A stretch of 64,000 nucleotides of DNA. Origin: Stenotrophomonas sp. NA06056. Lineage in GTDB: Bacteria; Pseudomonadota; Gammaproteobacteria; Xanthomonadales; Xanthomonadaceae. The stretch covers positions 868,001 through 932,000 of the forward strand of contig NZ_CP054931.1 of the NCBI RefSeq assembly GCF_013364355.1. The letters are read 5' to 3'. Below, one piece after another: positions 1 through 64,000 of the stretch. Both the position numbers and the translations under genes were made by a program. A model generated the notes under the pieces. It saw only the letters and a program-made list of their open reading frames with translations, did no database searches and had not been told where the DNA came from. How positions within the stretch are numbered: the stretch's first letter is position 1; the number at the start of each line of letters is the position of its first letter.

Positions 1-1154
1 TGCAGCAGATTGCCCAACTGCTGGGGCAGGGCAAGCGTATCGGCATCTATGCCGGCGCCGGTTGCCAGGGCGCCCATGCGCAGTTGCTGGAACTGGCGCG
101 GCGCCTGCAGGCACCGGTGGCGCACACCTCGCGTGCGAAGGATTTCGTCGAACCGGACAACCCGTACAACATGGGAATGACCGGCGTCTTCGGCATCGAA
201 TCCGGGTTCCATACGTTGATGGAGTGCGACACGTTGCTGCTGCTCGGCGCGGATTTTGCCTGGGGCCAGTTCTACCCGGACAAGGCCACGATCATCCAGG
301 TCGACCGTGATGGCAGCCACCTCGGCCGTCGCCACCCGGTGAACCTGGGCGTGGTTGGTGATATCGCGCCGACGCTGGATGCACTGCTGCCGATGCTGCC
401 TCCGCGCGAGGACAGCAGCTTCCTGGACGAGTGCATCGAGCACCGCGACAAGGCGCTGAAGAAGCGCGAACAGGAAGAGCAGCCGGGTGAAGGCGAACTG
501 ATCCATCCGCAGCACTTGACCGCGCTGCTGTCGAAGTACGCCACCGACGATGCGCTGTTCACCGCTGACGGTGGCTCGCCGATGGTGTGGGTGCTGCGGC
601 ACATCCGGGTGAACGGCAGGCGCCGTACCTTGACCAGCCTGCTGCACGGCACGATGGCCAATGCGATGCCGCAGGCACTGGGTCTGCAGAAGGCGTTCCC
701 GGGGCGGCAGGTGATCTCGCTGTCCGGCGACGGCGGGCTGGCGATGCTGCTGGGCGATCTGCTGACGGCGGTGCAGGAGGATCTTCCGATCAAGGTGGTG
801 GTGTTCAACAACGGCTCACTGAATTTCGTCGAGCTGGAGCAGAAGGTGGAAGGCCTGCTGGACAACTACACCGACCTGAAGAATCCGGACTTTGGCCGGT
901 TGGCCGAGGTGATCGGCTTCCATGGCCGCACGGTGACCCGTAGCGAGGATCTGGAAGAAGCGGTGCAGGATTTCCTGGCCCAGCGTGGTCCGGCGCTGCT
1001 GGACGTGCATACCAGCCGCGCGGAACTGGTGATGCCGCCGCAGATCGAGGCCAAGCAGGTGGCGGGCACGGCGTTGTATGCGGCCAAGGCGGTGCTGAGC
1101 GGTCGCATCGACGACGTGAAGCATCTGCTGGTGGACAATTTCCTGAAGAAGTAG
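1..1154 (+). CDS. poxB: PoxB-like pyruvate dehydrogenase (quinone) / thiamine-diphosphate enzyme, 5' end missing
   Basis: The reading frame is already open at base 3, so the N-terminal pyrimidine-binding domain lies outside the window; about 383 C-terminal residues are visible. The rest covers the central FAD/NAD-like domain and the C-terminal TPP-binding domain, which carries the motif GDGGLAMLLGDLLTA followed by FNNGSLNFVELEQ, closely resembling PoxB and acetolactate synthase-like enzymes. PoxB-type enzymes decarboxylate pyruvate oxidatively to acetate and pass electrons to the membrane quinone pool. No small regulatory subunit gene follows, which argues against acetolactate synthase. The gene is followed by a long repeat-rich gap. 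Family assignment is firm; the exact substrate is inferred. Confidence 0.85.
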   Translation, partial: QQIAQLLGQGKRIGIYAGAGCQGAHAQLLELARRLQAPVAHTSRAKDFVEPDNPYNMGMTGVFGIESGFHTLMECDTLLLLGADFAWGQFYPDKATIIQVDRDGSHLGRRHPVNLGVVGDIAPTLDALLPMLPPREDSSFLDECIEHRDKALKKREQEEQPGEGELIHPQHLTALLSKYATDDALFTADGGSPMVWVLRHIRVNGRRRTLTSLLHGTMANAMPQALGLQKAFPGRQVISLSGDGGLAMLLGDLLTAVQEDLPIKVVVFNNGSLNFVELEQKVEGLLDNYTDLKNPDFGRLAEVIGFHGRTVTRSEDLEEAVQDFLAQRGPALLDVHTSRAELVMPPQIEAKQVAGTALYAAKAVLSGRIDDVKHLLVDNFLKK

Positions 1155-1168
1155 GGGTTGGGTTTGAT

Positions 1169-1529
1169 GCAGGGCTGCGCCCTGCACCCGCCGAGGCCAA
1201 AGCAACAGCAACAGCAACAGCAACAGCCGAAGCAACAGCTGAAGCAACAGCAACAGCCGAAGCAACAGCTGAAGCAACAGCAACAGCCGAAGCAACAGCT
1301 GAAGCAACAGCAACAGCGGGCATTCCGTGGGATGGCGGGGTGGGTCCGGTTGCGGGGGACGCCGTAAACCCATCCATGGGGGCTTGGCCGCGGCATCCAT
1401 GCCGCGGACACCCCCGCAACCGGACCCACCCCGCCTTCGACAGAATCCCACGATCTGTCGGAATGGCGTGACCGGTTTCTGGTGGGTGTCGACCTTGGTC
1501 GACACGGTAGATCCACGCCATGCGTGGAT
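1169..1529 (-). repeat. Composite hairpin repeat, copy A (with expanded internal array)
   Basis: Read on the minus strand the modules are: a SMAG palindrome (1507-1529), a GTGTCGAC-type palindrome (about 1486-1506), a CTGTCG inverted pair, a perfect 25-bp stem (1334-1358 with 1411-1435) enclosing a 52-base core with its own hairpin (1388-1407), a GTTGC-rich array, and a terminal hairpin GCAGGGC-TGC-GCCCTGC (1169-1185). The same module order is seen at 13.7, 33.1 and 55.9 kb. This copy differs by a long tandem array. No protein is convincingly encoded. Confidence 0.85.
1199..1317. repeat. 30-bp tandem array, about four units
   Basis: Units of 30 bp built from AGCAACAGC steps are repeated from 1201, with clean unit boundaries at 1231, 1261 and 1291. 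The reverse complement reads as GTTGCT steps. The array sits where copies C, D and F of the composite repeat have only a short GTTGC-rich tract, so it looks like a local expansion of that module. There are no spacers, so this is not CRISPR. Confidence 0.9.
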
Positions 1530-1536
1530 GCTTCCC

Positions 1537-1559
1537 GGTATGCCGGCCGCTGGCCGGCA
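1537..1559 (+). repeat. SMAG-type palindrome
   Basis: GGTATGCCGGCCGCTGGCCGGCA: a 9-10 bp palindromic stem with a near-GTAG head. It directly follows composite copy A. Confidence 0.6.
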
Positions 1560-1603
1560 ACCAGGCAGATGTCTGCGATCAGGTGCTCGCGAGCGTAGCG
1601 ACC

Positions 1604-1768
1604 GGCTCTTGCCTTTGATCTTTTGATTCTCTTCCGTGGCTGGCGCGCGCAGGAAACTGTCAGGGGCCGGGTGGGGTGGGTTGCGCAGGACCGTTGGCGC
1701 CATGGATGGCGCCATCGAGCCCCCATGGATGGGTTTACGGCGTGTCCTGCGCAGCCCATCCCGCCCGG
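1604..1768 (+). repeat. Composite hairpin repeat, copy B (divergent relative)
   Basis: A stem of 25 bp (1667-1691 with 1744-1768) encloses the same core seen in the other copies, including GCGCCATGGATGGCGC and GCCCCCATGGATGGG. The stem sequence is quite different from copy A (TTGCGCAGGAC against TTGCGGGGG), yet it still pairs; the three imperfect positions are G.T or T.G. The flanks differ from copies A, C, D and F: no SMAG and no GTTGC array. This suggests a sister family sharing only the structured core. Confidence 0.75.
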
Positions 1769-1906
1769 GCCACTCCGATAGGCTGCTTTCGGCGACCAGC
1801 CACGAGGGGCTCCGCCGTTGGCTGGAACCCATCATTCCACCCGGGAATTGGCGCGCCGGCCCCGCTGGGCCTACCATCGGCGGTCCCCACCCCCACCGCC
1901 CCTTCC

Positions 1907-3511
1907 ATGTCCGCTCCCGCTTCCACCGCGCCGCGCCGCTGGTTCGTCGCTGGCGACTTCAATGGCTTCTTCGGCCTGGTCGTCGACAATCTCTCCATCC
2001 TCGGCTTCATCGCCATGGCGCTGGTCGGGATGTTCCAGTTCCCCGCCGACGTGGTCTTCGGCCGCATGTTCCCCGGCACCGCCCTGGGCGTGCTGGTCGG
2101 CAACCTGCTGTACACCCTGATGGCACGGCGCCTGGCTGCGCGTACCGGGCGCGACGACGTCACCGCCATGCCGCTCGGCCTGGATGCGCCGACCAGCATC
2201 GGCATGGCGCTGCTGGTGCTTGGCCCGGCCTTCCTGGCCTTCAAGCAGCAGGGCATGGACCCGCATGCCGCCGCTATCGCCACCTGGCAGCTGGGCATGG
2301 CCTCGCTGGTCATCATGGGCGTGCTCAAGCTGATCCTGTCCTTCTTCGGTGAAGCGGTGACCCGCGCGCTGCCGCGTGCCGCGCTGCTGGGCTCCATCGC
2401 GGGCATCGCGCTGGTGCTGATGGGGCTGCTACCGCTGCTGGAGACCCTGCGCTCGCCGCTGGTCGGCTTCACCACGCTGGGCCTGCTGCTGTACGTGCTG
2501 ATCGCAAAGGGCAAGCTGCCGCTGCGCGGCCCGGGCGTGCTGCTGGCGTTCGTGTTCGGTACCGCCCTGTATTACGGGCTTGGCCTGGCCGGGCTGGGTG
2601 TGCCCGGCTTCCAGATTCCGGCCTGGGTGCCGCCGCAGGTGGTGCTGCCGCTGCCGACGCTGGGCTTCATCGAGGGCCTGCCCACGGCGATGACCTACCT
2701 GCCGCTGCTGCTGCCGTTCGGCCTGCTGATGGTGGTGGGTGGCATCAACGTGTCCGAGAGCGCGCGCGCGGCCGGCGATGACTACCGCACCCGCGACATC
2801 CTGCTGGTGGAAGCGGTGGCGACGTTGGTGGCAGGCGTCTGCGGTGGCGTGGCGCAGACCACGCCGTACATCGGCCAACCGGCGTACAAGCACATGGGCG
2901 CGCGCAGCGGCTACACCCTGCTGACCGGCCTGTTCGTCGGCATCGGCGGCATGCTCGGCATCATTTCCGGGCTGGTGCAGTGGCTGCCGCTGGCGGTGCT
3001 GGCGCCGATCATCGTGTACGTGTCGATCGACATCACCACCCAGGCGTTCCAGGCGACGCCGCGCCAGCATGCCGGTGCGATGGTGCTGGGCTTCCTGCCG
3101 TCGGCGGCCTACCTGCTGGCGATCAAGGCGCCGGGCTGGATTCCGGCCGAGCAGATGGGCGCGTTGCTGACCCACGTCGATGGCCATGGCTTGCCAGAGC
3201 TGGCGGTGATTTTCGCGCTGGGCAACGGCTTCATCATCACCTCGATGCTGTGGATCGCTACCGTTGCGGCGATGGTCGATGGGCGCCTGCGCCGCGCCTG
3301 TGGCTTCCTGCTGGTGGCGGCGGTACTTACATTGTTCGGCCTGATCCATTCGGTGGATCCGCGCGGCGGCATCTACCTGCCGTGGGACCTGCAGGGCCTG
3401 GCCCGCGTCATCAGCTGGCAGTTCGCCGGTGCGTATGTGGCGTTGGCCATCCTGTTGGGCCTGCTGTCGCTGCAGAAGCAAGCAGTGAAGCCGCTGGCTG
3501 AAAACGACTGA
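1907..3511 (+). CDS. NCS2-type nucleobase permease family membrane protein
   Basis: A 534-residue polytopic inner-membrane protein with about 12 hydrophobic segments. The early part, with DFNGFFGLVVDNLSILGF and later DDVTAMPLGLDAPTS, resembles xanthine/uracil (NCS2) permeases and related solute:cation symporters. I chose the ATG at 1907 because the protein from there begins directly with the membrane domain; the in-frame extension upstream translates the repeat copy B and is not credible. No clear Shine-Dalgarno precedes 1907. The gene stands alone between repeats and ends just before a SMAG element. Substrate unknown; a purine, uracil or related anion is possible. Confidence 0.7.
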   Translation: MSAPASTAPRRWFVAGDFNGFFGLVVDNLSILGFIAMALVGMFQFPADVVFGRMFPGTALGVLVGNLLYTLMARRLAARTGRDDVTAMPLGLDAPTSIGMALLVLGPAFLAFKQQGMDPHAAAIATWQLGMASLVIMGVLKLILSFFGEAVTRALPRAALLGSIAGIALVLMGLLPLLETLRSPLVGFTTLGLLLYVLIAKGKLPLRGPGVLLAFVFGTALYYGLGLAGLGVPGFQIPAWVPPQVVLPLPTLGFIEGLPTAMTYLPLLLPFGLLMVVGGINVSESARAAGDDYRTRDILLVEAVATLVAGVCGGVAQTTPYIGQPAYKHMGARSGYTLLTGLFVGIGGMLGIISGLVQWLPLAVLAPIIVYVSIDITTQAFQATPRQHAGAMVLGFLPSAAYLLAIKAPGWIPAEQMGALLTHVDGHGLPELAVIFALGNGFIITSMLWIATVAAMVDGRLRRACGFLLVAAVLTLFGLIHSVDPRGGIYLPWDLQGLARVISWQFAGAYVALAILLGLLSLQKQAVKPLAEND

Positions 3512-3517
3512 TCACGG

Positions 3518-3541
3518 GTAGTGCCGGCCGCTGGCCGGCAC
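3518..3541 (+). repeat. SMAG palindrome (GTAGTGCCGGCC type)
   Basis: GTAG head followed by TGCCGGCCGCTGGCCGGCA, a near-perfect palindrome, seven bases after the permease stop. It may form a hairpin at the transcript end, but no T-run follows. Confidence 0.85.
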
Positions 3542-3573
3542 CCTGCTGGGCATCGGTCGGCTTCGGGTACGTT

Positions 3574-3626
3574 GTAGAGCCGAGCCTGCGCTCGGCTGCT
3601 CTGAGCCGAGCATGGCTCGGCTCTAC
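3574..3626. repeat. SMAG inverted dimer (GTAGAGCCGAGC type)
   Basis: Plus-oriented unit at 3574-3597 and minus-oriented unit at 3603-3626, only five bases apart, so the pair can also fold into one long stem-loop. It lies between convergent genes (permease and GST) and could end transcription from both sides. Confidence 0.85.
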
Positions 3627-3650
3627 GTGGGAGAGTGGCAGGCGGCGGTA

Positions 3651-4361
3651 TTACCGCTCTGAATCCAGTTCCGGGTAATGCCGGAAGATGCCGTTGGTGT
3701 TGAAGGCAAGCCGCCGCTCCGACGCGAGATAGGTGGCGATGTTGGGCCGTTGTTCCACCCGATCCTTCAATGCGCGCAGCAGCGGCAGCGTGGGCCACAA
3801 CGCCTGCATTCGGCACGGAAACATGTAGTCCAGCCCGCTCAGCATCTGGAACAGTGACAGGTCCACGTAGGAGTGTTCGCGCAGTGGGTGGCGACCGCCG
3901 TTGGCCTTCAATACCTGCTCGAAGTAGCCGAGGAACTTCGGCAAGCGCTCGCCACGCATCGCTGTTGCGCGCGCCTTCGCTTCAGTCTTCTGGTCTTCGT
4001 AGTACTTCGACGTGGTGATTGGATGATGGGTGTCGTGCACCTCGGCCACCAGATCGGCGATGGTCAGCTGCAACTGCAGCGCCTGCATGCGCCGTGAGGC
4101 GGCCTGCGGAACCAGATCCAGCGTCGGGCCAAGGAAATCGAGAATGGCCGCAACCTGTGCGATGACCTGTCGTCCTGCCTTCAGGAACGGTGGCGCGAAC
4201 GGTTGCGTACCTTCGCTGTGGCCGTCGAGGAACGGCTGCATCACCGCATCGCCGTGCACCCGCGCCATGTCGACATAGTCGGCGCCGGCATCTTCCAACG
4301 CCAGCCGCACGAATTCGCCACGGCCCTGGATGCCGGTCCAGTAGTACAGCGCGTACTGCAT
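3651..4361 (-). CDS. Glutathione S-transferase family protein
   Basis: A 236-residue cytosolic protein with an N-terminal thioredoxin-like domain (YALYYWTGIQGRGEFVRLALEDAG, where an early Tyr would activate glutathione as in sigma/mu-like classes) and a helical C-terminal domain with the SYVDLSLFQMLSGLDYM segment typical of GSTs. Start at 4361 is preferred: a GGAG lies 8 bases upstream, whereas the alternative start 18 bases earlier overlaps that site. The family conjugates glutathione to electrophiles or acts as peroxidase; the substrate cannot be read from sequence. It is monocistronic, convergent with the permease and divergent from the DUF3014 gene. Confidence 0.85.
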   Translation of the reverse strand: MQYALYYWTGIQGRGEFVRLALEDAGADYVDMARVHGDAVMQPFLDGHSEGTQPFAPPFLKAGRQVIAQVAAILDFLGPTLDLVPQAASRRMQALQLQLTIADLVAEVHDTHHPITTSKYYEDQKTEAKARATAMRGERLPKFLGYFEQVLKANGGRHPLREHSYVDLSLFQMLSGLDYMFPCRMQALWPTLPLLRALKDRVEQRPNIATYLASERRLAFNTNGIFRHYPELDSER

Positions 4362-4510
4362 GAAGGCTTCTCCATCCAACAGGAACAGCAGGGTGGCGCT
4401 TGTCGCGCAAAGCAGGCGTGAACCACAACGCCAGCGGAATGGGTGGGGAACCCGCCGGAATCAGGGCAGTCACACCTTGTCCATGCGGGTGAAAAGCGAG
4501 GTGCGGCATC

Positions 4511-5326
4511 ATGCAGAGTGCAAAAGCGGTCTGGCCCTGGGTTCTGGGCGTGGTGGTGGTGGGTGGTGCGGGCACATGGTTGTTCCGCGACCAGCTGCAG
4601 GGCCTGGCAGACGGCGTTTCGGTGCCGGTGCAATCAACGCCCGCCCGTACCGGCGCACCTTCGCAACCGGCAGCGACCGCAGCGCCGGCGGCACCCCCGA
4701 TCCAGCATCCACTGGATTCCGAGGCCGCCGCCGACCCGGCGTTGCCGAAACTGGCCGACAGCGATGCTGCTGCCTGGAGCGCATTGAGCCAGCTGTTGCA
4801 GGGCGAGGGTGCATTGACTGCGCTGCTGCGCGATCACCTGATCCAGCGGCTGGTCACCCAGGTCGACAACCTGGACAAGACCAGTGTGCCGCCAACCGCG
4901 CTGGCCGCACGGCCGCTGCCGGGCAGCCTGCAGGTGGAGCCGACCGACGGTGGCGAACGCATCGCCGCGGGCAATGCGGCGCGCTATGCGCCCTATGTGC
5001 AGGCCTTCAGCGCGATGGACCCGACGGCGGCAGCCCTGGCGTACAAGCGCTTCTATCCGTTGATCCAGCAGGCCTACGTCGATCTTGGCAGGCCCGACGG
5101 CTATTTCAATGACCGCCTGGTGGCGGTGATCGATCACCTGCTGGATACCCCTGAACTGGCTCAAGCGCCACTGGTGCAGCGTGATGAGCGTGGCCGCTAC
5201 CGCTTTGCCGACGCCTCCCTGCAGTCGCGCTCGATTGGCCAGAAGGCGCTGCTGCGCATGGACCCGGCGCAGGCGCGGGCGGTCAAGCAGCAGCTGCGGG
5301 CGATCCGGGGCGCGATCAGCCGTTGA
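4511..5326 (+). CDS. DUF3014 domain protein, membrane anchored
   Basis: 271 residues. One N-terminal membrane segment (about residues 9-25) is followed by an Ala/Pro-rich linker to about residue 60, then a helical domain with YAPYVQAFSAMDPTAAALAYKRFYPLIQQAY, characteristic of the DUF3014 family. The bulk should face the periplasm. Function is unknown for the family. The gene lies 182 bp upstream of clpB, but clpB has its own heat-shock promoter, so a shared role is not implied. Confidence 0.75.
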   Translation: MQSAKAVWPWVLGVVVVGGAGTWLFRDQLQGLADGVSVPVQSTPARTGAPSQPAATAAPAAPPIQHPLDSEAAADPALPKLADSDAAAWSALSQLLQGEGALTALLRDHLIQRLVTQVDNLDKTSVPPTALAARPLPGSLQVEPTDGGERIAAGNAARYAPYVQAFSAMDPTAAALAYKRFYPLIQQAYVDLGRPDGYFNDRLVAVIDHLLDTPELAQAPLVQRDERGRYRFADASLQSRSIGQKALLRMDPAQARAVKQQLRAIRGAISR

Positions 5327-5428
5327 GCCACGCCCTGTGCGGATCTGATCCGGATCAACGCGCCGACCACACCCTCTCCGGCATGCTGGCCGCAGGCTGA
5401 CTGGCCTGCGAATGCAGTCGCAGCCACC

Positions 5429-5456
5429 CTTGAAACGGGGTGGGGCAACCGCATCT
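5429..5456 (+). promoter_or_regulatory. Sigma-32 (heat-shock) promoter of clpB
   Basis: CTTGAAA at 5429-5435, a 13-base spacer, then CCGCATCT at 5449-5456. This matches the RpoH consensus CTTGAAA / CCCCATnT with one mismatch in the -10 half and correct spacing. It lies about 50 bases upstream of the clpB ATG and no housekeeping promoter is obvious. Confidence 0.8.
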
Positions 5457-5507
5457 TTCCAGCATCGCCGGCGCGGGCCGGCCAACGATGACCGATGAGG
5501 TTTCGCA

Positions 5508-8093
<2,586 letters not shown>

Positions 8094-8101
8094 GCCGAAC
8101 G

Positions 8102-8130
8102 GGGCGCTGCATGATCGCAGCGCCCTGTTT
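8102..8130 (+). terminator. Terminator after clpB
   Basis: A 9-bp stem GGGCGCTGC / GCAGCGCCC with a 6-base loop, followed by TGTTT, starts 8 bases after the clpB stop. It sits between convergent clpB and the MipA gene. Confidence 0.75.
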
Positions 8131-8165
8131 CCACACCAGCTGCGCGCGGCGCTTGCCGGCAATGC

Positions 8166-8966
8166 TCAGAACCGGTGCGTGTACCCGGTCATCAACCCGA
8201 ACTGGTTGGCCTTCTGCACGATCGGGCTGTCGGCCGCATCGCCCAGCAGGCGGGTGCCTTCCACGGCGATGTACCAGTTGCCGTTGCGACCGGCGCGATG
8301 GCTCCATTTCATGCCCAGGCCGGCGCTGACCAGGCCGGCCTTGGGCTTGTGCCGGGCGAAACCGGTGCGTGCGGCCTGGTCAGGGCTGACGCCGTACCAG
8401 GTCTGCATGTAGCCGCGGTTGCCGTAGTCGGTGGAGACGCTGCCGCTGACCACGCCACCGGCCAGGTCGAACAACGGCATCTCCAGGTTCAGGTGGATTT
8501 GCTGGGTGGCGAGGCCGTTGTCGCCCTTGTCGTCGTCTTTCAGCGTGTACTGCCAGGAACCACTCAGCACCGCCTCACCCAGCGTATAGCCAGCTGCCAG
8601 GCCGACCAGGGGCCGGGTACGGATATCGCCCATGCCACGCAGGAAGTCCGAGCCGCCGAGGATCGAGTCCTTCTCGCGGCGGCTGCCGCTGCCGCCGACG
8701 TAGGCACGCACGCGGGTGTGTTCGCCGATCGCCGTACCCCAACCCGCACCGCTGGTACCCAGAAACCAGCCGCCCGGCGACGTCACGTCGAAGGACAGTG
8801 TAGGGGCGGCCTGGAATTCCTCGCTGCCGCTGTAACGCGGGGCGACACCGCCGCCAGCGGCAAGCTCGAAGGTCCATTGGTCATCCTTGGCATGCGCTGT
8901 GGACGTTGCGAACAAGGGCAGCAGGGCCAGGCCAAGCAGGGTGGGAAAACGGCGAAGGTGGGACAT
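8166..8966 (-). CDS. MipA/OmpV family outer-membrane protein
   Basis: 266 residues with a Sec signal peptide (MSHLRRFPTLLGLALLPLFATSTAHA, cleavage after about residue 26) and a body rich in alternating hydrophobic beta strands, ending in aromatic Phe as usual for outer-membrane beta-barrels. Features such as GGGVAPRYSGS near the mature N-terminus and the strand pattern match MipA/OmpV (MltA-interacting protein-like) proteins. It lies 141 bp downstream of the sensor kinase gene on the same strand, so it may belong to that operon or be its target. Exact role unknown; members are linked to envelope stress and cation or antibiotic response. Confidence 0.85.
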   Translation of the reverse strand: MSHLRRFPTLLGLALLPLFATSTAHAKDDQWTFELAAGGGVAPRYSGSEEFQAAPTLSFDVTSPGGWFLGTSGAGWGTAIGEHTRVRAYVGGSGSRREKDSILGGSDFLRGMGDIRTRPLVGLAAGYTLGEAVLSGSWQYTLKDDDKGDNGLATQQIHLNLEMPLFDLAGGVVSGSVSTDYGNRGYMQTWYGVSPDQAARTGFARHKPKAGLVSAGLGMKWSHRAGRNGNWYIAVEGTRLLGDAADSPIVQKANQFGLMTGYTHRF

Positions 8967-9107
8967 GGCAACTCTCTACATTGGGAGGAAACGCAGCGCG
9001 CGCATCCGGCGCGTGCTGCAGGGTCGCCAGCGTGGCGGGACGCCAGCGACCAATCCGTCCGCAGTTGTGCGGGAGTTGTAAGCAACTGTAAGCGCGGGCA
9101 GCGCCGT

Positions 9108-10397
9108 TCAGCTGGCAGCCATGGGCCAGTGCATTTCCAGGCGCGCGCCACCGAGGGTCGCGCGTCCCACGCGGAGTTCTCCATGGTGGCGAACCGCGAT
9201 GCGCCCGGCGATGGCCAGGCCCAGGCCGAAGCCGCCGGTATCACGGCTGCGGCTGTCATCCAGACGGGTGAACGGGCGCAGCACCTTCTCGCGATCGGCT
9301 TCGGCGATGCCGGGGCCATCGTCATCCACGCGCAGGCAGGCCTTGCCGGCCACGCTGACCAGTGACACCTCCACGCGGGTGCGTGCATAGCGCATCGCAT
9401 TGCCGACCAGATTGCTCAGGGCCAGCTGCAGCAGGCGCGGCTCGGCATCCACGCGCGGCAGCGCACTGGGCCACACCTGCAACACCAGGCCCACGCGCTC
9501 GGCATCGCGGCGCGCGTCTTCCATGCAGGCCTGCAGCCAGTCGTTCGCCTCGATCCGCTGCAGGGGCTCGGCATCGTTGGGGTGCTCCAGCCGCTCGTAC
9601 GCCAGCAGCTCGCTGACCAAGCGATTGAGCTCGGCCAGATCGCCATGCAGGCCGGCAGCGAGGTGTGCCCGCCGCGCCGGATCGTTGCTGTCCTGCATCA
9701 GATCCAGGCCGAAGGCCAGGCGTGCGATCGGCGTGCGCAGCTCGTGGGAAATGGCATGGGTAAGATCGCGCTGCCGTTGCACCAGTTCGGCCACGCGTGC
9801 TGCCATGCGGTTGGAATGCTCGACGATGACCCGGATCTGCGAGCGCGGCGATACCTGGGCTCGCGCCTGCAGATCGCCAGCACCGATGCGGTCGGCATGA
9901 CCCCGCAGCGCCTCCAGGTCGCGCCACAGCAGGCGTACCCACGCATACAGGCAGGCGCCCACCAGCAGCAGGATGCACAGGTACGCGGCGACGGTCATGT
10001 ACAGGGTCATCTGCACTTCGCCGGGAAAGCGCAGCTCCAGCCAGCGCCCGTCAGCGCCATCGATGGGCAGCAGGACCTGCTGGTAGCGGTTGCGGACAAT
10101 GAAGCCGTCCCCGCGCAGGACACTGCGCTCTTCGTCTTCGAGCACCGGCGGTGCATCCAGCAATGACAGCGTGATGCCGTAGTGTGGTTGCCACTGCGCC
10201 ACACGCTGCTGTTGCTGCACGCGGTCCAGGCCGGTCAGTCCGCTGCGCAACGCGTACACCTGTCCGCGCACCTGTTCGACGAAGACACGTTCCTGCAGGG
10301 GCGTGTAGATGCGGTCCAGCAGATGGTTGAGGCTGAACACCGACACCAGCAGGCAGGCACCAGTGACGAACCACAGCCACAGGAACAGGCGCTTCAC
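9108..10397 (-). CDS. Two-component sensor histidine kinase (RstB-like)
   Basis: 429 residues from a GTG start whose first bases overlap the stop of the upstream response-regulator gene (GTGA overlap, bases 10394-10397), indicating translational coupling. Domains: membrane segment 1 (about 2-24), a periplasmic sensor of about 105 residues, membrane segment 2 (about 131-156), HAMP, HisKA with H218 in the ISHELRTP motif, and a HATPase domain with NLVGNAMRYA, DDGPGI and GFGLGLAI boxes. A longer frame starting at 10439 exists but runs back into the regulator gene. The ligand is unknown. Confidence 0.92.
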   Translation of the reverse strand: MKRLFLWLWFVTGACLLVSVFSLNHLLDRIYTPLQERVFVEQVRGQVYALRSGLTGLDRVQQQQRVAQWQPHYGITLSLLDAPPVLEDEERSVLRGDGFIVRNRYQQVLLPIDGADGRWLELRFPGEVQMTLYMTVAAYLCILLLVGACLYAWVRLLWRDLEALRGHADRIGAGDLQARAQVSPRSQIRVIVEHSNRMAARVAELVQRQRDLTHAISHELRTPIARLAFGLDLMQDSNDPARRAHLAAGLHGDLAELNRLVSELLAYERLEHPNDAEPLQRIEANDWLQACMEDARRDAERVGLVLQVWPSALPRVDAEPRLLQLALSNLVGNAMRYARTRVEVSLVSVAGKACLRVDDDGPGIAEADREKVLRPFTRLDDSRSRDTGGFGLGLAIAGRIAVRHHGELRVGRATLGGARLEMHWPMAAS

Positions 10398-11128
10398 GCC
10401 GACCAGGCCGACGGATTGAACTGGTAACCGCGGCCCCACACGGTCTTGATCCGGCGCGGTTCGCGCGCGTCATCGCCCAGCTTGCGCCGCAGCTTGCCGA
10501 TGCAGACGTCCACGCTGCGGTCCAGGCCATCAAAGCCGATGCCGCGCGCCGCCTGCAGGATCTGGTCGCGCGAGAGGATCTGCCCGGGTTGGCTGGCCAG
10601 CAGCCAGAGGATCTCGAACTCTGTGGTGCCCAGTTCCACCGGCTGCCCATGCAGGTGAACCTCGCGCTGCACGCGATCGATCAGCAGTTGCCCATGCATC
10701 AGCCGGCACGGCACACCGGCAGGGCCGCTGCCATGGCGACGGCGCAGCAGCGCACGCAGGCGCGCCAGCAGCAGGCGCGGCTCGATCGGCTTGTGCACGT
10801 AGTCATCGGCGCCGGACTCCAGGCCCAGCACCTGTTCGATATCGTCCTCGCATGCCGTCAGCATCAGAATCGGTACATCGGAGAAGCTGCGGATCTGCCG
10901 GCACACATCAATGCCACCGAGCCCAGGCAGCATCAGGTCCAGCACCACCAGTTCCGGCGCGTGCTGGCGGCAGGCCGCGCTGGCCAGGTCACCTCGTGGC
11001 ACGTGCTGCACCGCAAATCCATGTTCGTGCAGGTAGTCGCTGACCAGCTCGGCCAAGCGGCGGTCGTCTTCGACCAGCAGTACCTGGGTCGGGGTGCCGG
11101 CGGCGGGAGTCCACGGGGAGGGCTGCAT
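10394..11128 (-). CDS. OmpR/PhoB-family response regulator (RstA-like)
   Basis: 244 residues. Receiver domain with acidic pair near residue 20 (LLVEDDRRL) and phospho-acceptor D64 in VVLDLMLPGLGG; C-terminal winged-helix DNA-binding domain ending in RRIKTVWGRGYQF. The ATG at 11128 has AAGGA about 10 bases upstream and leaves a short natural N-terminus; earlier starts add an unsupported 42-residue extension. Overlaps the kinase gene by four bases. Divergent from metY across 180 bp. The MipA gene downstream is a plausible regulon member. Confidence 0.92.
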   Translation of the reverse strand: MQPSPWTPAAGTPTQVLLVEDDRRLAELVSDYLHEHGFAVQHVPRGDLASAACRQHAPELVVLDLMLPGLGGIDVCRQIRSFSDVPILMLTACEDDIEQVLGLESGADDYVHKPIEPRLLLARLRALLRRRHGSGPAGVPCRLMHGQLLIDRVQREVHLHGQPVELGTTEFEILWLLASQPGQILSRDQILQAARGIGFDGLDRSVDVCIGKLRRKLGDDAREPRRIKTVWGRGYQFNPSAWSA

Positions 11129-11308
11129 CGGTAGGGCGTCCTTGTCCGGGGCGAAGCGCCCGGCGGCGAAGCCTAGCAACGGCCCATGTCGTCTGCCTGA
11201 ATCCCGGGCAACCTGATAACCGCCGGTACTGGCGTCATCGCCAGGCGCTCTCAATGGCGGTCGACGGCTGGCCTATGGTGGGGGTTTCCCCGGATGGAGC
11301 CTGGCGCA

Positions 11309-12595
11309 ATGAGCGATCCGCAATGGCAACTGGAAACCCTGGCCGTGCACGGCGGCTACCGTCCCGACCCGACCACCCGCGCGGTGGCGGTGCCGATCTA
11401 CCAGACCGTGGCTTACGCGTTCGATGACACCCAGCACGGGGCGGACCTGTTCGACCTGAAGGTGCCGGGCAACATCTATACGCGCATCATGAACCCCACC
11501 ACCGACGTGCTGGAGCAGCGCGTGGCGGCGCTGGAAGGGGGCATCGGCGCGTTGGCACTGGCTTCCGGGCAGGCGGCCATCACCTATGCCATCCAGACCA
11601 TCGCCGAGGCCGGTGACAACATCGTTGCCGCCAGCGCGCTGTATGGCGGCAGCCTCAATCTGCTGGCCCACACACTGCCGCAGTACGGCATCCAGACGCG
11701 TTTTGCCGATCCGGCCGACCCGTCGGCGTTCGCTGCCCTGATCGACGAGCGCACCAAGGCCGTGTTCGTCGAATCGATTGGCAACCCGCGCGGCAACGTC
11801 ACCGACATCGCCGCGATCGCCGAGGTCGCGCATGCCGCCGGTGTGCCGCTGATCGTCGACAACACCGTGGCCACGCCGTTCCTGCTGCGCCCGTTCGAAC
11901 ACGGCGCCGATATCGTGGTGCACTCGCTGACCAAGTACCTTGGCGGCCACGGCACCAGTCTGGGCGGGGCCATCGTCGATTCGGGCCGCTTCGACTGGAC
12001 GGCACAGCCGCAACGCTTTGCCCGCTTGAACCAACCCGACCCGAGTTATCACGGTGTGGTCTATACGGAAGCGCTCGGCGCGGCGGCCTACATCGGCCGT
12101 GCGCGGGTGGTGCCGTTGCGCAATACCGGTGCAGCGTTGTCACCCTTCAATGCGTTCCTGATCCTGCAAGGGATCGAGACCCTGGCCCTGCGCATGGAGC
12201 GGATCAACACCAATGCGCTGGCCGTGGCGGAGTACCTGCGCACCCACCCGAAAGTGGCCTGGGTGCGTTATGCCGGGCTGGCCGACGACCCCGAACACGC
12301 GGCGGCGCAGCGCTACCTGGGCGGCCATGGCTCCGGCGTGCTGACCTTCGGCTTGCCGGGCGGGCGCGTTGCCGGCGCGCGCTTCCTGGATGCACTGAAA
12401 CTGTTCACCCGGTTGGTGAACCTGGGGGACGCGAAGTCGCTGGCCACCCATCCGGCGTCGACCACCCATCGCCAGCTCGATGCGGACGAACTGGCCAGGG
12501 CCGGGGTCAGCGAGGACACCGTGCGCCTGTCGATCGGCATCGAGCATATCGACGATCTGCGCGCTGACCTGGAACAAGCCCTGGCCGGCACCTGA
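11309..12595 (+). CDS. metY: O-acetylhomoserine (O-succinylhomoserine) sulfhydrylase
   Basis: 428 residues of the Cys/Met-metabolism PLP enzyme family. The PLP-binding lysine is K209 in VVHSLTKYLGGHGTSLGG; the N-terminal ETLAVHGGY and YTRIMNPTTDVLEQRVAALEGG blocks are those of MetY rather than MetB/MetC. It makes homocysteine directly from acylated homoserine and sulfide in the cytosol. Start at 11309 has GGAG 9 bases upstream. No metX neighbour is present, and I saw no SAM or SAH riboswitch in the 180-bp upstream gap. Confidence 0.92.
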   Translation: MSDPQWQLETLAVHGGYRPDPTTRAVAVPIYQTVAYAFDDTQHGADLFDLKVPGNIYTRIMNPTTDVLEQRVAALEGGIGALALASGQAAITYAIQTIAEAGDNIVAASALYGGSLNLLAHTLPQYGIQTRFADPADPSAFAALIDERTKAVFVESIGNPRGNVTDIAAIAEVAHAAGVPLIVDNTVATPFLLRPFEHGADIVVHSLTKYLGGHGTSLGGAIVDSGRFDWTAQPQRFARLNQPDPSYHGVVYTEALGAAAYIGRARVVPLRNTGAALSPFNAFLILQGIETLALRMERINTNALAVAEYLRTHPKVAWVRYAGLADDPEHAAAQRYLGGHGSGVLTFGLPGGRVAGARFLDALKLFTRLVNLGDAKSLATHPASTTHRQLDADELARAGVSEDTVRLSIGIEHIDDLRADLEQALAGT

Positions 12596-12679
12596 GGGCA
12601 GGCAATCGCGCAGGATCGGTTACGCGCTCGGGCGGCGGATCAGGCAGGATCGCAGCCATGTCCTCGATGGGAGATGGTC

Positions 12680-13567
12680 ATGAAACGGCTTGCAGGCCTG
12701 CGCCAGGCGCAGGGAATCGAACGGGTCATCGACCATCTGCAGGCCTGCCTGCGTGAGCAGCAGGCGCTGCCGGATGTAGCCGCACTGGCAACGGTCGCGC
12801 ATCAGTCGCCCTATCATTTCCAGCGCCTGTACCGGGCGCTGACCGGCGAAAGCCCGGGGCAGACGCTGGATCGACTGCGTCTGCTCAACGCCCTGCAGGC
12901 GCTGCAGCAGCCCGACGCAAGCGTCACCGACGCCGCGCTGGCCGCCGGCTACGAGAGTGCGCAGGCGCTGGCGCGGCGCTGTCGCCAGCGCCTGGAGGCT
13001 ACTCCCAGCGCACTGCGCAATGATCCGGTGTTGCGTGAACACTGGCAGCAGGTATTGGCGCAGTCGCCGGCCGACGTGGACGCAGAGACCGCTGCCCCGT
13101 TGAAGGTGGAAGTGCGCGCGCTGCAACCGTTCGAGGTCGTGCTGTTGCGCGCACAGGGTGCTTTCGGTGATCTCGACGCCAGCTTCGGTCGCCTGTTCGA
13201 ATGGGCGCAGACACACGGCCTGGCCGACGATCTGCTGCATCTGGTGGGCATCGCCATCGATGACCACCGTGACGTACCGGCACGGGCGCACCGCTTCGAC
13301 TGCGGCATGGGATTCGCCACCGGGTTGCCGCCCCTGTCATCGCCGCTGCGGCGGCAGGCCCTCGGGGTCGGACCGCATGCGGTTGTCCACCATGTCGGCC
13401 CCTACGAGCAGCTGCAGGCGGTGGGGGATGCGCTGCTGCGCGACTGGTGGCCGGACAGCGGGCACGCGCTTGCCGATGCGCCTCTGTATTTCCACTTCCT
13501 GGATGATCCCGAACAGGTGCCTGCCGACCAGCTGCGCGCCGACGTCTGTCTGCCGCTGGCAGGCTGA
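12680..13567 (+). CDS. AraC-family regulator with GyrI-like effector domain
   Basis: 295 residues: AraC/XylS-type double helix-turn-helix at the N-terminus (about 12-115, with VAHQSPYHFQRLYRALTGESPGQ) and a C-terminal GyrI/SOUL-like small-molecule-binding domain (about 140-295). This layout matches Rob/SoxS-like multidrug-sensing regulators with the DNA-binding part first. The ATG at 12680 has GGGAG six bases upstream; an in-frame ATG two codons earlier is less well placed. It is 84 bp after metY. The target genes are unknown. A strong terminator follows about 95 bases after the stop. Confidence 0.85.
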   Translation: MKRLAGLRQAQGIERVIDHLQACLREQQALPDVAALATVAHQSPYHFQRLYRALTGESPGQTLDRLRLLNALQALQQPDASVTDAALAAGYESAQALARRCRQRLEATPSALRNDPVLREHWQQVLAQSPADVDAETAAPLKVEVRALQPFEVVLLRAQGAFGDLDASFGRLFEWAQTHGLADDLLHLVGIAIDDHRDVPARAHRFDCGMGFATGLPPLSSPLRRQALGVGPHAVVHHVGPYEQLQAVGDALLRDWWPDSGHALADAPLYFHFLDDPEQVPADQLRADVCLPLAG

Positions 13568-13660
13568 TAGCCACCGGCTTGGTTGTCATCGCTACAGGCG
13601 ATCACCACCGCTGCAGGAACGCGCTACGGTAGAGACGCTCTCCAAGGGCGTGGCGATATC

Positions 13661-13697
13661 ATCCCCGGCCGATGCGGGTCGGCCGGGGATTCTTTTG
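13661..13697 (+). terminator. Rho-independent terminator after the AraC-type gene
   Basis: A 10-bp GC stem, CCCCGGCCGA pairing with TCGGCCGGGG round a TGCGGG loop, followed by ATTCTTTT. Confidence 0.85.
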
Positions 13698-13712
13698 AGA
13701 GCAACCAACCCT

Positions 13713-13990
13713 GGTCGATCCACGCCATGCGTGGATCGACGTGTCGACCAAGGTCGGCACCACCGAGAGCAGGCCATGCAATGCCGGCAGACCGCGGAGA
13801 TCTGTCGAAGGCGGGGTGGGTCCGGTTGCAGGGGCGTGAGCGCCATGGATGGCGCGACCGAGCCTCCATGGACGGATTCACGGCGTCCCCTGCAACCGGA
13901 CCCACCCTGCCATTCCCCAGGAAGCCAGCTTCTGCTGTTGCTTCGGCAGTTGCAGTTGCCTCCGCGGGTGCAGGGCGCAGCCCTGCTGCA
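13713..13990 (+). repeat. Composite hairpin repeat, copy C; fills the gap 13698-13996
   Basis: Modules in order: a SMAG-like palindrome GATCCACGCCATGCGTGGATC (13717-13737), GTGTCGACCAAGGTCGGCAC, a CTGTCG motif, a 25-bp stem (13810-13834 with 13887-13911) round the conserved core, a short GTTGC-rich tract and a terminal GCAGGGCGCAGCCCTGC hairpin. The stem has one G.T pair. It separates a plus-strand regulator from the convergent antiporter gene, whose stop lies only a few bases beyond. No coding sequence is evident in the gap. Confidence 0.85.
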
Positions 13991-13996
13991 CACCCC

Positions 13997-15697
13997 TCAC
14001 ACCACCGGAATGCTGTGCTGCCCCAGGTTCCGGTACGGCGGCGTAGCCATGATCATTTCCGCCAGCGAATAGGCCAGTTCGCGCTCGGCCATCACCGTGC
14101 CATCGGCACCGTGTTCCAGCAGATGCTTCACTTCGGCGTCGCTGTGCGCACGCGCCAGCAGGGTCAGGTTCGGATTGAGCGCGCGCAGCTTGGCCAGCGT
14201 TTCACCAGCTTCCAGTGGCTGCGGGATCGCCAGCACCGCGATCTTCGCGCGCTCGGGATGGGCCTCGGCCAGCACCTTGTCCGACGCAGCGCTGCCGCGG
14301 ATGCCGGGCAGGCCCGCCGCATGTGCCTCGGCCACGTGTTCCTTGTTGTCGTCGATGATCATCACCGGCACGCCACGGTCGCGCAGCACCTGCGCCAACG
14401 CACTGCCGACGCGGCCATAGCCGATGACGATGGCATGGTCATGCAGGTCCAGCGACGGCCCGGGCGGCAACTCGGTCTCCACTGCCGTGGGCGTGGTTTC
14501 CTGATGCTTCAGCAGCCAGCGGTCGAGCAGGCCGAACACCAGCGGATTGAGCATGATCGAGATCAGCGCGCCGGCCAGCACCAGCGCCTGGCCAGTGGGC
14601 GGCAGGATCTTCAGGGTCACGCCAAGCCCGGCGATGATGAAGGCGAACTCACCGATCTGCGCGAGGCTGGCCGAGATGGTCAGCGCCGTGCCGGTGGGGT
14701 GGCCGAACGCGCGTACGATGAAGAACGCCGCGGCCGACTTGCCGAACATGATGATGCCGGCGGTGGCCAGCACCTGCCACGGGTGCTCGATCAGGATGCT
14801 GGGGTTGAACAGCATGCCCACCGAGACGAAGAACAGCACCGCGAATGCATCACGCAGCGGCAGTGAATCACTGGCCGCCTTGTGGCTGAGTTCGGATTCG
14901 TTGAGCAGCATGCCAGCGAAGAACGCGCCCAGCGCGAAGGACACGCCGAACAGCATCGCCGAACCGAACGCCACGCCCAGCGCGATCGCCAGCACCGACA
15001 GGGTGAACAGTTCGCGCGAACCGGTACCGGCGATGCGCTCCAGGATCCACGGAATGACCCGGCGGCCGACCACCAGCATCACCGCCACGAACAGGCCCAG
15101 CTGCACGAACGTCCAGCCGATGCTGGCCAGCACGCTGCCGATGGTGTGGTGTTCATTGGCTGCGTCGGGCCCGAACACACCGGCCATCACCGGCATCATC
15201 ACCAGTGCCAGCACGCAGGCCAGGTCCTCGACGATCAGCCAGCCGACCGCGATCTTGCCGCGCTGGGTTTCCAGCAGGCGGCGCTCTTCCATCGCGCGCA
15301 GCAGCACCACGGTACTGGCCGTGGCCAGCGCGAAACCGAACACCACGCCGTGGATGACCGGCCACCCCATCAATGCCGCCAGGCCCCAGCCGAGCAGGGT
15401 GGCGACCAGGATCTGGCCGATGGCACCGGGAATGGCGATGGCCTTCACCGCCATCAGGTCCTTCAGCGAGAAATGCAGGCCGACGCCGAACATCAGCAGC
15501 ATCACGCCCAGCTCGGCCAGCTGGTTGGCCAGCGCCTGGTCGGCGACGAAGCCGGGGGTGAACGGTCCTACACAGATGCCAGCAACCAGGTAACCGACCA
15601 GCGGAGACAAACGCAGCTTGTTGGCCAGCGCGCCGAAGATGAAGGCGAGCCCAAGGCCAACGGCAACGATGTTGATCAGGTCGGTGTCATGGTGCAT
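13997..15697 (-). CDS. CPA2-family cation:proton antiporter with TrkA-N domain (KefB/YbaL type)
   Basis: 566 residues. The first ~390 form a 12-13 helix Na+/H+-exchanger domain (LVGYLVAGICVGPFTPGF near the N-terminus). The C-terminal part is a RCK/TrkA-N NAD-binding domain with GYGRVG at the start of the Rossmann fold, as in KefB, KefC and YbaL. It likely exports K+ or Na+ in exchange for protons, gated by a nucleotide or glutathione adduct. The ATG at 15697 starts MHHDTDLINIVAVGLG, matching YbaL-like N-termini; a 13-codon extension is possible but unlikely. Monocistronic. Confidence 0.85.
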   Translation of the reverse strand: MHHDTDLINIVAVGLGLAFIFGALANKLRLSPLVGYLVAGICVGPFTPGFVADQALANQLAELGVMLLMFGVGLHFSLKDLMAVKAIAIPGAIGQILVATLLGWGLAALMGWPVIHGVVFGFALATASTVVLLRAMEERRLLETQRGKIAVGWLIVEDLACVLALVMMPVMAGVFGPDAANEHHTIGSVLASIGWTFVQLGLFVAVMLVVGRRVIPWILERIAGTGSRELFTLSVLAIALGVAFGSAMLFGVSFALGAFFAGMLLNESELSHKAASDSLPLRDAFAVLFFVSVGMLFNPSILIEHPWQVLATAGIIMFGKSAAAFFIVRAFGHPTGTALTISASLAQIGEFAFIIAGLGVTLKILPPTGQALVLAGALISIMLNPLVFGLLDRWLLKHQETTPTAVETELPPGPSLDLHDHAIVIGYGRVGSALAQVLRDRGVPVMIIDDNKEHVAEAHAAGLPGIRGSAASDKVLAEAHPERAKIAVLAIPQPLEAGETLAKLRALNPNLTLLARAHSDAEVKHLLEHGADGTVMAERELAYSLAEMIMATPPYRNLGQHSIPVV

Positions 15698-15804
15698 CGG
15701 CTCTCGCAGAAATCGGGGGGATGCCCCGATTTTCACCTAAGCGGCCAGATGCAGCAAACCCGCAGGCCACAATCTAGTGTTCTGCGGGTTTGCCCAGGCG
15801 TTGT

Positions 15805-15859
15805 TGCCGGCCAGCGGCCGGCACTACCAGAGCAGCCGCCGGGCAGGGCCCGGCGCTAC
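15805..15859 (-). repeat. Two SMAG palindromes in tandem (minus orientation)
   Basis: TGCCGGCCAGCGGCCGGCACTAC at 15805-15827 and a GCCGGGCAGGGCCCGGCGCTAC element ending at 15859. Both end in CTAC, the GTAG head read on the minus strand. They lie just downstream of the TonB receptor stop. Confidence 0.8.
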
Positions 15860-15868
15860 CGTTACCGC

Positions 15869-18256
15869 TTACCAGTTGTATTTGATCCGCCCGTAGACAT
15901 ACGCGCCGTTGAAGCCGAACGGTGAGTAGTTGCTGTACGGCAGCATGCCGAAGGTCGAGTTCTGCAGGTCTTCGGTGCGGTCCGGGTACTCGTTCAGCAG
16001 GTTGTCCGCACCCACCGTCAGCGTCCAGTTCGCGCTCGGCTTGTAGCTGGCCGAAGCATCCAGCACCCACTTGTCGCCGTAGGTCTGGTCACGCGCGGCG
16101 GTGGCCGAGTTGCGCACGGTGAACTTGCCGTAGCGGGTCGCCGCCAGGCCCAGTTCCCAGTGATCCGAACGCCAGGTGCCGCTGAGGATGGTCTTGTCGT
16201 GTGGGTAGCTGTCTTCGATGCGGCCGATCTCATCGCGGCCGATCAGCGACTGGGTCAGGCCCAGCGTCCCGAACACCGCCGGCGTGCCGCCTACGCGCTG
16301 TACCTCGGTGTCGTTGTAGCTGTACGCCGCGGTCAGTTCCAGACTGCTGGCGCTGAACGGCACGGTGTAGCTGGACACGAAGTCAACGCCGCGGGTGCGG
16401 GTGTCCAGGCCATTGGTGAAGTATGAGAACGCGGTTACCTGCGGCAGGCCCAGGCCGGCCAGCAGGGCGCTGCTGGCAGCGTTGGTGGTGATGCTGGACG
16501 ACAGCGCGATGCGGTCATCGATGTCGATCTGGTAGGCATCGACAGTGATGTACAGGCGGTCGACCGGCTGCAGTACCAGGCCCAGGCTGTAGGAGGTGGA
16601 CGTCTCGGCCTTCAGCGGCGAGGCGCCCAGCGCCTGTGCGGCCTGGCTGGTGGTCGGGAAGGTGCCGCGTTCGACGAACACGCCGTTGGTGAACTGGCTG
16701 GTCACCGCCTGGTAGCCCTGCTGCGGCAGCGACGGTGCGCGGAAGCCGCTGGAGGCGGTGGCACGCAGCGCGACCTTGTCGGTGAACGCGTAGCGCGCCG
16801 ACAGCTTGCCGGAGAAGCGGTCGCCGAAGTCCGAGTAATCCTCGTAGCGGCCGGTGATGCCGGCCGAGAACTTCTCGGTCAGGTCCGCTTCCAGGCCCGC
16901 ATAGACCGCGTAGTTGTGGCGGTCGGTGTGCACTTCGTTGGTCGGGGTGAAGCCGGCGAAGCCCTGTGCACCGCTGCCGGTGTAGGAGTTCAGTTCACCC
17001 GGGTTCTGGTCCCACTTCTCGCGACGGTACTCACCGCCGAAGGACAGCGTGACCGGATAGGCCAGGCCCCAGTCCAGCGACTTGGTCAGGTCGGCGTTGA
17101 AGATGTCCTGCTGGTACTTCAGCGTGCCGTCGTAGAACGAACGCGGGCTGGTCGCGCCCAGGCTGTAGTTGATGCTGTTGCGGGTGTGGAAATCCAGGGT
17201 GTTCTCGCCGTGGTTCAGGCTCAGGTCCCAGGTCCAGCCGTTGTCGGTGTTGCCCTTGACGCCGGCCACCAGCGAGCGGTCCTTGGAGTACTGGTTGATC
17301 TGCGGCACGTAGCCGTCCGGATAGGTCTGCGCCAGCAGCGCGGTCTGGCCGCTGTGGTTGCGCGAACGATAGAACGCGAACGAGGTGATGTCGCGGTTGC
17401 TGAGCAGCGCGCTGGCATAGCCGGTCACGTGGTCGCTGAAATCAAAGCTGGCATTGACCGAGGCCGCGGTGGCGTCGACCTTCGGGTCACCGACGATGAA
17501 GGTGGTCTGGCCGATGCTGGGGAAGTTGCCGGTGTTCGGCGTGGTACCGCGGTACGGACCGGCGCGGTCGCTTTCATCCTGCTGGCTGATCTGGCCGGCC
17601 ACGTGCACGCGGCCACGGCCGTTGCCGAACTCCACGCCGGTATCGCCGGACAGCTGGTACTTGTTGCCGTCGCCGGCCGAGTACTGGCCGTAGTCGACGG
17701 CCAGGCTGCCGCCACTGCCGCCGCCCTTCAGCACGATGTTGATGACGCCGGCGATGGCATCCGAACCGTACTGTGCGGAGGCACCGTCACGCAGCACTTC
17801 CACGCGCTCGATGGCGGCGATCGGAATCGCGTTGATGTCCACCGCCGACGAACCACGGCCGATGCTGCCGTTGACGTTGATCATCGCCGAGGTGTGGCGG
17901 CGCTTGCCGTTGACCAGCACCAGCACCTGGTCCGGTGACAGGCCGCGCAGCTGCGCCGGGCGCACGCCGCTGGTGCCGTCGGTCAGCGCCGGGCGCGGGA
18001 AGTTCAGCGACGGCAGCGCCCGCGACAGCGCGGTGGCCAGCTCACCGGTACCGGTGGACTGCAGGATCTCGGGGGTGATGATGTCGATCGGCGACTGCGA
18101 TTCGGCGACCGTGCGGTCGGCCACGCGGGTGCCGGTGACGATCACCGTATCCAGGGTGTTGGCGGCGGTGCCGGCCTGCTGGGCGACGGCAACGAACGGA
18201 GAACCACCGAGTGCGACAGCGACGGCGGCGGCGATCAGGCTGGTCTTGCGGGTCAT
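15869..18256 (-). CDS. TonB-dependent outer-membrane receptor
   Basis: 795 residues. Signal peptide to about residue 25 (ending AVAQQ). A TonB-box-like DTVIVTGTR segment follows, then a plug domain with VLVLVNGKRRHTSAMI and VEVLRDGASAQYGSDAIAGVINIVLK, then a 22-strand-type barrel ending in YGRIKYNW, with the aromatic last residue usual for BamA-inserted barrels. It belongs to the large Xanthomonad class of receptors for substrates such as carbohydrates, peptides or siderophores; no transporter, sigma factor or enzyme gene sits beside it to reveal the ligand. The 333-bp upstream region shows no clear Fur box. Confidence 0.93.
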   Translation of the reverse strand: MTRKTSLIAAAVAVALGGSPFVAVAQQAGTAANTLDTVIVTGTRVADRTVAESQSPIDIITPEILQSTGTGELATALSRALPSLNFPRPALTDGTSGVRPAQLRGLSPDQVLVLVNGKRRHTSAMINVNGSIGRGSSAVDINAIPIAAIERVEVLRDGASAQYGSDAIAGVINIVLKGGGSGGSLAVDYGQYSAGDGNKYQLSGDTGVEFGNGRGRVHVAGQISQQDESDRAGPYRGTTPNTGNFPSIGQTTFIVGDPKVDATAASVNASFDFSDHVTGYASALLSNRDITSFAFYRSRNHSGQTALLAQTYPDGYVPQINQYSKDRSLVAGVKGNTDNGWTWDLSLNHGENTLDFHTRNSINYSLGATSPRSFYDGTLKYQQDIFNADLTKSLDWGLAYPVTLSFGGEYRREKWDQNPGELNSYTGSGAQGFAGFTPTNEVHTDRHNYAVYAGLEADLTEKFSAGITGRYEDYSDFGDRFSGKLSARYAFTDKVALRATASSGFRAPSLPQQGYQAVTSQFTNGVFVERGTFPTTSQAAQALGASPLKAETSTSYSLGLVLQPVDRLYITVDAYQIDIDDRIALSSSITTNAASSALLAGLGLPQVTAFSYFTNGLDTRTRGVDFVSSYTVPFSASSLELTAAYSYNDTEVQRVGGTPAVFGTLGLTQSLIGRDEIGRIEDSYPHDKTILSGTWRSDHWELGLAATRYGKFTVRNSATAARDQTYGDKWVLDASASYKPSANWTLTVGADNLLNEYPDRTEDLQNSTFGMLPYSNYSPFGFNGAYVYGRIKYNW

Positions 18257-18589
18257 CGGGAGGGGGCTCCGGTTGGCGGGATGGCACCGGAATCGACATC
18301 ACGGGGGTGAGCGGACGACGGTTGTTGCGGTGCGCAATACAGGAATTAACGGGATATTCAGTGCCTGTCAAATGCCGGTCATCAGAAAAAACGTTGCAGC
18401 AGCAACCATTTAGCTGCGACAGGCAGTGACGGGGGAGGGGCCCGGGAGGCGCGTGGACAGGACGTGGGAGAGAGGAACGTCGCCCGCCGCGCATCCCGGG
18501 GCGCGTCAAGTATTCGTTAACGTTAGAATTGCGTCGCAGGAACAGTGCTTACCAGCACATTCCATTCGGTTATATGGACGCCTCCCCCC
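18257..18589. other. Gene-free divergent intergenic region
   Basis: 333 bp between the TonB receptor and the ABC-F gene. It is more AT-rich than its surroundings in the middle (about 18340-18410), where promoters for the receptor would be expected, and again at 18505-18550 (GTATTCGTTAACGTTAGAATT), a likely promoter zone for the ABC-F gene. I see no SMAG palindrome and no confident operator. Confidence 0.5.
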
Positions 18590-20455
<1,866 letters not shown>

Positions 20456-20463
20456 TTCCATCG

Positions 20464-20530
20464 GTAGCGCCGGGCCATGCCCGGCGGCTTTTTCCATCCG
20501 CTGCGCTCGCCGGGCATGGCCCGGCGCTAC
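20464..20530. terminator. SMAG inverted dimer acting as terminator
   Basis: GTAG-CGCCGGGCCATGCCCGGCG (20464-20486) is followed by GCTTTTT, so the first SMAG unit has the form of a rho-independent terminator for the ABC-F gene. A second, inverted unit (20508-20530) faces the convergent ampR gene. Together they can form a longer stem. Confidence 0.8.
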
Positions 20531-20546
20531 CCGCGGCGCGCGTGTT

Positions 20547-21410
20547 TCACCCCTGCGCCTGCAGCCATTCGCGGAACCGCTTGGCCGGTTCCCGCTCTGC
20601 ACGCGAACGCAGCCGGGTCAGCCAGTAGCGGCCCAGTTCCAGCGTAGTGGCAAACGGTTGCAGCAGCCGGCCCTCGGCCAGGTCCGCCTCGAACATGCGC
20701 AGCGGCAGCAAGGCCACGCCTGCGCCACCAGCGGCAGCCACGGCCAGCGTCAACGACGAATCGAACACCGGGCCGCGTGCTTCCACGCCGTTGGCCCCGG
20801 CCATCTTCAGCCACCGTGGCCATTCGTCGCTGCGGTACGAACGCAGCAGCGGCAAGGCCGCCAGGTCCCGCGGATGCTTCAGCCGGCGCGCCAGTGCCGG
20901 CGCACACAACGGTGCGAACGGCGCATCCAGGATCGCCGTGCAGGTCTGCCCCTGCCAGTCGCCATCGCCAAAACGGATCGCCAGATCCAGGCCCTCGCCA
21001 GCCAGGTCGATGCGGTTGTTGTGGGTCTGCAGGCGCAGTTCGATATCCGGGTGCGCGGCGTCGAACGCGGCCAGGCGTGGCAGCAGCCAACCGGTGGCGA
21101 AGGTGCCGACCACGCCGATCGTCAGCACCTCCCGCGCAGGGCCGCCGGTGTAGCGGGCGATGCTGGCCGATATGCGCTCGAACGATTCATTGAGCACCGG
21201 ATACAGCGCCGCTCCCTCTTCGGTCAGCGCCACGCCGCGGGGCAGGCGATGGAACAGGCGGATGCCCAGCCGGTCTTCCAGTCCGCGTATCTGGTGGCTC
21301 AACGCCGCCTGGCTCACGCACAGCTCCAGCGCCGCACGAGTGAAGTTCTGGTGGCGAGCCGCGGCTTCGAAGGCGCGCAGTGCATTCAGCGACAGAGTGG
21401 GATGCAGCAT
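20547..21410 (-). CDS. ampR: AmpR, LysR-type regulator of the L2 beta-lactamase
   Basis: 287 residues. N-terminal helix-turn-helix with LNALRAFEAAARHQNFTRAALELCVSQAALSHQI and a LysR substrate-binding domain. It is divergent from the L2 beta-lactamase gene, the arrangement of the ampR-L2 module of S. maltophilia, where AmpR represses without inducer and activates when muropeptides accumulate during beta-lactam exposure. The ATG at 21410 gives the typical MLHPTLSLNAL start; the longer frame to 21491 would run through the shared promoter. Function assignment rests on family and context. Confidence 0.93.
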   Translation of the reverse strand: MLHPTLSLNALRAFEAAARHQNFTRAALELCVSQAALSHQIRGLEDRLGIRLFHRLPRGVALTEEGAALYPVLNESFERISASIARYTGGPAREVLTIGVVGTFATGWLLPRLAAFDAAHPDIELRLQTHNNRIDLAGEGLDLAIRFGDGDWQGQTCTAILDAPFAPLCAPALARRLKHPRDLAALPLLRSYRSDEWPRWLKMAGANGVEARGPVFDSSLTLAVAAAGGAGVALLPLRMFEADLAEGRLLQPFATTLELGRYWLTRLRSRAEREPAKRFREWLQAQG

Positions 21411-21586
21411 GAGGACGTGTGAGGCAGGGTGATGGCTGATGGTAGCGTCCTTCCTGTAAATATCGGAGAAATAAAGAGTTGATCGCGTCATGCATGAATA
21501 AAGCTAATGGCTGTCGCTGAAAAATCGCGCTGGTCGCCTCTGCCAGGCCTCCCAATAATCAGGGGCAGCTTCCAGGAGAACCCCGC
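21411..21586. promoter_or_regulatory. ampR-blaL2 divergent promoter/operator region
   Basis: 176 bp shared by the two divergent genes, with an AT-rich middle (about 21460-21530) that should hold both promoters and the AmpR site. L2 has a good AGGAG eight bases before its ATG; ampR lacks an obvious Shine-Dalgarno. I could not place the LysR-type operator exactly. Confidence 0.65.
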
Positions 21587-22498
21587 ATGCTCGCTCGTCG
21601 CCGATTCCTGCAGTTCAGCAGTGCTGCTGTTGCCTCCACGCTTGCGTTGCCGCTGCTGGCCCAGGCTGCCCGTGCCACCAGCACGCCGGCTGCGGCCGCA
21701 TCGGCCTTCGCATCGGCCACCGATTTCGCCGCACTGGAAAGGGCGTGCAGCGGCCGCCTCGGCGTAACCCTGCTCGACACCCGCAGTGGTCGCCGCCTTG
21801 GTCATCGCCAGGACGAACGCTTCCCGCTCTGCAGCACCTTCAAGAGCGTGCTGGCTGCCACGGTGCTCAAGCAGGCCGAACGCGATCCGGCACTGTTGGA
21901 GCAGCGCCTGCCGGTGCGGGCCCAGGACATCCTCGAGCACGCGCCGGTTACCCGCCGCCACGTCGGCAAGGACCTGACCGTGCGTGACCTGTGCCGGGCC
22001 ACGCTGATCACCAGTGACAACACCGCCGCCAATCTGCTGTTCGCCGCAATCGGTGGGCCGCCGGCGGTGACGGCATTCCTGCGTGCCACCGGCGACACGA
22101 TCACCCGCAGCGATCGCCTGGAGCCGGAACTGAACAGCTTCGCCATCGACGACCCTCGCGACACCACCACCCCGGCGGCCATCGCTGCAACGCTGCAGCG
22201 GCTGGTGCTGGGCGATGCACTCCAGCCGGGCTCACGCCAGCAACTGGCCGACTGGCTGATCGACAACGAAACCGGCGATGCCTGCCTTCGTGCAGGCCTG
22301 GGCAAGCGTTGGCGGGTGGGCGACAAGACCGGCAGCAATGGCGAAGACGCGCGCAACGACATCGCCGTGTTGTGGCCGGTGCAGGGCGGTTCGCCCTGGG
22401 TGCTGACCGCCTATCTGCAGGCGGGCGCGATCAGCTTCGAACAGCGCGCGGCCGTGCTTGCGCAGGTCGGGCGGATCGCCGATGGACTGATCGCCTGA
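21587..22498 (+). CDS. blaL2: L2 class A serine beta-lactamase
   Basis: 303 residues. The N-terminus MLARRRFLQFSSAAVAS has the twin-arginine pattern of a Tat signal. Active-site motifs are all present: S83-T-F-K86, S143-D-N145, the omega-loop Glu in EPELN (about E179) and K247-T-G249. It hydrolyses penicillins, cephalosporins and monobactams in the periplasm and is inducible through AmpR. It is the intrinsic chromosomal L2 enzyme of S. maltophilia rather than an acquired gene: base composition matches the surroundings and no mobile element flanks it. A GTAG hairpin follows the stop. Confidence 0.97.
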   Translation: MLARRRFLQFSSAAVASTLALPLLAQAARATSTPAAAASAFASATDFAALERACSGRLGVTLLDTRSGRRLGHRQDERFPLCSTFKSVLAATVLKQAERDPALLEQRLPVRAQDILEHAPVTRRHVGKDLTVRDLCRATLITSDNTAANLLFAAIGGPPAVTAFLRATGDTITRSDRLEPELNSFAIDDPRDTTTPAAIAATLQRLVLGDALQPGSRQQLADWLIDNETGDACLRAGLGKRWRVGDKTGSNGEDARNDIAVLWPVQGGSPWVLTAYLQAGAISFEQRAAVLAQVGRIADGLIA

Positions 22499-22500
22499 CC

Positions 22501-22524
22501 GTAGCAGCCGTGCACGGCGGCTGC
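22501..22524 (+). repeat. SMAG-type palindrome (GTAGCAGCCGTG type)
   Basis: GTAG head followed by CAGCCGTGCACGGCGGCTGC, two bases after the blaL2 stop. A different stem sequence from the other SMAG units, but the same GTAG-plus-palindrome form. Confidence 0.7.
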
Positions 22525-22615
22525 GCAGCAGGGACCACTTTTCAGCAGTGTTCTACTTGTCCCGCCGCGCGCAGGCGTGCATCCTGCGCGCGTTCGATCC
22601 ACACGGAAGTCCCCG

Positions 22616-23830
22616 ATGAGCCATGAACTGGTCTACCTGCTGCTGATCTTCGCGCTGCTGGTGATCCCGCGCGCGCTGCAGCGGTTCAGCCTGCCCGCGC
22701 CCCTGACCTGCCTGCTGTTCGGCATCATCGGCATGCTCTGGCTGGGCGACCAGGCGCACGACGCGGTGATCGGCCTGCTGGCCACGCTCGGCATCTCCTC
22801 GCTGTTCCTGTTCGCCGGCCTGGAAGTGGACCTGCAGGCCCTGCGCCGCGGCATGTGGCCGCTGCTGGCGCATCTGGTCATCCGCAGTGCAACGTTGTTC
22901 GGCGTCGGCTGGTTGGCTTGGCGCTACGCGGGTCTGCCATGGCAGGCAGCAGGGCTGTTGGCGCTGGCGCTGCTGACCCCGTCCACCGGTTTCATCATGG
23001 ATTCGCTGTCGCGCTTGGGGCTGAGCGAAGACGAACGTTTCTGGGTCACCAGCAAGGCCATCGCTGGGGAACTGCTGGCCCTGGCGGCGTTGTTCATCGT
23101 GCTGCAGGCGGGGGATCCGGCACACATGGCGCTGTCCAGCACGGCGCTGCTGGCGATGATGGTCGGCCTGCCGTTGCTGTTCATCGCGCTCGGTCGCTGG
23201 GTTGCGCCGCACGCACCGGGCTCGGAATTCTCGCTGCTGGTGATGGTTGGCATGGTGGCGGCGTACATCACCTACCTGCTGGGTGTGTACTACCTGGTCG
23301 GTGCGTTCATCGCCGGCCTGGTCGCGCGCCTGCTGCACCAGCGCATGCCGCTGCTGGCCTCGCATGAAAACCTGCATGCGCTGCGCCTGTTCGCCTCGTT
23401 CTTCGTGCCGTTCTACTTCTTCAACGCCGGTACCAAGGTGCCCAGCGAAGCGCTGAGCTGGGAGGCGCTGGGGCTGGGCATCGTCATCACCATGGTGGTG
23501 TTGCCACTGCGCATCGCCGTGGTCTGGCTGCAGCGCCGGGTGATGTTCGGTGAGAGCTTCCGCAGCAGCCTGCGCGTATCGCTGGCGCTGGCACCTACGT
23601 TGATCTTCACGCTGGTGCTGGCCGCGATCATGCGTGATCGCTTCCAGATTCCGGCGGTGCTGTTCGGTGCGTTGCTGTTGTACGCCGCATTGACCACGCT
23701 GCTGCCCTCGCTGGTGTTCCGCACGCCGTTCGATGTCGACCCGGTCGAGCAGGAGCCGGCAGGGCAGGGCGAAGATGCGCCGGTGGCGGCGACGGAAGTG
23801 GTTGCCGCCGCCCCAGCAGCCGAGCGTTGA
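22616..23830 (+). CDS. CPA2-family cation:proton antiporter, membrane domain only
   Basis: 404 residues with about 12 transmembrane helices of the Na+/H+-exchanger fold (LTCLLFGIIGMLWLGDQ and STGFIMDSLSRLGLSEDE). Unlike the antiporter at 14-15.7 kb, it has no C-terminal NAD-binding domain; it ends in a short Ala/Glu-rich tail. It is expected to move monovalent cations against protons in the inner membrane. Start at 22616 is supported by GGAAG seven bases upstream. Distinct from, not a recent duplicate of, the other antiporter. Confidence 0.85.
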   Translation: MSHELVYLLLIFALLVIPRALQRFSLPAPLTCLLFGIIGMLWLGDQAHDAVIGLLATLGISSLFLFAGLEVDLQALRRGMWPLLAHLVIRSATLFGVGWLAWRYAGLPWQAAGLLALALLTPSTGFIMDSLSRLGLSEDERFWVTSKAIAGELLALAALFIVLQAGDPAHMALSSTALLAMMVGLPLLFIALGRWVAPHAPGSEFSLLVMVGMVAAYITYLLGVYYLVGAFIAGLVARLLHQRMPLLASHENLHALRLFASFFVPFYFFNAGTKVPSEALSWEALGLGIVITMVVLPLRIAVVWLQRRVMFGESFRSSLRVSLALAPTLIFTLVLAAIMRDRFQIPAVLFGALLLYAALTTLLPSLVFRTPFDVDPVEQEPAGQGEDAPVAATEVVAAAPAAER

Positions 23831-23886
23831 GGCAAACCCCGGAAGCGCGGTTTGCGCGCATCGGCCATGGCCGTTAGGGTTGGGGC

Positions 23887-24528
23887 ATGAAACCGATCGC
23901 CGCTGTTGCTTCCGCCATCGCCCTGCTCGGCCTCGTCGCCTGCTCGCAGCCATCGCACACGGTCAACCACGATCTGGCCACCGCACCGGCCGACGCCTTC
24001 ATGGCCGCCATCGCGGCCCATTGCGGCCAAGCCTACGAAGGCAAGGTGGTGGAGGACACGCCGGCACCCACTGGCAAAGATCCCTTTGCCGGGCAGAAGC
24101 TGGTGATGCACGTGCGTGGCTGTGCCGACCCGGGGCATGAGCTGCGCATCCCGTTCCACGTGGGCGATGACCATTCGCGTACCTGGGTGTTGACCCGCAC
24201 CGAGCACGGCGTGCGCCTGAAGCACGATCACCGCCACGCCGATGGCAGCCCCGATGCGATCACGCTGTACGGGGGCGACAGCACGCCGCCGGGCACCGCC
24301 GAACGCCAGCAGTTCCCCGCCGATGGCGAATCGGTGGCGATGTTCCGTCGTGCCGATATGCTGGCCTCGACCCACAACACCTGGGCGATGGAGATCGAGC
24401 CGGACCAGCGCTTCGTCTACGAACTGACCCGTCCGGAGGGCCGTCGATTCCGGGTCCAGTTCGATCTCAGCAAGCCGGTCGCATTGCCGCCGGCGCCCTG
24501 GGGTGATGCAGCGGCGCCGGCACCCTGA
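23887..24528 (+). CDS. Hypothetical lipoprotein
   Basis: 213 residues. A type II signal with lipobox LVAC (Cys19) predicts a lipid-anchored envelope protein. The mature part has two further Cys residues (in AAHCGQAYEG and VRGCADPG) that could form a disulfide, and a beta-rich region with VGDDHSRTWVLTRTEHGVRLKHDHRHADGSPD. I do not recognise the family; similar small lipoproteins are common in Xanthomonadaceae. It starts 56 bp after the antiporter, so co-transcription is possible. Confidence 0.75.
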   Translation: MKPIAAVASAIALLGLVACSQPSHTVNHDLATAPADAFMAAIAAHCGQAYEGKVVEDTPAPTGKDPFAGQKLVMHVRGCADPGHELRIPFHVGDDHSRTWVLTRTEHGVRLKHDHRHADGSPDAITLYGGDSTPPGTAERQQFPADGESVAMFRRADMLASTHNTWAMEIEPDQRFVYELTRPEGRRFRVQFDLSKPVALPPAPWGDAAAPAP

Positions 24529-24561
24529 TCGGCGCCCTGGCATGCTGCCGCGGACAGCCCG

Positions 24562-24637
24562 GTAGCGCCGGGCCATGCCCGGCGGCTTTCAAGCGGAGAC
24601 CCTGCCGCTGCGCTCGCCGGGCATGGCCCGGCGCTAC
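24562..24637. repeat. SMAG inverted dimer (GTAGCGCCGGGC type)
   Basis: Plus unit at 24562-24584 and minus unit at 24615-24637, between convergent genes, with the same sequence type and spacing style as the pair at 20464-20530. Confidence 0.85.
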
Positions 24638-24640
24638 CCC

Positions 24641-25381
24641 TCAGCGCGTGCCGAAGCGCGCCCGGCAGCCGTTGCTGACCCACACGTTGCCACGCGAGTA
24701 GCCCCAGGTCCGACCTTCCTGGCAGGCACTGCCGGACAGCTGCTGCTGCAGCACCGGCCGGCCCTGGCGGTCGTCCCAGTTGCAGCTCTGCTGGCGGTTG
24801 TTGTTGCTGCTGCAGGTCACGGTGTAGTTGCTGTTGCCGCCCCCCCAGCCGCCGCCATTGCCGCCGCCCCAACCACCGCGGGCTTCGGCGAACTCGGCGC
24901 GGCAGCCGCGGTTGACCCAGATTGCGCCGTTGCGCACGCCCCAGTTCTGGCCTTCCACGCATTGGGTACCGGAGATCTGCCGGACCACGCGCGCGTTGCG
25001 CCAGCCGACCGGGCAGCTGCGCTCACGGTTGTCCTGGCTTTCGCAGCGCACGGTGCCGCCGCTGCCGTTGCCGCCGCCCCAGCCGCCACCGTTGCCGCCC
25101 CCCCAGCCGCCGCGGCCCTGGGTGAACTCGGCGCGGCAGCCGTTGTTGACCCAGATGCTGCCATTGCGGGTGCCCCAGGTGCGGCCCTCCACGCAGGCCG
25201 AGCCGGACAATTGGCGGACCAGTTGGGCGTCGCGCCAACCGGTGTTGCAGACACGTTCGCGGTTGTTCTGGCTCTCGCAGCGGACCACCCCGCTCTGCGC
25301 GGCGGCAGGTGCGGAGGGCAGGGCGAGCGCGGTAAAGCTACCGAGGATCACGGCCAGGCTGGCCAGGGACAGCGGTTTCAT
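24641..25381 (-). CDS. Secreted protein with three DUF3011 repeats
   Basis: 246 residues. A signal peptide (about 1-29, ending APAAAQ) precedes three copies of a ~60-residue module with the pattern C-x-S-x-x-x-x-R-x-x-C, then RQ-x-S-G-x-x-C-x-E-G-x-x-WG, then IWV-x-x-GCRAEF. This matches DUF3011. Modules are joined by Gly/Trp linkers such as GGWGGGNGGGWGGGN. The four or so Cys per module suggest disulfides in the periplasm or outside the cell; function is unknown. It is divergent from aspS. The open frame continues far upstream opposite aspS, but the gene clearly starts at the signal peptide. Confidence 0.88.
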   Translation of the reverse strand: MKPLSLASLAVILGSFTALALPSAPAAAQSGVVRCESQNNRERVCNTGWRDAQLVRQLSGSACVEGRTWGTRNGSIWVNNGCRAEFTQGRGGWGGGNGGGWGGGNGSGGTVRCESQDNRERSCPVGWRNARVVRQISGTQCVEGQNWGVRNGAIWVNRGCRAEFAEARGGWGGGNGGGWGGGNSNYTVTCSSNNNRQQSCNWDDRQGRPVLQQQLSGSACQEGRTWGYSRGNVWVSNGCRARFGTR

Positions 25382-25540
25382 GGCGACATCCCCATACGGG
25401 AGTAGGTGCGCGACTATAAGGACCGGGGCGATCAAGCCCGCGTGACCGTCTGCATTTGCCCCCGCCGGGGCCTCGGCCGCAGAATAAGAGGCTTTCCGGC
25501 CCCCATCAGGCGCCGGCGTTCTCCAGCGGAGCTTTCCCCC

Positions 25541-27292
25541 ATGCGTACCCACTTCTGCGGCCTGGTCGATGAGACCCTGATTGGCCAGACTGTCACCCTC
25601 GCCGGCTGGACCGACGTGGCCCGTAACCAGGGCGGCGTCTGCTTCATCGATCTCCGGGATCATGAAGGCATCGTGCAGGTGACGGTGGAGCTCGACAACG
25701 CCGAAGTATTCGCCGTGGCCGCCAGCCTGGGCTATGAGGACGTGTTGCAGGTGGAAGGTGTGGTCCGCGCCCGCCACGCAGTGAATGACAAGCTGCGCAC
25801 GGGCAAGGTGGAAGTGATCGCCACTGCAATCACCGTGCTGAACAAGGCCGCGCCGCTGCCGTTCCACGCCCACGAGAACCCGGGCGAAGAAACCCGCCTG
25901 AAGTACCGCTACCTGGACCTGCGCCGTCCGGAAATGCAGCGCATGCAGCGCACCCGCATCAAGCTGGTGCAGGCCCTGCGCCGCCACCTGGACGAAAAGG
26001 GCTTCCAGGACATCGAAACGCCGATCCTGACCAAGGCCACCCCGGAAGGCGCACGCGACTTCCTGGTGCCGGCGCGCATGCACCCGGGCGAGTTCTACGC
26101 CCTGCCGCAGAGCCCGCAGTTGTTCAAGCAGATCCTGATGGTGGCCGGCTTCGACCGCTACTACCAGATTGCCCGCTGCTTCCGCGACGAGGCCCTGCGT
26201 GCCGACCGCCAGCTGGAATTCACCCAGCTGGACATGGAGTTCGCCTTCGTCCGCGAGCGCGACGTGCAGGACTTCGTCGAAGACATGATCCGCGGCATCT
26301 TCAAGGAAGTGGTCGACGTCGAGCTGGACGCCAGCTTCCCGCGCATGACCTGGGCCGAAGCCATGCGCCGCTACGGTTCGGACAAGCCGGACCTGCGCAT
26401 CGCGCTGGAACTGGTGGACGTGGCCGAGCTGGTCAAGGCCAGCGAGTTCCCGGTGTTCACCTCCGCTGCCAATGATGCCGATGGCCGCGTCGCCGCGTTG
26501 CGCATCCCGGGCGGTGCGTCGCTGTCGCGCAAGCAGATCGATGAGTACGCCGCGCATGCCGCCAAGTACGGCGCCAAGGGCCTGGCCTACATCAAGGTGG
26601 GCGAGACCGGTGAAATCAGCTCGCCGATCCAGAAGTTCTTCAGCGAAGAAAGCTTCGCTGCGCTGGTCGCCCACGTCGGCGCCGGCAACGGCGACATCGT
26701 GTTCTTCGGTGCCGGTGGCTACAACAAGGTGTCCGACTTCATGGGCGCGCTGCGCCTGAAGGCCGGCAAGGACTTCGGCCTGGTCGCCGACGGCTGGGCG
26801 CCGCTGTGGGTCACCGACTTCCCGATGTTCGAGTGGGACGAGGAAGAACAGCGTTACGTTGCCCTGCATCACCCCTTCACCGCGCCGGCCGTGGACGACA
26901 TCGCCGACCTGCGCGCCAATGCCCGTACCGCCGTATCGCGCGGCTACGACATGGTGCTCAACGGCAATGAAATCGGCGGCGGTTCGATCCGTATCCACCG
27001 TCCGGACATGCAGAGCGCGGTGTTCGAGCTGCTGGGCATCGGTGCCGAAGAGGCCCGTGCCAAGTTCGGCTTCCTGCTCGACGCGCTGAACTACGGCGCG
27101 CCGCCGCACGGCGGCATCGCCTTCGGCATCGACCGTATCGCCGCGCTGATGGCCGGCACCGAGTCGATCCGCGACGTCATCCCGTTCCCGAAGACCACCG
27201 GTGCACAGGATCTGATGACCGACGCGCCGTCGCCGATCGTCGACGCGCAGCTGGCCGAAGTACACATCCAGGTTCGCCCCAAGACCAACTGA
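25541..27292 (+). CDS. aspS: Aspartyl-tRNA synthetase
   Basis: 583 residues, bacterial-type class II synthetase. N-terminal OB fold for the anticodon ([23 protein letters not shown]), class II motifs including [29 protein letters not shown], the bacterial GAD insertion in the middle, and motif 3 near the C-terminus ([12 protein letters not shown]). Charges tRNA-Asp in the cytosol. ATG at 25541 has GGAG nine bases upstream. A small acidic-protein gene follows after 16 bp and is probably co-transcribed. Confidence 0.98.
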
Positions 27293-27308
27293 TCAGGAGA
27301 TCCAGGCA

Positions 27309-27644
27309 ATGACCGAGTTTGCGTTTTCGCTGGAGTGGGAAAAGCTGGGCAATGAAGGCTCCGAGGCCAACCTGGTCACCGAGCGTGCACGTGTCTTTGG
27401 TGGTTGGCTGGTCCGCGTCGGTACCAACCCGTCGGCCATGGCCCTGACCTTCGTCGCCGACGGCGAAGGTCGCTGGGACGGTGAAGACTTCGGCGTCGAG
27501 GATTACGAAGACGACGAAGAGGAAGAGTACGACGAGGACGAGGAAGGCGAGGAAGAGGAAGAGGGCGAGGAAGAAGAGGACGACGAGGAATACGAAGAAG
27601 AGGAAGAGGAAGAAGACGACAAGGAGCCGGCGGAGCGGGCTTGA
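27309..27644 (+). CDS. Small protein with extreme poly-Asp/Glu C-terminal tail
   Basis: 111 residues. Residues 1-60 look like a compact domain (MTEFAFSLEWEKLGNEGSEA to GEGRWDGEDF); roughly 63-106 are almost entirely Asp and Glu with a few Tyr and Gly. The coding strand there (27490-27625) is a near-pure purine tract. AGGAG nine bases before the ATG and the 16-bp gap to aspS support a real gene in that operon; the downstream GNAT frame touches its end. Unrecognised family. The tail could mimic nucleic acid or bind basic proteins, as in other acidic-tailed proteins, but that is inference. Confidence 0.8.
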   Translation: MTEFAFSLEWEKLGNEGSEANLVTERARVFGGWLVRVGTNPSAMALTFVADGEGRWDGEDFGVEDYEDDEEEEYDEDEEGEEEEEGEEEEDDEEYEEEEEEEDDKEPAERA

Positions 27645-27676
27645 CCCGAACCGTTGTCCTGACGTCAACTCGACCC

Positions 27677-28198
27677 ATGTATTCGATCCGCCGCGCCACT
27701 GTGGACGACGCGCCGACCCTGTCGGCGCTGGCCGCGCGCACGTTCACCGAAACCTTCGGCCATCTTTATCCGCCGCAGGACCTGCAGGCCTTCCTCGATG
27801 AGGCCTACACGGTCGAGCGCCAGCGCGTGATCCTGGCTCACCCGGATTACGCGGTGTGGCTGCTGGAGCTGGACGGGGAGGCGGTCGGCCATGCCGCCGC
27901 CGGCCCCTGTGGGTTGCCGCATCCGGACGTGAAGCCCGGTGACGGCGAACTCAAGCGCCTGTACCTGGTGAAGACGCAGCAGAGCTGCGGCTGGGGCAGC
28001 CGCCTGCTGGAAACCGCACTGGCCTGGCTGGAGCGCGACGGCCCGCGCACGCTGTGGCTGGGCGTGTGGTCGGAGAACTTCGGCGCCCAGCGCTTCTACG
28101 CCCGGTATGGTTTCGAAAAGGCCGGCGAGTACCTGTTCCCGGTGGGCGACACCAACGATCTTGAATTCATCCTGCGCCGTCTGCCGCATCCGGCCTGA
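27677..28198 (+). CDS. GNAT-family N-acetyltransferase (paralogue 1)
   Basis: 173 residues. Acetyl-CoA loop region LKRLYLVKTQQSCGWGSRLLETAL and the terminal GVWSENFGAQRFYARYGFEKAGEY are typical of GNATs. The ATG at 27677 is chosen because it aligns with the start of the paralogue at 49.8-50.3 kb (MYSIRRAT against MSLQIRRAT). A TTG at 27641 that overlaps the preceding stop is the alternative and would mean translational coupling. Acceptor substrate unknown. Probably the third gene of the aspS operon. Confidence 0.85.
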   Translation: MYSIRRATVDDAPTLSALAARTFTETFGHLYPPQDLQAFLDEAYTVERQRVILAHPDYAVWLLELDGEAVGHAAAGPCGLPHPDVKPGDGELKRLYLVKTQQSCGWGSRLLETALAWLERDGPRTLWLGVWSENFGAQRFYARYGFEKAGEYLFPVGDTNDLEFILRRLPHPA

Positions 28199-28275
28199 CG
28201 CCGTTCACTGCCGCTTGCCCCTGGCTTCTGTTCAATCACCGTAGTTCCGCCCCGCTGACCGCCAGGCTGTTGCAC

Positions 28276-28908
28276 ATGACTCCCCCCGTTCTTCTGTTGC
28301 ATGGCATCTGGAATGCCCGTGCCTGGGTTGGGCCGCTGGCCTGGCGCCTGCGCGCGCGTGGCTTCCAGGTCCATACCTTTGGCTACTCGTCCGTATTTGG
28401 TGGCCCCGATGTGGCCGTCCCGCAGTTGCTGCAGCGGCTGGCAGACGCAGGCCCGCTGTCGCTGGTCGGGCACAGCCTGGGTGGCCTGCTGGCGCTGGAA
28501 GCCCTGCGCCGGCAGCCGCAGCTGCCCGTGCAGCGCGTGGTCTGCCTGGGTTCGCCACTGCGCGGTAGCGGCACCGCGCGCTCGTTGTCCGAACATGGTT
28601 GGGGCCTGGCGCTGGGCCGCAGCAGCGAACTGCTGCTGGATGGGCTGCCGGACTGGCGCGGCAAGGCCGCGGTCGGCCTGATCGCAGGTTCGGTGCCGCA
28701 TGGGCTGGGCAGCCTGCTCGGGGCGCTGGATGACGATTCCGACGGCACCGTGGCGCTGGCCGAGACCCGCCTACCGGGCCTGGCCGACCACTGCGTGGTG
28801 CGCACCAGCCATAGTGGCCTGGTGGTGTCGCCGGATGCCGCACGGCAGACCGCGCATTTCCTCCGCCATGGCCAGTTCGATCACACCCGCGACGCCGCCG
28901 CCGCGTAG
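28276..28908 (+). CDS. Small alpha/beta hydrolase
   Basis: 210 residues. Begins with the strand-loop PVLLLHGIWNARAW (oxyanion-hole HG), has the nucleophile elbow GHSLGG, and a late His in RTSHSGLVVS as the likely catalytic base. This pattern fits lipase/esterase-like cytosolic hydrolases. No signal peptide. The TAG stop lies within a GTAG tetranucleotide that begins a repeat, so the 3' end was apparently set by repeat sequence. No clear ribosome-binding site; a TTG two codons upstream is possible. Confidence 0.8.
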   Translation: MTPPVLLLHGIWNARAWVGPLAWRLRARGFQVHTFGYSSVFGGPDVAVPQLLQRLADAGPLSLVGHSLGGLLALEALRRQPQLPVQRVVCLGSPLRGSGTARSLSEHGWGLALGRSSELLLDGLPDWRGKAAVGLIAGSVPHGLGSLLGALDDDSDGTVALAETRLPGLADHCVVRTSHSGLVVSPDAARQTAHFLRHGQFDHTRDAAAA

Positions 28909-28966
28909 GTTGGTGGGTGCGAACCGTTGGTTCGCACGCCTTTCGCCGGGCATGGCCCGGCGCTAC
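28905..28966. repeat. GTGCGAACC palindrome plus SMAG unit
   Basis: GTAG at 28905-28908 precedes GGTGGGTGCGAACCGTTGGTTCGCAC (28912-28937), in which GTGCGAACC pairs with GGTTCGCAC; an identical copy occurs at 41722-41747. A minus-oriented SMAG unit of the CGCCGGGCATGG type follows at 28944-28966. Confidence 0.8.
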
Positions 28967-29070
28967 CGGGGCGCCAAGCCCTGCGGCATCTGGCCGCCCT
29001 CGACACGGTGGCCCGGCCCGATCAGGTAGAATCCGCGGCCTTATCCATCAACGCACGTACGGAAAGACCC

Positions 29071-29802
29071 ATGGGTAGAGGCCCCTCCATCGAGAACCGC
29101 AAAAACGCGTCTGACGCGAAGCGCGGCAAGATTTTCACCAAGATCATCCGTGAGATCGGCGTGGCCGCGCGCGGCGGTGGAGGCGACCCCAACAACAACC
29201 CGCGCCTGCGTGTGGCCGTGGACAAAGCGTTGACCGCGAACATGTCCAAGGACGTGATCGAGCGCGCCATCAAGAAGGCCACCGGTGAACTGGAAGGCGT
29301 CGAGTACGAAGAGATCCGCTACGAGGGCTACGCGCCTGGTGGCGTGGCCGTCATCGTCGACTGCCTGACCGACAACCGCGTGCGCACTGTGGCCGATGTC
29401 CGCCATGCGTTCAGCAAGTGCGGCGGCAACATGGGCACCGAAGGCTCGGTCAGCTTCATGTTCAAGCGCGTGGGCGTGCTGCATTTCGCCGCCGGCGCCG
29501 ATGAGGACGCCATCTCCGAAGCGGCCATCGAGGCTGGCGCGGATGACATCGTGGTCTACCCGGAGGATGGCGCGATCGACGTGCTCACCGCCGCGGACAG
29601 CTTCCACGCGGTCAAGGATGCGATGCGGGCGGCGGGCCGCACGCCGGACCACGCCGAGCTGACCTTCCGCGCCGACAATGACATCAAGGTCGAGGGCGAC
29701 ACCGTCCTGCAGGTCAAGAAGCTGCTGGACATGCTGGAAGACCTCGACGACGTGCAGGACGTGTACTCCAACGCCGATCTCGGCGCGGACGCCTACGCCT
29801 GA
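29071..29802 (+). CDS. yebC: YebC/PmpR-family protein
   Basis: 243 residues with the full YebC signature ([25 protein letters not shown], then [18 protein letters not shown]). Members were described as DNA-binding regulators and more recently as ribosome-associated factors that help translate difficult motifs. Start at 29071 follows GGAAAG; a frame extension upstream is not conserved. It heads the ruvC-ruvA block as in many gammaproteobacteria, with 129 bp before ruvC. Confidence 0.95.
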
Positions 29803-29931
29803 ACGGACGCTCCACCGGTCGCCTTTGGCGGCCGGTGAGCGGACAATGCGGACCATGATGACCCCAGACGTTTCCAGCCATCACCGCCGCATGCGTCCTT
29901 CCCGGATCGGCGGCTTCGGCGTGTGTGCCGC

Positions 29932-30453
29932 ATGACCCGTATTCTCGGCATCGACCCGGGTTCGCAACGGACCGGCGTCGGCATCATTGATGTCGATGCC
30001 AGCGGCCGGGTCAGCCACGTGCACCACCAGCCGCTGGTCCTGCTCGGCGCCGATGACTTCCCGCAGCGCATGAAGCTGCTGGTGCTGGGCCTGGCCGACC
30101 TGTGCCGCGAGTACCAGCCGCAGGAAGTGGCCATCGAAAAGGTGTTCATGGCGCGCAACCCCGATTCGGCGCTGAAGCTGGGCCAGGCCCGCGGCGCGGC
30201 GATTTCGGCGGTGGTGCTGCGCGACCTGCCGGTGCACGAATACGCCGCCAGCGAGATCAAGCTGGCGGTGGTCGGTCGTGGCGGCGCCGAAAAGCAACAG
30301 GTTCAACACATGGTCGGGCTCATGCTCAACCTGAAAACCAAGCTGCAGGCCGACGCGGCCGACGCGTTGGCCGTGGCCATCACCCATGCCCACGTAAGGG
30401 CAACGGCCAACCGCCTGGGGCTGACTGCCCGCCAGGCGTGGGGTCGCAAATGA
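29932..30453 (+). CDS. ruvC: RuvC Holliday-junction resolvase
   Basis: 173 residues. Starts [18 protein letters not shown], with the first catalytic Asp in GIDPGS; the Glu of AIEKVF and the acidic pair of [12 protein letters not shown] complete the RNase H-like site. Cleaves Holliday junctions brought by RuvAB. The ATG at 29932 follows a GTG three codons earlier; the ATG matches the family start. ruvA begins 13 bp after the stop, so they form one operon. Confidence 0.97.
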
Positions 30454-30466
30454 GGAGCTGCACGCA

Positions 30467-31060
30467 ATGATCGGTCGACTGCGCGGAATCGTCGCCTACA
30501 AGGCGCCGCCGTGGCTGGTGGTGGACGTCAACGGGGTGGGTTACGAGCTGGAGGCGCCGATGAGCACCTTCTACGACCTGCCCGAGCTGGGCCGTGAGGT
30601 CATCCTCTACACCCACTATTCGCAGAAGGAAGACAGCGTCTCGCTGTACGGCTTCCTGCGCGAGGGCGAGCGCCGCTTGTTCCGCGACGTGCAGAAGGTC
30701 AGCGGCATCGGCGCGAAGATCGCGCTGGCCGTGCTGTCCGGCGTCACTGTCGAAGAATTCGCCCGCATGGTCCAGGCCGGCGACATCACCGCGCTGACCC
30801 GCATCCCCGGCATCGGCAAGAAGACCGCCGAGCGCATGGTGCTGGAACTGCGTGATCGCGCGGCCCAGTTCGGCGCCGGTGGCGCACTGCCGACCGGCAG
30901 TGGCCCGGCTCCCGCTGATCCGCTGTCCGATGCCACCGTGGCGCTGCAGCAGTTGGGCTATAAGCCCACCGAGGCGGCGCGGATGGCGCGCGAGGCCTTC
31001 AACGAAGGCGACGAAGTGGCCACCGTCATCCGCAAGGCCCTGCAATCGGCGCTGCGCTGA
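30467..31060 (+). CDS. ruvA: RuvA Holliday-junction DNA-binding subunit
   Basis: 197 residues: N-terminal OB fold ([31 protein letters not shown]), two helix-hairpin-helix motifs ([15 protein letters not shown] and [18 protein letters not shown]) and the C-terminal domain III that touches RuvB. Tetramers hold the four-way junction. Unusually for the genus-wide ruvAB pairing, the next gene is kup and not ruvB. Confidence 0.97.
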
Positions 31061-31109
31061 GCCGCTCCGTTTCCCTTCCAATCACACCCTGAGCTTCGCC
31101 AGGAGCCCC

Positions 31110-33029
31110 ATGTCCAGCAGTCAAACCCCGCACAACGCCGCCCATGGCGGCCATGGTCACGCTCCCCCCGCCGGGGGGCTGGCGCTGATCATCGGTGCGA
31201 TCGGCGTGGTCTTCGGCGATATCGGTACCAGCCCGCTGTACACCCTGAAGGAGGCGTTCTCGCCGCACTACGGGCTCAACAGCGACCATGACACCGTGCT
31301 GGGCGTGCTGTCGCTGGCGTTCTGGGCGCTGAACATCGTGGTCACCCTGAAGTACGTGACCATCATCATGCGCGCCGACAATGATGGCGAGGGCGGCATC
31401 ATGGCGTTGATGGCGTTGACCCAGCGCACGCTGCGCAACGGATCACGCTCGGCGTACGTGGTGGGCATCCTCGGCATCTTCGGCGCTTCGCTGTTCTTCG
31501 GCGACGGCGTGATCACGCCCGCGATATCGGTGTTGGGTGCGGTCGAAGGCCTTGAGGTTGCGGCTCCCGGGCTGCACGCCTTCATCGTGCCGATCACGGT
31601 GGTGGTGCTGCTGGCCGTGTTCGCCGTGCAGCGCTTCGGCACCGCGAAGATCGGCAAGCTGTTCGGTCCCATCACCTCGATCTGGTTCATCTCGCTGGCG
31701 GCGATCGGCATCTACAACATCGTCGATGCGCCGGAAGTGCTGAAGGCGTTCAACCCATGGTGGGCGATCCGCTTCTTCATGGAGCATGGCTGGCACAGCA
31801 TCTTCATCCTCGGCGCGGTGGTACTGGCAGTCACCGGTGGCGAGGCGCTGTATGCCGACATGGGCCACTTCGGTGCCAAGCCAATCCGCCACGCGTGGTA
31901 CTTCTTCGTGCTGCCGTGCCTGGTGCTGAACTACCTGGGGCAGGGCGCACTGGTGCTCAACCACCCCGAGGCGGTGAAGAACCCGTTCTTCGAAGCAGTG
32001 CCGTCGTGGGCGCTGTATCCGATGATCATCCTGGCCACGATGGCCGCGGTGATCGCCTCGCAGTCGGTCATCACCGGCGCGTTCTCGGTTTCGCGCCAGG
32101 CCATGCAGCTGGGTTACATCCCGCGCATGCGCATCAAGCACACCTCGCACGACACCATCGGCCAGATCTACATCCCCGGCATCAACTGGGGCATCGCGGT
32201 GATGGTGATCGGCCTGGTGCTGGCCTTCCGCAGCTCGTCCAACCTGGCCGTGGCCTACGGTATCTCGGTGTCGGCCACCATGCTGATCGATACCCTGCTG
32301 CTGGCCCTGGTCGCCCGTTCGCTGTGGCCAAAGGCACGTAACTGGATCCTGCCGCTGTGCGTGGTGTTCTTCATCATCGACCTGGGCTTTGTCATCGCCA
32401 ACGGCGCCAAGCTGCTGCAGGGTGCCTGGTTCCCGGTGGTGCTGGGCATCTTCCTGTTCACCATGATGCGTACCTGGCGCCGTGGCCGCGAGTTGCTGCG
32501 CGATGAGATCCGCAAGGACGGTATCCGCATCGACACCTTCCTGCCGGGCCTGATGCTGGCCCCGCCGGTACGCGTGCCGGGCACCGCGGTATTCCTCACC
32601 GCCGACCCCACCGTGGCCCCGCACGCGCTGATGCACAACCTGAAGCACAACAAGGTGCTGCACGAGCGCAATGTGTTCCTGCACGTGGTGACCCTGCCGG
32701 TGCCATACGCGGCGGAGGGGCAGCGCCTCAAGATCGAATCGGTGGGCGATGAGTTCTACCGTGTCTACGTGCGTTTCGGCTTCATGGAAACCCCGGACGT
32801 ACCGCTGGCGCTGATGCGCTCATGCGACCACGGCGGCATCTACTTCGACCCGATGGACACCACTTTCTTCGCCAGCCGCGAAACCATCGTCGCCACCGCC
32901 AACCGCGGCATGCCGATCTGGCGTGACAAGCTGTTCGCGCTGATGCACAGGAATGCTGCTCCCGCGACAGGCTTCTTCCGGATTCCGGGCAACCGGTTGG
33001 TTGAGCTGGGCGCGCAGGTGGAGATTTAA
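31110..33029 (+). CDS. kup: Kup-family low-affinity potassium uptake protein
   Basis: 639 residues with about 12 transmembrane helices and a cytosolic C-terminal domain. The family signature [19 protein letters not shown] occurs near the N-terminus and a Gly/His-rich N-terminal leader precedes it. Imports K+ (probably K+/H+ symport) through the inner membrane. ATG at 31110 has AGGAG six bases upstream. It lies 49 bp after ruvA and is followed by composite repeat D and then ruvB, so it splits the usual ruvA-ruvB pair. Whether the repeat ends or passes transcription is not clear. Confidence 0.95.
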
Positions 33030-33057
33030 TCTCCACCGTCGATCCATCCAGAGATCC

Positions 33058-33337
33058 ATCCACGCATGGCGTGGATCTACCGTGTCGACCAAGGTCGACA
33101 CCCACCAAGAGCAGGCAGAGCCGGCCATGCCATTCCGGCAGATTGCGGAGATCTGTCGAAGGCGGGGTGGGTCCGGTTGAGGGGGTGTGAGCGGCATGGA
33201 TGCCGCGACCAAGCCCCCATGGATGGGTTTACGGCGTCCCCCTCAACCGGACCCACCCCGCCATCCCCCAGGAAACCTGCTTCTGCTCTTGCTTAGGCTG
33301 TTGCCGTTGCCTCGGCTTCTGCGGGTGCGGGGCCGGC
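33058..33337 (+). repeat. Composite hairpin repeat, copy D; fills the kup-ruvB gap (33030-33370)
   Basis: SMAG palindrome (33058-33080), then GTGTCGACCAAGGTCGACAC (33082-33101), a perfect 25-bp stem (33161-33185 with 33238-33262) round the conserved core, a GTTGC-like tract and a GC-rich end. Compared with copy A the stem carries TTGAGGGGG paired with CCCCCTCAA, a compensated change. Nothing else is recognisable in the 341-bp gap apart from the ruvB leader after 33340. Confidence 0.87.
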
Positions 33338-33370
33338 CGAATTTCCCCGCTTTTGCCGCATAATCAGCAC

Positions 33371-34411
33371 ATGACCGACGACCGCATCATCGGCGCCGGC
33401 GCCACCCGCGAGGATGACGCCGCCGACGCCAGCATCCGACCCAAGCGACTTGCCGATTACCTCGGCCAGGTGCCGGTGCGCGAGCAGATGGAGATCTACA
33501 TCCAGGCTGCCAAGGGTCGTGGCGATGCGCTGGATCACGTGCTGATCTTCGGCCCACCCGGCCTCGGCAAGACCACCCTCAGCCATGTCATCGCCAACGA
33601 ACTGGGCGTAGCACTGCGGGTGACCTCCGGCCCGGTGATCGAAAAGGCCGGCGATCTGGCCGCGCTGCTGACCAACCTGCAGCCGCACGATGTGCTGTTC
33701 ATCGACGAAATCCATCGCCTGTCACCGGTGGTGGAGGAAGTGCTGTACCCGGCGATGGAAGATTTCCAGATCGACATCATGATCGGCGAGGGCCCTGCGG
33801 CGCGCTCGATCAAGATCGATCTGCCGCCGTTCACCCTGATCGGTGCCACCACCCGCGCCGGCCTGCTGACCGCGCCGCTGCGTGACCGCTTCGGCATCGT
33901 CCAGCGCCTGGAGTTCTACAGCGTCGAAGAGCTGACCCGGATCGTGCGTCGCTCGGCCGCGATCCTGGCCATCGACTGCACCGCTGATGGGGCAGGGGAG
34001 ATCGCGCGCCGCGCGCGTGGCACCCCGCGTATCGCCAACCGCCTGCTGCGCCGCGTGCGCGATTACGCCCAGGTCAAGGCCGGTGGCCACATCGACCAGA
34101 CCGTGGCCCAGGCCGCGATGCAGATGCTGAAGGTCGATCCGGAAGGCTTTGATGAGCTTGACCGTCGGCTGCTGAAGACCATGGTCGACTACTTCGACGG
34201 TGGCCCGGTCGGCATCGAGTCGCTTGCAGCGGCACTGTCCGAAGAGCGCGGCACCCTCGAAGACGTGGTCGAACCCTACCTGATCCAGCAGGGCTTCCTG
34301 GTGCGCACCGCGCGTGGTCGCATGGCGACCCACAAGGCGTACCGGCACATGGGCCTGAAGCCGAAGAACCCGCCGCAGGACCTGTTTGCCGAGGTTCCCG
34401 ATGTCGGTTGA
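33371..34411 (+). CDS. ruvB: RuvB Holliday-junction branch-migration ATPase
   Basis: 346 residues. AAA+ motor with Walker A GPPGLGKT (61-68), Walker B/DEIH in [11 protein letters not shown], and a C-terminal winged helix (KAYRHMGL near the end). Hexameric rings pump DNA through the RuvA-bound junction. The ATG at 33371 gives [10 protein letters not shown]; the frame is open further upstream, but that part translates the repeat. It overlaps ybgC by 11 bases. Confidence 0.97.
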
Positions 34412-34850
34412 GCCCTCGGTTGAACCCCGATTCAGTTGGCCGACACGCATTTACTGGGAAGATACCGACGCTGGCGGGGTTGTCTACCACGCCCGCTACG
34501 TGGCCTTCATGGAACGGGCCCGGACCGAATGGATGCGTGCGCTGGGCTATGGCCAGGAGCGCATGCGTACCGAGCACGGCATGGTCTTCGCGGTGCGCTC
34601 CATGCAGATGGACTTCATCAAGCCGGCACGGCTGGATGACCAGCTGCAGGTGAGCGCCCGCCTGGTCCAGCTGAAGAAGGCCAGCATGGTCTTCGACCAG
34701 CAGGTCCTGCGCGATGGCCAGCTGCTGCTGTCCGCGCAGGTCCGCATCGCCGCACTGGACGCGGCCAGTTTCCGCCCGCGTGGCATGGACGATGCCGTCC
34801 TTGCCGCGCTGCAACCCCACCTCCACCCCGAATCCGAACAGAACACTTGA
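34401..34850 (+). CDS. ybgC: YbgC-type acyl-CoA thioesterase of the Tol-Pal operon
   Basis: 149 residues of the hotdog fold with the 4-hydroxybenzoyl-CoA thioesterase-like active-site segment [27 protein letters not shown], including the catalytic Asp and Tyr-His. Cytosolic enzyme thought to act on short-chain or phospholipid-related acyl-CoA. The ATG overlaps the end of ruvB and tolQ follows 10 bp later, so translation of ruvB, ybgC and tolQ is probably coupled. Confidence 0.93.
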
Positions 34851-34860
34851 GGAACAACGG

Positions 34861-35640
34861 ATGATCGCAACGCTCCTGGCCCTGCAGGCCACGGTCACCG
34901 AGGCTTTGCCGGCTGACGTCAGCAATGCCGCGACCCAGACCCTTGCCCAGGCCACCACCGGCGGCGGCATCAACTACCTCGAACTGATGGCCAAGGCCAG
35001 CTTGCCGGTGAAGATCATCGTGCTGGCGCTGCTGGTCGGCTCGTTCGTCAGCTGGGTGATCATTTTCCGCAAGGCCCGCATCTTCAAGCAGGCCACCCGC
35101 GAAGCCGATGAGTTCGAGAACCGCTTCTGGTCGGGCGCCGACCTGGGCAAGCTGTACAGCTCGGCCACCGACCGCAGCCGCAATGTCGGCGGCCTGGAAG
35201 CGATCTTCGAAGCCGGTTTCCGCGAGTACACCCGCCTGCGTGACAAGCGCCGGCTGGATGGCCGTGCCCAGCTGGAAGGTGCCCAGCGCGCCATGCGCAC
35301 CACCTATACCCGCGAAGTCGACCAGCTCGAGCGCAACCTGGAACTGCTGGCCAACATCGGTTCGACTGCCCCGTACGTGGGCCTGGTCGGTACCGTGTTC
35401 GGCATCATGGTGACCATGCACGACATGATCAGCAGTGGTGCCCAGGCCGGTATCGCCGCCGTCGCCCCAGGCATCTCCGAAGCACTGTTCGCCACCGCCA
35501 TCGGCCTGTTCGTGGCGATTCCGGCGGTGTGGGCCTACAACCGCTTCACCACCCGCGTAGAGCGCATGTCGGTGCGGTTCGAAACCTTCGCCGACGAGTT
35601 CAGCTCGATCCTGCAGCGCCAGAGCGCTGGCGACGAGTAA
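34861..35640 (+). CDS. tolQ: TolQ, Tol-Pal inner-membrane motor protein
   Basis: 259 residues with three transmembrane helices (about 45-65, 160-185, 195-220) of the MotA/TolQ/ExbB family; the second and third flank NIGSTAPYVGLVGTVFGIM. TolQ and TolR form the proton-driven motor that energises TolA to pull on Pal and constrict the outer membrane during division. Start MIATLLALQATV at 34861 follows GAGGAACAACGG. tolR begins 24 bp later. Confidence 0.97.
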   Translation: MIATLLALQATVTEALPADVSNAATQTLAQATTGGGINYLELMAKASLPVKIIVLALLVGSFVSWVIIFRKARIFKQATREADEFENRFWSGADLGKLYSSATDRSRNVGGLEAIFEAGFREYTRLRDKRRLDGRAQLEGAQRAMRTTYTREVDQLERNLELLANIGSTAPYVGLVGTVFGIMVTMHDMISSGAQAGIAAVAPGISEALFATAIGLFVAIPAVWAYNRFTTRVERMSVRFETFADEFSSILQRQSAGDE

Positions 35641-35664
35641 GCGCCTGACCCGGGAGTCCAAGCC

Positions 35665-36093
35665 ATGTCCGCTGCCATCGGTCGCCGCAAGCGCCGCAAG
35701 CTGAAATCGGAAATCAACGTCGTTCCCTATATCGACGTCATGCTGGTGCTGTTGATCATCTTCATGGTCACCGCGCCCATGCTCACCCTGACCTTCGACG
35801 TCGACCTGCCCAACTCCAACGCCAAGGCGCTGGAAAGCAAGCAGGATCCGTTGATCGTCTCGGTGCGCCAGGACGGCCAGCTCAGCCTGAAGCTGCCCGA
35901 CGCCAAGGAACCCTCCGCGGTGACCGCCGAGGAACTGCAGGGTCATTTGTCCGGCATCGCCGCCCAGGACAAGGACGTGCGCGTGATCGTCGCCGCCGAC
36001 CGTGCCGTGGCCTATGAAAAGGTCATCGCGGCAATGGATGTGATCAAGCGTGCCCACGTCGACAAGGTGAGCCTGGCCACCGATGCAAACTGA
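35665..36093 (+). CDS. tolR: TolR, Tol-Pal inner-membrane motor protein
   Basis: 142 residues of the ExbD/TolR family: short basic cytosolic N-terminus, one transmembrane helix with the proton-carrying Asp in VVPYIDVMLVLLIIFMVTAP, then a periplasmic domain. Its last 11 bases overlap the start of tolA, which implies coupled translation. Confidence 0.97.
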   Translation: MSAAIGRRKRRKLKSEINVVPYIDVMLVLLIIFMVTAPMLTLTFDVDLPNSNAKALESKQDPLIVSVRQDGQLSLKLPDAKEPSAVTAEELQGHLSGIAAQDKDVRVIVAADRAVAYEKVIAAMDVIKRAHVDKVSLATDAN

Positions 36094-37138
36094 CGTCCTG
36101 CCGCCACCGCACAAGCAGGAACCGGGCTGGGGCCTGCCCCTGGTGCTGGCCGTGCTGGTGCACCTGCTGGTGGCGCTGATCTTCATCGGCGCCTGGCTGT
36201 GGTCACCGCAGCGCAATACCGATGCCGCCGCAGGCGATCCCTCGGTCGAGGCCAGCCTGGCGCTGTCCGCGTCCGAAGCGGCTGCCGCGCGCCAGGCCCT
36301 GCGCCAGTCGGAAAGGCTGGAAGACCTGCCGCCGCCGGTGGCCGAGCCGATCCCGGTGCCGGAAGACACCATCCCGCCGCCGCAGCCGATTGAAGAGCCG
36401 CGCCCGCAGGACGCACCCACGCCGCAGCAGCAACAGGCGCAGGAGCGCGTGGCGCAGCCGGACACCAAGGACCAGGACGCGGTGAGCGCGTTGGCGATCT
36501 CGCAGGAGAAGGCCAAGCAGGAGCAGGAAGCCAAGCGCCGCCAGGAGCAGATCGACCTGACCGAGCGCAAGCGCCAGGAAGAGGCGGAGCAGAAGCTGCG
36601 CCTGGCCAAGCAGCAGGAAGCGGACGCCAAGAAGAAACAGGCCGATCAGGAACGCCAGGCGGCCGACAAGGCCGAGGCCGAGAGGCAGAAGAAGATTGCC
36701 GACATCCGTGCCCGCCGTGAGCAGGCCGAGAAGGAGGCCAAGCTGGCCGAGCAGAAGCTGCGTCAGGTCGCTGCTGCGCGCAACGCGGCCGGTACCGCCG
36801 CAGCCGGTGCCAGTGGTGCAGCACAGCCGGCCGCCGGTGGTGGCGGCAGCAGTGACGATCTGTCTGCCAAGTATGCTGCGGCCATCCAGGCCAAGGTGCT
36901 GGCGCAGTGGGTGCGTCCGGACAGCGTGCCGCTGGGTCAACGCTGCCAGATCACCATCAACCAGCTGCCGGGTGGAACGGTCCGCAGCGCTACGGTCAGC
37001 GCCGGCTGCCCGTTCGACGAGGCTGGCAAGCGCTCGATCGAGGCGGCCGTGCTCAACGCCCAGCCGTTGCCGTACCGCGGCTTCGAGCAGGTGTTCGCGC
37101 GCACGATCAACTTCACCTTCACCGCCCAGGATCGCTGA
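36083..37138 (+). CDS. tolA: TolA, periplasm-spanning Tol-Pal protein
   Basis: 351 residues: one membrane anchor (about 17-39), a Pro/Glu-rich stretch, a long Lys/Glu/Ala/Gln-rich helical rod (about 135-240), a Gly/Ala linker, and a C-terminal globular domain (about 265-351) with AKVLAQWVRPDSVPLGQRCQI. Links TolQR to TolB and Pal across the periplasm. Rod sequences of this kind vary widely between species. Confidence 0.95.
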   Translation: MQTDVLPPPHKQEPGWGLPLVLAVLVHLLVALIFIGAWLWSPQRNTDAAAGDPSVEASLALSASEAAAARQALRQSERLEDLPPPVAEPIPVPEDTIPPPQPIEEPRPQDAPTPQQQQAQERVAQPDTKDQDAVSALAISQEKAKQEQEAKRRQEQIDLTERKRQEEAEQKLRLAKQQEADAKKKQADQERQAADKAEAERQKKIADIRARREQAEKEAKLAEQKLRQVAAARNAAGTAAAGASGAAQPAAGGGGSSDDLSAKYAAAIQAKVLAQWVRPDSVPLGQRCQITINQLPGGTVRSATVSAGCPFDEAGKRSIEAAVLNAQPLPYRGFEQVFARTINFTFTAQDR

Positions 37139-37387
37139 GGCGTAGGGGAGGGCAGCCCTTTGGGGCTGTCCCGTCCTCCAATGACGCCTTTGGCTCTGGA
37201 TGGTGCGGCGCCGTCCAAGCGATGCTTTGGACGAGTCATTCGCACGGAAGGTGGCCATGACGTTAACGGCATGTGAGAGACCCGGCTGGCACTGACCCGG
37301 AATTCACGTACCCTTGGTTCATGATTGCGAAGCGGTTCACCGCCGTTTTGTTATCCCTCGTTCCGGTTCCCCCTATTTGAGCGCTCC

Positions 37388-38707
37388 ATGAAGAAGATGC
37401 CTCGCTGGCTTGCCGTGTTTGCGGCCCTGTTGCTGCCCTTTGCTGCCGCCGCGCAGCAGAAGGGGCTGGATATCGACATCATCGGCGGCAATGCCTCCGC
37501 CCTCCCGATCACCATCGTGCCGATGCCCTACCAGGGCGCCGCTGGCGCACCGCAGACCGACGTCGCCGGCGTGGTCCGTGCCGACCTCGAACGCTCCGGC
37601 CAGTTCCGCACCCTGCCCGAAGCGCAGATCGTCGAAAAGCCGACCCGTGGTGGCGACATCCAGTTCGCCACCTGGCGCGCGCTGAAGCAGAACTACATCG
37701 TCGTTGGCCGGGTCATGGACGCCGGTGCCGGCGCCTACCGCGTCGAGTACGAACTGTTCGACGTGCCCAAGGGCGAGCGCCTGCTCGGCCTGGCGATGAC
37801 CGCCCGCGGCAACGCCATGCGCGACGTCGCCCACCAGATGGCCGACGCCATCTACGAGAAGATCACCGGTGTCCGTGGCGCCTTCTGGACCCGCATTGCC
37901 TACGTGACCGCCAGCGGCAAGGGTGATGCCATGCGCTATGCGCTGATGGTCGCCGATTCCGATGGCTTCAACCCGCAGACCATCGTGCGTTCGGCCGAGC
38001 CGCTGCTGTCGCCGTCGTGGAGCCCGGATGGCAACAAGCTGGCCTACGTCAGCTTCGAACGTGGCAACTCCGCCATCTACATCCAGAACATCTCCACCGG
38101 CGCCCGTGAACTGGTCACCAGCTTCCGCGGCATCAACAGCGCCCCGGCGTTCTCGCCGGACGGCCGCAAGCTGGCCCTGACCCTGTCGCGTTCGGGCAAC
38201 CCGGAAATCTACGTGATGGACCTGGGCAGCAAGCAGCTGACCCAGCTGACCAACCACTTCGCCATCGACACCGAGCCGACCTGGTCCCCGGATGGCAGCG
38301 CGGTGTACTTCACCTCCGACCGCGGCGGCCGTCCGCAGGTCTACAAGGTCGGTGCCGGTGGCGGCAGTGCCGAGCGCGTGACGTTCCAGGGCAACTACAA
38401 CGCCAAGCCCTCGGTGTCCTATGACGGCAAGAAGATCGCCGTGGCCCAGGGTTCGGGCAACAGCTACAAGATCGCGATGATGGACAGCTCGCTGGGTTCG
38501 CCCCGCTGGAGCACGCTGTCGCCGGGTTCGCTGGACGAGTCGCCGAGCTTTGCGCCCAACGCAAGCATGGTGCTGTATGCCGCCCGTGAGGGTGGCCGTG
38601 GTGTGCTGTATGCCGTCTCGGCCGATGCGCGGGTTCGCCAGCGCCTGGTCCTGGCCGATGGTGATGTGCGCGAGCCGGCATGGTCCCCATACCGTACCCA
38701 GCGCTAA
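37388..38707 (+). CDS. tolB: TolB periplasmic beta-propeller protein
   Basis: 439 residues with a signal peptide (MKKMPRWLAVFAALLLPFAAAA), an N-terminal alpha/beta domain that binds TolA, and a six-bladed propeller with repeated SPDG/FSPDGRKLA blocks that binds Pal. ATG at 37388 is the second possible start; an ATG-like start 21 codons earlier would precede the signal peptide. The 249-bp gap after tolA holds a GGGCAGCCC hairpin (about 37149-37172) without a T-run, so it may attenuate rather than end transcription. Confidence 0.96.
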   Translation: MKKMPRWLAVFAALLLPFAAAAQQKGLDIDIIGGNASALPITIVPMPYQGAAGAPQTDVAGVVRADLERSGQFRTLPEAQIVEKPTRGGDIQFATWRALKQNYIVVGRVMDAGAGAYRVEYELFDVPKGERLLGLAMTARGNAMRDVAHQMADAIYEKITGVRGAFWTRIAYVTASGKGDAMRYALMVADSDGFNPQTIVRSAEPLLSPSWSPDGNKLAYVSFERGNSAIYIQNISTGARELVTSFRGINSAPAFSPDGRKLALTLSRSGNPEIYVMDLGSKQLTQLTNHFAIDTEPTWSPDGSAVYFTSDRGGRPQVYKVGAGGGSAERVTFQGNYNAKPSVSYDGKKIAVAQGSGNSYKIAMMDSSLGSPRWSTLSPGSLDESPSFAPNASMVLYAAREGGRGVLYAVSADARVRQRLVLADGDVREPAWSPYRTQR

Positions 38708-38771
38708 AAGAGTGTTAACATTTTCTCTGTATTGAACCCCTCATCGGCTTAGGAGCCACAAAGGTATCGCC

Positions 38772-39290
38772 ATGAACAAGTCCACCCGCGTTCTGCTTGT
38801 TTCCCTGCTGTCCGTGGCCGTCCTGGCCGGTTGCTCGAAGAAGGTGAAGGAAGAGCCGGCAGCCCCGGTTGATACCGGCACCTCGACCACCACCCCGACC
38901 GGTCCGTCGACCTCCGGCCTGTACGGCCCGGGCGACCTGGACACCGACGCTTGCCTGCGCCAGCGCGTTGTCTACTTCGACCTGGACAAGGAAGACGTGA
39001 AGCCGGAATTCCAGGCCATCATGGCTTGCCACGCCAAGTACCTGCGTGACCGTCCGTCTTCGCGCATCACCCTGCAGGGCCACACTGACGAGCGCGGTTC
39101 GCGCGCGTACAACCAGGCCCTGGGCGAGCGTCGTGGCAACGGCGTCAACTCGGCACTGCAGGCCAACGGTGGCTCGGCCTCGCAGCTGACCGTCGTGTCC
39201 TACGGTGAAGAGCGTCCGGTCTGCACCGAGTCGAACGAGTCCTGCTGGTCGCAGAACCGTCGCGTCGAAATCGTCTACACCGCGCAGTAA
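38772..39290 (+). CDS. pal: Pal, peptidoglycan-associated lipoprotein
   Basis: 172 residues. Lipobox LAGC with Cys22, a Pro/Thr-rich tether, and an OmpA-like peptidoglycan-binding domain with GHTDERGSRAYNQALGERR, whose Asp and Arg bind diaminopimelate. Anchors the outer membrane to the cell wall. AAAGG seven bases before the ATG. The short gap before it is AT-rich (GTTAACATTTTC), so a separate promoter is possible, as known for pal in other bacteria. Confidence 0.97.
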   Translation: MNKSTRVLLVSLLSVAVLAGCSKKVKEEPAAPVDTGTSTTTPTGPSTSGLYGPGDLDTDACLRQRVVYFDLDKEDVKPEFQAIMACHAKYLRDRPSSRITLQGHTDERGSRAYNQALGERRGNGVNSALQANGGSASQLTVVSYGEERPVCTESNESCWSQNRRVEIVYTAQ

Positions 39291-39293
39291 TCC

Positions 39294-40112
39294 ATGCGCC
39301 TTGGCATCAAACTGATGCTGGTCGTTGCGGCAGCCCTCGTGGCTGCCGCACCGGCGCATGCACAACGTCAGAGCCTGGCCGACCGTGTCGGTTCGCTCGA
39401 GCAGCAGATGTACAACAACAGTGCCAACCAGGACCTGTTGAACCAGATCAACCAGCTGCGGCAGCAGGTCACCAGCCTGCAGGCCTCGATCGAGCAACTC
39501 CAGCACGACAATGCCCAGCTCAAGCAGTCCGCCCAGGACCAGTACCTGGATCTGGACGGCCGCCTGAACCGGTTGGAAGGGGGCTCTGCCGCCCCGGCCC
39601 TGCCTGCTGTTCCGGCGAGCGCACCGAAGGCCCCCGCGGCCCCGGCAAAACCCGCAGCGGCGGCCACTTCCGAGCGGCCGCCTTCCGTCCATGGTGACCC
39701 GGGCAGCCTGGCCGTCACCGGTGACGAGCGTACGTCCTACAACGTGGCCTTCGACGCACTGAAGGCGGGCAAGTACGATGATTCGGCGCAGCTGTTCCTG
39801 AGCTTCCTGGAGCTGTACCCGAACGGCGTCTACGCCCCCAACGCGCTGTACTGGCTGGGCGAAAGCTATTACGCCACCCGCAATTTCCCGATGGCCGAGT
39901 CCCAGTTCCGCGAACTGCTCTCGCGCTATCCCACCCACGACAAGGCCGCAGGTGGCCTGCTCAAGGTCGGCCTCTCGCAGTATGGCGAGGGCAAGGTCGA
40001 CCAGGCCCAGCAGACGCTGGAAACCGTCGTGGCGCAGTACCCGGGCTCGGACGCCGCGCGCACCGCGCAGGACCGTCTGCAGTCGATCCGCCTCGGCAAT
40101 CAGATCCGCTGA
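39294..40112 (+). CDS. cpoB: CpoB (YbgF), Tol-Pal-associated TPR protein
   Basis: 272 residues: signal peptide (about 1-23), a trimerising coiled coil (about 28-90, with LEQQMYNNSANQDLLNQINQLRQQV), an Ala/Pro linker, and three TPR-like repeats in the C-terminal half (from SYNVAFDALKAGKYDDSAQLF). Coordinates peptidoglycan synthesis with outer-membrane constriction. Starts three bases after the pal stop. It closes the Tol-Pal set. Confidence 0.94.
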   Translation: MRLGIKLMLVVAAALVAAAPAHAQRQSLADRVGSLEQQMYNNSANQDLLNQINQLRQQVTSLQASIEQLQHDNAQLKQSAQDQYLDLDGRLNRLEGGSAAPALPAVPASAPKAPAAPAKPAAAATSERPPSVHGDPGSLAVTGDERTSYNVAFDALKAGKYDDSAQLFLSFLELYPNGVYAPNALYWLGESYYATRNFPMAESQFRELLSRYPTHDKAAGGLLKVGLSQYGEGKVDQAQQTLETVVAQYPGSDAARTAQDRLQSIRLGNQIR

Positions 40113-40171
40113 TCCGCTGACCGGGCGTACAATACGCACCCTGGCGCTGGGCTGACTCCCGGCAGCCTTCT

Positions 40172-40196
40172 GTAGAGCCGAGCCCATGCTCGGCTG
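40172..40196 (+). repeat. SMAG palindrome (GTAGAGCCGAGC type)
   Basis: GTAGAGCCGAGCCCATGCTCGGCT followed by GCTTTCG. It lies in the 139-bp gap between cpoB and queE and may weakly terminate the tol transcript. A TACAAT hexamer near 40128 could be a -10 box for the que genes. Confidence 0.8.
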
Positions 40197-40251
40197 CTTT
40201 CGTTTCCGGCGCCGATACATCCGTCGCCCGCCCCATGAAGAATTGTCTGCC

Positions 40252-40953
40252 ATGACCGCCGTCACTCCGTCCAACGCCGTCGCCACGCCCAGCGAGATCG
40301 TGCAATCACCCCTGCCGCGCCTGAAGATCACCGAGATCTTCACCTCGCTGCAGGGCGAAGCCGATACCGCCGGTTGGCCGACCGTGTTCGTGCGCCTGAC
40401 CGGTTGCCCGCTGCGCTGCCAGTACTGCGACACCGCTTACGCCTTCCACGGCGGCACCTGGTGGGACATCGACGACATCGTCGCCGAGGTCCTGGCCCAA
40501 GGCGTGCGCCATGTATGCGTGACCGGCGGCGAGCCGCTGGCGCAGAAGCGCTGCCTGGTGCTGCTGCAGAAGCTGTGCGACGCCGGCATGGACGTGTCGC
40601 TGGAGACCTCCGGCGCACTGGACGTCAGCGCGGTGGATCCGCGCGTATCGCGCGTGGTCGACATCAAGACCCCCGGCTCGGCCGAAGTCGCCCGCAACCG
40701 CTGGGAAAACCTGCCGCTGCTGACCGCACGTGACCAGGTCAAGTTCGTCATCTGCAGCCGCGAAGACTACGACTGGGCCAAGGTCATGCTGGCCGAGCAC
40801 GCGCTGGTGAAGCGCACGACGGTGTTCTTCTCGCCCAGCAAGGGCGAGATCACTGCACGCCAACTGGCCGACTGGATCGTGGAAGACCGGTTGCCGGTGC
40901 GCTTCCAGATGCAGTTGCATAAGATTCTCTGGAATGACGAACCGGGCCGCTGA
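40252..40953 (+). CDS. queE: QueE, 7-carboxy-7-deazaguanine synthase
   Basis: 233 residues, a small radical-SAM enzyme. The cluster motif reads CPLRCQYC (C-x3-C-x2-C); GGEPL follows for SAM binding. Converts carboxytetrahydropterin to 7-carboxy-7-deazaguanine, the step before QueC in queuosine synthesis. The ATG at 40252 is used because the upstream frame translates the SMAG element. No preQ1 riboswitch is visible. Confidence 0.95.
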   Translation: MTAVTPSNAVATPSEIVQSPLPRLKITEIFTSLQGEADTAGWPTVFVRLTGCPLRCQYCDTAYAFHGGTWWDIDDIVAEVLAQGVRHVCVTGGEPLAQKRCLVLLQKLCDAGMDVSLETSGALDVSAVDPRVSRVVDIKTPGSAEVARNRWENLPLLTARDQVKFVICSREDYDWAKVMLAEHALVKRTTVFFSPSKGEITARQLADWIVEDRLPVRFQMQLHKILWNDEPGR

Positions 40954-41030
40954 GCCCATCCGTTGTTCCTTGATGTAGTTCCGGCGCGGGACAGCGTGCT
41001 GGCTTTTCCCCCAAACCGGACGATTTACCC

Positions 41031-41696
41031 ATGAAGAAGGCAGTCGTGCTTCTCTCCGGCGGCATGGATTCAGCCGCCGTCATCGCCATGGCCCAGGAAC
41101 AGGGCTTCGCCGTGCATGCCCTGAGCGTGCGCTACGGCCAGCGCCACACCTCCGAGCTGGACGCCGCCGCGCGTGTGGCCAAGGCCCAGGGCGTGATCGT
41201 GCACAAGACCGTGGACGTGGACCTGCGCAGCATCGGCGGCTCTGCGCTGACCGACGACATCGACGTGCCCGAAGCGGGCGGCGAGGGCATCCCGGTCACC
41301 TACGTGCCGGCGCGCAACACCATCATGCTGTCGCTGGCGCTGGGCTGGGCCGAAGTGCTCGGTGCCAACGACATCTTCTGCGGCGTCAACGCCGTGGACT
41401 ATTCCGGTTACCCGGACTGCCGCCCCGAGTTCATCGCGGCCTTCCAGGCGCTGGCCAACCTGGCCACCAAGTCGGGCGTGGAAGGCGCGGGCATCACCGT
41501 GCATGCGCCGCTGCAGTTCCTCAGCAAGGGCCAGATCGTCAGCGAAGGCGTGCGCCTGGGCGTGGACTTCGGCCTGACCGTGTCCTGCTACAACGCCGAT
41601 GCCAACGGCGCGGCCTGCGGCCATTGCGATGCCTGCCGCCTGCGCGCGCAGGGCTTCACCGAAGCCGGCGTGCCCGACCCCACGCTGTACGCCTGA
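41031..41696 (+). CDS. queC: QueC, 7-cyano-7-deazaguanine synthase
   Basis: 221 residues. PP-loop ATP motif [11 protein letters not shown] at the N-terminus and a C-terminal zinc site with Cys residues in [20 protein letters not shown]. Forms preQ0 from the QueE product using ATP and ammonia. 77 bp after queE on the same strand. The queE-queC-tRNA-Lys order following tol-pal is shared with pseudomonads. Confidence 0.97.
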
Positions 41697-41721
41697 GGTA
41701 ATGGGGGCTGACGGCCCCAAT

Positions 41722-41804
41722 GGTGGGTGCGAACCGTTGGTTCGCACTCGCTGTCCCGCCGCTACCGGCGGCTGGAGTCTGGTAGTGCCGGCCGCTGGCC
41801 GGCA
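41722..41804. repeat. GTGCGAACC palindrome and SMAG unit, reaching into the 3' end of a gene
   Basis: GGTGGGTGCGAACC...GGTTCGCAC at 41722-41747 duplicates the element at 28912-28937. A plus-oriented SMAG unit (GTAGTGCCGGCC type) at 41782-41804 lies inside the last codons of the minus-strand peptidase-like gene that stops at 41762. Confidence 0.8.
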
Positions 41805-42763
41805 GCCTCATCAGGCAACCACCCCGACGCATCAATGAACGCCTGCACTGCCTTCGGATCGGCATAATCCAGCTCGATCATCCGCGCGATCCCCGCCTTC
41901 TCATCCGCCTGCTGGCGCATGTACTCCTGCGCGATGCGGTAACCCGCGTAGTAGCCCACATCACTCATACCGAATGGATTGCGGTTGTTGTTGTACAGCC
42001 AGTTGTCCAGGTCATCGCCGTCCATCTCCGCGATGAAGCGAGCGCGGATCTCCGCCTCGTGGCCCGCGCCGTAGTCATAGAAGGGCAGTGCCGGCCGACG
42101 CCCGCTCAGCCGCTCGGCCACATACTCGGCCACACCCTCGCGCACCGCGTACTGCGCGAGCGAACCGGTGGTCTCGCGTTGCTGGGTATGCACGTACTCG
42201 TGCAGGTTGTTCTGCGCGTTGTTGGCACCCGGCCGGCTGTCGTAGAAGACCCGCAGGCGACTGCGCAACGGCTCCGGCAATTCACTGACATCCACGCTTG
42301 CATCGCCCAGCGCCATCTCCGCACCGATCAGCACCTCGTTGCCCAGCGTGGTCCCGCCGGTGCGCAGCACGCCTACCGCATAGGTGATGCTGGCAGGACG
42401 CAGGGCAGGGTAGAGCGCGCGGAACGCCGCCAGATCCCGCTCCAGCGTGGCACTGGCCTGCTGGGCGTTGGCGGTCAGTGGCCGTACCGAGGCCCAGAAG
42501 CGCGGCCAGGCAAGCATTGCTTTGGCGTACTCGGCGGCGGTGTAGTTGCGCACCTTCATCAGCGCATGCAGGCCGGGGCTGCCAGGGTCGATATAGCGCC
42601 GCTGGACCAGGGCCACCCGCTGCGCGGCATCGGGCTCGGCAAGGACCGCATCGTAAGTGACCCAGAAGCGGTCGATATCGTCGGTCCGCACCTGTGTGGG
42701 CGCTGCGGCCGAGGCGGCGAACGGCAGCAGCAGGGCAAGTATCAGCGGCAGTGACAGGCGCAT
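41762..42763 (-). CDS. Secreted HExxH putative zinc peptidase
   Basis: 333 residues. Signal peptide (about 1-21, ending ASA). In the C-terminal half, HEYVH within QNNLHEYVHTQQ matches the HExxH zinc site; about 20 residues on, EGVAEYVAE offers the third Glu ligand, as in gluzincin-like and DUF2268-type predicted peptidases. Start at 42763 begins MRLSLPLILALLLPFA. The final 14 or so codons (AAGQRPALPDSSRR) come from an inserted SMAG element and following bases, so the original stop was probably lost. It lies opposite queC and tRNA-Lys. Activity is inferred. Confidence 0.75.
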   Translation of the reverse strand: MRLSLPLILALLLPFAASAAAPTQVRTDDIDRFWVTYDAVLAEPDAAQRVALVQRRYIDPGSPGLHALMKVRNYTAAEYAKAMLAWPRFWASVRPLTANAQQASATLERDLAAFRALYPALRPASITYAVGVLRTGGTTLGNEVLIGAEMALGDASVDVSELPEPLRSRLRVFYDSRPGANNAQNNLHEYVHTQQRETTGSLAQYAVREGVAEYVAERLSGRRPALPFYDYGAGHEAEIRARFIAEMDGDDLDNWLYNNNRNPFGMSDVGYYAGYRIAQEYMRQQADEKAGIARMIELDYADPKAVQAFIDASGWLPDEAAGQRPALPDSSRR

Positions 42764-42833
42764 CCATCGCTCCGGGACAGGGTCGCAGGTGAGATGCGGC
42801 GGGCGCCAGAAAGGTTTAGAAGCCCGCATTTGG

Positions 42834-42856
42834 GTAGTGCCGGCCGCTGGCCGGCA
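42834..42856 (+). repeat. SMAG palindrome (GTAGTGCCGGCC type)
   Basis: GTAG plus TGCCGGCCGCTGGCCGGCA, 19 bases upstream of the tRNA promoter -35 hexamer. Confidence 0.85.
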
Positions 42857-42874
42857 ACGTCGTAGATCCCCGAC

Positions 42875-42904
42875 TTCACCCAGCCCCGCAAAGTACGGTA
42901 GAAT
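42875..42904 (+). promoter_or_regulatory. Promoter of tRNA-Lys
   Basis: TTCACC (42875-42880), an 18-base spacer, TAGAAT (42899-42904). Initiation would fall near 42911, about 25 bases before the tRNA. Confidence 0.65.
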
Positions 42905-42935
42905 GCCCACCCCGCCGAAAGGCTGGGGCTTGCAT

Positions 42936-43011
42936 GGGCCGTTAGCTCAGTCGGTAGAGCAGAAGACTTTTAATCTTTTGGTCGATGGTTCGAATCCATC
43001 ACGGCCCACCA
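42936..43011 (+). tRNA. tRNA-Lys (anticodon TTT)
   Basis: 76 bases including an encoded CCA. Acceptor stem GGGCCGT (42936-42942) pairs perfectly with ACGGCCC (43001-43007). D-arm GCTC/GAGC, anticodon loop CTTTTAA with anticodon TTT, and T-arm with GGTTCGAATCC. A terminator follows 16 bases later. Confidence 0.97.
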
Positions 43012-43027
43012 TTGCAGGCAATGACTT

Positions 43028-43051
43028 AGGCGCCCTTGCGGCGCCTTTTTC
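43028..43051 (+). terminator. Terminator of tRNA-Lys
   Basis: AGGCGCC pairs with GGCGCCT round a 5-base loop and is followed by TTTTTCTTT. Confidence 0.9.
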
Positions 43052-43230
43052 TTTGCCTGCTGAAAAACCTCCTGAAAACTCAGGGACCGATGCAGGTTTC
43101 ACGACAGGCAAGCGATGATCGTATCCATCGCGCATGGCGGCGCTCTTATGCCCGCCATGCTCTGGCCCTTCGCTATCGGTGATGCCTCGATGCAGTCTGC
43201 CGGTTCCGGTACCGCCCTGGTCGCTGCCGA

Positions 43231-44301
43231 TTAGTCGGCGCGTTGGTTCCTGCCCGCGCGCCAGCGGCTGGGCAGGGCGAGCAGGGGGCGCTCAAGGCGA
43301 GCATGCACCACGCTGCCAGTGATACAGCAGGCGAGCGTGGCAATCGCAACGAAGGCTACGTGCCAGGCCCATCCCGACGATGGCAGGAACATCGTCCATA
43401 TGCGCCCGATTGCTGAAATCACGAAGATATGAGTCAGGTAGAGGGAGTAGGAAGAGTCGCCGAGGCGGGTCAGCCACAGGGGCATGCGCATGCGGTTCTG
43501 CGCTTCCAGTCCCACGCACCCCGCCAGTATCAGCACCGACGCGGTACCGAACAACGCCACCCGCGTGTAGACACTCATGCTTGCGGGTCCTGCCTCCGGG
43601 AGCGCAACAGCTGCAGCGACCGCGACGGCGGCGCCCGTGATGATCAAGGGCAATGCCAGCCAGGATGGGATTTTTTTCCAGTAGAGACCGAGCATTGCCC
43701 CGGCAATGAACTCGTAGGTCAGCGGATTTGTGACCAGATTGTGGGCGGGTGTGGCCGGCCCTTCCGCAAGCCAGGGCGCCACCCCAACCGCAGCAGCCCA
43801 GGCCAGCAGAAAAACGGGCACGAAGCGCTCCGGGACGAACGCAATCGCACTTGCAAATACCAGATAGAAGTACGCTTCGTGCACCAAGGTCCAGCCTACG
43901 GTGAGCACCGGCAGCTGCGCGTGTGGAATCAACAGGTAGGAGGCCAGCACGCTCTGGTCTGCGTATGAGGTGTTCACCATGGTCGGGAACAAAGCCATCA
44001 GCACCACGACCAGGGTGGTGAAGATCCAGTACAGCGGCAGCACGCGCCAGGCGCGCTTGACCAGGAACTGCGAGGTCGCCCCGTCTCGGGTATAGCGTCC
44101 TGCCGACACGGTTGTCATCACGAAGCCCGACACCACGAAGAACAGGTCCACGCCTGCATCTGCATACCTCGCAATCGCATCCAGCACCGCTGGGCCTTGT
44201 AGGTACTTGATCTCCACACCACGCAGGTGGAACAGGACGACAGCGAGCGCTGCGACACCGCGCAGGCACTGTAGCGAGTCCATTCGATATCTTGTGCCCA
44301 T
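43231..44301 (-). CDS. Acyltransferase-3 family membrane protein
   Basis: 356 residues with about ten transmembrane helices. The N-terminal DSLQCLRGVAALAVVLFHL holds the conserved Arg and His of the AT3 family, and GVDLFFVVSGFVM follows. Members O-acylate cell-surface polysaccharides or lipids. ATG at 44301 has GGAG nine bases upstream; an internal ATG at 44283 is the alternative. It is the first gene after tRNA-Lys, with no sugar-biosynthesis genes beside it, consistent with accessory cargo altering a surface glycan. Confidence 0.88.
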   Translation of the reverse strand: MGTRYRMDSLQCLRGVAALAVVLFHLRGVEIKYLQGPAVLDAIARYADAGVDLFFVVSGFVMTTVSAGRYTRDGATSQFLVKRAWRVLPLYWIFTTLVVVLMALFPTMVNTSYADQSVLASYLLIPHAQLPVLTVGWTLVHEAYFYLVFASAIAFVPERFVPVFLLAWAAAVGVAPWLAEGPATPAHNLVTNPLTYEFIAGAMLGLYWKKIPSWLALPLIITGAAVAVAAAVALPEAGPASMSVYTRVALFGTASVLILAGCVGLEAQNRMRMPLWLTRLGDSSYSLYLTHIFVISAIGRIWTMFLPSSGWAWHVAFVAIATLACCITGSVVHARLERPLLALPSRWRAGRNQRAD

Positions 44302-44537
44302 TGCTCTGCGCTCCACGTGGGGGCGAATGCTAGCACCAGGCCCCTGCTCCTGCACTGCTGCGGGTGTCAGCGCCCCCCCGGCCTGAGTAGGGGGCGGGTT
44401 TAGGGTCCGGTGCTGACTATATGGCAGCCGCCAAAAGTGGGCTGGACCGGCCAGGACCGCTCCGCAACGCGAAACGGTGCCCTGCTACAGAGGGTCTTCA
44501 GGGTGCCGTTGCAGATGGCGTCGCGGAACGTGAGGCC

Positions 44538-44867
44538 TTATAGCGACTTCGAACCCTGAGAACGGGCCGCCTCGCGTTCTGCCGCCACCTGTGCGGCAAC
44601 CGCTGCCGCGTTGGCGGCAGCCTTCGCAGCACGCTCCACTGCGGCGCGATCAGCGTCGAACCGGGCCTGCCGTTGGGCGCTGTAATTGCGCTCCAGTTCC
44701 AGCGAGGCCATGAAGCTGTCGAGATGGTTCGCGGCGCACGCTTGCTGCACCAACTGCACGGCACGGTCGGACAGGCCGGGCTGGATGTTGCCGAGCAGGC
44801 AGTCGGCGTACGGTACAGGCGCGGCCGGGCCAGCGGCCAGGGCGGCAATGATCATGGCATTCAACAT
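44538..44867 (-). CDS. Small Ala-rich hypothetical protein, probably exported
   Basis: 109 residues. A strong AAGGAGG five bases before the ATG shows it is translated. The N-terminus MLNAMIIAALAAGPAAP is a short hydrophobic segment that could be a signal peptide; two Cys (in ADCLLGN and QQACAANH) follow. From about residue 55 it is one long Ala/Arg/Glu helix (NYSAQRQARFDADRAAVERAA), likely a coiled coil. I do not recognise the family. It lies between the acyltransferase and another orphan on the same strand. Confidence 0.7.
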   Translation of the reverse strand: MLNAMIIAALAAGPAAPVPYADCLLGNIQPGLSDRAVQLVQQACAANHLDSFMASLELERNYSAQRQARFDADRAAVERAAKAAANAAAVAAQVAAEREAARSQGSKSL

Positions 44868-44946
44868 GCGAACCTCCTTGTGTCAGTGTCGATGGAACCC
44901 GGAACGGGCCCGACCCGGTATGGGCCGGATCATGGTGCAGCTGTTC

Positions 44947-45303
44947 CTACTCTGGCCGGATATCCCGGCATACCAGCTCTGCCAGCCCGCGGCAGGCGAA
45001 GAACAGCCCGTCGATCACGCCGTCATCCAGATGCCGGTCCGGCGTTGCCATCGATCGGCAGCGCTCGGCGGCATGCAGCATCTCTGCCACGGTCAGCATG
45101 CCGACGGCTGCCCGTTCCACGCGTGACAGTGCCACCCCGCGCCCTGTGGGAAGGCTTGCATCCGGCCAGGGCTGGCCGTCTGCACCTTCGCCCGTTCGGA
45201 TGCGTTCGAGGCAGCCCAGGAAAGTGCTCAGTTCGGGCGCGGGGTTGTCATCGTCGTCGTTGACGCTGGCGGCATATGAGGCATAGGGCGGACGTTCGGT
45301 CAT
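44947..45303 (-). CDS. Small hypothetical protein behind a structured leader
   Basis: 118 residues, no signal peptide. An acidic N-terminus (VNDDDDNPAPEL) is followed by a mostly helical C-terminal half (VALSRVERAAVGMLTVAEMLHAAERCRS, then DGVIDGLFFACRGLAELVCRD). GAGGAAG lies just upstream of the ATG. I do not recognise it; the helical second half faintly recalls small DUF proteins common in pseudomonads and xanthomonads, but I would not assign one. Its leader (45304-45530) has three helices, two of which interleave, so expression may be controlled through RNA folding. Confidence 0.7.
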   Translation of the reverse strand: MTERPPYASYAASVNDDDDNPAPELSTFLGCLERIRTGEGADGQPWPDASLPTGRGVALSRVERAAVGMLTVAEMLHAAERCRSMATPDRHLDDGVIDGLFFACRGLAELVCRDIRPE

Positions 45304-45530
45304 CTCGGCTTCCTCGGCTCTGGGGTGGGAATGCCACCGCGTGAGGCGGGTGGCGGACGGTGCGTGTCTGCAAGCCGGGAAGACAGTAAGCAGTTAACCG
45401 GCGGATCCGAAGACCCCCACGCACCGCCCGCCATAAAGGCCGACGGATCACCCGCCGGCACGGTCCGGAGACAGTGCCGACGGGTGAGCGCAAACAACAT
45501 GCTTTTTGTCTTCCCAGGCTTGCAGGCCCG
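45304..45530 (-). ncRNA. Structured 5' leader with pseudoknot topology (candidate cis-regulatory RNA)
   Basis: On the minus strand, in order: helix P1 left arm (45526-45507), hairpin P2 (45486-45474 with 45461-45449, 13 bp, 12-base loop), P3 left arm (45432-45418), P1 right arm (45385-45368), P3 right arm (45366-45352). P1 and P3 cross, the H-type pseudoknot order, with their right arms one base apart as needed for coaxial stacking. P2 and P3 each have one imperfect pair; both read as G.U on the minus strand and A.C on the plus strand, which points to a minus-strand RNA. A smaller hairpin (45354-45333) sits nearer the start codon and overlaps P3 by three bases. Confidence 0.55.
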
Positions 45531-46038
45531 GTGCCACCCGTTGTCGGTGGCGCAGCATGGTGTTTACGCCCGCGCTTGGAGTTCAATCAGAATTTTCCGA
45601 AGGGAAATGCGGACTCCAGACGCGTGGCGATGGTGGCGCAGGCGTGTCTTGCGCAGCAAGCGTCAGTACACGACGTATTCGCTTCCACGTTTGGTTGGTC
45701 ACGTTGGAAAATGGCGCAAATCGCATATGGCGGGGCATCTGCCGTGAACCAACGCGTGTAAAGCTCACTTCACTTTTGCCATCAAAGTCCTCCGTGCGTG
45801 CCAGCCGTCCCCGCCGCGTTTCGGTGCAGATGCGACGGCAGCGGCGTCCTTGGCGGTTCAAACGCGACACGTGGCGGTGCACGCGCGGTATGGGGGGCGT
45901 ACCTCGGCGCGATTCACGGGAAATCATCCACGCATGGCGTGGATCTACGCATCCGGCAGGGATGTTGAGCGTGCCGCAGCCGCCAACGCTCGTGTCCGGG
46001 CGCTATGCTCGGTGTCTTTCCCTGGATGGGTCGCCCCA
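45531..46038. other. Region without a recognisable gene
   Basis: About 500 bp with open frames on both strands, none with a convincing start site or family, and lower GC than neighbours at 45580-45790. It probably contains the promoter for the structured leader on the minus strand. A SMAG unit (GATCCACGC type, minus orientation) lies at 45926-45948, and the promoter of the following esterase should be after that. Confidence 0.5.
45926..45948 (-). repeat. SMAG palindrome (GTAGATCCACGC type)
   Basis: ATCCACGCATGGCGTGGATCTAC: stem ATCCACGC / GCGTGGAT with CTAC at the end. Confidence 0.85.
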
Positions 46039-46887
46039 ATGCGTTTGATCGTGCTGTCGCTGTTGTTGTCCGCTGTCTCCGCCGCGCCGCTGATGGCCGC
46101 CGAACCGGCGCCGTCCGCACAATCAGCTGCCGCAACCCCGCTGGTGATCGGTGAGACCTTCACCATCGAGTCGAAGGCGCTGGGCGAGACCCGCCGCATC
46201 AACGTGTACCGCCCGCAGCCGTGGGGCCTGGACCCGAAGACGCCGCTGCCGGTGCTCTACATGCCCGACGGCGGCATCGGCGAAGATTTCCTGCACGTGG
46301 CTGGGTTGGTGCAGGTGCTGACCGGCAACGGCAGCATGCGCCCGTTCCTGCTGGTGGGCATCGAAAACACCGAACGCCGTCGCGACATGACCGGCCCCAG
46401 CAGCGAGGCGGAGGATCGCAAGATCGCGCCACGCATCGGTGGCTCGGCGGCATTTCGCGATTTCCTGCGCGACGAACTGATGCCGCAGGTGCGCCAGCGC
46501 TACCCGACCACCGACGAGCGCGCGTTGATCGGTGAGTCGCTGGCCGGCTTGTTCGTGGTCGAGACGCTGCTGCAGGAACCGACCTTGTTCAACAGCTACA
46601 TCGCACTGGACCCCAGCCTGTGGTGGAACCGCAGCGCGTTGCTGTCTGGTGCAGGCAAGCAGTTGCCGTCAGTTGCCCGCAGCGGCGCACGGCTGTTCCT
46701 GGCCAGCAGTGGCCAGCCGGAACTGGCGGCGTCGAGTGCACGCTTGGCGGCCCTGTTGCAGCAGTCATCACCGGCAACGTTGGTGAAATACCAGCCGCTG
46801 CCGGAAGAGACCCACGCGACGATCTATCACCCGGCGGCGCTGCAGGCCCTGCGTGCGCTGTTCCCGGCGCCGCCGGCCTCGCCCTGA
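46039..46887 (+). CDS. Periplasmic esterase-fold hydrolase (paralogue 1)
   Basis: 282 residues with a signal peptide (about 1-21, ending LMAAEP). Alpha/beta hydrolase of the putative esterase (enterochelin esterase/esterase D-like) type: strand LPVLYMPDGG, nucleophile elbow GESLAG, then LDPSLWWN, and a His near the end in PEETHATIYHPA. Could act on an ester-containing siderophore, peptide or antibiotic; no siderophore genes are nearby. The next gene is a sister protein 88 bp downstream. Confidence 0.82.
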   Translation: MRLIVLSLLLSAVSAAPLMAAEPAPSAQSAAATPLVIGETFTIESKALGETRRINVYRPQPWGLDPKTPLPVLYMPDGGIGEDFLHVAGLVQVLTGNGSMRPFLLVGIENTERRRDMTGPSSEAEDRKIAPRIGGSAAFRDFLRDELMPQVRQRYPTTDERALIGESLAGLFVVETLLQEPTLFNSYIALDPSLWWNRSALLSGAGKQLPSVARSGARLFLASSGQPELAASSARLAALLQQSSPATLVKYQPLPEETHATIYHPAALQALRALFPAPPASP

Positions 46888-46975
46888 TGAGCTTGGCTTG
46901 GCATGCAGCAACGTAGCGTGTGAGGATGCGGTAGCGGCGCCATCTGGGTGCGCCGCCCGCAACAGGAGAGCGCGG

Positions 46976-47911
46976 ATGCAGCGTGTGCGTGGATGGAGTG
47001 TGCTGGCCTGCCTGGCCCTGGCAGGTTGCGCGATGTCGGTGGCGCCACCGGCGACGCAGAATGAAGCCAAGGACGCCGCGACGGCCGTGCAAGGCGTGGT
47101 GCTGCCCGATACCGAATCCCTGCGTGTACATGACCCGATCGGGCGCGACTATGCCTTGTGGGTGGCATTGCCTGCCGGCTACGCGGCACAGCCGCAGAAG
47201 CGCTACCCGGTGCTGTATGTGACCGATGCGCTGTACAGCTTTCCGCTGGTGCGCAGCGTGCGCAACCTGGTGGGGCAGCAGGGCATCAACATCGAGGATT
47301 TCATCCTGGTCGGGCTGCCGCCGCAGGAAGGCCTGACGTCGAAACAGAGCCGCTCGCGTGACTACACGCCCAGCGAGCCCGTGCGCGACAGGCCTGGTTA
47401 CTACAGCGATGACGTCACCTACGGTGGCGCGGCCCACTATCGCGACTTCGTGGCCGACCACGTATTGCCGATGATCGATGCGCGCTACCGCACCGATCCG
47501 GCGCGGCGGGCGTTCGCTGGTCATTCCTATGGGGCCCTGTTCGGCGCCTATGTGTTGACCACGCGGCCAGATATGTTCCGGACCTACATCCTGTCCAGTC
47601 CTTCGCTGTGGTTCGACCAGCACCTGCTGCCGCGCATGCAGGACGAGGCGAAGGCACCGGCGAACCCGACACGCGTGTTGCTGTCAGTCGGCAGCTACGA
47701 GACGGTCAAGCCGGGCCCACGCTATTCAACCGGCAACGACATGCTGCGGCAGGCCGCTGACTTCACCGCCCAGCTTGAGCGGAGTGGCCGCACGCTGCAG
47801 GTGGACAATGTGGTGATCGACGGTGAGGACCATCTCACGGTGTATCCGCGCGTGATCACCCGTGCGTTGTTGCAGGTGTTTCCGGGTGAAGGGCCGTACA
47901 CGGGCGGTTGA
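46976..47911 (+). CDS. Lipoprotein esterase-fold hydrolase (paralogue 2)
   Basis: 311 residues. Lipobox LAGC (Cys18) predicts a lipid anchor. Hydrolase features: YPVLYVTDALYSF, nucleophile elbow GHSYGALFGAY, SSPSLWFD and His in DGEDHLTVYP. It resembles the preceding gene in domain layout but differs in targeting and elbow sequence, so the pair is an old tandem duplication or two members of one family. ATG at 46976 has GGAG seven bases upstream. Substrate unknown. Confidence 0.82.
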   Translation: MQRVRGWSVLACLALAGCAMSVAPPATQNEAKDAATAVQGVVLPDTESLRVHDPIGRDYALWVALPAGYAAQPQKRYPVLYVTDALYSFPLVRSVRNLVGQQGINIEDFILVGLPPQEGLTSKQSRSRDYTPSEPVRDRPGYYSDDVTYGGAAHYRDFVADHVLPMIDARYRTDPARRAFAGHSYGALFGAYVLTTRPDMFRTYILSSPSLWFDQHLLPRMQDEAKAPANPTRVLLSVGSYETVKPGPRYSTGNDMLRQAADFTAQLERSGRTLQVDNVVIDGEDHLTVYPRVITRALLQVFPGEGPYTGG

Positions 47912-47922
47912 TTGCCGATCCC

Positions 47923-48058
47923 ATCCACGCATGGCGTGGATCTACTGCTTCAATCCACACACGGCGTGATACCGGCGGTTGATGTTGGGCGGCATCCACG
48001 CATGGCGTGGATCTACTGTATCGGGCGCGGAGTCAGTAGATCCACGCCATGCGTGGAT
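47923..48058. repeat. Cluster of three SMAG palindromes plus a degenerate one
   Basis: GATCCACGC-type units at 47923-47945 and 47994-48016 (minus orientation) and 48036-48058 (plus), the last two facing each other, with a decayed ATCCACACACGGCG copy between the first two. Together they occupy nearly the whole gap between convergent genes. Confidence 0.88.
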
Positions 48059-48065
48059 GAATGCC

Positions 48066-48488
48066 TCACGCCGCCCGTGCATCCGCCCCGGTCAACACGC
48101 CCACATCCGCATGCCGGAAGCACAACCGGATCGCATCCAGCAGCTCGCTCATGTTGTAGGGCTTGGGCAGGAAATGGATGCCGTGATGCAGCTGCGGCAG
48201 CACGGCATGCTGGTCCATGCCGGAGGTCACCAGAATCGGCAGATCGGGATACAGACTGCGCACGTGGTTGGCGGCCTCGATGCCACTGACGCGGCCAAGA
48301 TTGACGTCGGTGAACAGCAGGTCGAAGCGCTCTCCGGCGGCCAACAGGCCCAGCGCGGCTTCGGCGCTGCTGACGCCTGCAACGTGGCAGGCCTGGCTCT
48401 CCAGCGCCATCCGGCTCAGTTCACGGGTTTCCTCGGCATCTTCGATCAGCAGGACGCGTGGTTCAACGTGGCGCTTGGACAGCAGCAT
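48066..48488 (-). CDS. Stand-alone receiver-domain response regulator
   Basis: 140 residues, a single CheY-like receiver: acidic pair in LLIEDAEET, phospho-acceptor Asp in DLLFTDVNLG, Thr/Ser in LVTSGM and Lys in FLPKPY. No output domain. It most resembles receivers of hybrid kinases or FixJ-type proteins. No kinase gene is adjacent, so its partner lies elsewhere. Start at 48488 begins MLLSKRHVEPRVLLIED; a frame 25 codons longer is not supported. Confidence 0.85.
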   Translation of the reverse strand: MLLSKRHVEPRVLLIEDAEETRELSRMALESQACHVAGVSSAEAALGLLAAGERFDLLFTDVNLGRVSGIEAANHVRSLYPDLPILVTSGMDQHAVLPQLHHGIHFLPKPYNMSELLDAIRLCFRHADVGVLTGADARAA

Positions 48489-48580
48489 GACGCAACAACT
48501 CCGGACGGCAGGGCATGAAAGGCGCGCAAGTATGCGCAAGCCGGGGGTGATCCCGGCGTGCACGCCAGGCTAAGTGAGCG

Positions 48581-49348
48581 TTACAGCCGATGCTGGCGCT
48601 GGCGGCGTACCTGCCAGGCCAGCACGACCACCGCCAGCAGGGCGGTGCCGATGCGCAGGCTGGTAGCCTGCCAGCCCAGTGCGACAGCGTCATCGAGGCG
48701 GAATACGTTCCAGGCCAGGTTCATCGATACGTGCAGCACCAGGCCGCACCACAGGGTGTCGCCATCCAGATGGTCCAGCCAGGCGAAGATGAAGCCGCCC
48801 AAGGCGATCACCGCGCCGACGAACAAGGCGGTGCCGCCGCCGTCGAAGCCGCCGAACCCGAGCCAATGCACCCAGCCGAACAGCAGCGCCTGCGGCAGCG
48901 CAAGCAGGGGCCACGGGCCGCGCACGATCTTCACCAGCAGCACGAAGCCGAGACCGCGGAACAGCACTTCCTCGGCCAGCGGAAACAGCACAGTGAGCAT
49001 CGCCGCATCGAGGGCAGTCAGTGCGGTGTTGGGTGTGCCAAGCAGCGCCAACCCCAGCCAACACGGCAGGCTGGCCAGCAGCACCCACAGCGGGCCGCGC
49101 CAGCCGTTTCCGCGCAGGCCGAGGCTGGCCAGCAGGCCAATGCCCTTGGGGCGCAGCAGCGAGGCCAGCAGCAGCGCCAGCAGCACGGCCAGCGCGTTGT
49201 CGAGCAGGCTGCCGCCGTAGGGCATGGGCAGGGCTGCGATCGGAGCGCCGATGGCCGCGGCGATGTCGCGCACGTTCAGGCCGAGACCGACGCCGAGCAG
49301 CACCAGCATCAGGCGCAGCGGGGCGGGTACGCGGGACAGGATGGTCAT
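48581..49348 (-). CDS. CPBP-family intramembrane metalloprotease
   Basis: 255 residues with about seven transmembrane helices. Family motifs are present: EEVLFRG (motif 1), a following Trp-His in FGWVHWLGF (motif 2) and HVSMNLAWN (motif 3), which place Glu and His for metal binding within the membrane (Rce1/CAAX-protease-like). Some relatives process prenylated proteins or confer self-immunity to bacteriocins; no such cluster is present here. Its stop lies 93 bp from the receiver gene start. Confidence 0.87.
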   Translation of the reverse strand: MTILSRVPAPLRLMLVLLGVGLGLNVRDIAAAIGAPIAALPMPYGGSLLDNALAVLLALLLASLLRPKGIGLLASLGLRGNGWRGPLWVLLASLPCWLGLALLGTPNTALTALDAAMLTVLFPLAEEVLFRGLGFVLLVKIVRGPWPLLALPQALLFGWVHWLGFGGFDGGGTALFVGAVIALGGFIFAWLDHLDGDTLWCGLVLHVSMNLAWNVFRLDDAVALGWQATSLRIGTALLAVVVLAWQVRRQRQHRL

Positions 49349-49497
49349 GCACGCACTCCTTGCGGGTCAGGGCGCAGTGTGCGGGCACAGCGGCGGCCCC
49401 GGCGCGCGCCGGAAGTCTCTGTGCCATCGGTCATGCGTTGCCGCACAGTCATCCGCACGCAGGTACAGTCGAGGTCAGACCGACAGGAGCAATGCGC

Positions 49498-49818
49498 ATG
49501 TTGTGCCCCGTGTGTACGACCCAGACCCTGCAGATGGCCGAGCGCCATGGCATCGAGATCGATTACTGCCCGGGTTGCCGTGGCGTGTGGCTGGACCGTG
49601 GCGAGCTCGACAAGATCATCGAGCGCGCCAACGCCGGTGCTGCGGTGCCACCACCCGCCCCGGTGCAGGCACAGCCGGCCGTCGCGCCGCCGCCGCCGGT
49701 GATGCATCGCGACACCCGCCATCTTGGCCAGCGCTACGAGGACAATCGGGGCCAGTACAGCGACGGCTACAAGAAAAAGAAGAAGGAGAGCTTCCTCTCC
49801 GAGCTGTTCGATTTCTGA
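49498..49818 (+). CDS. Zinc-ribbon (TFIIB-like) small protein
   Basis: 106 residues. The first 40 form a zinc ribbon with paired Cys (MLCPVC and YCPGCRGVWLDRGELDKI), the zf-TFIIB family form. A Pro/Ala linker and a Lys-rich tail (YKKKKKESFLSELFDF) follow. Function unknown; nucleic-acid or protein binding is plausible. GGAG is eight bases before 49498; an ATG two codons earlier lies too close to that site. Confidence 0.8.
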   Translation: MLCPVCTTQTLQMAERHGIEIDYCPGCRGVWLDRGELDKIIERANAGAAVPPPAPVQAQPAVAPPPPVMHRDTRHLGQRYEDNRGQYSDGYKKKKKESFLSELFDF

Positions 49819-49824
49819 TGCCGC

Positions 49825-50337
49825 TCAGGGGCGGCGCAGGATGAACTCGCGGTCGTGGGTATCGCCCACGACGAAGTCGTACTCGCCGACCTTGCTGCAG
49901 CCATAGCGTGCGTAGAAGCGCTGCGCACCAAAGTTTTCTTCCCAGACGCCCACCCACAGGGTGCGGCGCTGCGGCTGGTCCAGCCAGGCCATGAAAGCGT
50001 CCATCAGGCGCGCACCGTGGCCACCGTTCTGGTGCGTGGCCAGGATGTAGAAGCGTTTCAGTTCGATGTCGCCCTCGCGGGCCTCGGCATGCGGCAAGGT
50101 GTTGGCGCCAGCGGCCAGGTAGCCGACGACATTGTCGCCTTCCATCAGCAGCCAGATCGCACTGCGCGGGTCGCACAGCTCGGCGCGTTGGGGTTCGCTG
50201 CTGTAGTGCGCCTGCAGGAAATCCTGAAGCTCCTGCGCTGGGTACGAGTCGCCCCAGGTTTCGTTGTAGGTGGCAATGGCAATGGCCGACAGTGCGTCGA
50301 CGTCGGCAAGGGTGGCGCGGCGGATCTGCAGCGACAT
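49825..50337 (-). CDS. GNAT-family N-acetyltransferase (paralogue 2)
   Basis: 170 residues, clearly related along its whole length to the GNAT at 27.7-28.2 kb: IRRATLADVDALSAIAIATYNETWG, then LKRFYILATHQNGGHGARLMDAF and WEENFGAQRFYARYGCSKVGEYDFVVGDTHDREFILRR. Acetyl-CoA-binding R/QxxGxG/A is represented by QNGGHGA. Substrate unknown. Its stop lies six bases from the convergent zinc-ribbon gene. Confidence 0.88.
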   Translation of the reverse strand: MSLQIRRATLADVDALSAIAIATYNETWGDSYPAQELQDFLQAHYSSEPQRAELCDPRSAIWLLMEGDNVVGYLAAGANTLPHAEAREGDIELKRFYILATHQNGGHGARLMDAFMAWLDQPQRRTLWVGVWEENFGAQRFYARYGCSKVGEYDFVVGDTHDREFILRRP

Positions 50338-50418
50338 GATGGAGCCTGCAATGGAACGAGACGCAGTGTAGCCGGCCCCGGCGGTTGCCGGGGCTGGCTG
50401 CTGCTCACGATCCGCTGC

Positions 50419-51399
50419 TCAGAACCACATCCGCACGCCCGCCACCCAGCGCGTGTCACGGGCGTGGTCGCCGGCATAGTCGGCGCTGTCGCCGAAACTG
50501 CGTTCGTGGCTGATGCCGATATAGGGCGCGAAGCGACGGTTGAACTCGTAGCGCAGGCGCAGGCCGGCTTCGACCTTGTTCAGGCCGCGGCCGATGCCGT
50601 ACTCGGGTTCATCCTTCGCTGCCACTGTAGCCTCCAGCAACGGTTGCAGGATCAAACGATTGGTCAGCAGCACGTCGTACTCGACTTCGGCCTTGGCCAG
50701 CACCTGGCCGCCGGAGCCCATGTACAGCGTGGCCGAGCTTTCGAACTTGTACGGCGCCAGACCCTGGATGCCGATGGCCGCCCAGGTGCGCGAGTCGGCT
50801 GGCCGGAAATCCTGGCGTACGCCCACCAGCACGTCCCACCACGGCGACACGCTGCGGCCATACAGCGCTTCGACCGCAGACGATTCGGTGCGGCCGTTGC
50901 TGCGTTCGCCATCGGTGCGCAGCCACAGGCGGTTGATGTTGCCGCCGATCCAGCCGGTGGCTTCCCAGGCCTGGCCGTTGCTGCTCTTGCCATCCCAGTG
51001 TTCGAGGCGGTCGATCAGCAGCAGGCTGTTGATCTCCGGCGCGTGTTCCATTGCACCGTGTGCGATGGGTGGGAAGGCGGCGGCGCGGTCCGCATCGGTG
51101 GGGACCGGAATCGGCTCGCGCGGTTCGGTAGGCGCGGGTGTGCCATGGCCCATCGCCGCGTGATCCATCTGGGAATGGTCCATCGTGGAATGGTCCATCG
51201 TCGCCGGTTCCATCGCACCGTGGTCCATCTTCGAATGGTCCATCTTCGAATGATCGACCGGTTCGGCCGGCGCCTTCGCGGTTTTCGCCGGCGGTTCCAT
51301 CGCGGCCATGTCATGGCCGGCATGTGATTGCGCGAACACCGGCAATGCAGCCGTCAAGCCCAAGGCCAGCAGGGTGGGGGAAAGGAGTGAGCGGCTCAT
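50419..51399 (-). CDS. copB: CopB, outer-membrane copper resistance protein
   Basis: 326 residues: signal peptide (about 1-23), a Met/His/Asp-rich copper-binding stretch with repeated MDHSKMDH units (about 45-85), and a C-terminal beta-barrel (CopB domain) ending in RMWF. Its ATG overlaps the copA stop by four bases (ATGA), so the two are translationally coupled. Works with CopA to sequester or oxidise copper at the outer membrane and periplasm. Confidence 0.95.
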   Translation of the reverse strand: MSRSLLSPTLLALGLTAALPVFAQSHAGHDMAAMEPPAKTAKAPAEPVDHSKMDHSKMDHGAMEPATMDHSTMDHSQMDHAAMGHGTPAPTEPREPIPVPTDADRAAAFPPIAHGAMEHAPEINSLLLIDRLEHWDGKSSNGQAWEATGWIGGNINRLWLRTDGERSNGRTESSAVEALYGRSVSPWWDVLVGVRQDFRPADSRTWAAIGIQGLAPYKFESSATLYMGSGGQVLAKAEVEYDVLLTNRLILQPLLEATVAAKDEPEYGIGRGLNKVEAGLRLRYEFNRRFAPYIGISHERSFGDSADYAGDHARDTRWVAGVRMWF

Positions 51400-53210
51400 T
51401 CTTCGATCCTCACTTCGCGCATCATGCCCGCTTCCATGTGGTACAGCAGATGGCAGTGGTAGGCCCAGCGGCCGAGTGCATCGGCGCGCACGCGATAGGT
51501 GCGGCGTGTGCCGGGCGGCATGTCGATGGTGTGCTTGCGCACCTGGAATTCGCCTTGTGCGTTCTCCAGATCGCTCCATACACCGTGCAGATGGATCGGG
51601 TGCTGCATCATCGTGTCGTTGACCAGCACGATGCGCATGCGCTCGCCGTAGCTCAGGCGCAGCGGTTCGGCACCGGCGAAGGGAATGCCATCGAACGACC
51701 AGGAGAACTTTTCCATGTGGCCAGTCAGGTGCAGTTCGACCTCGCGGCTGGGCTCGCGGCCATCGGGGTCTTCGAACAGGCTGCGCATCGCGCCATAGGT
51801 CAGCACCTGGCGGCCGTTGTCGCGCAAGCCGATGCCGGGGTCGTCCAGCTTCGGCTCGGTGGCCGAACTCTGCATGTCCACCAGCGGGTTGTTGCGCTCG
51901 CTGGCCGGATGTTTTGGCGCCTTGCTGGTGGCATCGCTGCCGCCGCCATGCGCGCCGTGGCCCATGCTGGCACCACAGCCGCCTTCCATGCCCTTCATCG
52001 CCGCCATGTCGTGGCCGCCGTGGCCACCGCCGCCCATGTCGTGCCCCATGTCGCTCATGGTCAGCAGCGGGCGTGGGTCGCGCGCGGGAATCGGTGCCTG
52101 CAGCCCGTGGCGCACGGCGAGGGTGCCGGCGGCATAGCCGGTGCGGCCCATGTCCTGGCAGAAGATGGTGAAGGCATCCTGGCCGCTGGGTTCAACCAGT
52201 ACGTCGTAGGTTTCGGCCGGGGCGATGCGGAATTCGTCGATGCTGACCGGATGGATGTACTGGCCGTCGGCAGCGACCACGGTCATCTTCAGGCCAGGGA
52301 TGCGCACATCGAAGTAGGTCATCGACGCGCCGTTGATGAAACGCAGCAGCACCTTTTCACCACTGCGGAACAGCCCGGTCCAGTTGCCGGCCGGCGCAGT
52401 GCCGTTCATCAGGTAGGTGTAGGTGTGCGCGTTGATGTCGGAGATGTCGCTGGGCGTCATCCGCATCCGGCCCCACATGCCGCGGTCGGACAGCGCAGCC
52501 GACCAGCCGTCGCGGCGCGCGTCGCGCAGGAAGTCGGGCAGGGTGCGCTTGTAGTAGTTGTCGTGCTCGGCGAGCTTCTTCATGCGCCGGAACAGCGCGC
52601 CAGGATCCATGTCGGTCCAGTCGGACAGCATGATCACGTGCTCGCGGTCATGCCGGTACGGCGCCGGCTCGGCCGGGTCGATGATCAGCGCACCGTACAG
52701 CCCCGCCTGTTCCTGGAACAGCGAATGGCTGTGATACCAGTAGGTGCCGGACTGCTTGAGATTGAAGTGGTAGTGGTAGGTCTCGCCGGGGCCGATGCCG
52801 TTGAAGCTCAGGCCGGGTACGCCGTCCATGTTGGCCGGCAGCAGGATGCCGTGCCAGTGGATGGAGGTGGGGTGCTGGCCGAGCGTGTTGCGCACGAACA
52901 GGTCCACGGTCTGGCCTTCGCGCCAGCGCAGGATCGGTGCCGGCAGCGAGCCGTTGACGGTGATTGCTGGGCGGGTGCGGCCGGTGAAGTTGGCCAGTGA
53001 TTCGCCGATGGCCAGTTCGACGCGGGTATCACTGATGACCGCCGGCGCGCCGGCCAGGCGTGGCGCGGCAGCAGCGGCGGCGAGCGCGCGCTGCGGGACG
53101 CCGGCTGCGGCGATGCCGGCAACCACGCCGCCAGCGGCGATGCCCTGCACGAAAAGACGACGCGATGGCATGGGCACAGCGCCCGGGCCGGGGGGAATGC
53201 GGGTATTCAT
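51396..53210 (-). CDS. copA: CopA, periplasmic multicopper oxidase
   Basis: 604 residues. Tat signal with SRRLFVQGIAAGG near residue 25. Three cupredoxin domains with copper ligands in HWHG, HSHS, HPIHLHG and the T1/T3 motif HCHLLYHMEAGM at the end. A Met/His/Gly-rich insert (MSDMGHDMGGGGHGGHDMAAM, about 385-430) probably binds extra Cu(I). Oxidises Cu(I) to Cu(II). ATG at 53210 has GGAG eight bases upstream. Second gene of copLAB. Confidence 0.96.
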   Translation of the reverse strand: MNTRIPPGPGAVPMPSRRLFVQGIAAGGVVAGIAAAGVPQRALAAAAAAPRLAGAPAVISDTRVELAIGESLANFTGRTRPAITVNGSLPAPILRWREGQTVDLFVRNTLGQHPTSIHWHGILLPANMDGVPGLSFNGIGPGETYHYHFNLKQSGTYWYHSHSLFQEQAGLYGALIIDPAEPAPYRHDREHVIMLSDWTDMDPGALFRRMKKLAEHDNYYKRTLPDFLRDARRDGWSAALSDRGMWGRMRMTPSDISDINAHTYTYLMNGTAPAGNWTGLFRSGEKVLLRFINGASMTYFDVRIPGLKMTVVAADGQYIHPVSIDEFRIAPAETYDVLVEPSGQDAFTIFCQDMGRTGYAAGTLAVRHGLQAPIPARDPRPLLTMSDMGHDMGGGGHGGHDMAAMKGMEGGCGASMGHGAHGGGSDATSKAPKHPASERNNPLVDMQSSATEPKLDDPGIGLRDNGRQVLTYGAMRSLFEDPDGREPSREVELHLTGHMEKFSWSFDGIPFAGAEPLRLSYGERMRIVLVNDTMMQHPIHLHGVWSDLENAQGEFQVRKHTIDMPPGTRRTYRVRADALGRWAYHCHLLYHMEAGMMREVRIEE

Positions 53211-53285
53211 GGTGGTGACTCCAGACACGGAAAGACGCCAGCGCAGGGCTGGCTTCAGTGCGCAGCGCGCACGAGGCGTGTTGGA

Positions 53286-53672
53286 TCAGCCGATGGGAGG
53301 GCGTGAGATCGGCGGCAGCGGCGGTGCCGGGCGGCCGTTGGCAGGCATCGGCTGCGGGGTCAGCGAAAGACCCGGGCCAGCCAGGAACGGTAGTGCCTGC
53401 ACCGCCAGCAGCGGGTGCTGGGCGCAGCTGCGCACACAGTCCTTGATCTGGCAGTGCGCGTCATGGGCGGGCGCCTTGGCCTGCGGCGCTTCGTCGGCGG
53501 TCATGCCGGCGTGGTGGTGGCAGTCCACGTCGCCCTCATCGGTCATGGCCGAGGTCATCGCATGGGCCATGCGACCCATTTCCTCGTGTCCGCTGGCCAT
53601 GGCCGCGTTCAGCCCGTTGAGCAACAGGCTGAGCATGAGCACGACACGGAGCAGGGTCGAGGCGAGGGACAT
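53286..53672 (-). CDS. copL: CopL-family copper-responsive leader-gene protein
   Basis: 128 residues. A hydrophobic N-terminal segment that could act as a signal peptide, then a His/Cys/Met-rich stretch (DCHHHAGM, HDAHCQIKDCVRSCAQHP) suited to copper binding, and a Pro-rich tail. It lies directly upstream of copA on the same strand, the position of copL in Xanthomonas and Stenotrophomonas copLAB operons, where it is needed for copper induction. The mechanism of CopL is not settled. Confidence 0.88.
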   Translation of the reverse strand: MSLASTLLRVVLMLSLLLNGLNAAMASGHEEMGRMAHAMTSAMTDEGDVDCHHHAGMTADEAPQAKAPAHDAHCQIKDCVRSCAQHPLLAVQALPFLAGPGLSLTPQPMPANGRPAPPLPPISRPPIG

Positions 53673-53748
53673 GGCGTCAATTTAGCGGCAAGCGGCGTGG
53701 GATGCACTTCTGCCTGAATGGATGGTTCAAGGTTGGAGCCGCACCAAT

Positions 53749-53813
53749 GTAGAGCCGAGCCCATGCTCGGCTGCTTCTGCGCGAACGGCAGCCGAGCGCG
53801 GGCTCGGCTCTAC
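53749..53813. repeat. SMAG inverted dimer (GTAGAGCCGAGC type)
   Basis: Plus unit 53749-53774 and minus unit 53788-53813, thirteen bases apart, between recQ (stop 53838) and the copL promoter region. Confidence 0.87.
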
Positions 53814-53837
53814 AGGGGCATCAGCGTACGGTTGGCG

Positions 53838-55643
53838 CTACCCCTCTTCGCGCACGATCTCGACCAACCGCGGGCCATAGCGGCTGAGCTTGGTACCGCC
53901 GATGCCACCGACCCGGGCCAGCTCGTCCAGCGAGGTCGGGCGCTGTTCGGCGATGTTGCGCAGGGTGCTGTCGTGGAAGATCACGAAGGCCGGCACGTTC
54001 TGCTCGCGCGCCAGCTCGGCGCGCAGGCCGCGCAGTGCATTGAACAGGGTCAGGTCCTGCGGCAGCACCGACAGGCCGGTACGCTGCGCGCTGCGTTCGC
54101 GCCCGGCGCTGGCGCTGACTGCATCGCGGCGCATGCTGATCTGACGGCGACCGGTCAGCACATCGCGGCTGGCATCGGTCAGGCGCAGGCCACCGTGTCC
54201 CTCGCTGTCCACTTCCAGCAGGCTGGCGGCCACCAGCTGGCGGAACACGCTGCGCCAGGTGCGCGCATCCAGGTCGCGGCCGATGGCGTAGGTGCTCAGC
54301 TTGTCGTGGCCCTGCTGCTTGACCTTCTCGTTCTCGCTGCCGCGCAGGACGTCGATCAGGTGACCGACGCCGAAGCGCTGGCCACTGCGGTACACACAGC
54401 TCAAGGCCTTCTGCGCGGGGATGGTGGCATCCCAGGCCGCCGGCGGCGTCAGGCAGTTGTCGCAGTTGCCGCAGGGCTTGGGATAGGTTTCACCGAAACC
54501 GGCCAGCAGCACCTGGCGGCGGCACTGCATCGATTCGCAGTACCCCAGCAGGTGGTCCAGCTTGGACCGCTCCAGCTGCTTGCGCTCCTCGCTGGCCTCG
54601 GACTGCTCGATCATCTGCTTCAGCAGCACTACATCGCCCAGGCCATAACAGAGCCAGGCCTCGGCGGCCTCGCCATCACGGCCGGCGCGGCCGGTCTCCT
54701 GGTAGTAGCCTTCCATCGACTTGGGCAGGTCGGTGTGGGCGACGAAGCGTACGTCCGGTTTGTCGATGCCCATGCCGAAGGCGATGGTCGCGCACATGAC
54801 GATGCCATCCTCGCGCAGGAACCGGCGCTGGTTGTTGGCACGTACTTCCGAAGGCAGGCCGGCGTGGTAGGGCAGGGCGTTGAAGCCCTGCGTGCACAGG
54901 AACTCGGCAGTTTCCTCCACCTTGCGCCGTGACATGCAGTAGACGATGCCGGCCTCGCTGCGATGGCTGCGCAGGAAGTCGCTCAGCTGCTTGCGGGCGT
55001 TGTCCTTCTGCACCACGGTGTAGCGGATGTTGGGGCGGTCGAAGGAGCTGACGAAGTGACGGGCCTCGGCCAGGTCCAGGCGCTCGGCGATCTCACGCTG
55101 GGTCGGCGGGTCGGCGGTAGCGGTCAGGGCGATCCGCGGAATCTCCGGCCAGCGCTCGTGCAGGACAGTCAGCTGCCGGTATTCCGGGCGGAAGTCGTGG
55201 CCCCATTGCGACACGCAGTGGGCTTCGTCGATGGCGAACAGGGCGATCCGGCTGCGCGACAGCAGCGACAGGAAGCGGCCGGTCAGCAGGCGCTCGGGGG
55301 CGACATAGAGCATGTCCAGCTCACCGGCGAGCAGTTCGCGTTCGACCCGGCCGGCCGTTTCGGCGTCCAGGGTCGAGTTCAGGAATTCGGCGCGCACGCC
55401 GAGCTGGCGCAGGGCTTCGACCTGGTCCTGCATCAGGGCGATCAGTGGCGAGATGACGATGCCACATCCGTCACGCAGCAAGGCGGGCACCTGGTAGCAC
55501 AGCGACTTGCCGCCACCAGTGGGCATCAGCACCAAGGCATCGTGACCGGCAGCCACATGCTCCACGATGTCCTGCTGCGGACCACGGAAATCGTCGTAAC
55601 CAAAGACGCGGCGGAGCAGGTCGTGCGCGGGACGGGAAGCCAT
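53838..55643 (-). CDS. recQ: RecQ ATP-dependent DNA helicase
   Basis: 601 residues: superfamily-2 helicase core ([15 protein letters not shown] for Walker [21 protein letters not shown] for DEAH), RecQ-Ct zinc-binding part (with CESMQCRRQ and CGNCDNC), a winged helix, and a C-terminal HRDC domain (from [24 protein letters not shown]). Unwinds DNA 3' to 5' in RecF-pathway repair. No stop-to-start neighbour; a 595-bp repeat-filled gap lies upstream. Confidence 0.97.
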
Positions 55644-55672
55644 CCGGCTAGTTTACCCCGGCGGGGGAGTCG

Positions 55673-55897
55673 GCAGGGCTGCGCCCTGCACCTGCTACGA
55701 GCCAGAGCACCGGCAAAGGCAACAGCCGGCTCTGGGGGAATTCGTGGTTTGGTGGGGTGGTGTCGGAGTGCGGGGACGCCGCAAGTACGTCCCTGTAGGC
55801 TTGGCAGCCGCATCCATGCGGCTGACACCCCGCACTCCGACACTGCCCCACCTTCGACAGTTTCCCGGTGACGGTTGAGCCATCCACGCCATGGGTG
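55673..55897 (-). repeat. Composite hairpin repeat, copy E (divergent, inverted)
   Basis: Minus-strand orientation: a degenerate SMAG (about 55881-55900), a 25-bp stem (55828-55852 with 55751-55775) round a core with GCAGCCGCATCCATGCGGCTG, a short tract and a terminal GCAGGGCTGCGCCCTGC hairpin (55673-55689). The stem sequence (GTCGGAGTGCGGGG) differs strongly from the other copies but pairs, with two G.T/T.G positions. It faces copy F head to head. Confidence 0.8.
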
Positions 55898-55944
55898 GAT
55901 CAAAATCCATCGAAATCGAATATTTCGACAGTTGATCGAAGAAC

Positions 55945-56221
55945 ATCCACGCATGGCGTGGATCTACCGTGTCGACCAAGGTCGACACCCACCAAGAGCA
56001 GGCCATCCAATTCCGACAGATCGCGGGAATCTGTCGAAGGCGGGGTGGGTCCGGTTGCGGGGGTGTAAGCGCCATGGATGGCGCGCCCAAGCCTCCATGG
56101 ATGGATTCACGGCGTCCCCCGCAACCGGACCCACCCCGCCAACCCACAGGAAACCAGCTCCTGCTTCGGCCGTTGCGGTTGCCGTTGCAGTTGCCTCTGC
56201 GGGTGCAGGGCGCAGCCCTGC
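55945..56221 (+). repeat. Composite hairpin repeat, copy F
   Basis: SMAG (55945-55967), GTGTCGACCAAGGTCGACAC, a CGACAGAT/ATCTGTCG pair, a perfect 25-bp stem (56039-56063 with 56116-56140), GTTGC tract, and terminal GCAGGGCGCAGCCCTGC. Copies E and F together fill the recQ-dps gap (55644-56238), which holds no gene. Confidence 0.87.
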
Positions 56222-56238
56222 CGAACCACCCCCAACTC

Positions 56239-56787
56239 TTACTGGAGCAGCGAACGCAGCATCCAGGCGTACTTCTCGTGCGTCTGCAGGCGCTGGGTCA
56301 TCAGGTCCTCGGTCGGGGCGTCGTCAGCGTCGTCGGCCACATCCAGCACTTCACGTGCCGTACGGCATACCGCTTCGTTGGCGACCACCAACTGGCGTAC
56401 CATTTCACGCCAGTCCGCACTGTCGGTCAGGCCCGGCTCCTCGGCGATCGAGGTCAGCGCAGCAAACTCCCGGTAGGAGCCCGGGGCATTGAAGCCCAGT
56501 GCGCGGATGCGCTCGGCCACATCGTCCAGTGCCGCCCACTGCTCGGTGTACTGCGTCTCGAACATGGTGTGCAGCGAGTTGAACATCGACCCGGTGACAT
56601 TCCAATGGAAGTTGTGGGTCTTCAGATAGAGCGTGAACGCATCGGCCTGGAACCGCGCCAGACCGTCGGCGATCTTCTTGCGGTTGCCCTGGGTGATCCC
56701 GATATCGATGTTGGGCGCCGACGGCGCGGAGGCCGCAAGCTTCTGCTTGCCGGTCTTGGGCTTGGTCGTGCTCTTGGTCTTCGCCAT
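56239..56787 (-). CDS. dps: Dps-family DNA-protecting ferritin-like protein
   Basis: 182 residues. A Lys-rich N-terminal tail (MAKTKSTTKPKTGKQKL) for DNA binding, then the four-helix Dps fold with ferroxidase residues in KTHNFHWNVTG (His) and TEQWAALDDVAERIRALG (Asp, Glu). Oxidises and stores iron using hydrogen peroxide and coats DNA in stress. A perfect AAGGAGG lies before the ATG at 56787. Divergent from hrpA over 86 bp; OxyR control is likely in general but I cannot place a site. Confidence 0.96.
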   Translation of the reverse strand: MAKTKSTTKPKTGKQKLAASAPSAPNIDIGITQGNRKKIADGLARFQADAFTLYLKTHNFHWNVTGSMFNSLHTMFETQYTEQWAALDDVAERIRALGFNAPGSYREFAALTSIAEEPGLTDSADWREMVRQLVVANEAVCRTAREVLDVADDADDAPTEDLMTQRLQTHEKYAWMLRSLLQ

Positions 56788-56873
56788 GGGGTTCCTCCTT
56801 GTGGAATCGTTGGCCTTCACAATAAATCAGTCGTGATGACTGGTCGCATTCAAAGTTTTAAACGAACCGATTG

Positions 56874-59800
56874 ATGAACGCTATCGACAAAATGCCGCAG
56901 TCCCGCCAGCGCCAACAGCGTGCCGCCATTGACGGCGCCATGAGCCGCGACCGTGGACGATTGCTGGGAATGCTCTCGCGTTGCCAGGCCAAGCCACAGG
57001 ATGCGGCGCTGGCCGCCACCTTCGAGCAGGCCTTGCAGGTTTCGGTGCAGCGCCGGCAGGCGCGGGCACAACAACTGCCGGCCATTACTCTGGACCCGCA
57101 GCTGCCGATTGCGCGTGAAGCCGAGACCATCACCCAGTTGATCCGCGACCACCAGGTGGTGGTGATCGCCGGTGAAACCGGCTCGGGCAAGACCACGCAG
57201 CTGCCAAAACTGTGCCTGGCCGCCGGCCGTGGCCAGGCCGGCATGATTGGTTGCACCCAGCCGCGACGGATCGCCGCGCGTGCGGTGGCCAGCCGGGTCG
57301 CGCAGGAACTGCAGAGCGAACTGGGGCAGCTGGTGGGCTACCAGGTGCGCTTCAACGACAAGGTCAGCGACGACAGCCGCATCAAGTTCATGACCGACGG
57401 CATCCTGCTGGCGGAGATCGCCAGCGACCGCTGGCTGTCGAACTACGACACGATCATCGTCGACGAAGCGCACGAACGCAGCCTCAACATCGACTTCCTG
57501 CTCGGCTATCTCAAGCAGCTGCTGCGCAAGCGCCCGGACCTGAAGCTGATCGTCACTTCGGCGACCATCGACACCGAGCGTTTTGCCCAGCATTTCGACA
57601 ATGCGCCGGTGATCAGCGTCGAAGGCCGTACCTATCCGGTGGAGGTGCGCTATCGCGCGCTGGAAGGCGAGGGCGAAGACCAGGGCGAACGCACGGTCAA
57701 CGATGCGATCGTCTCGGCCATCGACGAAATCACCCGCCTGGATTCGCGCGGTGATGTGCTGATCTTCCTGCCGGGCGAGCGTGAGATCCGCGATGCGCAC
57801 CAGTCGCTGGAACGACGCAAGTACCGCAACACCGAGGTGCTGCCGCTGTATGCGCGCCTGTCCAACCAGGATCAGGACCGGGTGTTCAACCCGGGCCCGA
57901 ACCGGCGCATCGTGCTGGCCACCAACGTGGCCGAGACCTCGTTGACGGTGCCGCGCATCCGCTATGTGGTTGATCCGGGTTTCGCGCGTGTGAAGCGCTA
58001 CAGCCCGCGCAACAAGCTCGATCGCCTGCACATCGAACCGATCTCGCAGGCCAGCGCCAACCAGCGCAAGGGCCGCTGCGGCCGTATTGCCGAGGGCATC
58101 TGCTACCGCCTGTACGCCGAGGCCGACTTCCAGGCACGGTCGGAGTTCACCGATCCGGAAATCCGTCGCTCCAGCCTGGCCGGAGTGATTCTGCGCATGC
58201 TGCAACTGGGGTTGGGCCGGATCGAGGACTTCCCGTTCCTGGAGGCGCCCGACGAGCGCGCTGTGGCCGACGGCTGGCAGCATCTGAACGAGCTGGGGGC
58301 GATCGACAGCGAACGCCGCCTGACGGCAATCGGCAAGCAGATGGCACGTTTGCCGGTGGACGTGAAACTCGCGCGCATGCTGGTTGCCGCACAGGCGGCC
58401 GGTTGCCTGCGGCCGATGCTGGTGATCGCCTCGTTCCTGGGTATTCAGGATCCGCGCGAACGGCCGCCCGAGGCGCGTGGCGCCGCCGACAACGCACATG
58501 CGCAGTTCGCTGACGGTCGCTCCGAATTCGTTGGCGTGCTGCGCCTGTGGGACGCCTATCGCCAGTCCCATGAGGATCTGACCCAGTCCAAGCTGCGTGA
58601 CTGGTGTGGCCGCCACTTCCTCGGTTTCCTGCGCATGCGTGAATGGCGCGAACTGCATCGACAACTTCGCCTGCTATGCGAGGAGCTGGGCTGGAAGGAA
58701 GAAGCCAACGAGGCATCGATGGCGCCGCTGCTGGCTGGCAGCAGTGCACCGCCAGCCGCACGCGACGAGGCCACCGCAGTAAAGGCGACCCGTGGCCAGC
58801 TGCACCGTGCCGCGCGCTTGGCCCGGGAGGGCAAGGCCGAAACGGCGCCTGCGCCGGTTGCTGCGCGCGCGCAGAAGGACCAGGCACCTGACGGCGGCGG
58901 TTACAGTGAACGCGTCCGCGCCATTGCCTACCAGACCCTGCACCGGGCGTTGGTGGCAGGCCTGCCCACGCAGATCGGCCATCGCACCGAGAGGGGCGAT
59001 TTCGAGGCGCCGCGCCAGCGCCGTTTCCTGCCGTTCCCCGGCTCGACGCTGTCCAAGCGACCGCCGCCGTGGCTGCTGGCGGCCAACCTGCTGGATACGC
59101 AGAAAGTATGGGGCATGACCCTGGCGGCGATCGAGCCGGACTGGGTGATCGCCGAACTGCCGCACCTGCTGCTGCGCAAGCACTTTGATCCGCACTGGTC
59201 GCGTGCGCAGGGCCAGGTGCTGGCCTCCGAACAGATCAGCCTGTTCGGGCTGGTGCTGGCACCGAAGAAGCCGGTGCATTACGGCCGCATCAATGCCGGC
59301 GAAGCGCACGACATCTTCGTGCGCCAGGCACTGGTGACCGGTGAAATCAATACGCGTGCCAGTTTCGTGGCGGACAACCAGAAGGTGCTGGAGCAGGCGC
59401 GCGAGGAAGAGGCCAAGCTGCGCCGTGCCGGCATCGTCGCCGACGAGGACTGGCAGGCACGTTGGTACCTGGACCGGGTGCCGCCGCAGATTCACTCCGC
59501 GTCCGGGCTGGATGCGTGGTGGAAGGCGTTGCCGCCGGAACAGCGCAAGGGACTGCACTGGTCGCTTGTGGATCTGCTGCCGGGCGAAGGCAGCGAGCAG
59601 GAGCGCTACCCGAAGTACCTGGCCCTGGGCCAGGCGCGATTGCCGCTGCACTACCGTTTCGAGCCGGGCGCCGAAGATGACGGCGTGACCCTGGACGTTC
59701 CGCTGCATCTGCTCAATGCACTGGATGCGGTGCAGTTGGGATGGCTCGCGCCCGGTTTCGTCGCCGACAAGGCGGCCGCGCTGATCCGCAGCCTGCCCAA

Positions 59801-60959
59801 GGCGATGCGGCGCAACTACGTGCCGGCGCCGGATTTCGCGCGCGCGTTCTACGAGGCCTTCACGCAGCCCAGCGCCGATGCGATCACCGGCGAGCTGGCG
59901 CGCTTCCTGTCACGGGCAACCGGGGCAACCGTGGCCGCGACCGATTTCGAGCCCGGTTCCATCGAGCCACACCTGCACATGAACCTGCGCCTGCGCGACG
60001 AGCAGGGCAAAGTGCTGGCGACGTCGCGCGACCTGGAGGTGCTGCGTGCGAAGTTTGGTGGCCAGGCTGGTGACGCGTTCGCTGCACGTGCCGGGCGGGA
60101 GATGGCGGCCGATGGCCTGCGCACGTTCCCGGCTACGCCGATTCCGCTGCAAGTGCCGGGGGAAGCCGGGGTGCCGGCGTATCCGGCGTTGAAGGATGAG
60201 GGTGACAGCGTTGCATTGCGTATCTTTGCTGATCGCCAACAGGCCGAAGAAGTGCACCCGCTCGGCGTGCGCCGGCTGCTGGAGATCGGCCTGGGTGAGA
60301 AGATCAAGCAGGCTCGCAAGCAGTTGCCGGTCGCAGCGAAAACCGGCCTGTTGTACGCCTCGATCGAAACCCAGGAGCGCCTGCGTGGCGATCTGGTCGA
60401 CGCTGCGCTCAATGCCGTGCTGGCCGACGGCCTGGGCGATATCCGCGATGCAGCGGCATTCGAGCAGCGTCGCGAACACGCCGCAAGAACACTGTTTGGC
60501 GAAGCCATGCAGCGGTTGAAGCTGGCCGAGTCGATCCTTGCCCTGGTGGCCGAGTTGAAGCCGATGCTGGAAGCGCCGTTGATGGGCTGGGCGCGCGGCA
60601 ATCTGGACGACATGGAAGCGCAGCTGGTCGGGCTGATACACCCGGGCTTCCTGCGCGACACACCGGCTGACGCTCTGGCGCAGTATCCGCGCTACCTGAA
60701 AGCGATGATCCTGCGCACCGAACGTGCCAAGCGCGATCCTCCGCGCGACCAGGCGCGCATGCTGGAACTGCATCCATTCCTGGAGGCGTTGCAGGTGGGC
60801 GAGCAGCAGGGCCTGCGTGAACGGCCACAGTGGCAGGCACTGCGCTGGGATCTGGAAGAGCTGAGGGTGTCGTTGTTCGCGCAGGAGCTGGGCGCACGCA
60901 CTGGCGTTTCGGCGAAGAAACTGGCGCAGCGGGTGACTGCACTGCGCCAGGCTTCGTAA
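56874..60959 (+). CDS. hrpA: HrpA, DEAH-box ATP-dependent RNA helicase
   Basis: 1361 residues, full length for HrpA. Walker A GETGSGKTTQLPK, DEAH box in VDEAHERSLNIDFLLGYLK, SAT motif (TSATIDTERF), then helicase C, HA2 and OB-fold domains, and a long C-terminal HrpA-specific region with DUF3418 from about residue 770. Acts in mRNA processing and in rescuing collided ribosomes in other bacteria. Start at 56874 (ATG) follows a TTG codon; ribosome-binding sequence is weak. Confidence 0.95.
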   Translation: MNAIDKMPQSRQRQQRAAIDGAMSRDRGRLLGMLSRCQAKPQDAALAATFEQALQVSVQRRQARAQQLPAITLDPQLPIAREAETITQLIRDHQVVVIAGETGSGKTTQLPKLCLAAGRGQAGMIGCTQPRRIAARAVASRVAQELQSELGQLVGYQVRFNDKVSDDSRIKFMTDGILLAEIASDRWLSNYDTIIVDEAHERSLNIDFLLGYLKQLLRKRPDLKLIVTSATIDTERFAQHFDNAPVISVEGRTYPVEVRYRALEGEGEDQGERTVNDAIVSAIDEITRLDSRGDVLIFLPGEREIRDAHQSLERRKYRNTEVLPLYARLSNQDQDRVFNPGPNRRIVLATNVAETSLTVPRIRYVVDPGFARVKRYSPRNKLDRLHIEPISQASANQRKGRCGRIAEGICYRLYAEADFQARSEFTDPEIRRSSLAGVILRMLQLGLGRIEDFPFLEAPDERAVADGWQHLNELGAIDSERRLTAIGKQMARLPVDVKLARMLVAAQAAGCLRPMLVIASFLGIQDPRERPPEARGAADNAHAQFADGRSEFVGVLRLWDAYRQSHEDLTQSKLRDWCGRHFLGFLRMREWRELHRQLRLLCEELGWKEEANEASMAPLLAGSSAPPAARDEATAVKATRGQLHRAARLAREGKAETAPAPVAARAQKDQAPDGGGYSERVRAIAYQTLHRALVAGLPTQIGHRTERGDFEAPRQRRFLPFPGSTLSKRPPPWLLAANLLDTQKVWGMTLAAIEPDWVIAELPHLLLRKHFDPHWSRAQGQVLASEQISLFGLVLAPKKPVHYGRINAGEAHDIFVRQALVTGEINTRASFVADNQKVLEQAREEEAKLRRAGIVADEDWQARWYLDRVPPQIHSASGLDAWWKALPPEQRKGLHWSLVDLLPGEGSEQERYPKYLALGQARLPLHYRFEPGAEDDGVTLDVPLHLLNALDAVQLGWLAPGFVADKAAALIRSLPKAMRRNYVPAPDFARAFYEAFTQPSADAITGELARFLSRATGATVAATDFEPGSIEPHLHMNLRLRDEQGKVLATSRDLEVLRAKFGGQAGDAFAARAGREMAADGLRTFPATPIPLQVPGEAGVPAYPALKDEGDSVALRIFADRQQAEEVHPLGVRRLLEIGLGEKIKQARKQLPVAAKTGLLYASIETQERLRGDLVDAALNAVLADGLGDIRDAAAFEQRREHAARTLFGEAMQRLKLAESILALVAELKPMLEAPLMGWARGNLDDMEAQLVGLIHPGFLRDTPADALAQYPRYLKAMILRTERAKRDPPRDQARMLELHPFLEALQVGEQQGLRERPQWQALRWDLEELRVSLFAQELGARTGVSAKKLAQRVTALRQAS

Positions 60960-60970
60960 CTTCTCGCCTG

Positions 60971-61033
60971 ACCCCGCCGGGTGCTCGCCGGTGGGGTCGC
61001 GCGGAATGCCATCCACGCATGGCGTGGATCTAC
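60971..61033. repeat. Hairpin after hrpA plus SMAG palindrome
   Basis: ACCCCGCCGG pairs with CCGGTGGGGT (60971-60998), without a T-run. A GATCCACGC-type SMAG (minus orientation) follows at 61011-61033. They lie between convergent hrpA and the secreted-protein gene. Confidence 0.75.
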
Positions 61034-61066
61034 TGCGGGTCTGGGCGGTAGCGGTCGATGGTGCTG

Positions 61067-61603
61067 TTACTTGGTACGGCGCACCTTGGGCTGGGTGTTC
61101 ACGCCTTCGACCTTCAGGTACCACACGCCCATCACCCCGGGGCTGATGCTGACCTTCGGCGATTGCTTGCGCACGCCGGACACCGAGGTGGTATCGGTCT
61201 GCTCCCACTGCTGGCCGTTGTCCAGCACGTAGATCCGGCCCTTGCCGAAACCGCGGAACTCGCCCTGCAGCACGCCGCTGATCGGTTCGTTGCTGCCGAA
61301 GTCGAAGAAGCCGCGGTTCTTCACGATCACCTCCTGGCGACCTTCCTCGCGCGCTTCTTCGCGCACCGCAGCGACGGCTTCGGTGGTGGCAGCTTCAACC
61401 TTGCCCTGCAGCCAACGGTTCAGCGTGGCCAGCTCGGCGGCATTGAGCTTGTCCAGGCCTGCGGCCTTGAATTCGGCCGGCGACATCTGCTGCTGCAGGT
61501 CGCCCTGCACCACGCGCTGGGCCAGCGCAGGCGCCGACAGGGACAGCAGCACAGCGGCACAGGCCAGCAGGCGAGGGCGGAAAGGCAGGGTGATCGAAGG
61601 CAT
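61067..61603 (-). CDS. Secreted hypothetical protein
   Basis: 178 residues. Signal peptide (about 1-28, ending APALAQ). The mature part begins with a helical stretch (MSPAEFKAAGLDKLNAAELATLNRWLQGKVEAA), then a beta-rich domain with RGFFDFGSNEPISGVLQGEFRGFGKGRIYVLDNGQQWEQTD. I do not know a named family; similar proteins occur in xanthomonads. Divergent from relA. Confidence 0.78.
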   Translation of the reverse strand: MPSITLPFRPRLLACAAVLLSLSAPALAQRVVQGDLQQQMSPAEFKAAGLDKLNAAELATLNRWLQGKVEAATTEAVAAVREEAREEGRQEVIVKNRGFFDFGSNEPISGVLQGEFRGFGKGRIYVLDNGQQWEQTDTTSVSGVRKQSPKVSISPGVMGVWYLKVEGVNTQPKVRRTK

Positions 61604-61733
61604 GGCGGAACTCTCCCGTGGATGTCGGCGAGTGTAGCGGCATGTCCACATTCCCGGCGATGGTGGCCGCGGCGATTGTTCCTGAACGGCTGCGGCGCTA
61701 GTGTAGAGGCCTCTGTCTTGCCTGCTTGATGCT

Positions 61734-63890
61734 GTGAACCGCGCTTCTGTCCCCGGCCTGGATGCCTTGTTGAACCGCCCCTCGGCAGCCGTGCTGCCTG
61801 TTCCGCTGCGCGAGGCCCTGCGCGGACACTGGGAAGCACCCGACTGCGACCCGCAGATGCGTGCCAGCTGGTCTGTGCTGGGCGATACCCTCGACGCGCT
61901 GGCCATGCTCTCGGCAGACGAGGGCGCTGTGGTAGCGGCCCTGCTGTTCGATCTGCCCGGCCTGCGCGCCCACCTCGACGCACTGCCGCTGGGCAGCCAC
62001 AAAGCGGCCGTGATCGGTCTGCTCGATGGCCAGGATGCGGCCGATCCGGTGTGGGCCCTGCATGCCGGGCGCGAGGCGGGCCGCAACAGCGAAGGCCTGC
62101 GCCGGTTGCTGCTGGCCATCATCCGCGACCTGCGGGTGGTGCCGATCCTGCTGGCCCGGCAGCTGGCGCGCATGCGCGCGGCCGACAAGCTCGATGAGGA
62201 GCAGCGCCGCGCGCTGGCCCAGTTGACCCGCGACATCCATGCGCCGCTGGCCAACCGGCTGGGCATCTGGCAGTTGAAATGGGAACTGGAAGACCTGGCG
62301 TTCCGCCACCTGGAACCGGACACCTACCGGCGCATCGCGCGCGAGGTCGACGAAACGCGCATCGCCCGCGAGCGCTACGTCGAGAACGTGAAGAAGGTCC
62401 TGTCGCGCGAACTGGGCGTGCAGGGCATCCACGCCGAGGTCAGTGGCCGGCCCAAGCACATCTACAGCATCTGGCGGAAGATGCAGAAGAAGCGGCTGGC
62501 GTTCGACCAGCTGTACGACATCCGCGCAGTGCGGGTGATGGTCGACGACGTGGCCGCCTGCTATGCCGCGCTGGGCGTGGTGCACGCGCTGTGGGCGCCG
62601 GTGCCGAGTGAGTTCGATGATTACATCGCACGGCCGAAGGCCAACGACTACCGTTCGCTGCACACCGCTGTGGTTGGCCCGGAAGGGCGCACCATCGAAG
62701 TGCAGATACGTACCCACGACATGCACGCGCAGGCCGAGCTGGGCGTGGCCGCGCACTGGAAGTACAAGGAAGGCGGCAAGGGCGCGGAGAAGTCGTTCGA
62801 TCGCAAGATCACCTGGATGCGGCAACTGCTGGAACAGGCGCAGGACGGGCAGGGCAATGAACTGGCCGGGGCGCTCGATGCCGAGCTGACCGAGGACCGG
62901 GTCTACGCGCTGACCCCGAAGGACGAGGTGCTGGACCTGCCGCAGGGCGCCACACCACTGGATTTTGCCTACCAGGTGCACACCATGGTCGGGCACCGCT
63001 GCCGTGGCGCCAAGGTCAACGGCCGCATCGTGCCGTTGACCTACCGTCTGCGCAGCGGTGACCGGGTCGAGATCCTGACCGGCAAGGAGGCCGACCCGCG
63101 CCGCGACTGGCTGATGCCGGCCAACGGCTTCCTGGCCAGCAACCGCTCGCGCGAGAAGGTGCGCAGCTGGTTCCACAAGCTGGACCGTGCGCGCAACGTG
63201 CAGGCGGGGCGCGAGCTGCTGGAGCGCGAACTGAAACGGCTGGGCCTGCAGCATTCGGACCTGTCCGCGGCGGCGAAGAAGTTCCATGCCGACAGCGTCG
63301 ACGACCTGTACATCCAGGTTGCCTTGGGCGATACCGGCCCCAACCAGGTCAGCCGTTCGCTGCTGGAAGCCGAGCGTGCGGCCAGCCAGCCCGCGCCGAC
63401 GTCGGCGTTGCCACGGCCGACCGCGCGCCGCGAGAACCTGGGCAAGTCCAAGTTCACGGTGCAGGGCGTAGGCAACCTGCTGGTGCAGCTGGCGCGCTGC
63501 TGCCAGCCGGTGGCCGGTGAACCGATTGTCGGCTACCTGACCCGTAGCCGGGGTGTCACCGTGCATCGTGCAGACTGCGTCGCGCTGGCGCGGCTGGCAG
63601 CGACCAGCCCGCAGCGGATCCTGCCGGTGGAATGGGGCCAGGCTGGCGGTGGCTATGAAGTGGACGTGGTGGTCGACGCGGTCGACCGTCGCTGGCTGTT
63701 GAAGGACATCACCAACCTGATCGCACAGGAAGACGCCTACGTGCTGGACATCCACAGCGACAACGTCCGCAACAGTGGCCGCGCGCATCTGCGCCTGCGG
63801 CTGAAGGTCAGCGATTACGGCCAGTTGTCGAACCTGCTGGGCAAGCTGGACGCATTGCCGGGTGTCAGCGAGGCGCGTCGTCTGGGCTGA
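61734..63890 (+). CDS. relA: RelA, (p)ppGpp synthetase I
   Basis: 718 residues from a GTG. The N-terminal hydrolase-like domain lacks the HDxxED metal motif, so it should not degrade (p)ppGpp. The synthetase domain contains EFDDYIARPKANDYRSLHT, where E-x-D-D marks RelA-type (synthetase-only) enzymes. TGS (about 390-450), helical and C-terminal ACT domains follow, which sense uncharged tRNA on the ribosome. Central to the stringent response. Confidence 0.96.
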   Translation: MNRASVPGLDALLNRPSAAVLPVPLREALRGHWEAPDCDPQMRASWSVLGDTLDALAMLSADEGAVVAALLFDLPGLRAHLDALPLGSHKAAVIGLLDGQDAADPVWALHAGREAGRNSEGLRRLLLAIIRDLRVVPILLARQLARMRAADKLDEEQRRALAQLTRDIHAPLANRLGIWQLKWELEDLAFRHLEPDTYRRIAREVDETRIARERYVENVKKVLSRELGVQGIHAEVSGRPKHIYSIWRKMQKKRLAFDQLYDIRAVRVMVDDVAACYAALGVVHALWAPVPSEFDDYIARPKANDYRSLHTAVVGPEGRTIEVQIRTHDMHAQAELGVAAHWKYKEGGKGAEKSFDRKITWMRQLLEQAQDGQGNELAGALDAELTEDRVYALTPKDEVLDLPQGATPLDFAYQVHTMVGHRCRGAKVNGRIVPLTYRLRSGDRVEILTGKEADPRRDWLMPANGFLASNRSREKVRSWFHKLDRARNVQAGRELLERELKRLGLQHSDLSAAAKKFHADSVDDLYIQVALGDTGPNQVSRSLLEAERAASQPAPTSALPRPTARRENLGKSKFTVQGVGNLLVQLARCCQPVAGEPIVGYLTRSRGVTVHRADCVALARLAATSPQRILPVEWGQAGGGYEVDVVVDAVDRRWLLKDITNLIAQEDAYVLDIHSDNVRNSGRAHLRLRLKVSDYGQLSNLLGKLDALPGVSEARRLG

Positions 63891-63920
63891 GCTTCACGCT
63901 GCCCCGGCTACCCTGCACGC

Positions 63921-64000
63921 ATGGAACGCGAGCCCCCGCATCGCTCACACGGCGCCGCACATCCGGCGCTCGATCGCGTTCGCCGCGAGAGCCGCTGGTG
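63921..64000 (+). CDS. Start of a further gene, truncated by the window
   Basis: An ATG 30 bases after the relA stop opens a frame of at least 26 codons (MEREPPHRSHGAAHPALDRV and on) with no stop before the window ends. Too little is visible to name it, and other starts are possible. Confidence 0.4.
   Translation, partial: MEREPPHRSHGAAHPALDRVRRESRW

Follow-up and report, generated by a model that had tools for sequence, protein, structure and literature searches.

The closest described relative of the element examined here is the C4 antisense RNA (RF01695) of the immI regions of phages P1 and P7, which is reported to be cut by RNase P and to act on target mRNAs (PMC5320573). The annotation of the phage P1 record places its parts in the order a1, b1, c4, a2, b2, icd, ant1. 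The CI RNA of phage P4 is reported to pair with both an upstream and a downstream target on its own transcript, leading to termination (PMC4825925), and in Burkholderia isrK and C4 have been reported as a single transcription unit (PMC4603805). Two C4-related motifs, c4 and c4-a1b1, are listed in Weinberg et al. 2010 (PMC2864571), a study cited by a paper on C4-like RNAs of Acinetobacter baumannii (PMC5320573) as predicting C4 in Xanthomonadales. A search of the open-access literature found no account of the Stenotrophomonas C4 set described here.

The locus lies in a window of 64,000 nt, the whole stretch of DNA that was analyzed, from Stenotrophomonas sp. NA06056. A first-pass annotation had proposed an undescribed regulatory RNA here, a pseudoknot-type leader built from three helices (P1, P2, and P3) ahead of an orphan small gene. 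The gene's own strand does carry a conserved regulatory RNA, but its core is an already described one, because positions 45438-45346 match the Rfam C4 model at 57.6 bits against a cut-off of 45; C4 is the sole family over cut-off at the leader. It belongs to a large chromosomal set of C4s, in which each copy fits its own target and the majority stand before a small gene. On the minus strand the leader runs from hairpin A through the target, hairpin B, C4, and hairpin Z to the GAGGA site and the ATG, with the following features:

45584-45592, minus strand: promoter-like element TTCTGATTG of presumptive function, about 150 nt upstream of C4, with similar elements at other C4s.
45533-45551, minus strand: hairpin A, mostly invariant and with 98.9% of cells paired in 15 orthologs.
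45500-45525, minus strand: target, complementary to the C4 loop and made up of a1 (45525-45517), b1 (45515-45507), and a distal patch (45504-45500).
45448-45487, minus strand: hairpin B (P2), with arms 45487-45470 and 45465-45448, between target and C4 and not followed by a U-run; four of 13 counted pairs are changed on both sides.
45346-45438, minus strand: C4 antisense RNA (RF01695).
45434-45418 with 45366-45350, minus strand: closing stem of C4 (P3), 99.2% paired in orthologs.
45385-45377 and 45376-45368, minus strand: C4 loop segments b' and a', which pair with a1/b1.
45333-45354, minus strand: hairpin Z, read by eye, which shares bases with the C4 closing stem on its 3' side.
44947-45303, minus strand: small-protein gene of 118 aa, with its ATG at 45303 and a ribosome site, GAGGA, at 45315-45311.

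Elsewhere in the window, short palindromes ATCCACGCATGGCGTGGAT recur at 45925-45960 and 47910-48050 (seen by eye in the DNA and the ORF translations) and are probably a dispersed repeat of the genus.

The three helices of the first-pass annotation sit where it had placed them and are conserved in orthologs, and the 3' arm of P3 does end 48 nt ahead of the ATG and overlap a further hairpin. P3 is the closing stem of C4, and P1 is the pairing of C4 a'/b' with an upstream target, whose placement resembles that of a1/b1 in phage P1. This antisense helix joins 45525-45507 to 45385-45368 in 9+9 bp with one bulged base, and the distal patch adds a pairing of 45504-45500 with 45392-45388. We read the locus, with a probability of about 0.6, as one copy of a chromosomal self-targeting C4 module, in which a leader target, a C4, and a small-protein gene would share one minus-strand transcript and the C4 would limit its own module. 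The C4 match, the P1-like order of elements, the cognate pairing, the coevolution of b' and b1, a unique perfect target, and the presence of C4 upstream of the family gene in all 20 loci examined (of 30 from a protein search) support this reading, and the reported processing of C4 (PMC5320573) and action of an RNA at an upstream target (PMC4825925) provide precedents for it.

Covariation in homologous leaders bears the structure out. The fold of the minus strand from 45560 to 45304 beats 200 of 200 dinucleotide shuffles (z -5.8), and among 15 orthologous leaders the full structure contains 12 pairs changed on both sides, compared to 4.9 +/- 1.4 in shuffles, none of 500 of which reaches 12; the whole structure stands above all 500 on each measure. 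This statistic ignores relatedness, whereas a slide control does not and also favors the structure, as shifting the partners by one to three columns lowers whole-structure pairing from 93.4% to 33-45%. Within the interleaving antisense helix, seven of 23 pairs are changed on both sides and 85.5% of cells are paired in the same 15 orthologs. The covarying b1 and b' segments occur there as 10 and nine distinct sequences, respectively, and b1 is the fastest-changing part of the leader, with a mean pairwise difference of 0.366 (0.315 for the hairpin B loop, 0.209 for b', and 0.015 for a1 and a'). Among 194 ortholog pairs with differing b1, 9% reach at least the score of their own cognate. In some orthologs part of the b pairs is unpaired, which counts against the self-targeting module.

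Conservation of both interleaved helices would be expected of a cis switch as well as of an antisense RNA with its target. In such a switch, which comes near the idea of the first-pass annotation, a pseudoknot of target and C4 loop within one transcript would compete with C4 folding and so set ribosome-site access or processing. Both conserved helices could form on one transcript, and the minimum-energy fold of the leader does join the target to the C4 loop in cis. However, the order of elements is that of the P1 antisense system, 99.2% of cells preserve the C4 stem, trans action is reported for C4 loops of other families (PMC5320573), and hairpins A and Z, whose arms are joined in the minimum-energy fold, appear by eye to change independently in paralogs. 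We consider a cis switch unlikely. The interleaving of P1 and P3 makes better sense if an antisense RNA meets its target, following the example of phage P1, than if a riboswitch-like pseudoknot forms.

The genome of the window contains 19 C4 matches at E 0.001, 15 of them over the cut-off, and most of the 19 fit their own upstream DNA best. Using a gap-penalized local score, and requiring the cognate pair to be best in both row and column with ties counted as best, cognates were best at 17 of 19 loci in this genome, 20 of 26 in G065, and 16 of 22 in G069, and none of 20,000 permutations reached the cognate total in any of the three. An earlier version of the scoring, with 200 nt of upstream DNA, gave 16 of 19 rows in the window genome. 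For the window pair the duplex energy is -40.5 kcal/mol, compared to -26.3 for the best of 18 non-cognate targets. Duplex energies over windows trimmed to loop and target placed the cognate first in its row at 12 of 19, 20 of 26, and 11 of 22 loci (0 of 20,000 permutations), figures which count against the self-targeting module. The same is true of energies over long GC-rich windows, where the cognate came first in none of 19 rows, and of L016 and L018 of the window genome, which fail to match their own upstream DNA. The strongest cross-match observed is that of L121 in G065, at 16.0 versus 11.0 for its own target. Because b' and b1 differ between copies yet match within a copy, the copies are likely to be regulated apart from their paralogs.

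Many C4s in one cell could also be trans-acting small RNAs whose main targets are other transcripts, of host or phage, a role suggested for Acinetobacter Group 1 RNAs, with the upstream match tuning only the level of each RNA itself. Multi-copy sets occur in both organisms, and the Acinetobacter copies are reported to vary in the a' region (PMC5320573). Against this, cognate upstream matches dominate in all three genomes, and for the window C4, the sole C4 searched, no further genome site stands out from what the reversed pattern yields by chance: allowing up to three mismatches, the target pattern finds eight sites, of which its own alone is perfect, and the reversed control finds four. We consider a mainly outward-directed role to be quite improbable.

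The gene downstream of the window C4 is likewise one of a set and not the orphan of the first-pass annotation. At 16 of the 19 copies an ORF of 75 aa or more, starting with ATG, lies 27-46 nt downstream of C4, the exceptions being L015, L016, and L019; L016 and L019 are decayed copies. Fourteen of these 16 ORFs belong to one family with an ADGQPW-like motif, for which a profile search of the genome also gives 14 members, and the other short ORFs, at L012 and L018, fall outside it. No curated family match was found in Pfam and NCBIfam (nine of the 14 members) or PADLOC (four members), PHROGs returned for the window protein, the one searched, a 12-bit match at chance level and nothing else, and the family model gave no informative fold match. 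A large protein database holds 313 relatives; among the best 120 of these, proteins are called hypothetical where named and nearly all are from Stenotrophomonas, with one labelled Pseudomonas (metagenome) and one cluster labelled "STAS domain".

It is conceivable that these proteins are harmful if freely made, each C4 serving as the RNA antitoxin of its neighbor; this would be compatible with the self-targeting module and would add a claim about the protein. The insulation of the copies fits such a toxin-antitoxin-like set, as does the position of C4s of other genera ahead of SymE_toxin genes (six of 10 proteins scanned) and antirepressors. The family itself matches no known toxin in the libraries tried, nor an informative fold, and we regard this extension as doubtful.

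The RNA is a C4, and its cognate pairing has been selected for. In the self-targeting module as we envisage it, target, C4, and gene would be carried on a single minus-strand transcript. The promoter-like element (TTYCTSATKG-like) is found about 142-159 nt 5' of 30 of the 67 C4s of three multi-copy genomes (G000, G065, and G069), compared to 11 of 536 windows of equal size in the flanking DNA, and at one of 21 C4s in other genera. C4 would be excised from the leader, presumably by RNase P as in P1 and P7, with ends expected near 45432-45349 (minus strand) by comparison with phage P1. Its a' and b' could then bind a1/b1 in leaders of this kind, chiefly by acting in trans on newly made transcripts, and thereby limit the amounts of leader, C4, and gene product, each copy acting on its own leader and insulated from its paralogs. 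The most likely effect is that the module, through a1/b1, negatively controls its own transcript, and the most likely route would be the ending of transcription or destabilization of the leader, by analogy with P4 CI RNA at its upstream target seqA. The route is a guess, as the C4 modules show no terminator from target to gene, a point that counts against the self-targeting reading; since no U-run comes after the target, the mechanism would have to involve Rho or an RNase.

C4 is present in 57 of 91 genomes of the genus, with six or more copies in 46, one or two in 11, and none in 34 (hand count). Relatives of the window protein at E 1e-15 follow the multi-copy genomes, occurring in 43 of the 91, namely 42 of the 46 multi-copy genomes and one (G031) of the other 45. 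The multi-copy exceptions are G069, G023, G011, and G089; G069 has distant members, with 15 of 21 downstream ORFs matching the profile, and G023 has one weak protein match beside C4. A sample of the family has C4 in 53 of 247 genomes, 44 of them from other genera with one to five copies, and a class-wide sample in 24 of 369, with at most six copies outside the genus. Outside the genus the protein was found in one genus only, as a single copy in each of six genomes (297 genomes searched; two of 54 genera in all). C4 over cut-off lies nearby at three of these six loci, where isrK scores 51.7 bits, over its cut-off of 50, and 44.8 and 34 bits, below it; loci of this type may resemble the ancestral form. 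A single C4 beside a single family protein occurs in the genus at G031:C1:1601338-1601826, possibly a founder-like state. In other genera of the family, C4 lies directly 5' of Pfam SymE_toxin genes over cut-off at L082, L087, L090, L091, L092, and L095, where a SymE toxin is possibly under C4 RNA control; a literature search on SymE and C4 antisense found no paper. At L097:479-546, in another genus, int-alpA RNA (RF02996) lies about 1 kb upstream of C4, in line with a mobile-element setting at that locus.

Since C4 is a phage RNA and two copies (L016 and L019) are decayed, the set might consist of decaying prophage immunity remnants with no present function. Orthologs nevertheless retain compensatory changes and intact genes, the window protein has no match in 50,697 phage records, and 10 of the 19 modules have at least one flank in common with a G065 module, which points to old, inherited places. 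It is very improbable that these are mere remnants, and a working self-targeting module remains our preferred reading. A separate observation concerns L017 of the window genome and L145 of G069, whose flanks are alike with the sides swapped, as if the same site were occupied in the opposite direction.

Taken together, the genus may have domesticated a phage immunity RNA and expanded it into a shared set, with as many as 26 C4s in one genome, acting as mutually insulated antisense switches, the majority of which guard a member of one small-protein family of unknown role, in a logic near that of type I toxin-antitoxin sets and with recognition sequences diverging fast and in step; we offer this wider picture tentatively, at somewhat less than even odds. 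The set is a natural collection of roughly 15-25 antisense pairs that share one scaffold and one cell and seem free of cross-reaction, and rules of antisense specificity can be read from it and tested. It also offers a way to approach a widespread protein family that has no name, and raises the question of what role a C4 RNA plays where the ribosome-site target and terminator that usually accompany it are missing.

A comparison with phage-type loci shows what is missing. Of 24 C4 loci of other genera, 23 carry an antisense stretch of 7 nt or more in the first 60 nt downstream, versus eight (hand count) of the 67 C4s of the multi-copy genomes (19 from the window genome, 26 from G065, and 22 from G069), and a run of at least 8 nt is found at 15 of 24 versus one of 67. 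A T-run of five or more between target and C4 occurs at 19 of 24 versus none of 67. The set has therefore retained and extended its upstream target but is missing the ribosome-site target and the terminator. The window locus (L009) has a longest downstream run of 6 nt within 60 nt, and no second target of the a2/b2 type. Phage-type C4s also occur within the genus, six of seven further loci having a T-run together with a run of 7-10 nt downstream. The c4-a1b1 model (RF03163) finds P1 itself but nothing between 45200 and 45700 even at E 1, and nothing over cut-off at the 19 loci of the window genome, where isrK (RF01394) is also absent over cut-off; among 20 phage-type loci including P1, c4-a1b1 matches five and isrK four. 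By eye, b1 at L106 (phage P1), L034, L042, L080, and L096 adjoins the first arm of a small hairpin between target and C4, the second arm of which can alternatively form a hairpin followed by a U-run, an arrangement that looks like a C4-controlled attenuator.

Like the immI C4 of P1 and P7, the module has the C4 fold and the a1-b1-c4 order, with a'/b' matching an upstream target in a like place. Unlike P1, where our scoring retrieves the a1/b1 match as two 7-nt runs, the window target has 9+9 nt of pairing plus a distal patch; module copies lack a2/b2 at the ribosome site, a U-run terminator, and icd or ant, b1 is not the ribosome site in most copies, and many insulated copies share a genome. 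The isrK-then-C4 prophage loci, as reported for Burkholderia, also have a leader 5' of C4 in one transcription unit, but isrK is not found over cut-off at the 19 loci of the window genome. Phage P4 CI RNA, with seqA and seqC, resembles the module in being a processed leader RNA whose target lies upstream in the transcript it comes from (PMC4825925), although it is a different RNA, and termination belongs to the P4 case. The Acinetobacter baumannii Group 1 C4-like RNAs are described as sharing the many copies per genome and the variable targeting segments (PMC5320573), while in the Stenotrophomonas set each copy has a cognate upstream target and usually a downstream gene of one family.
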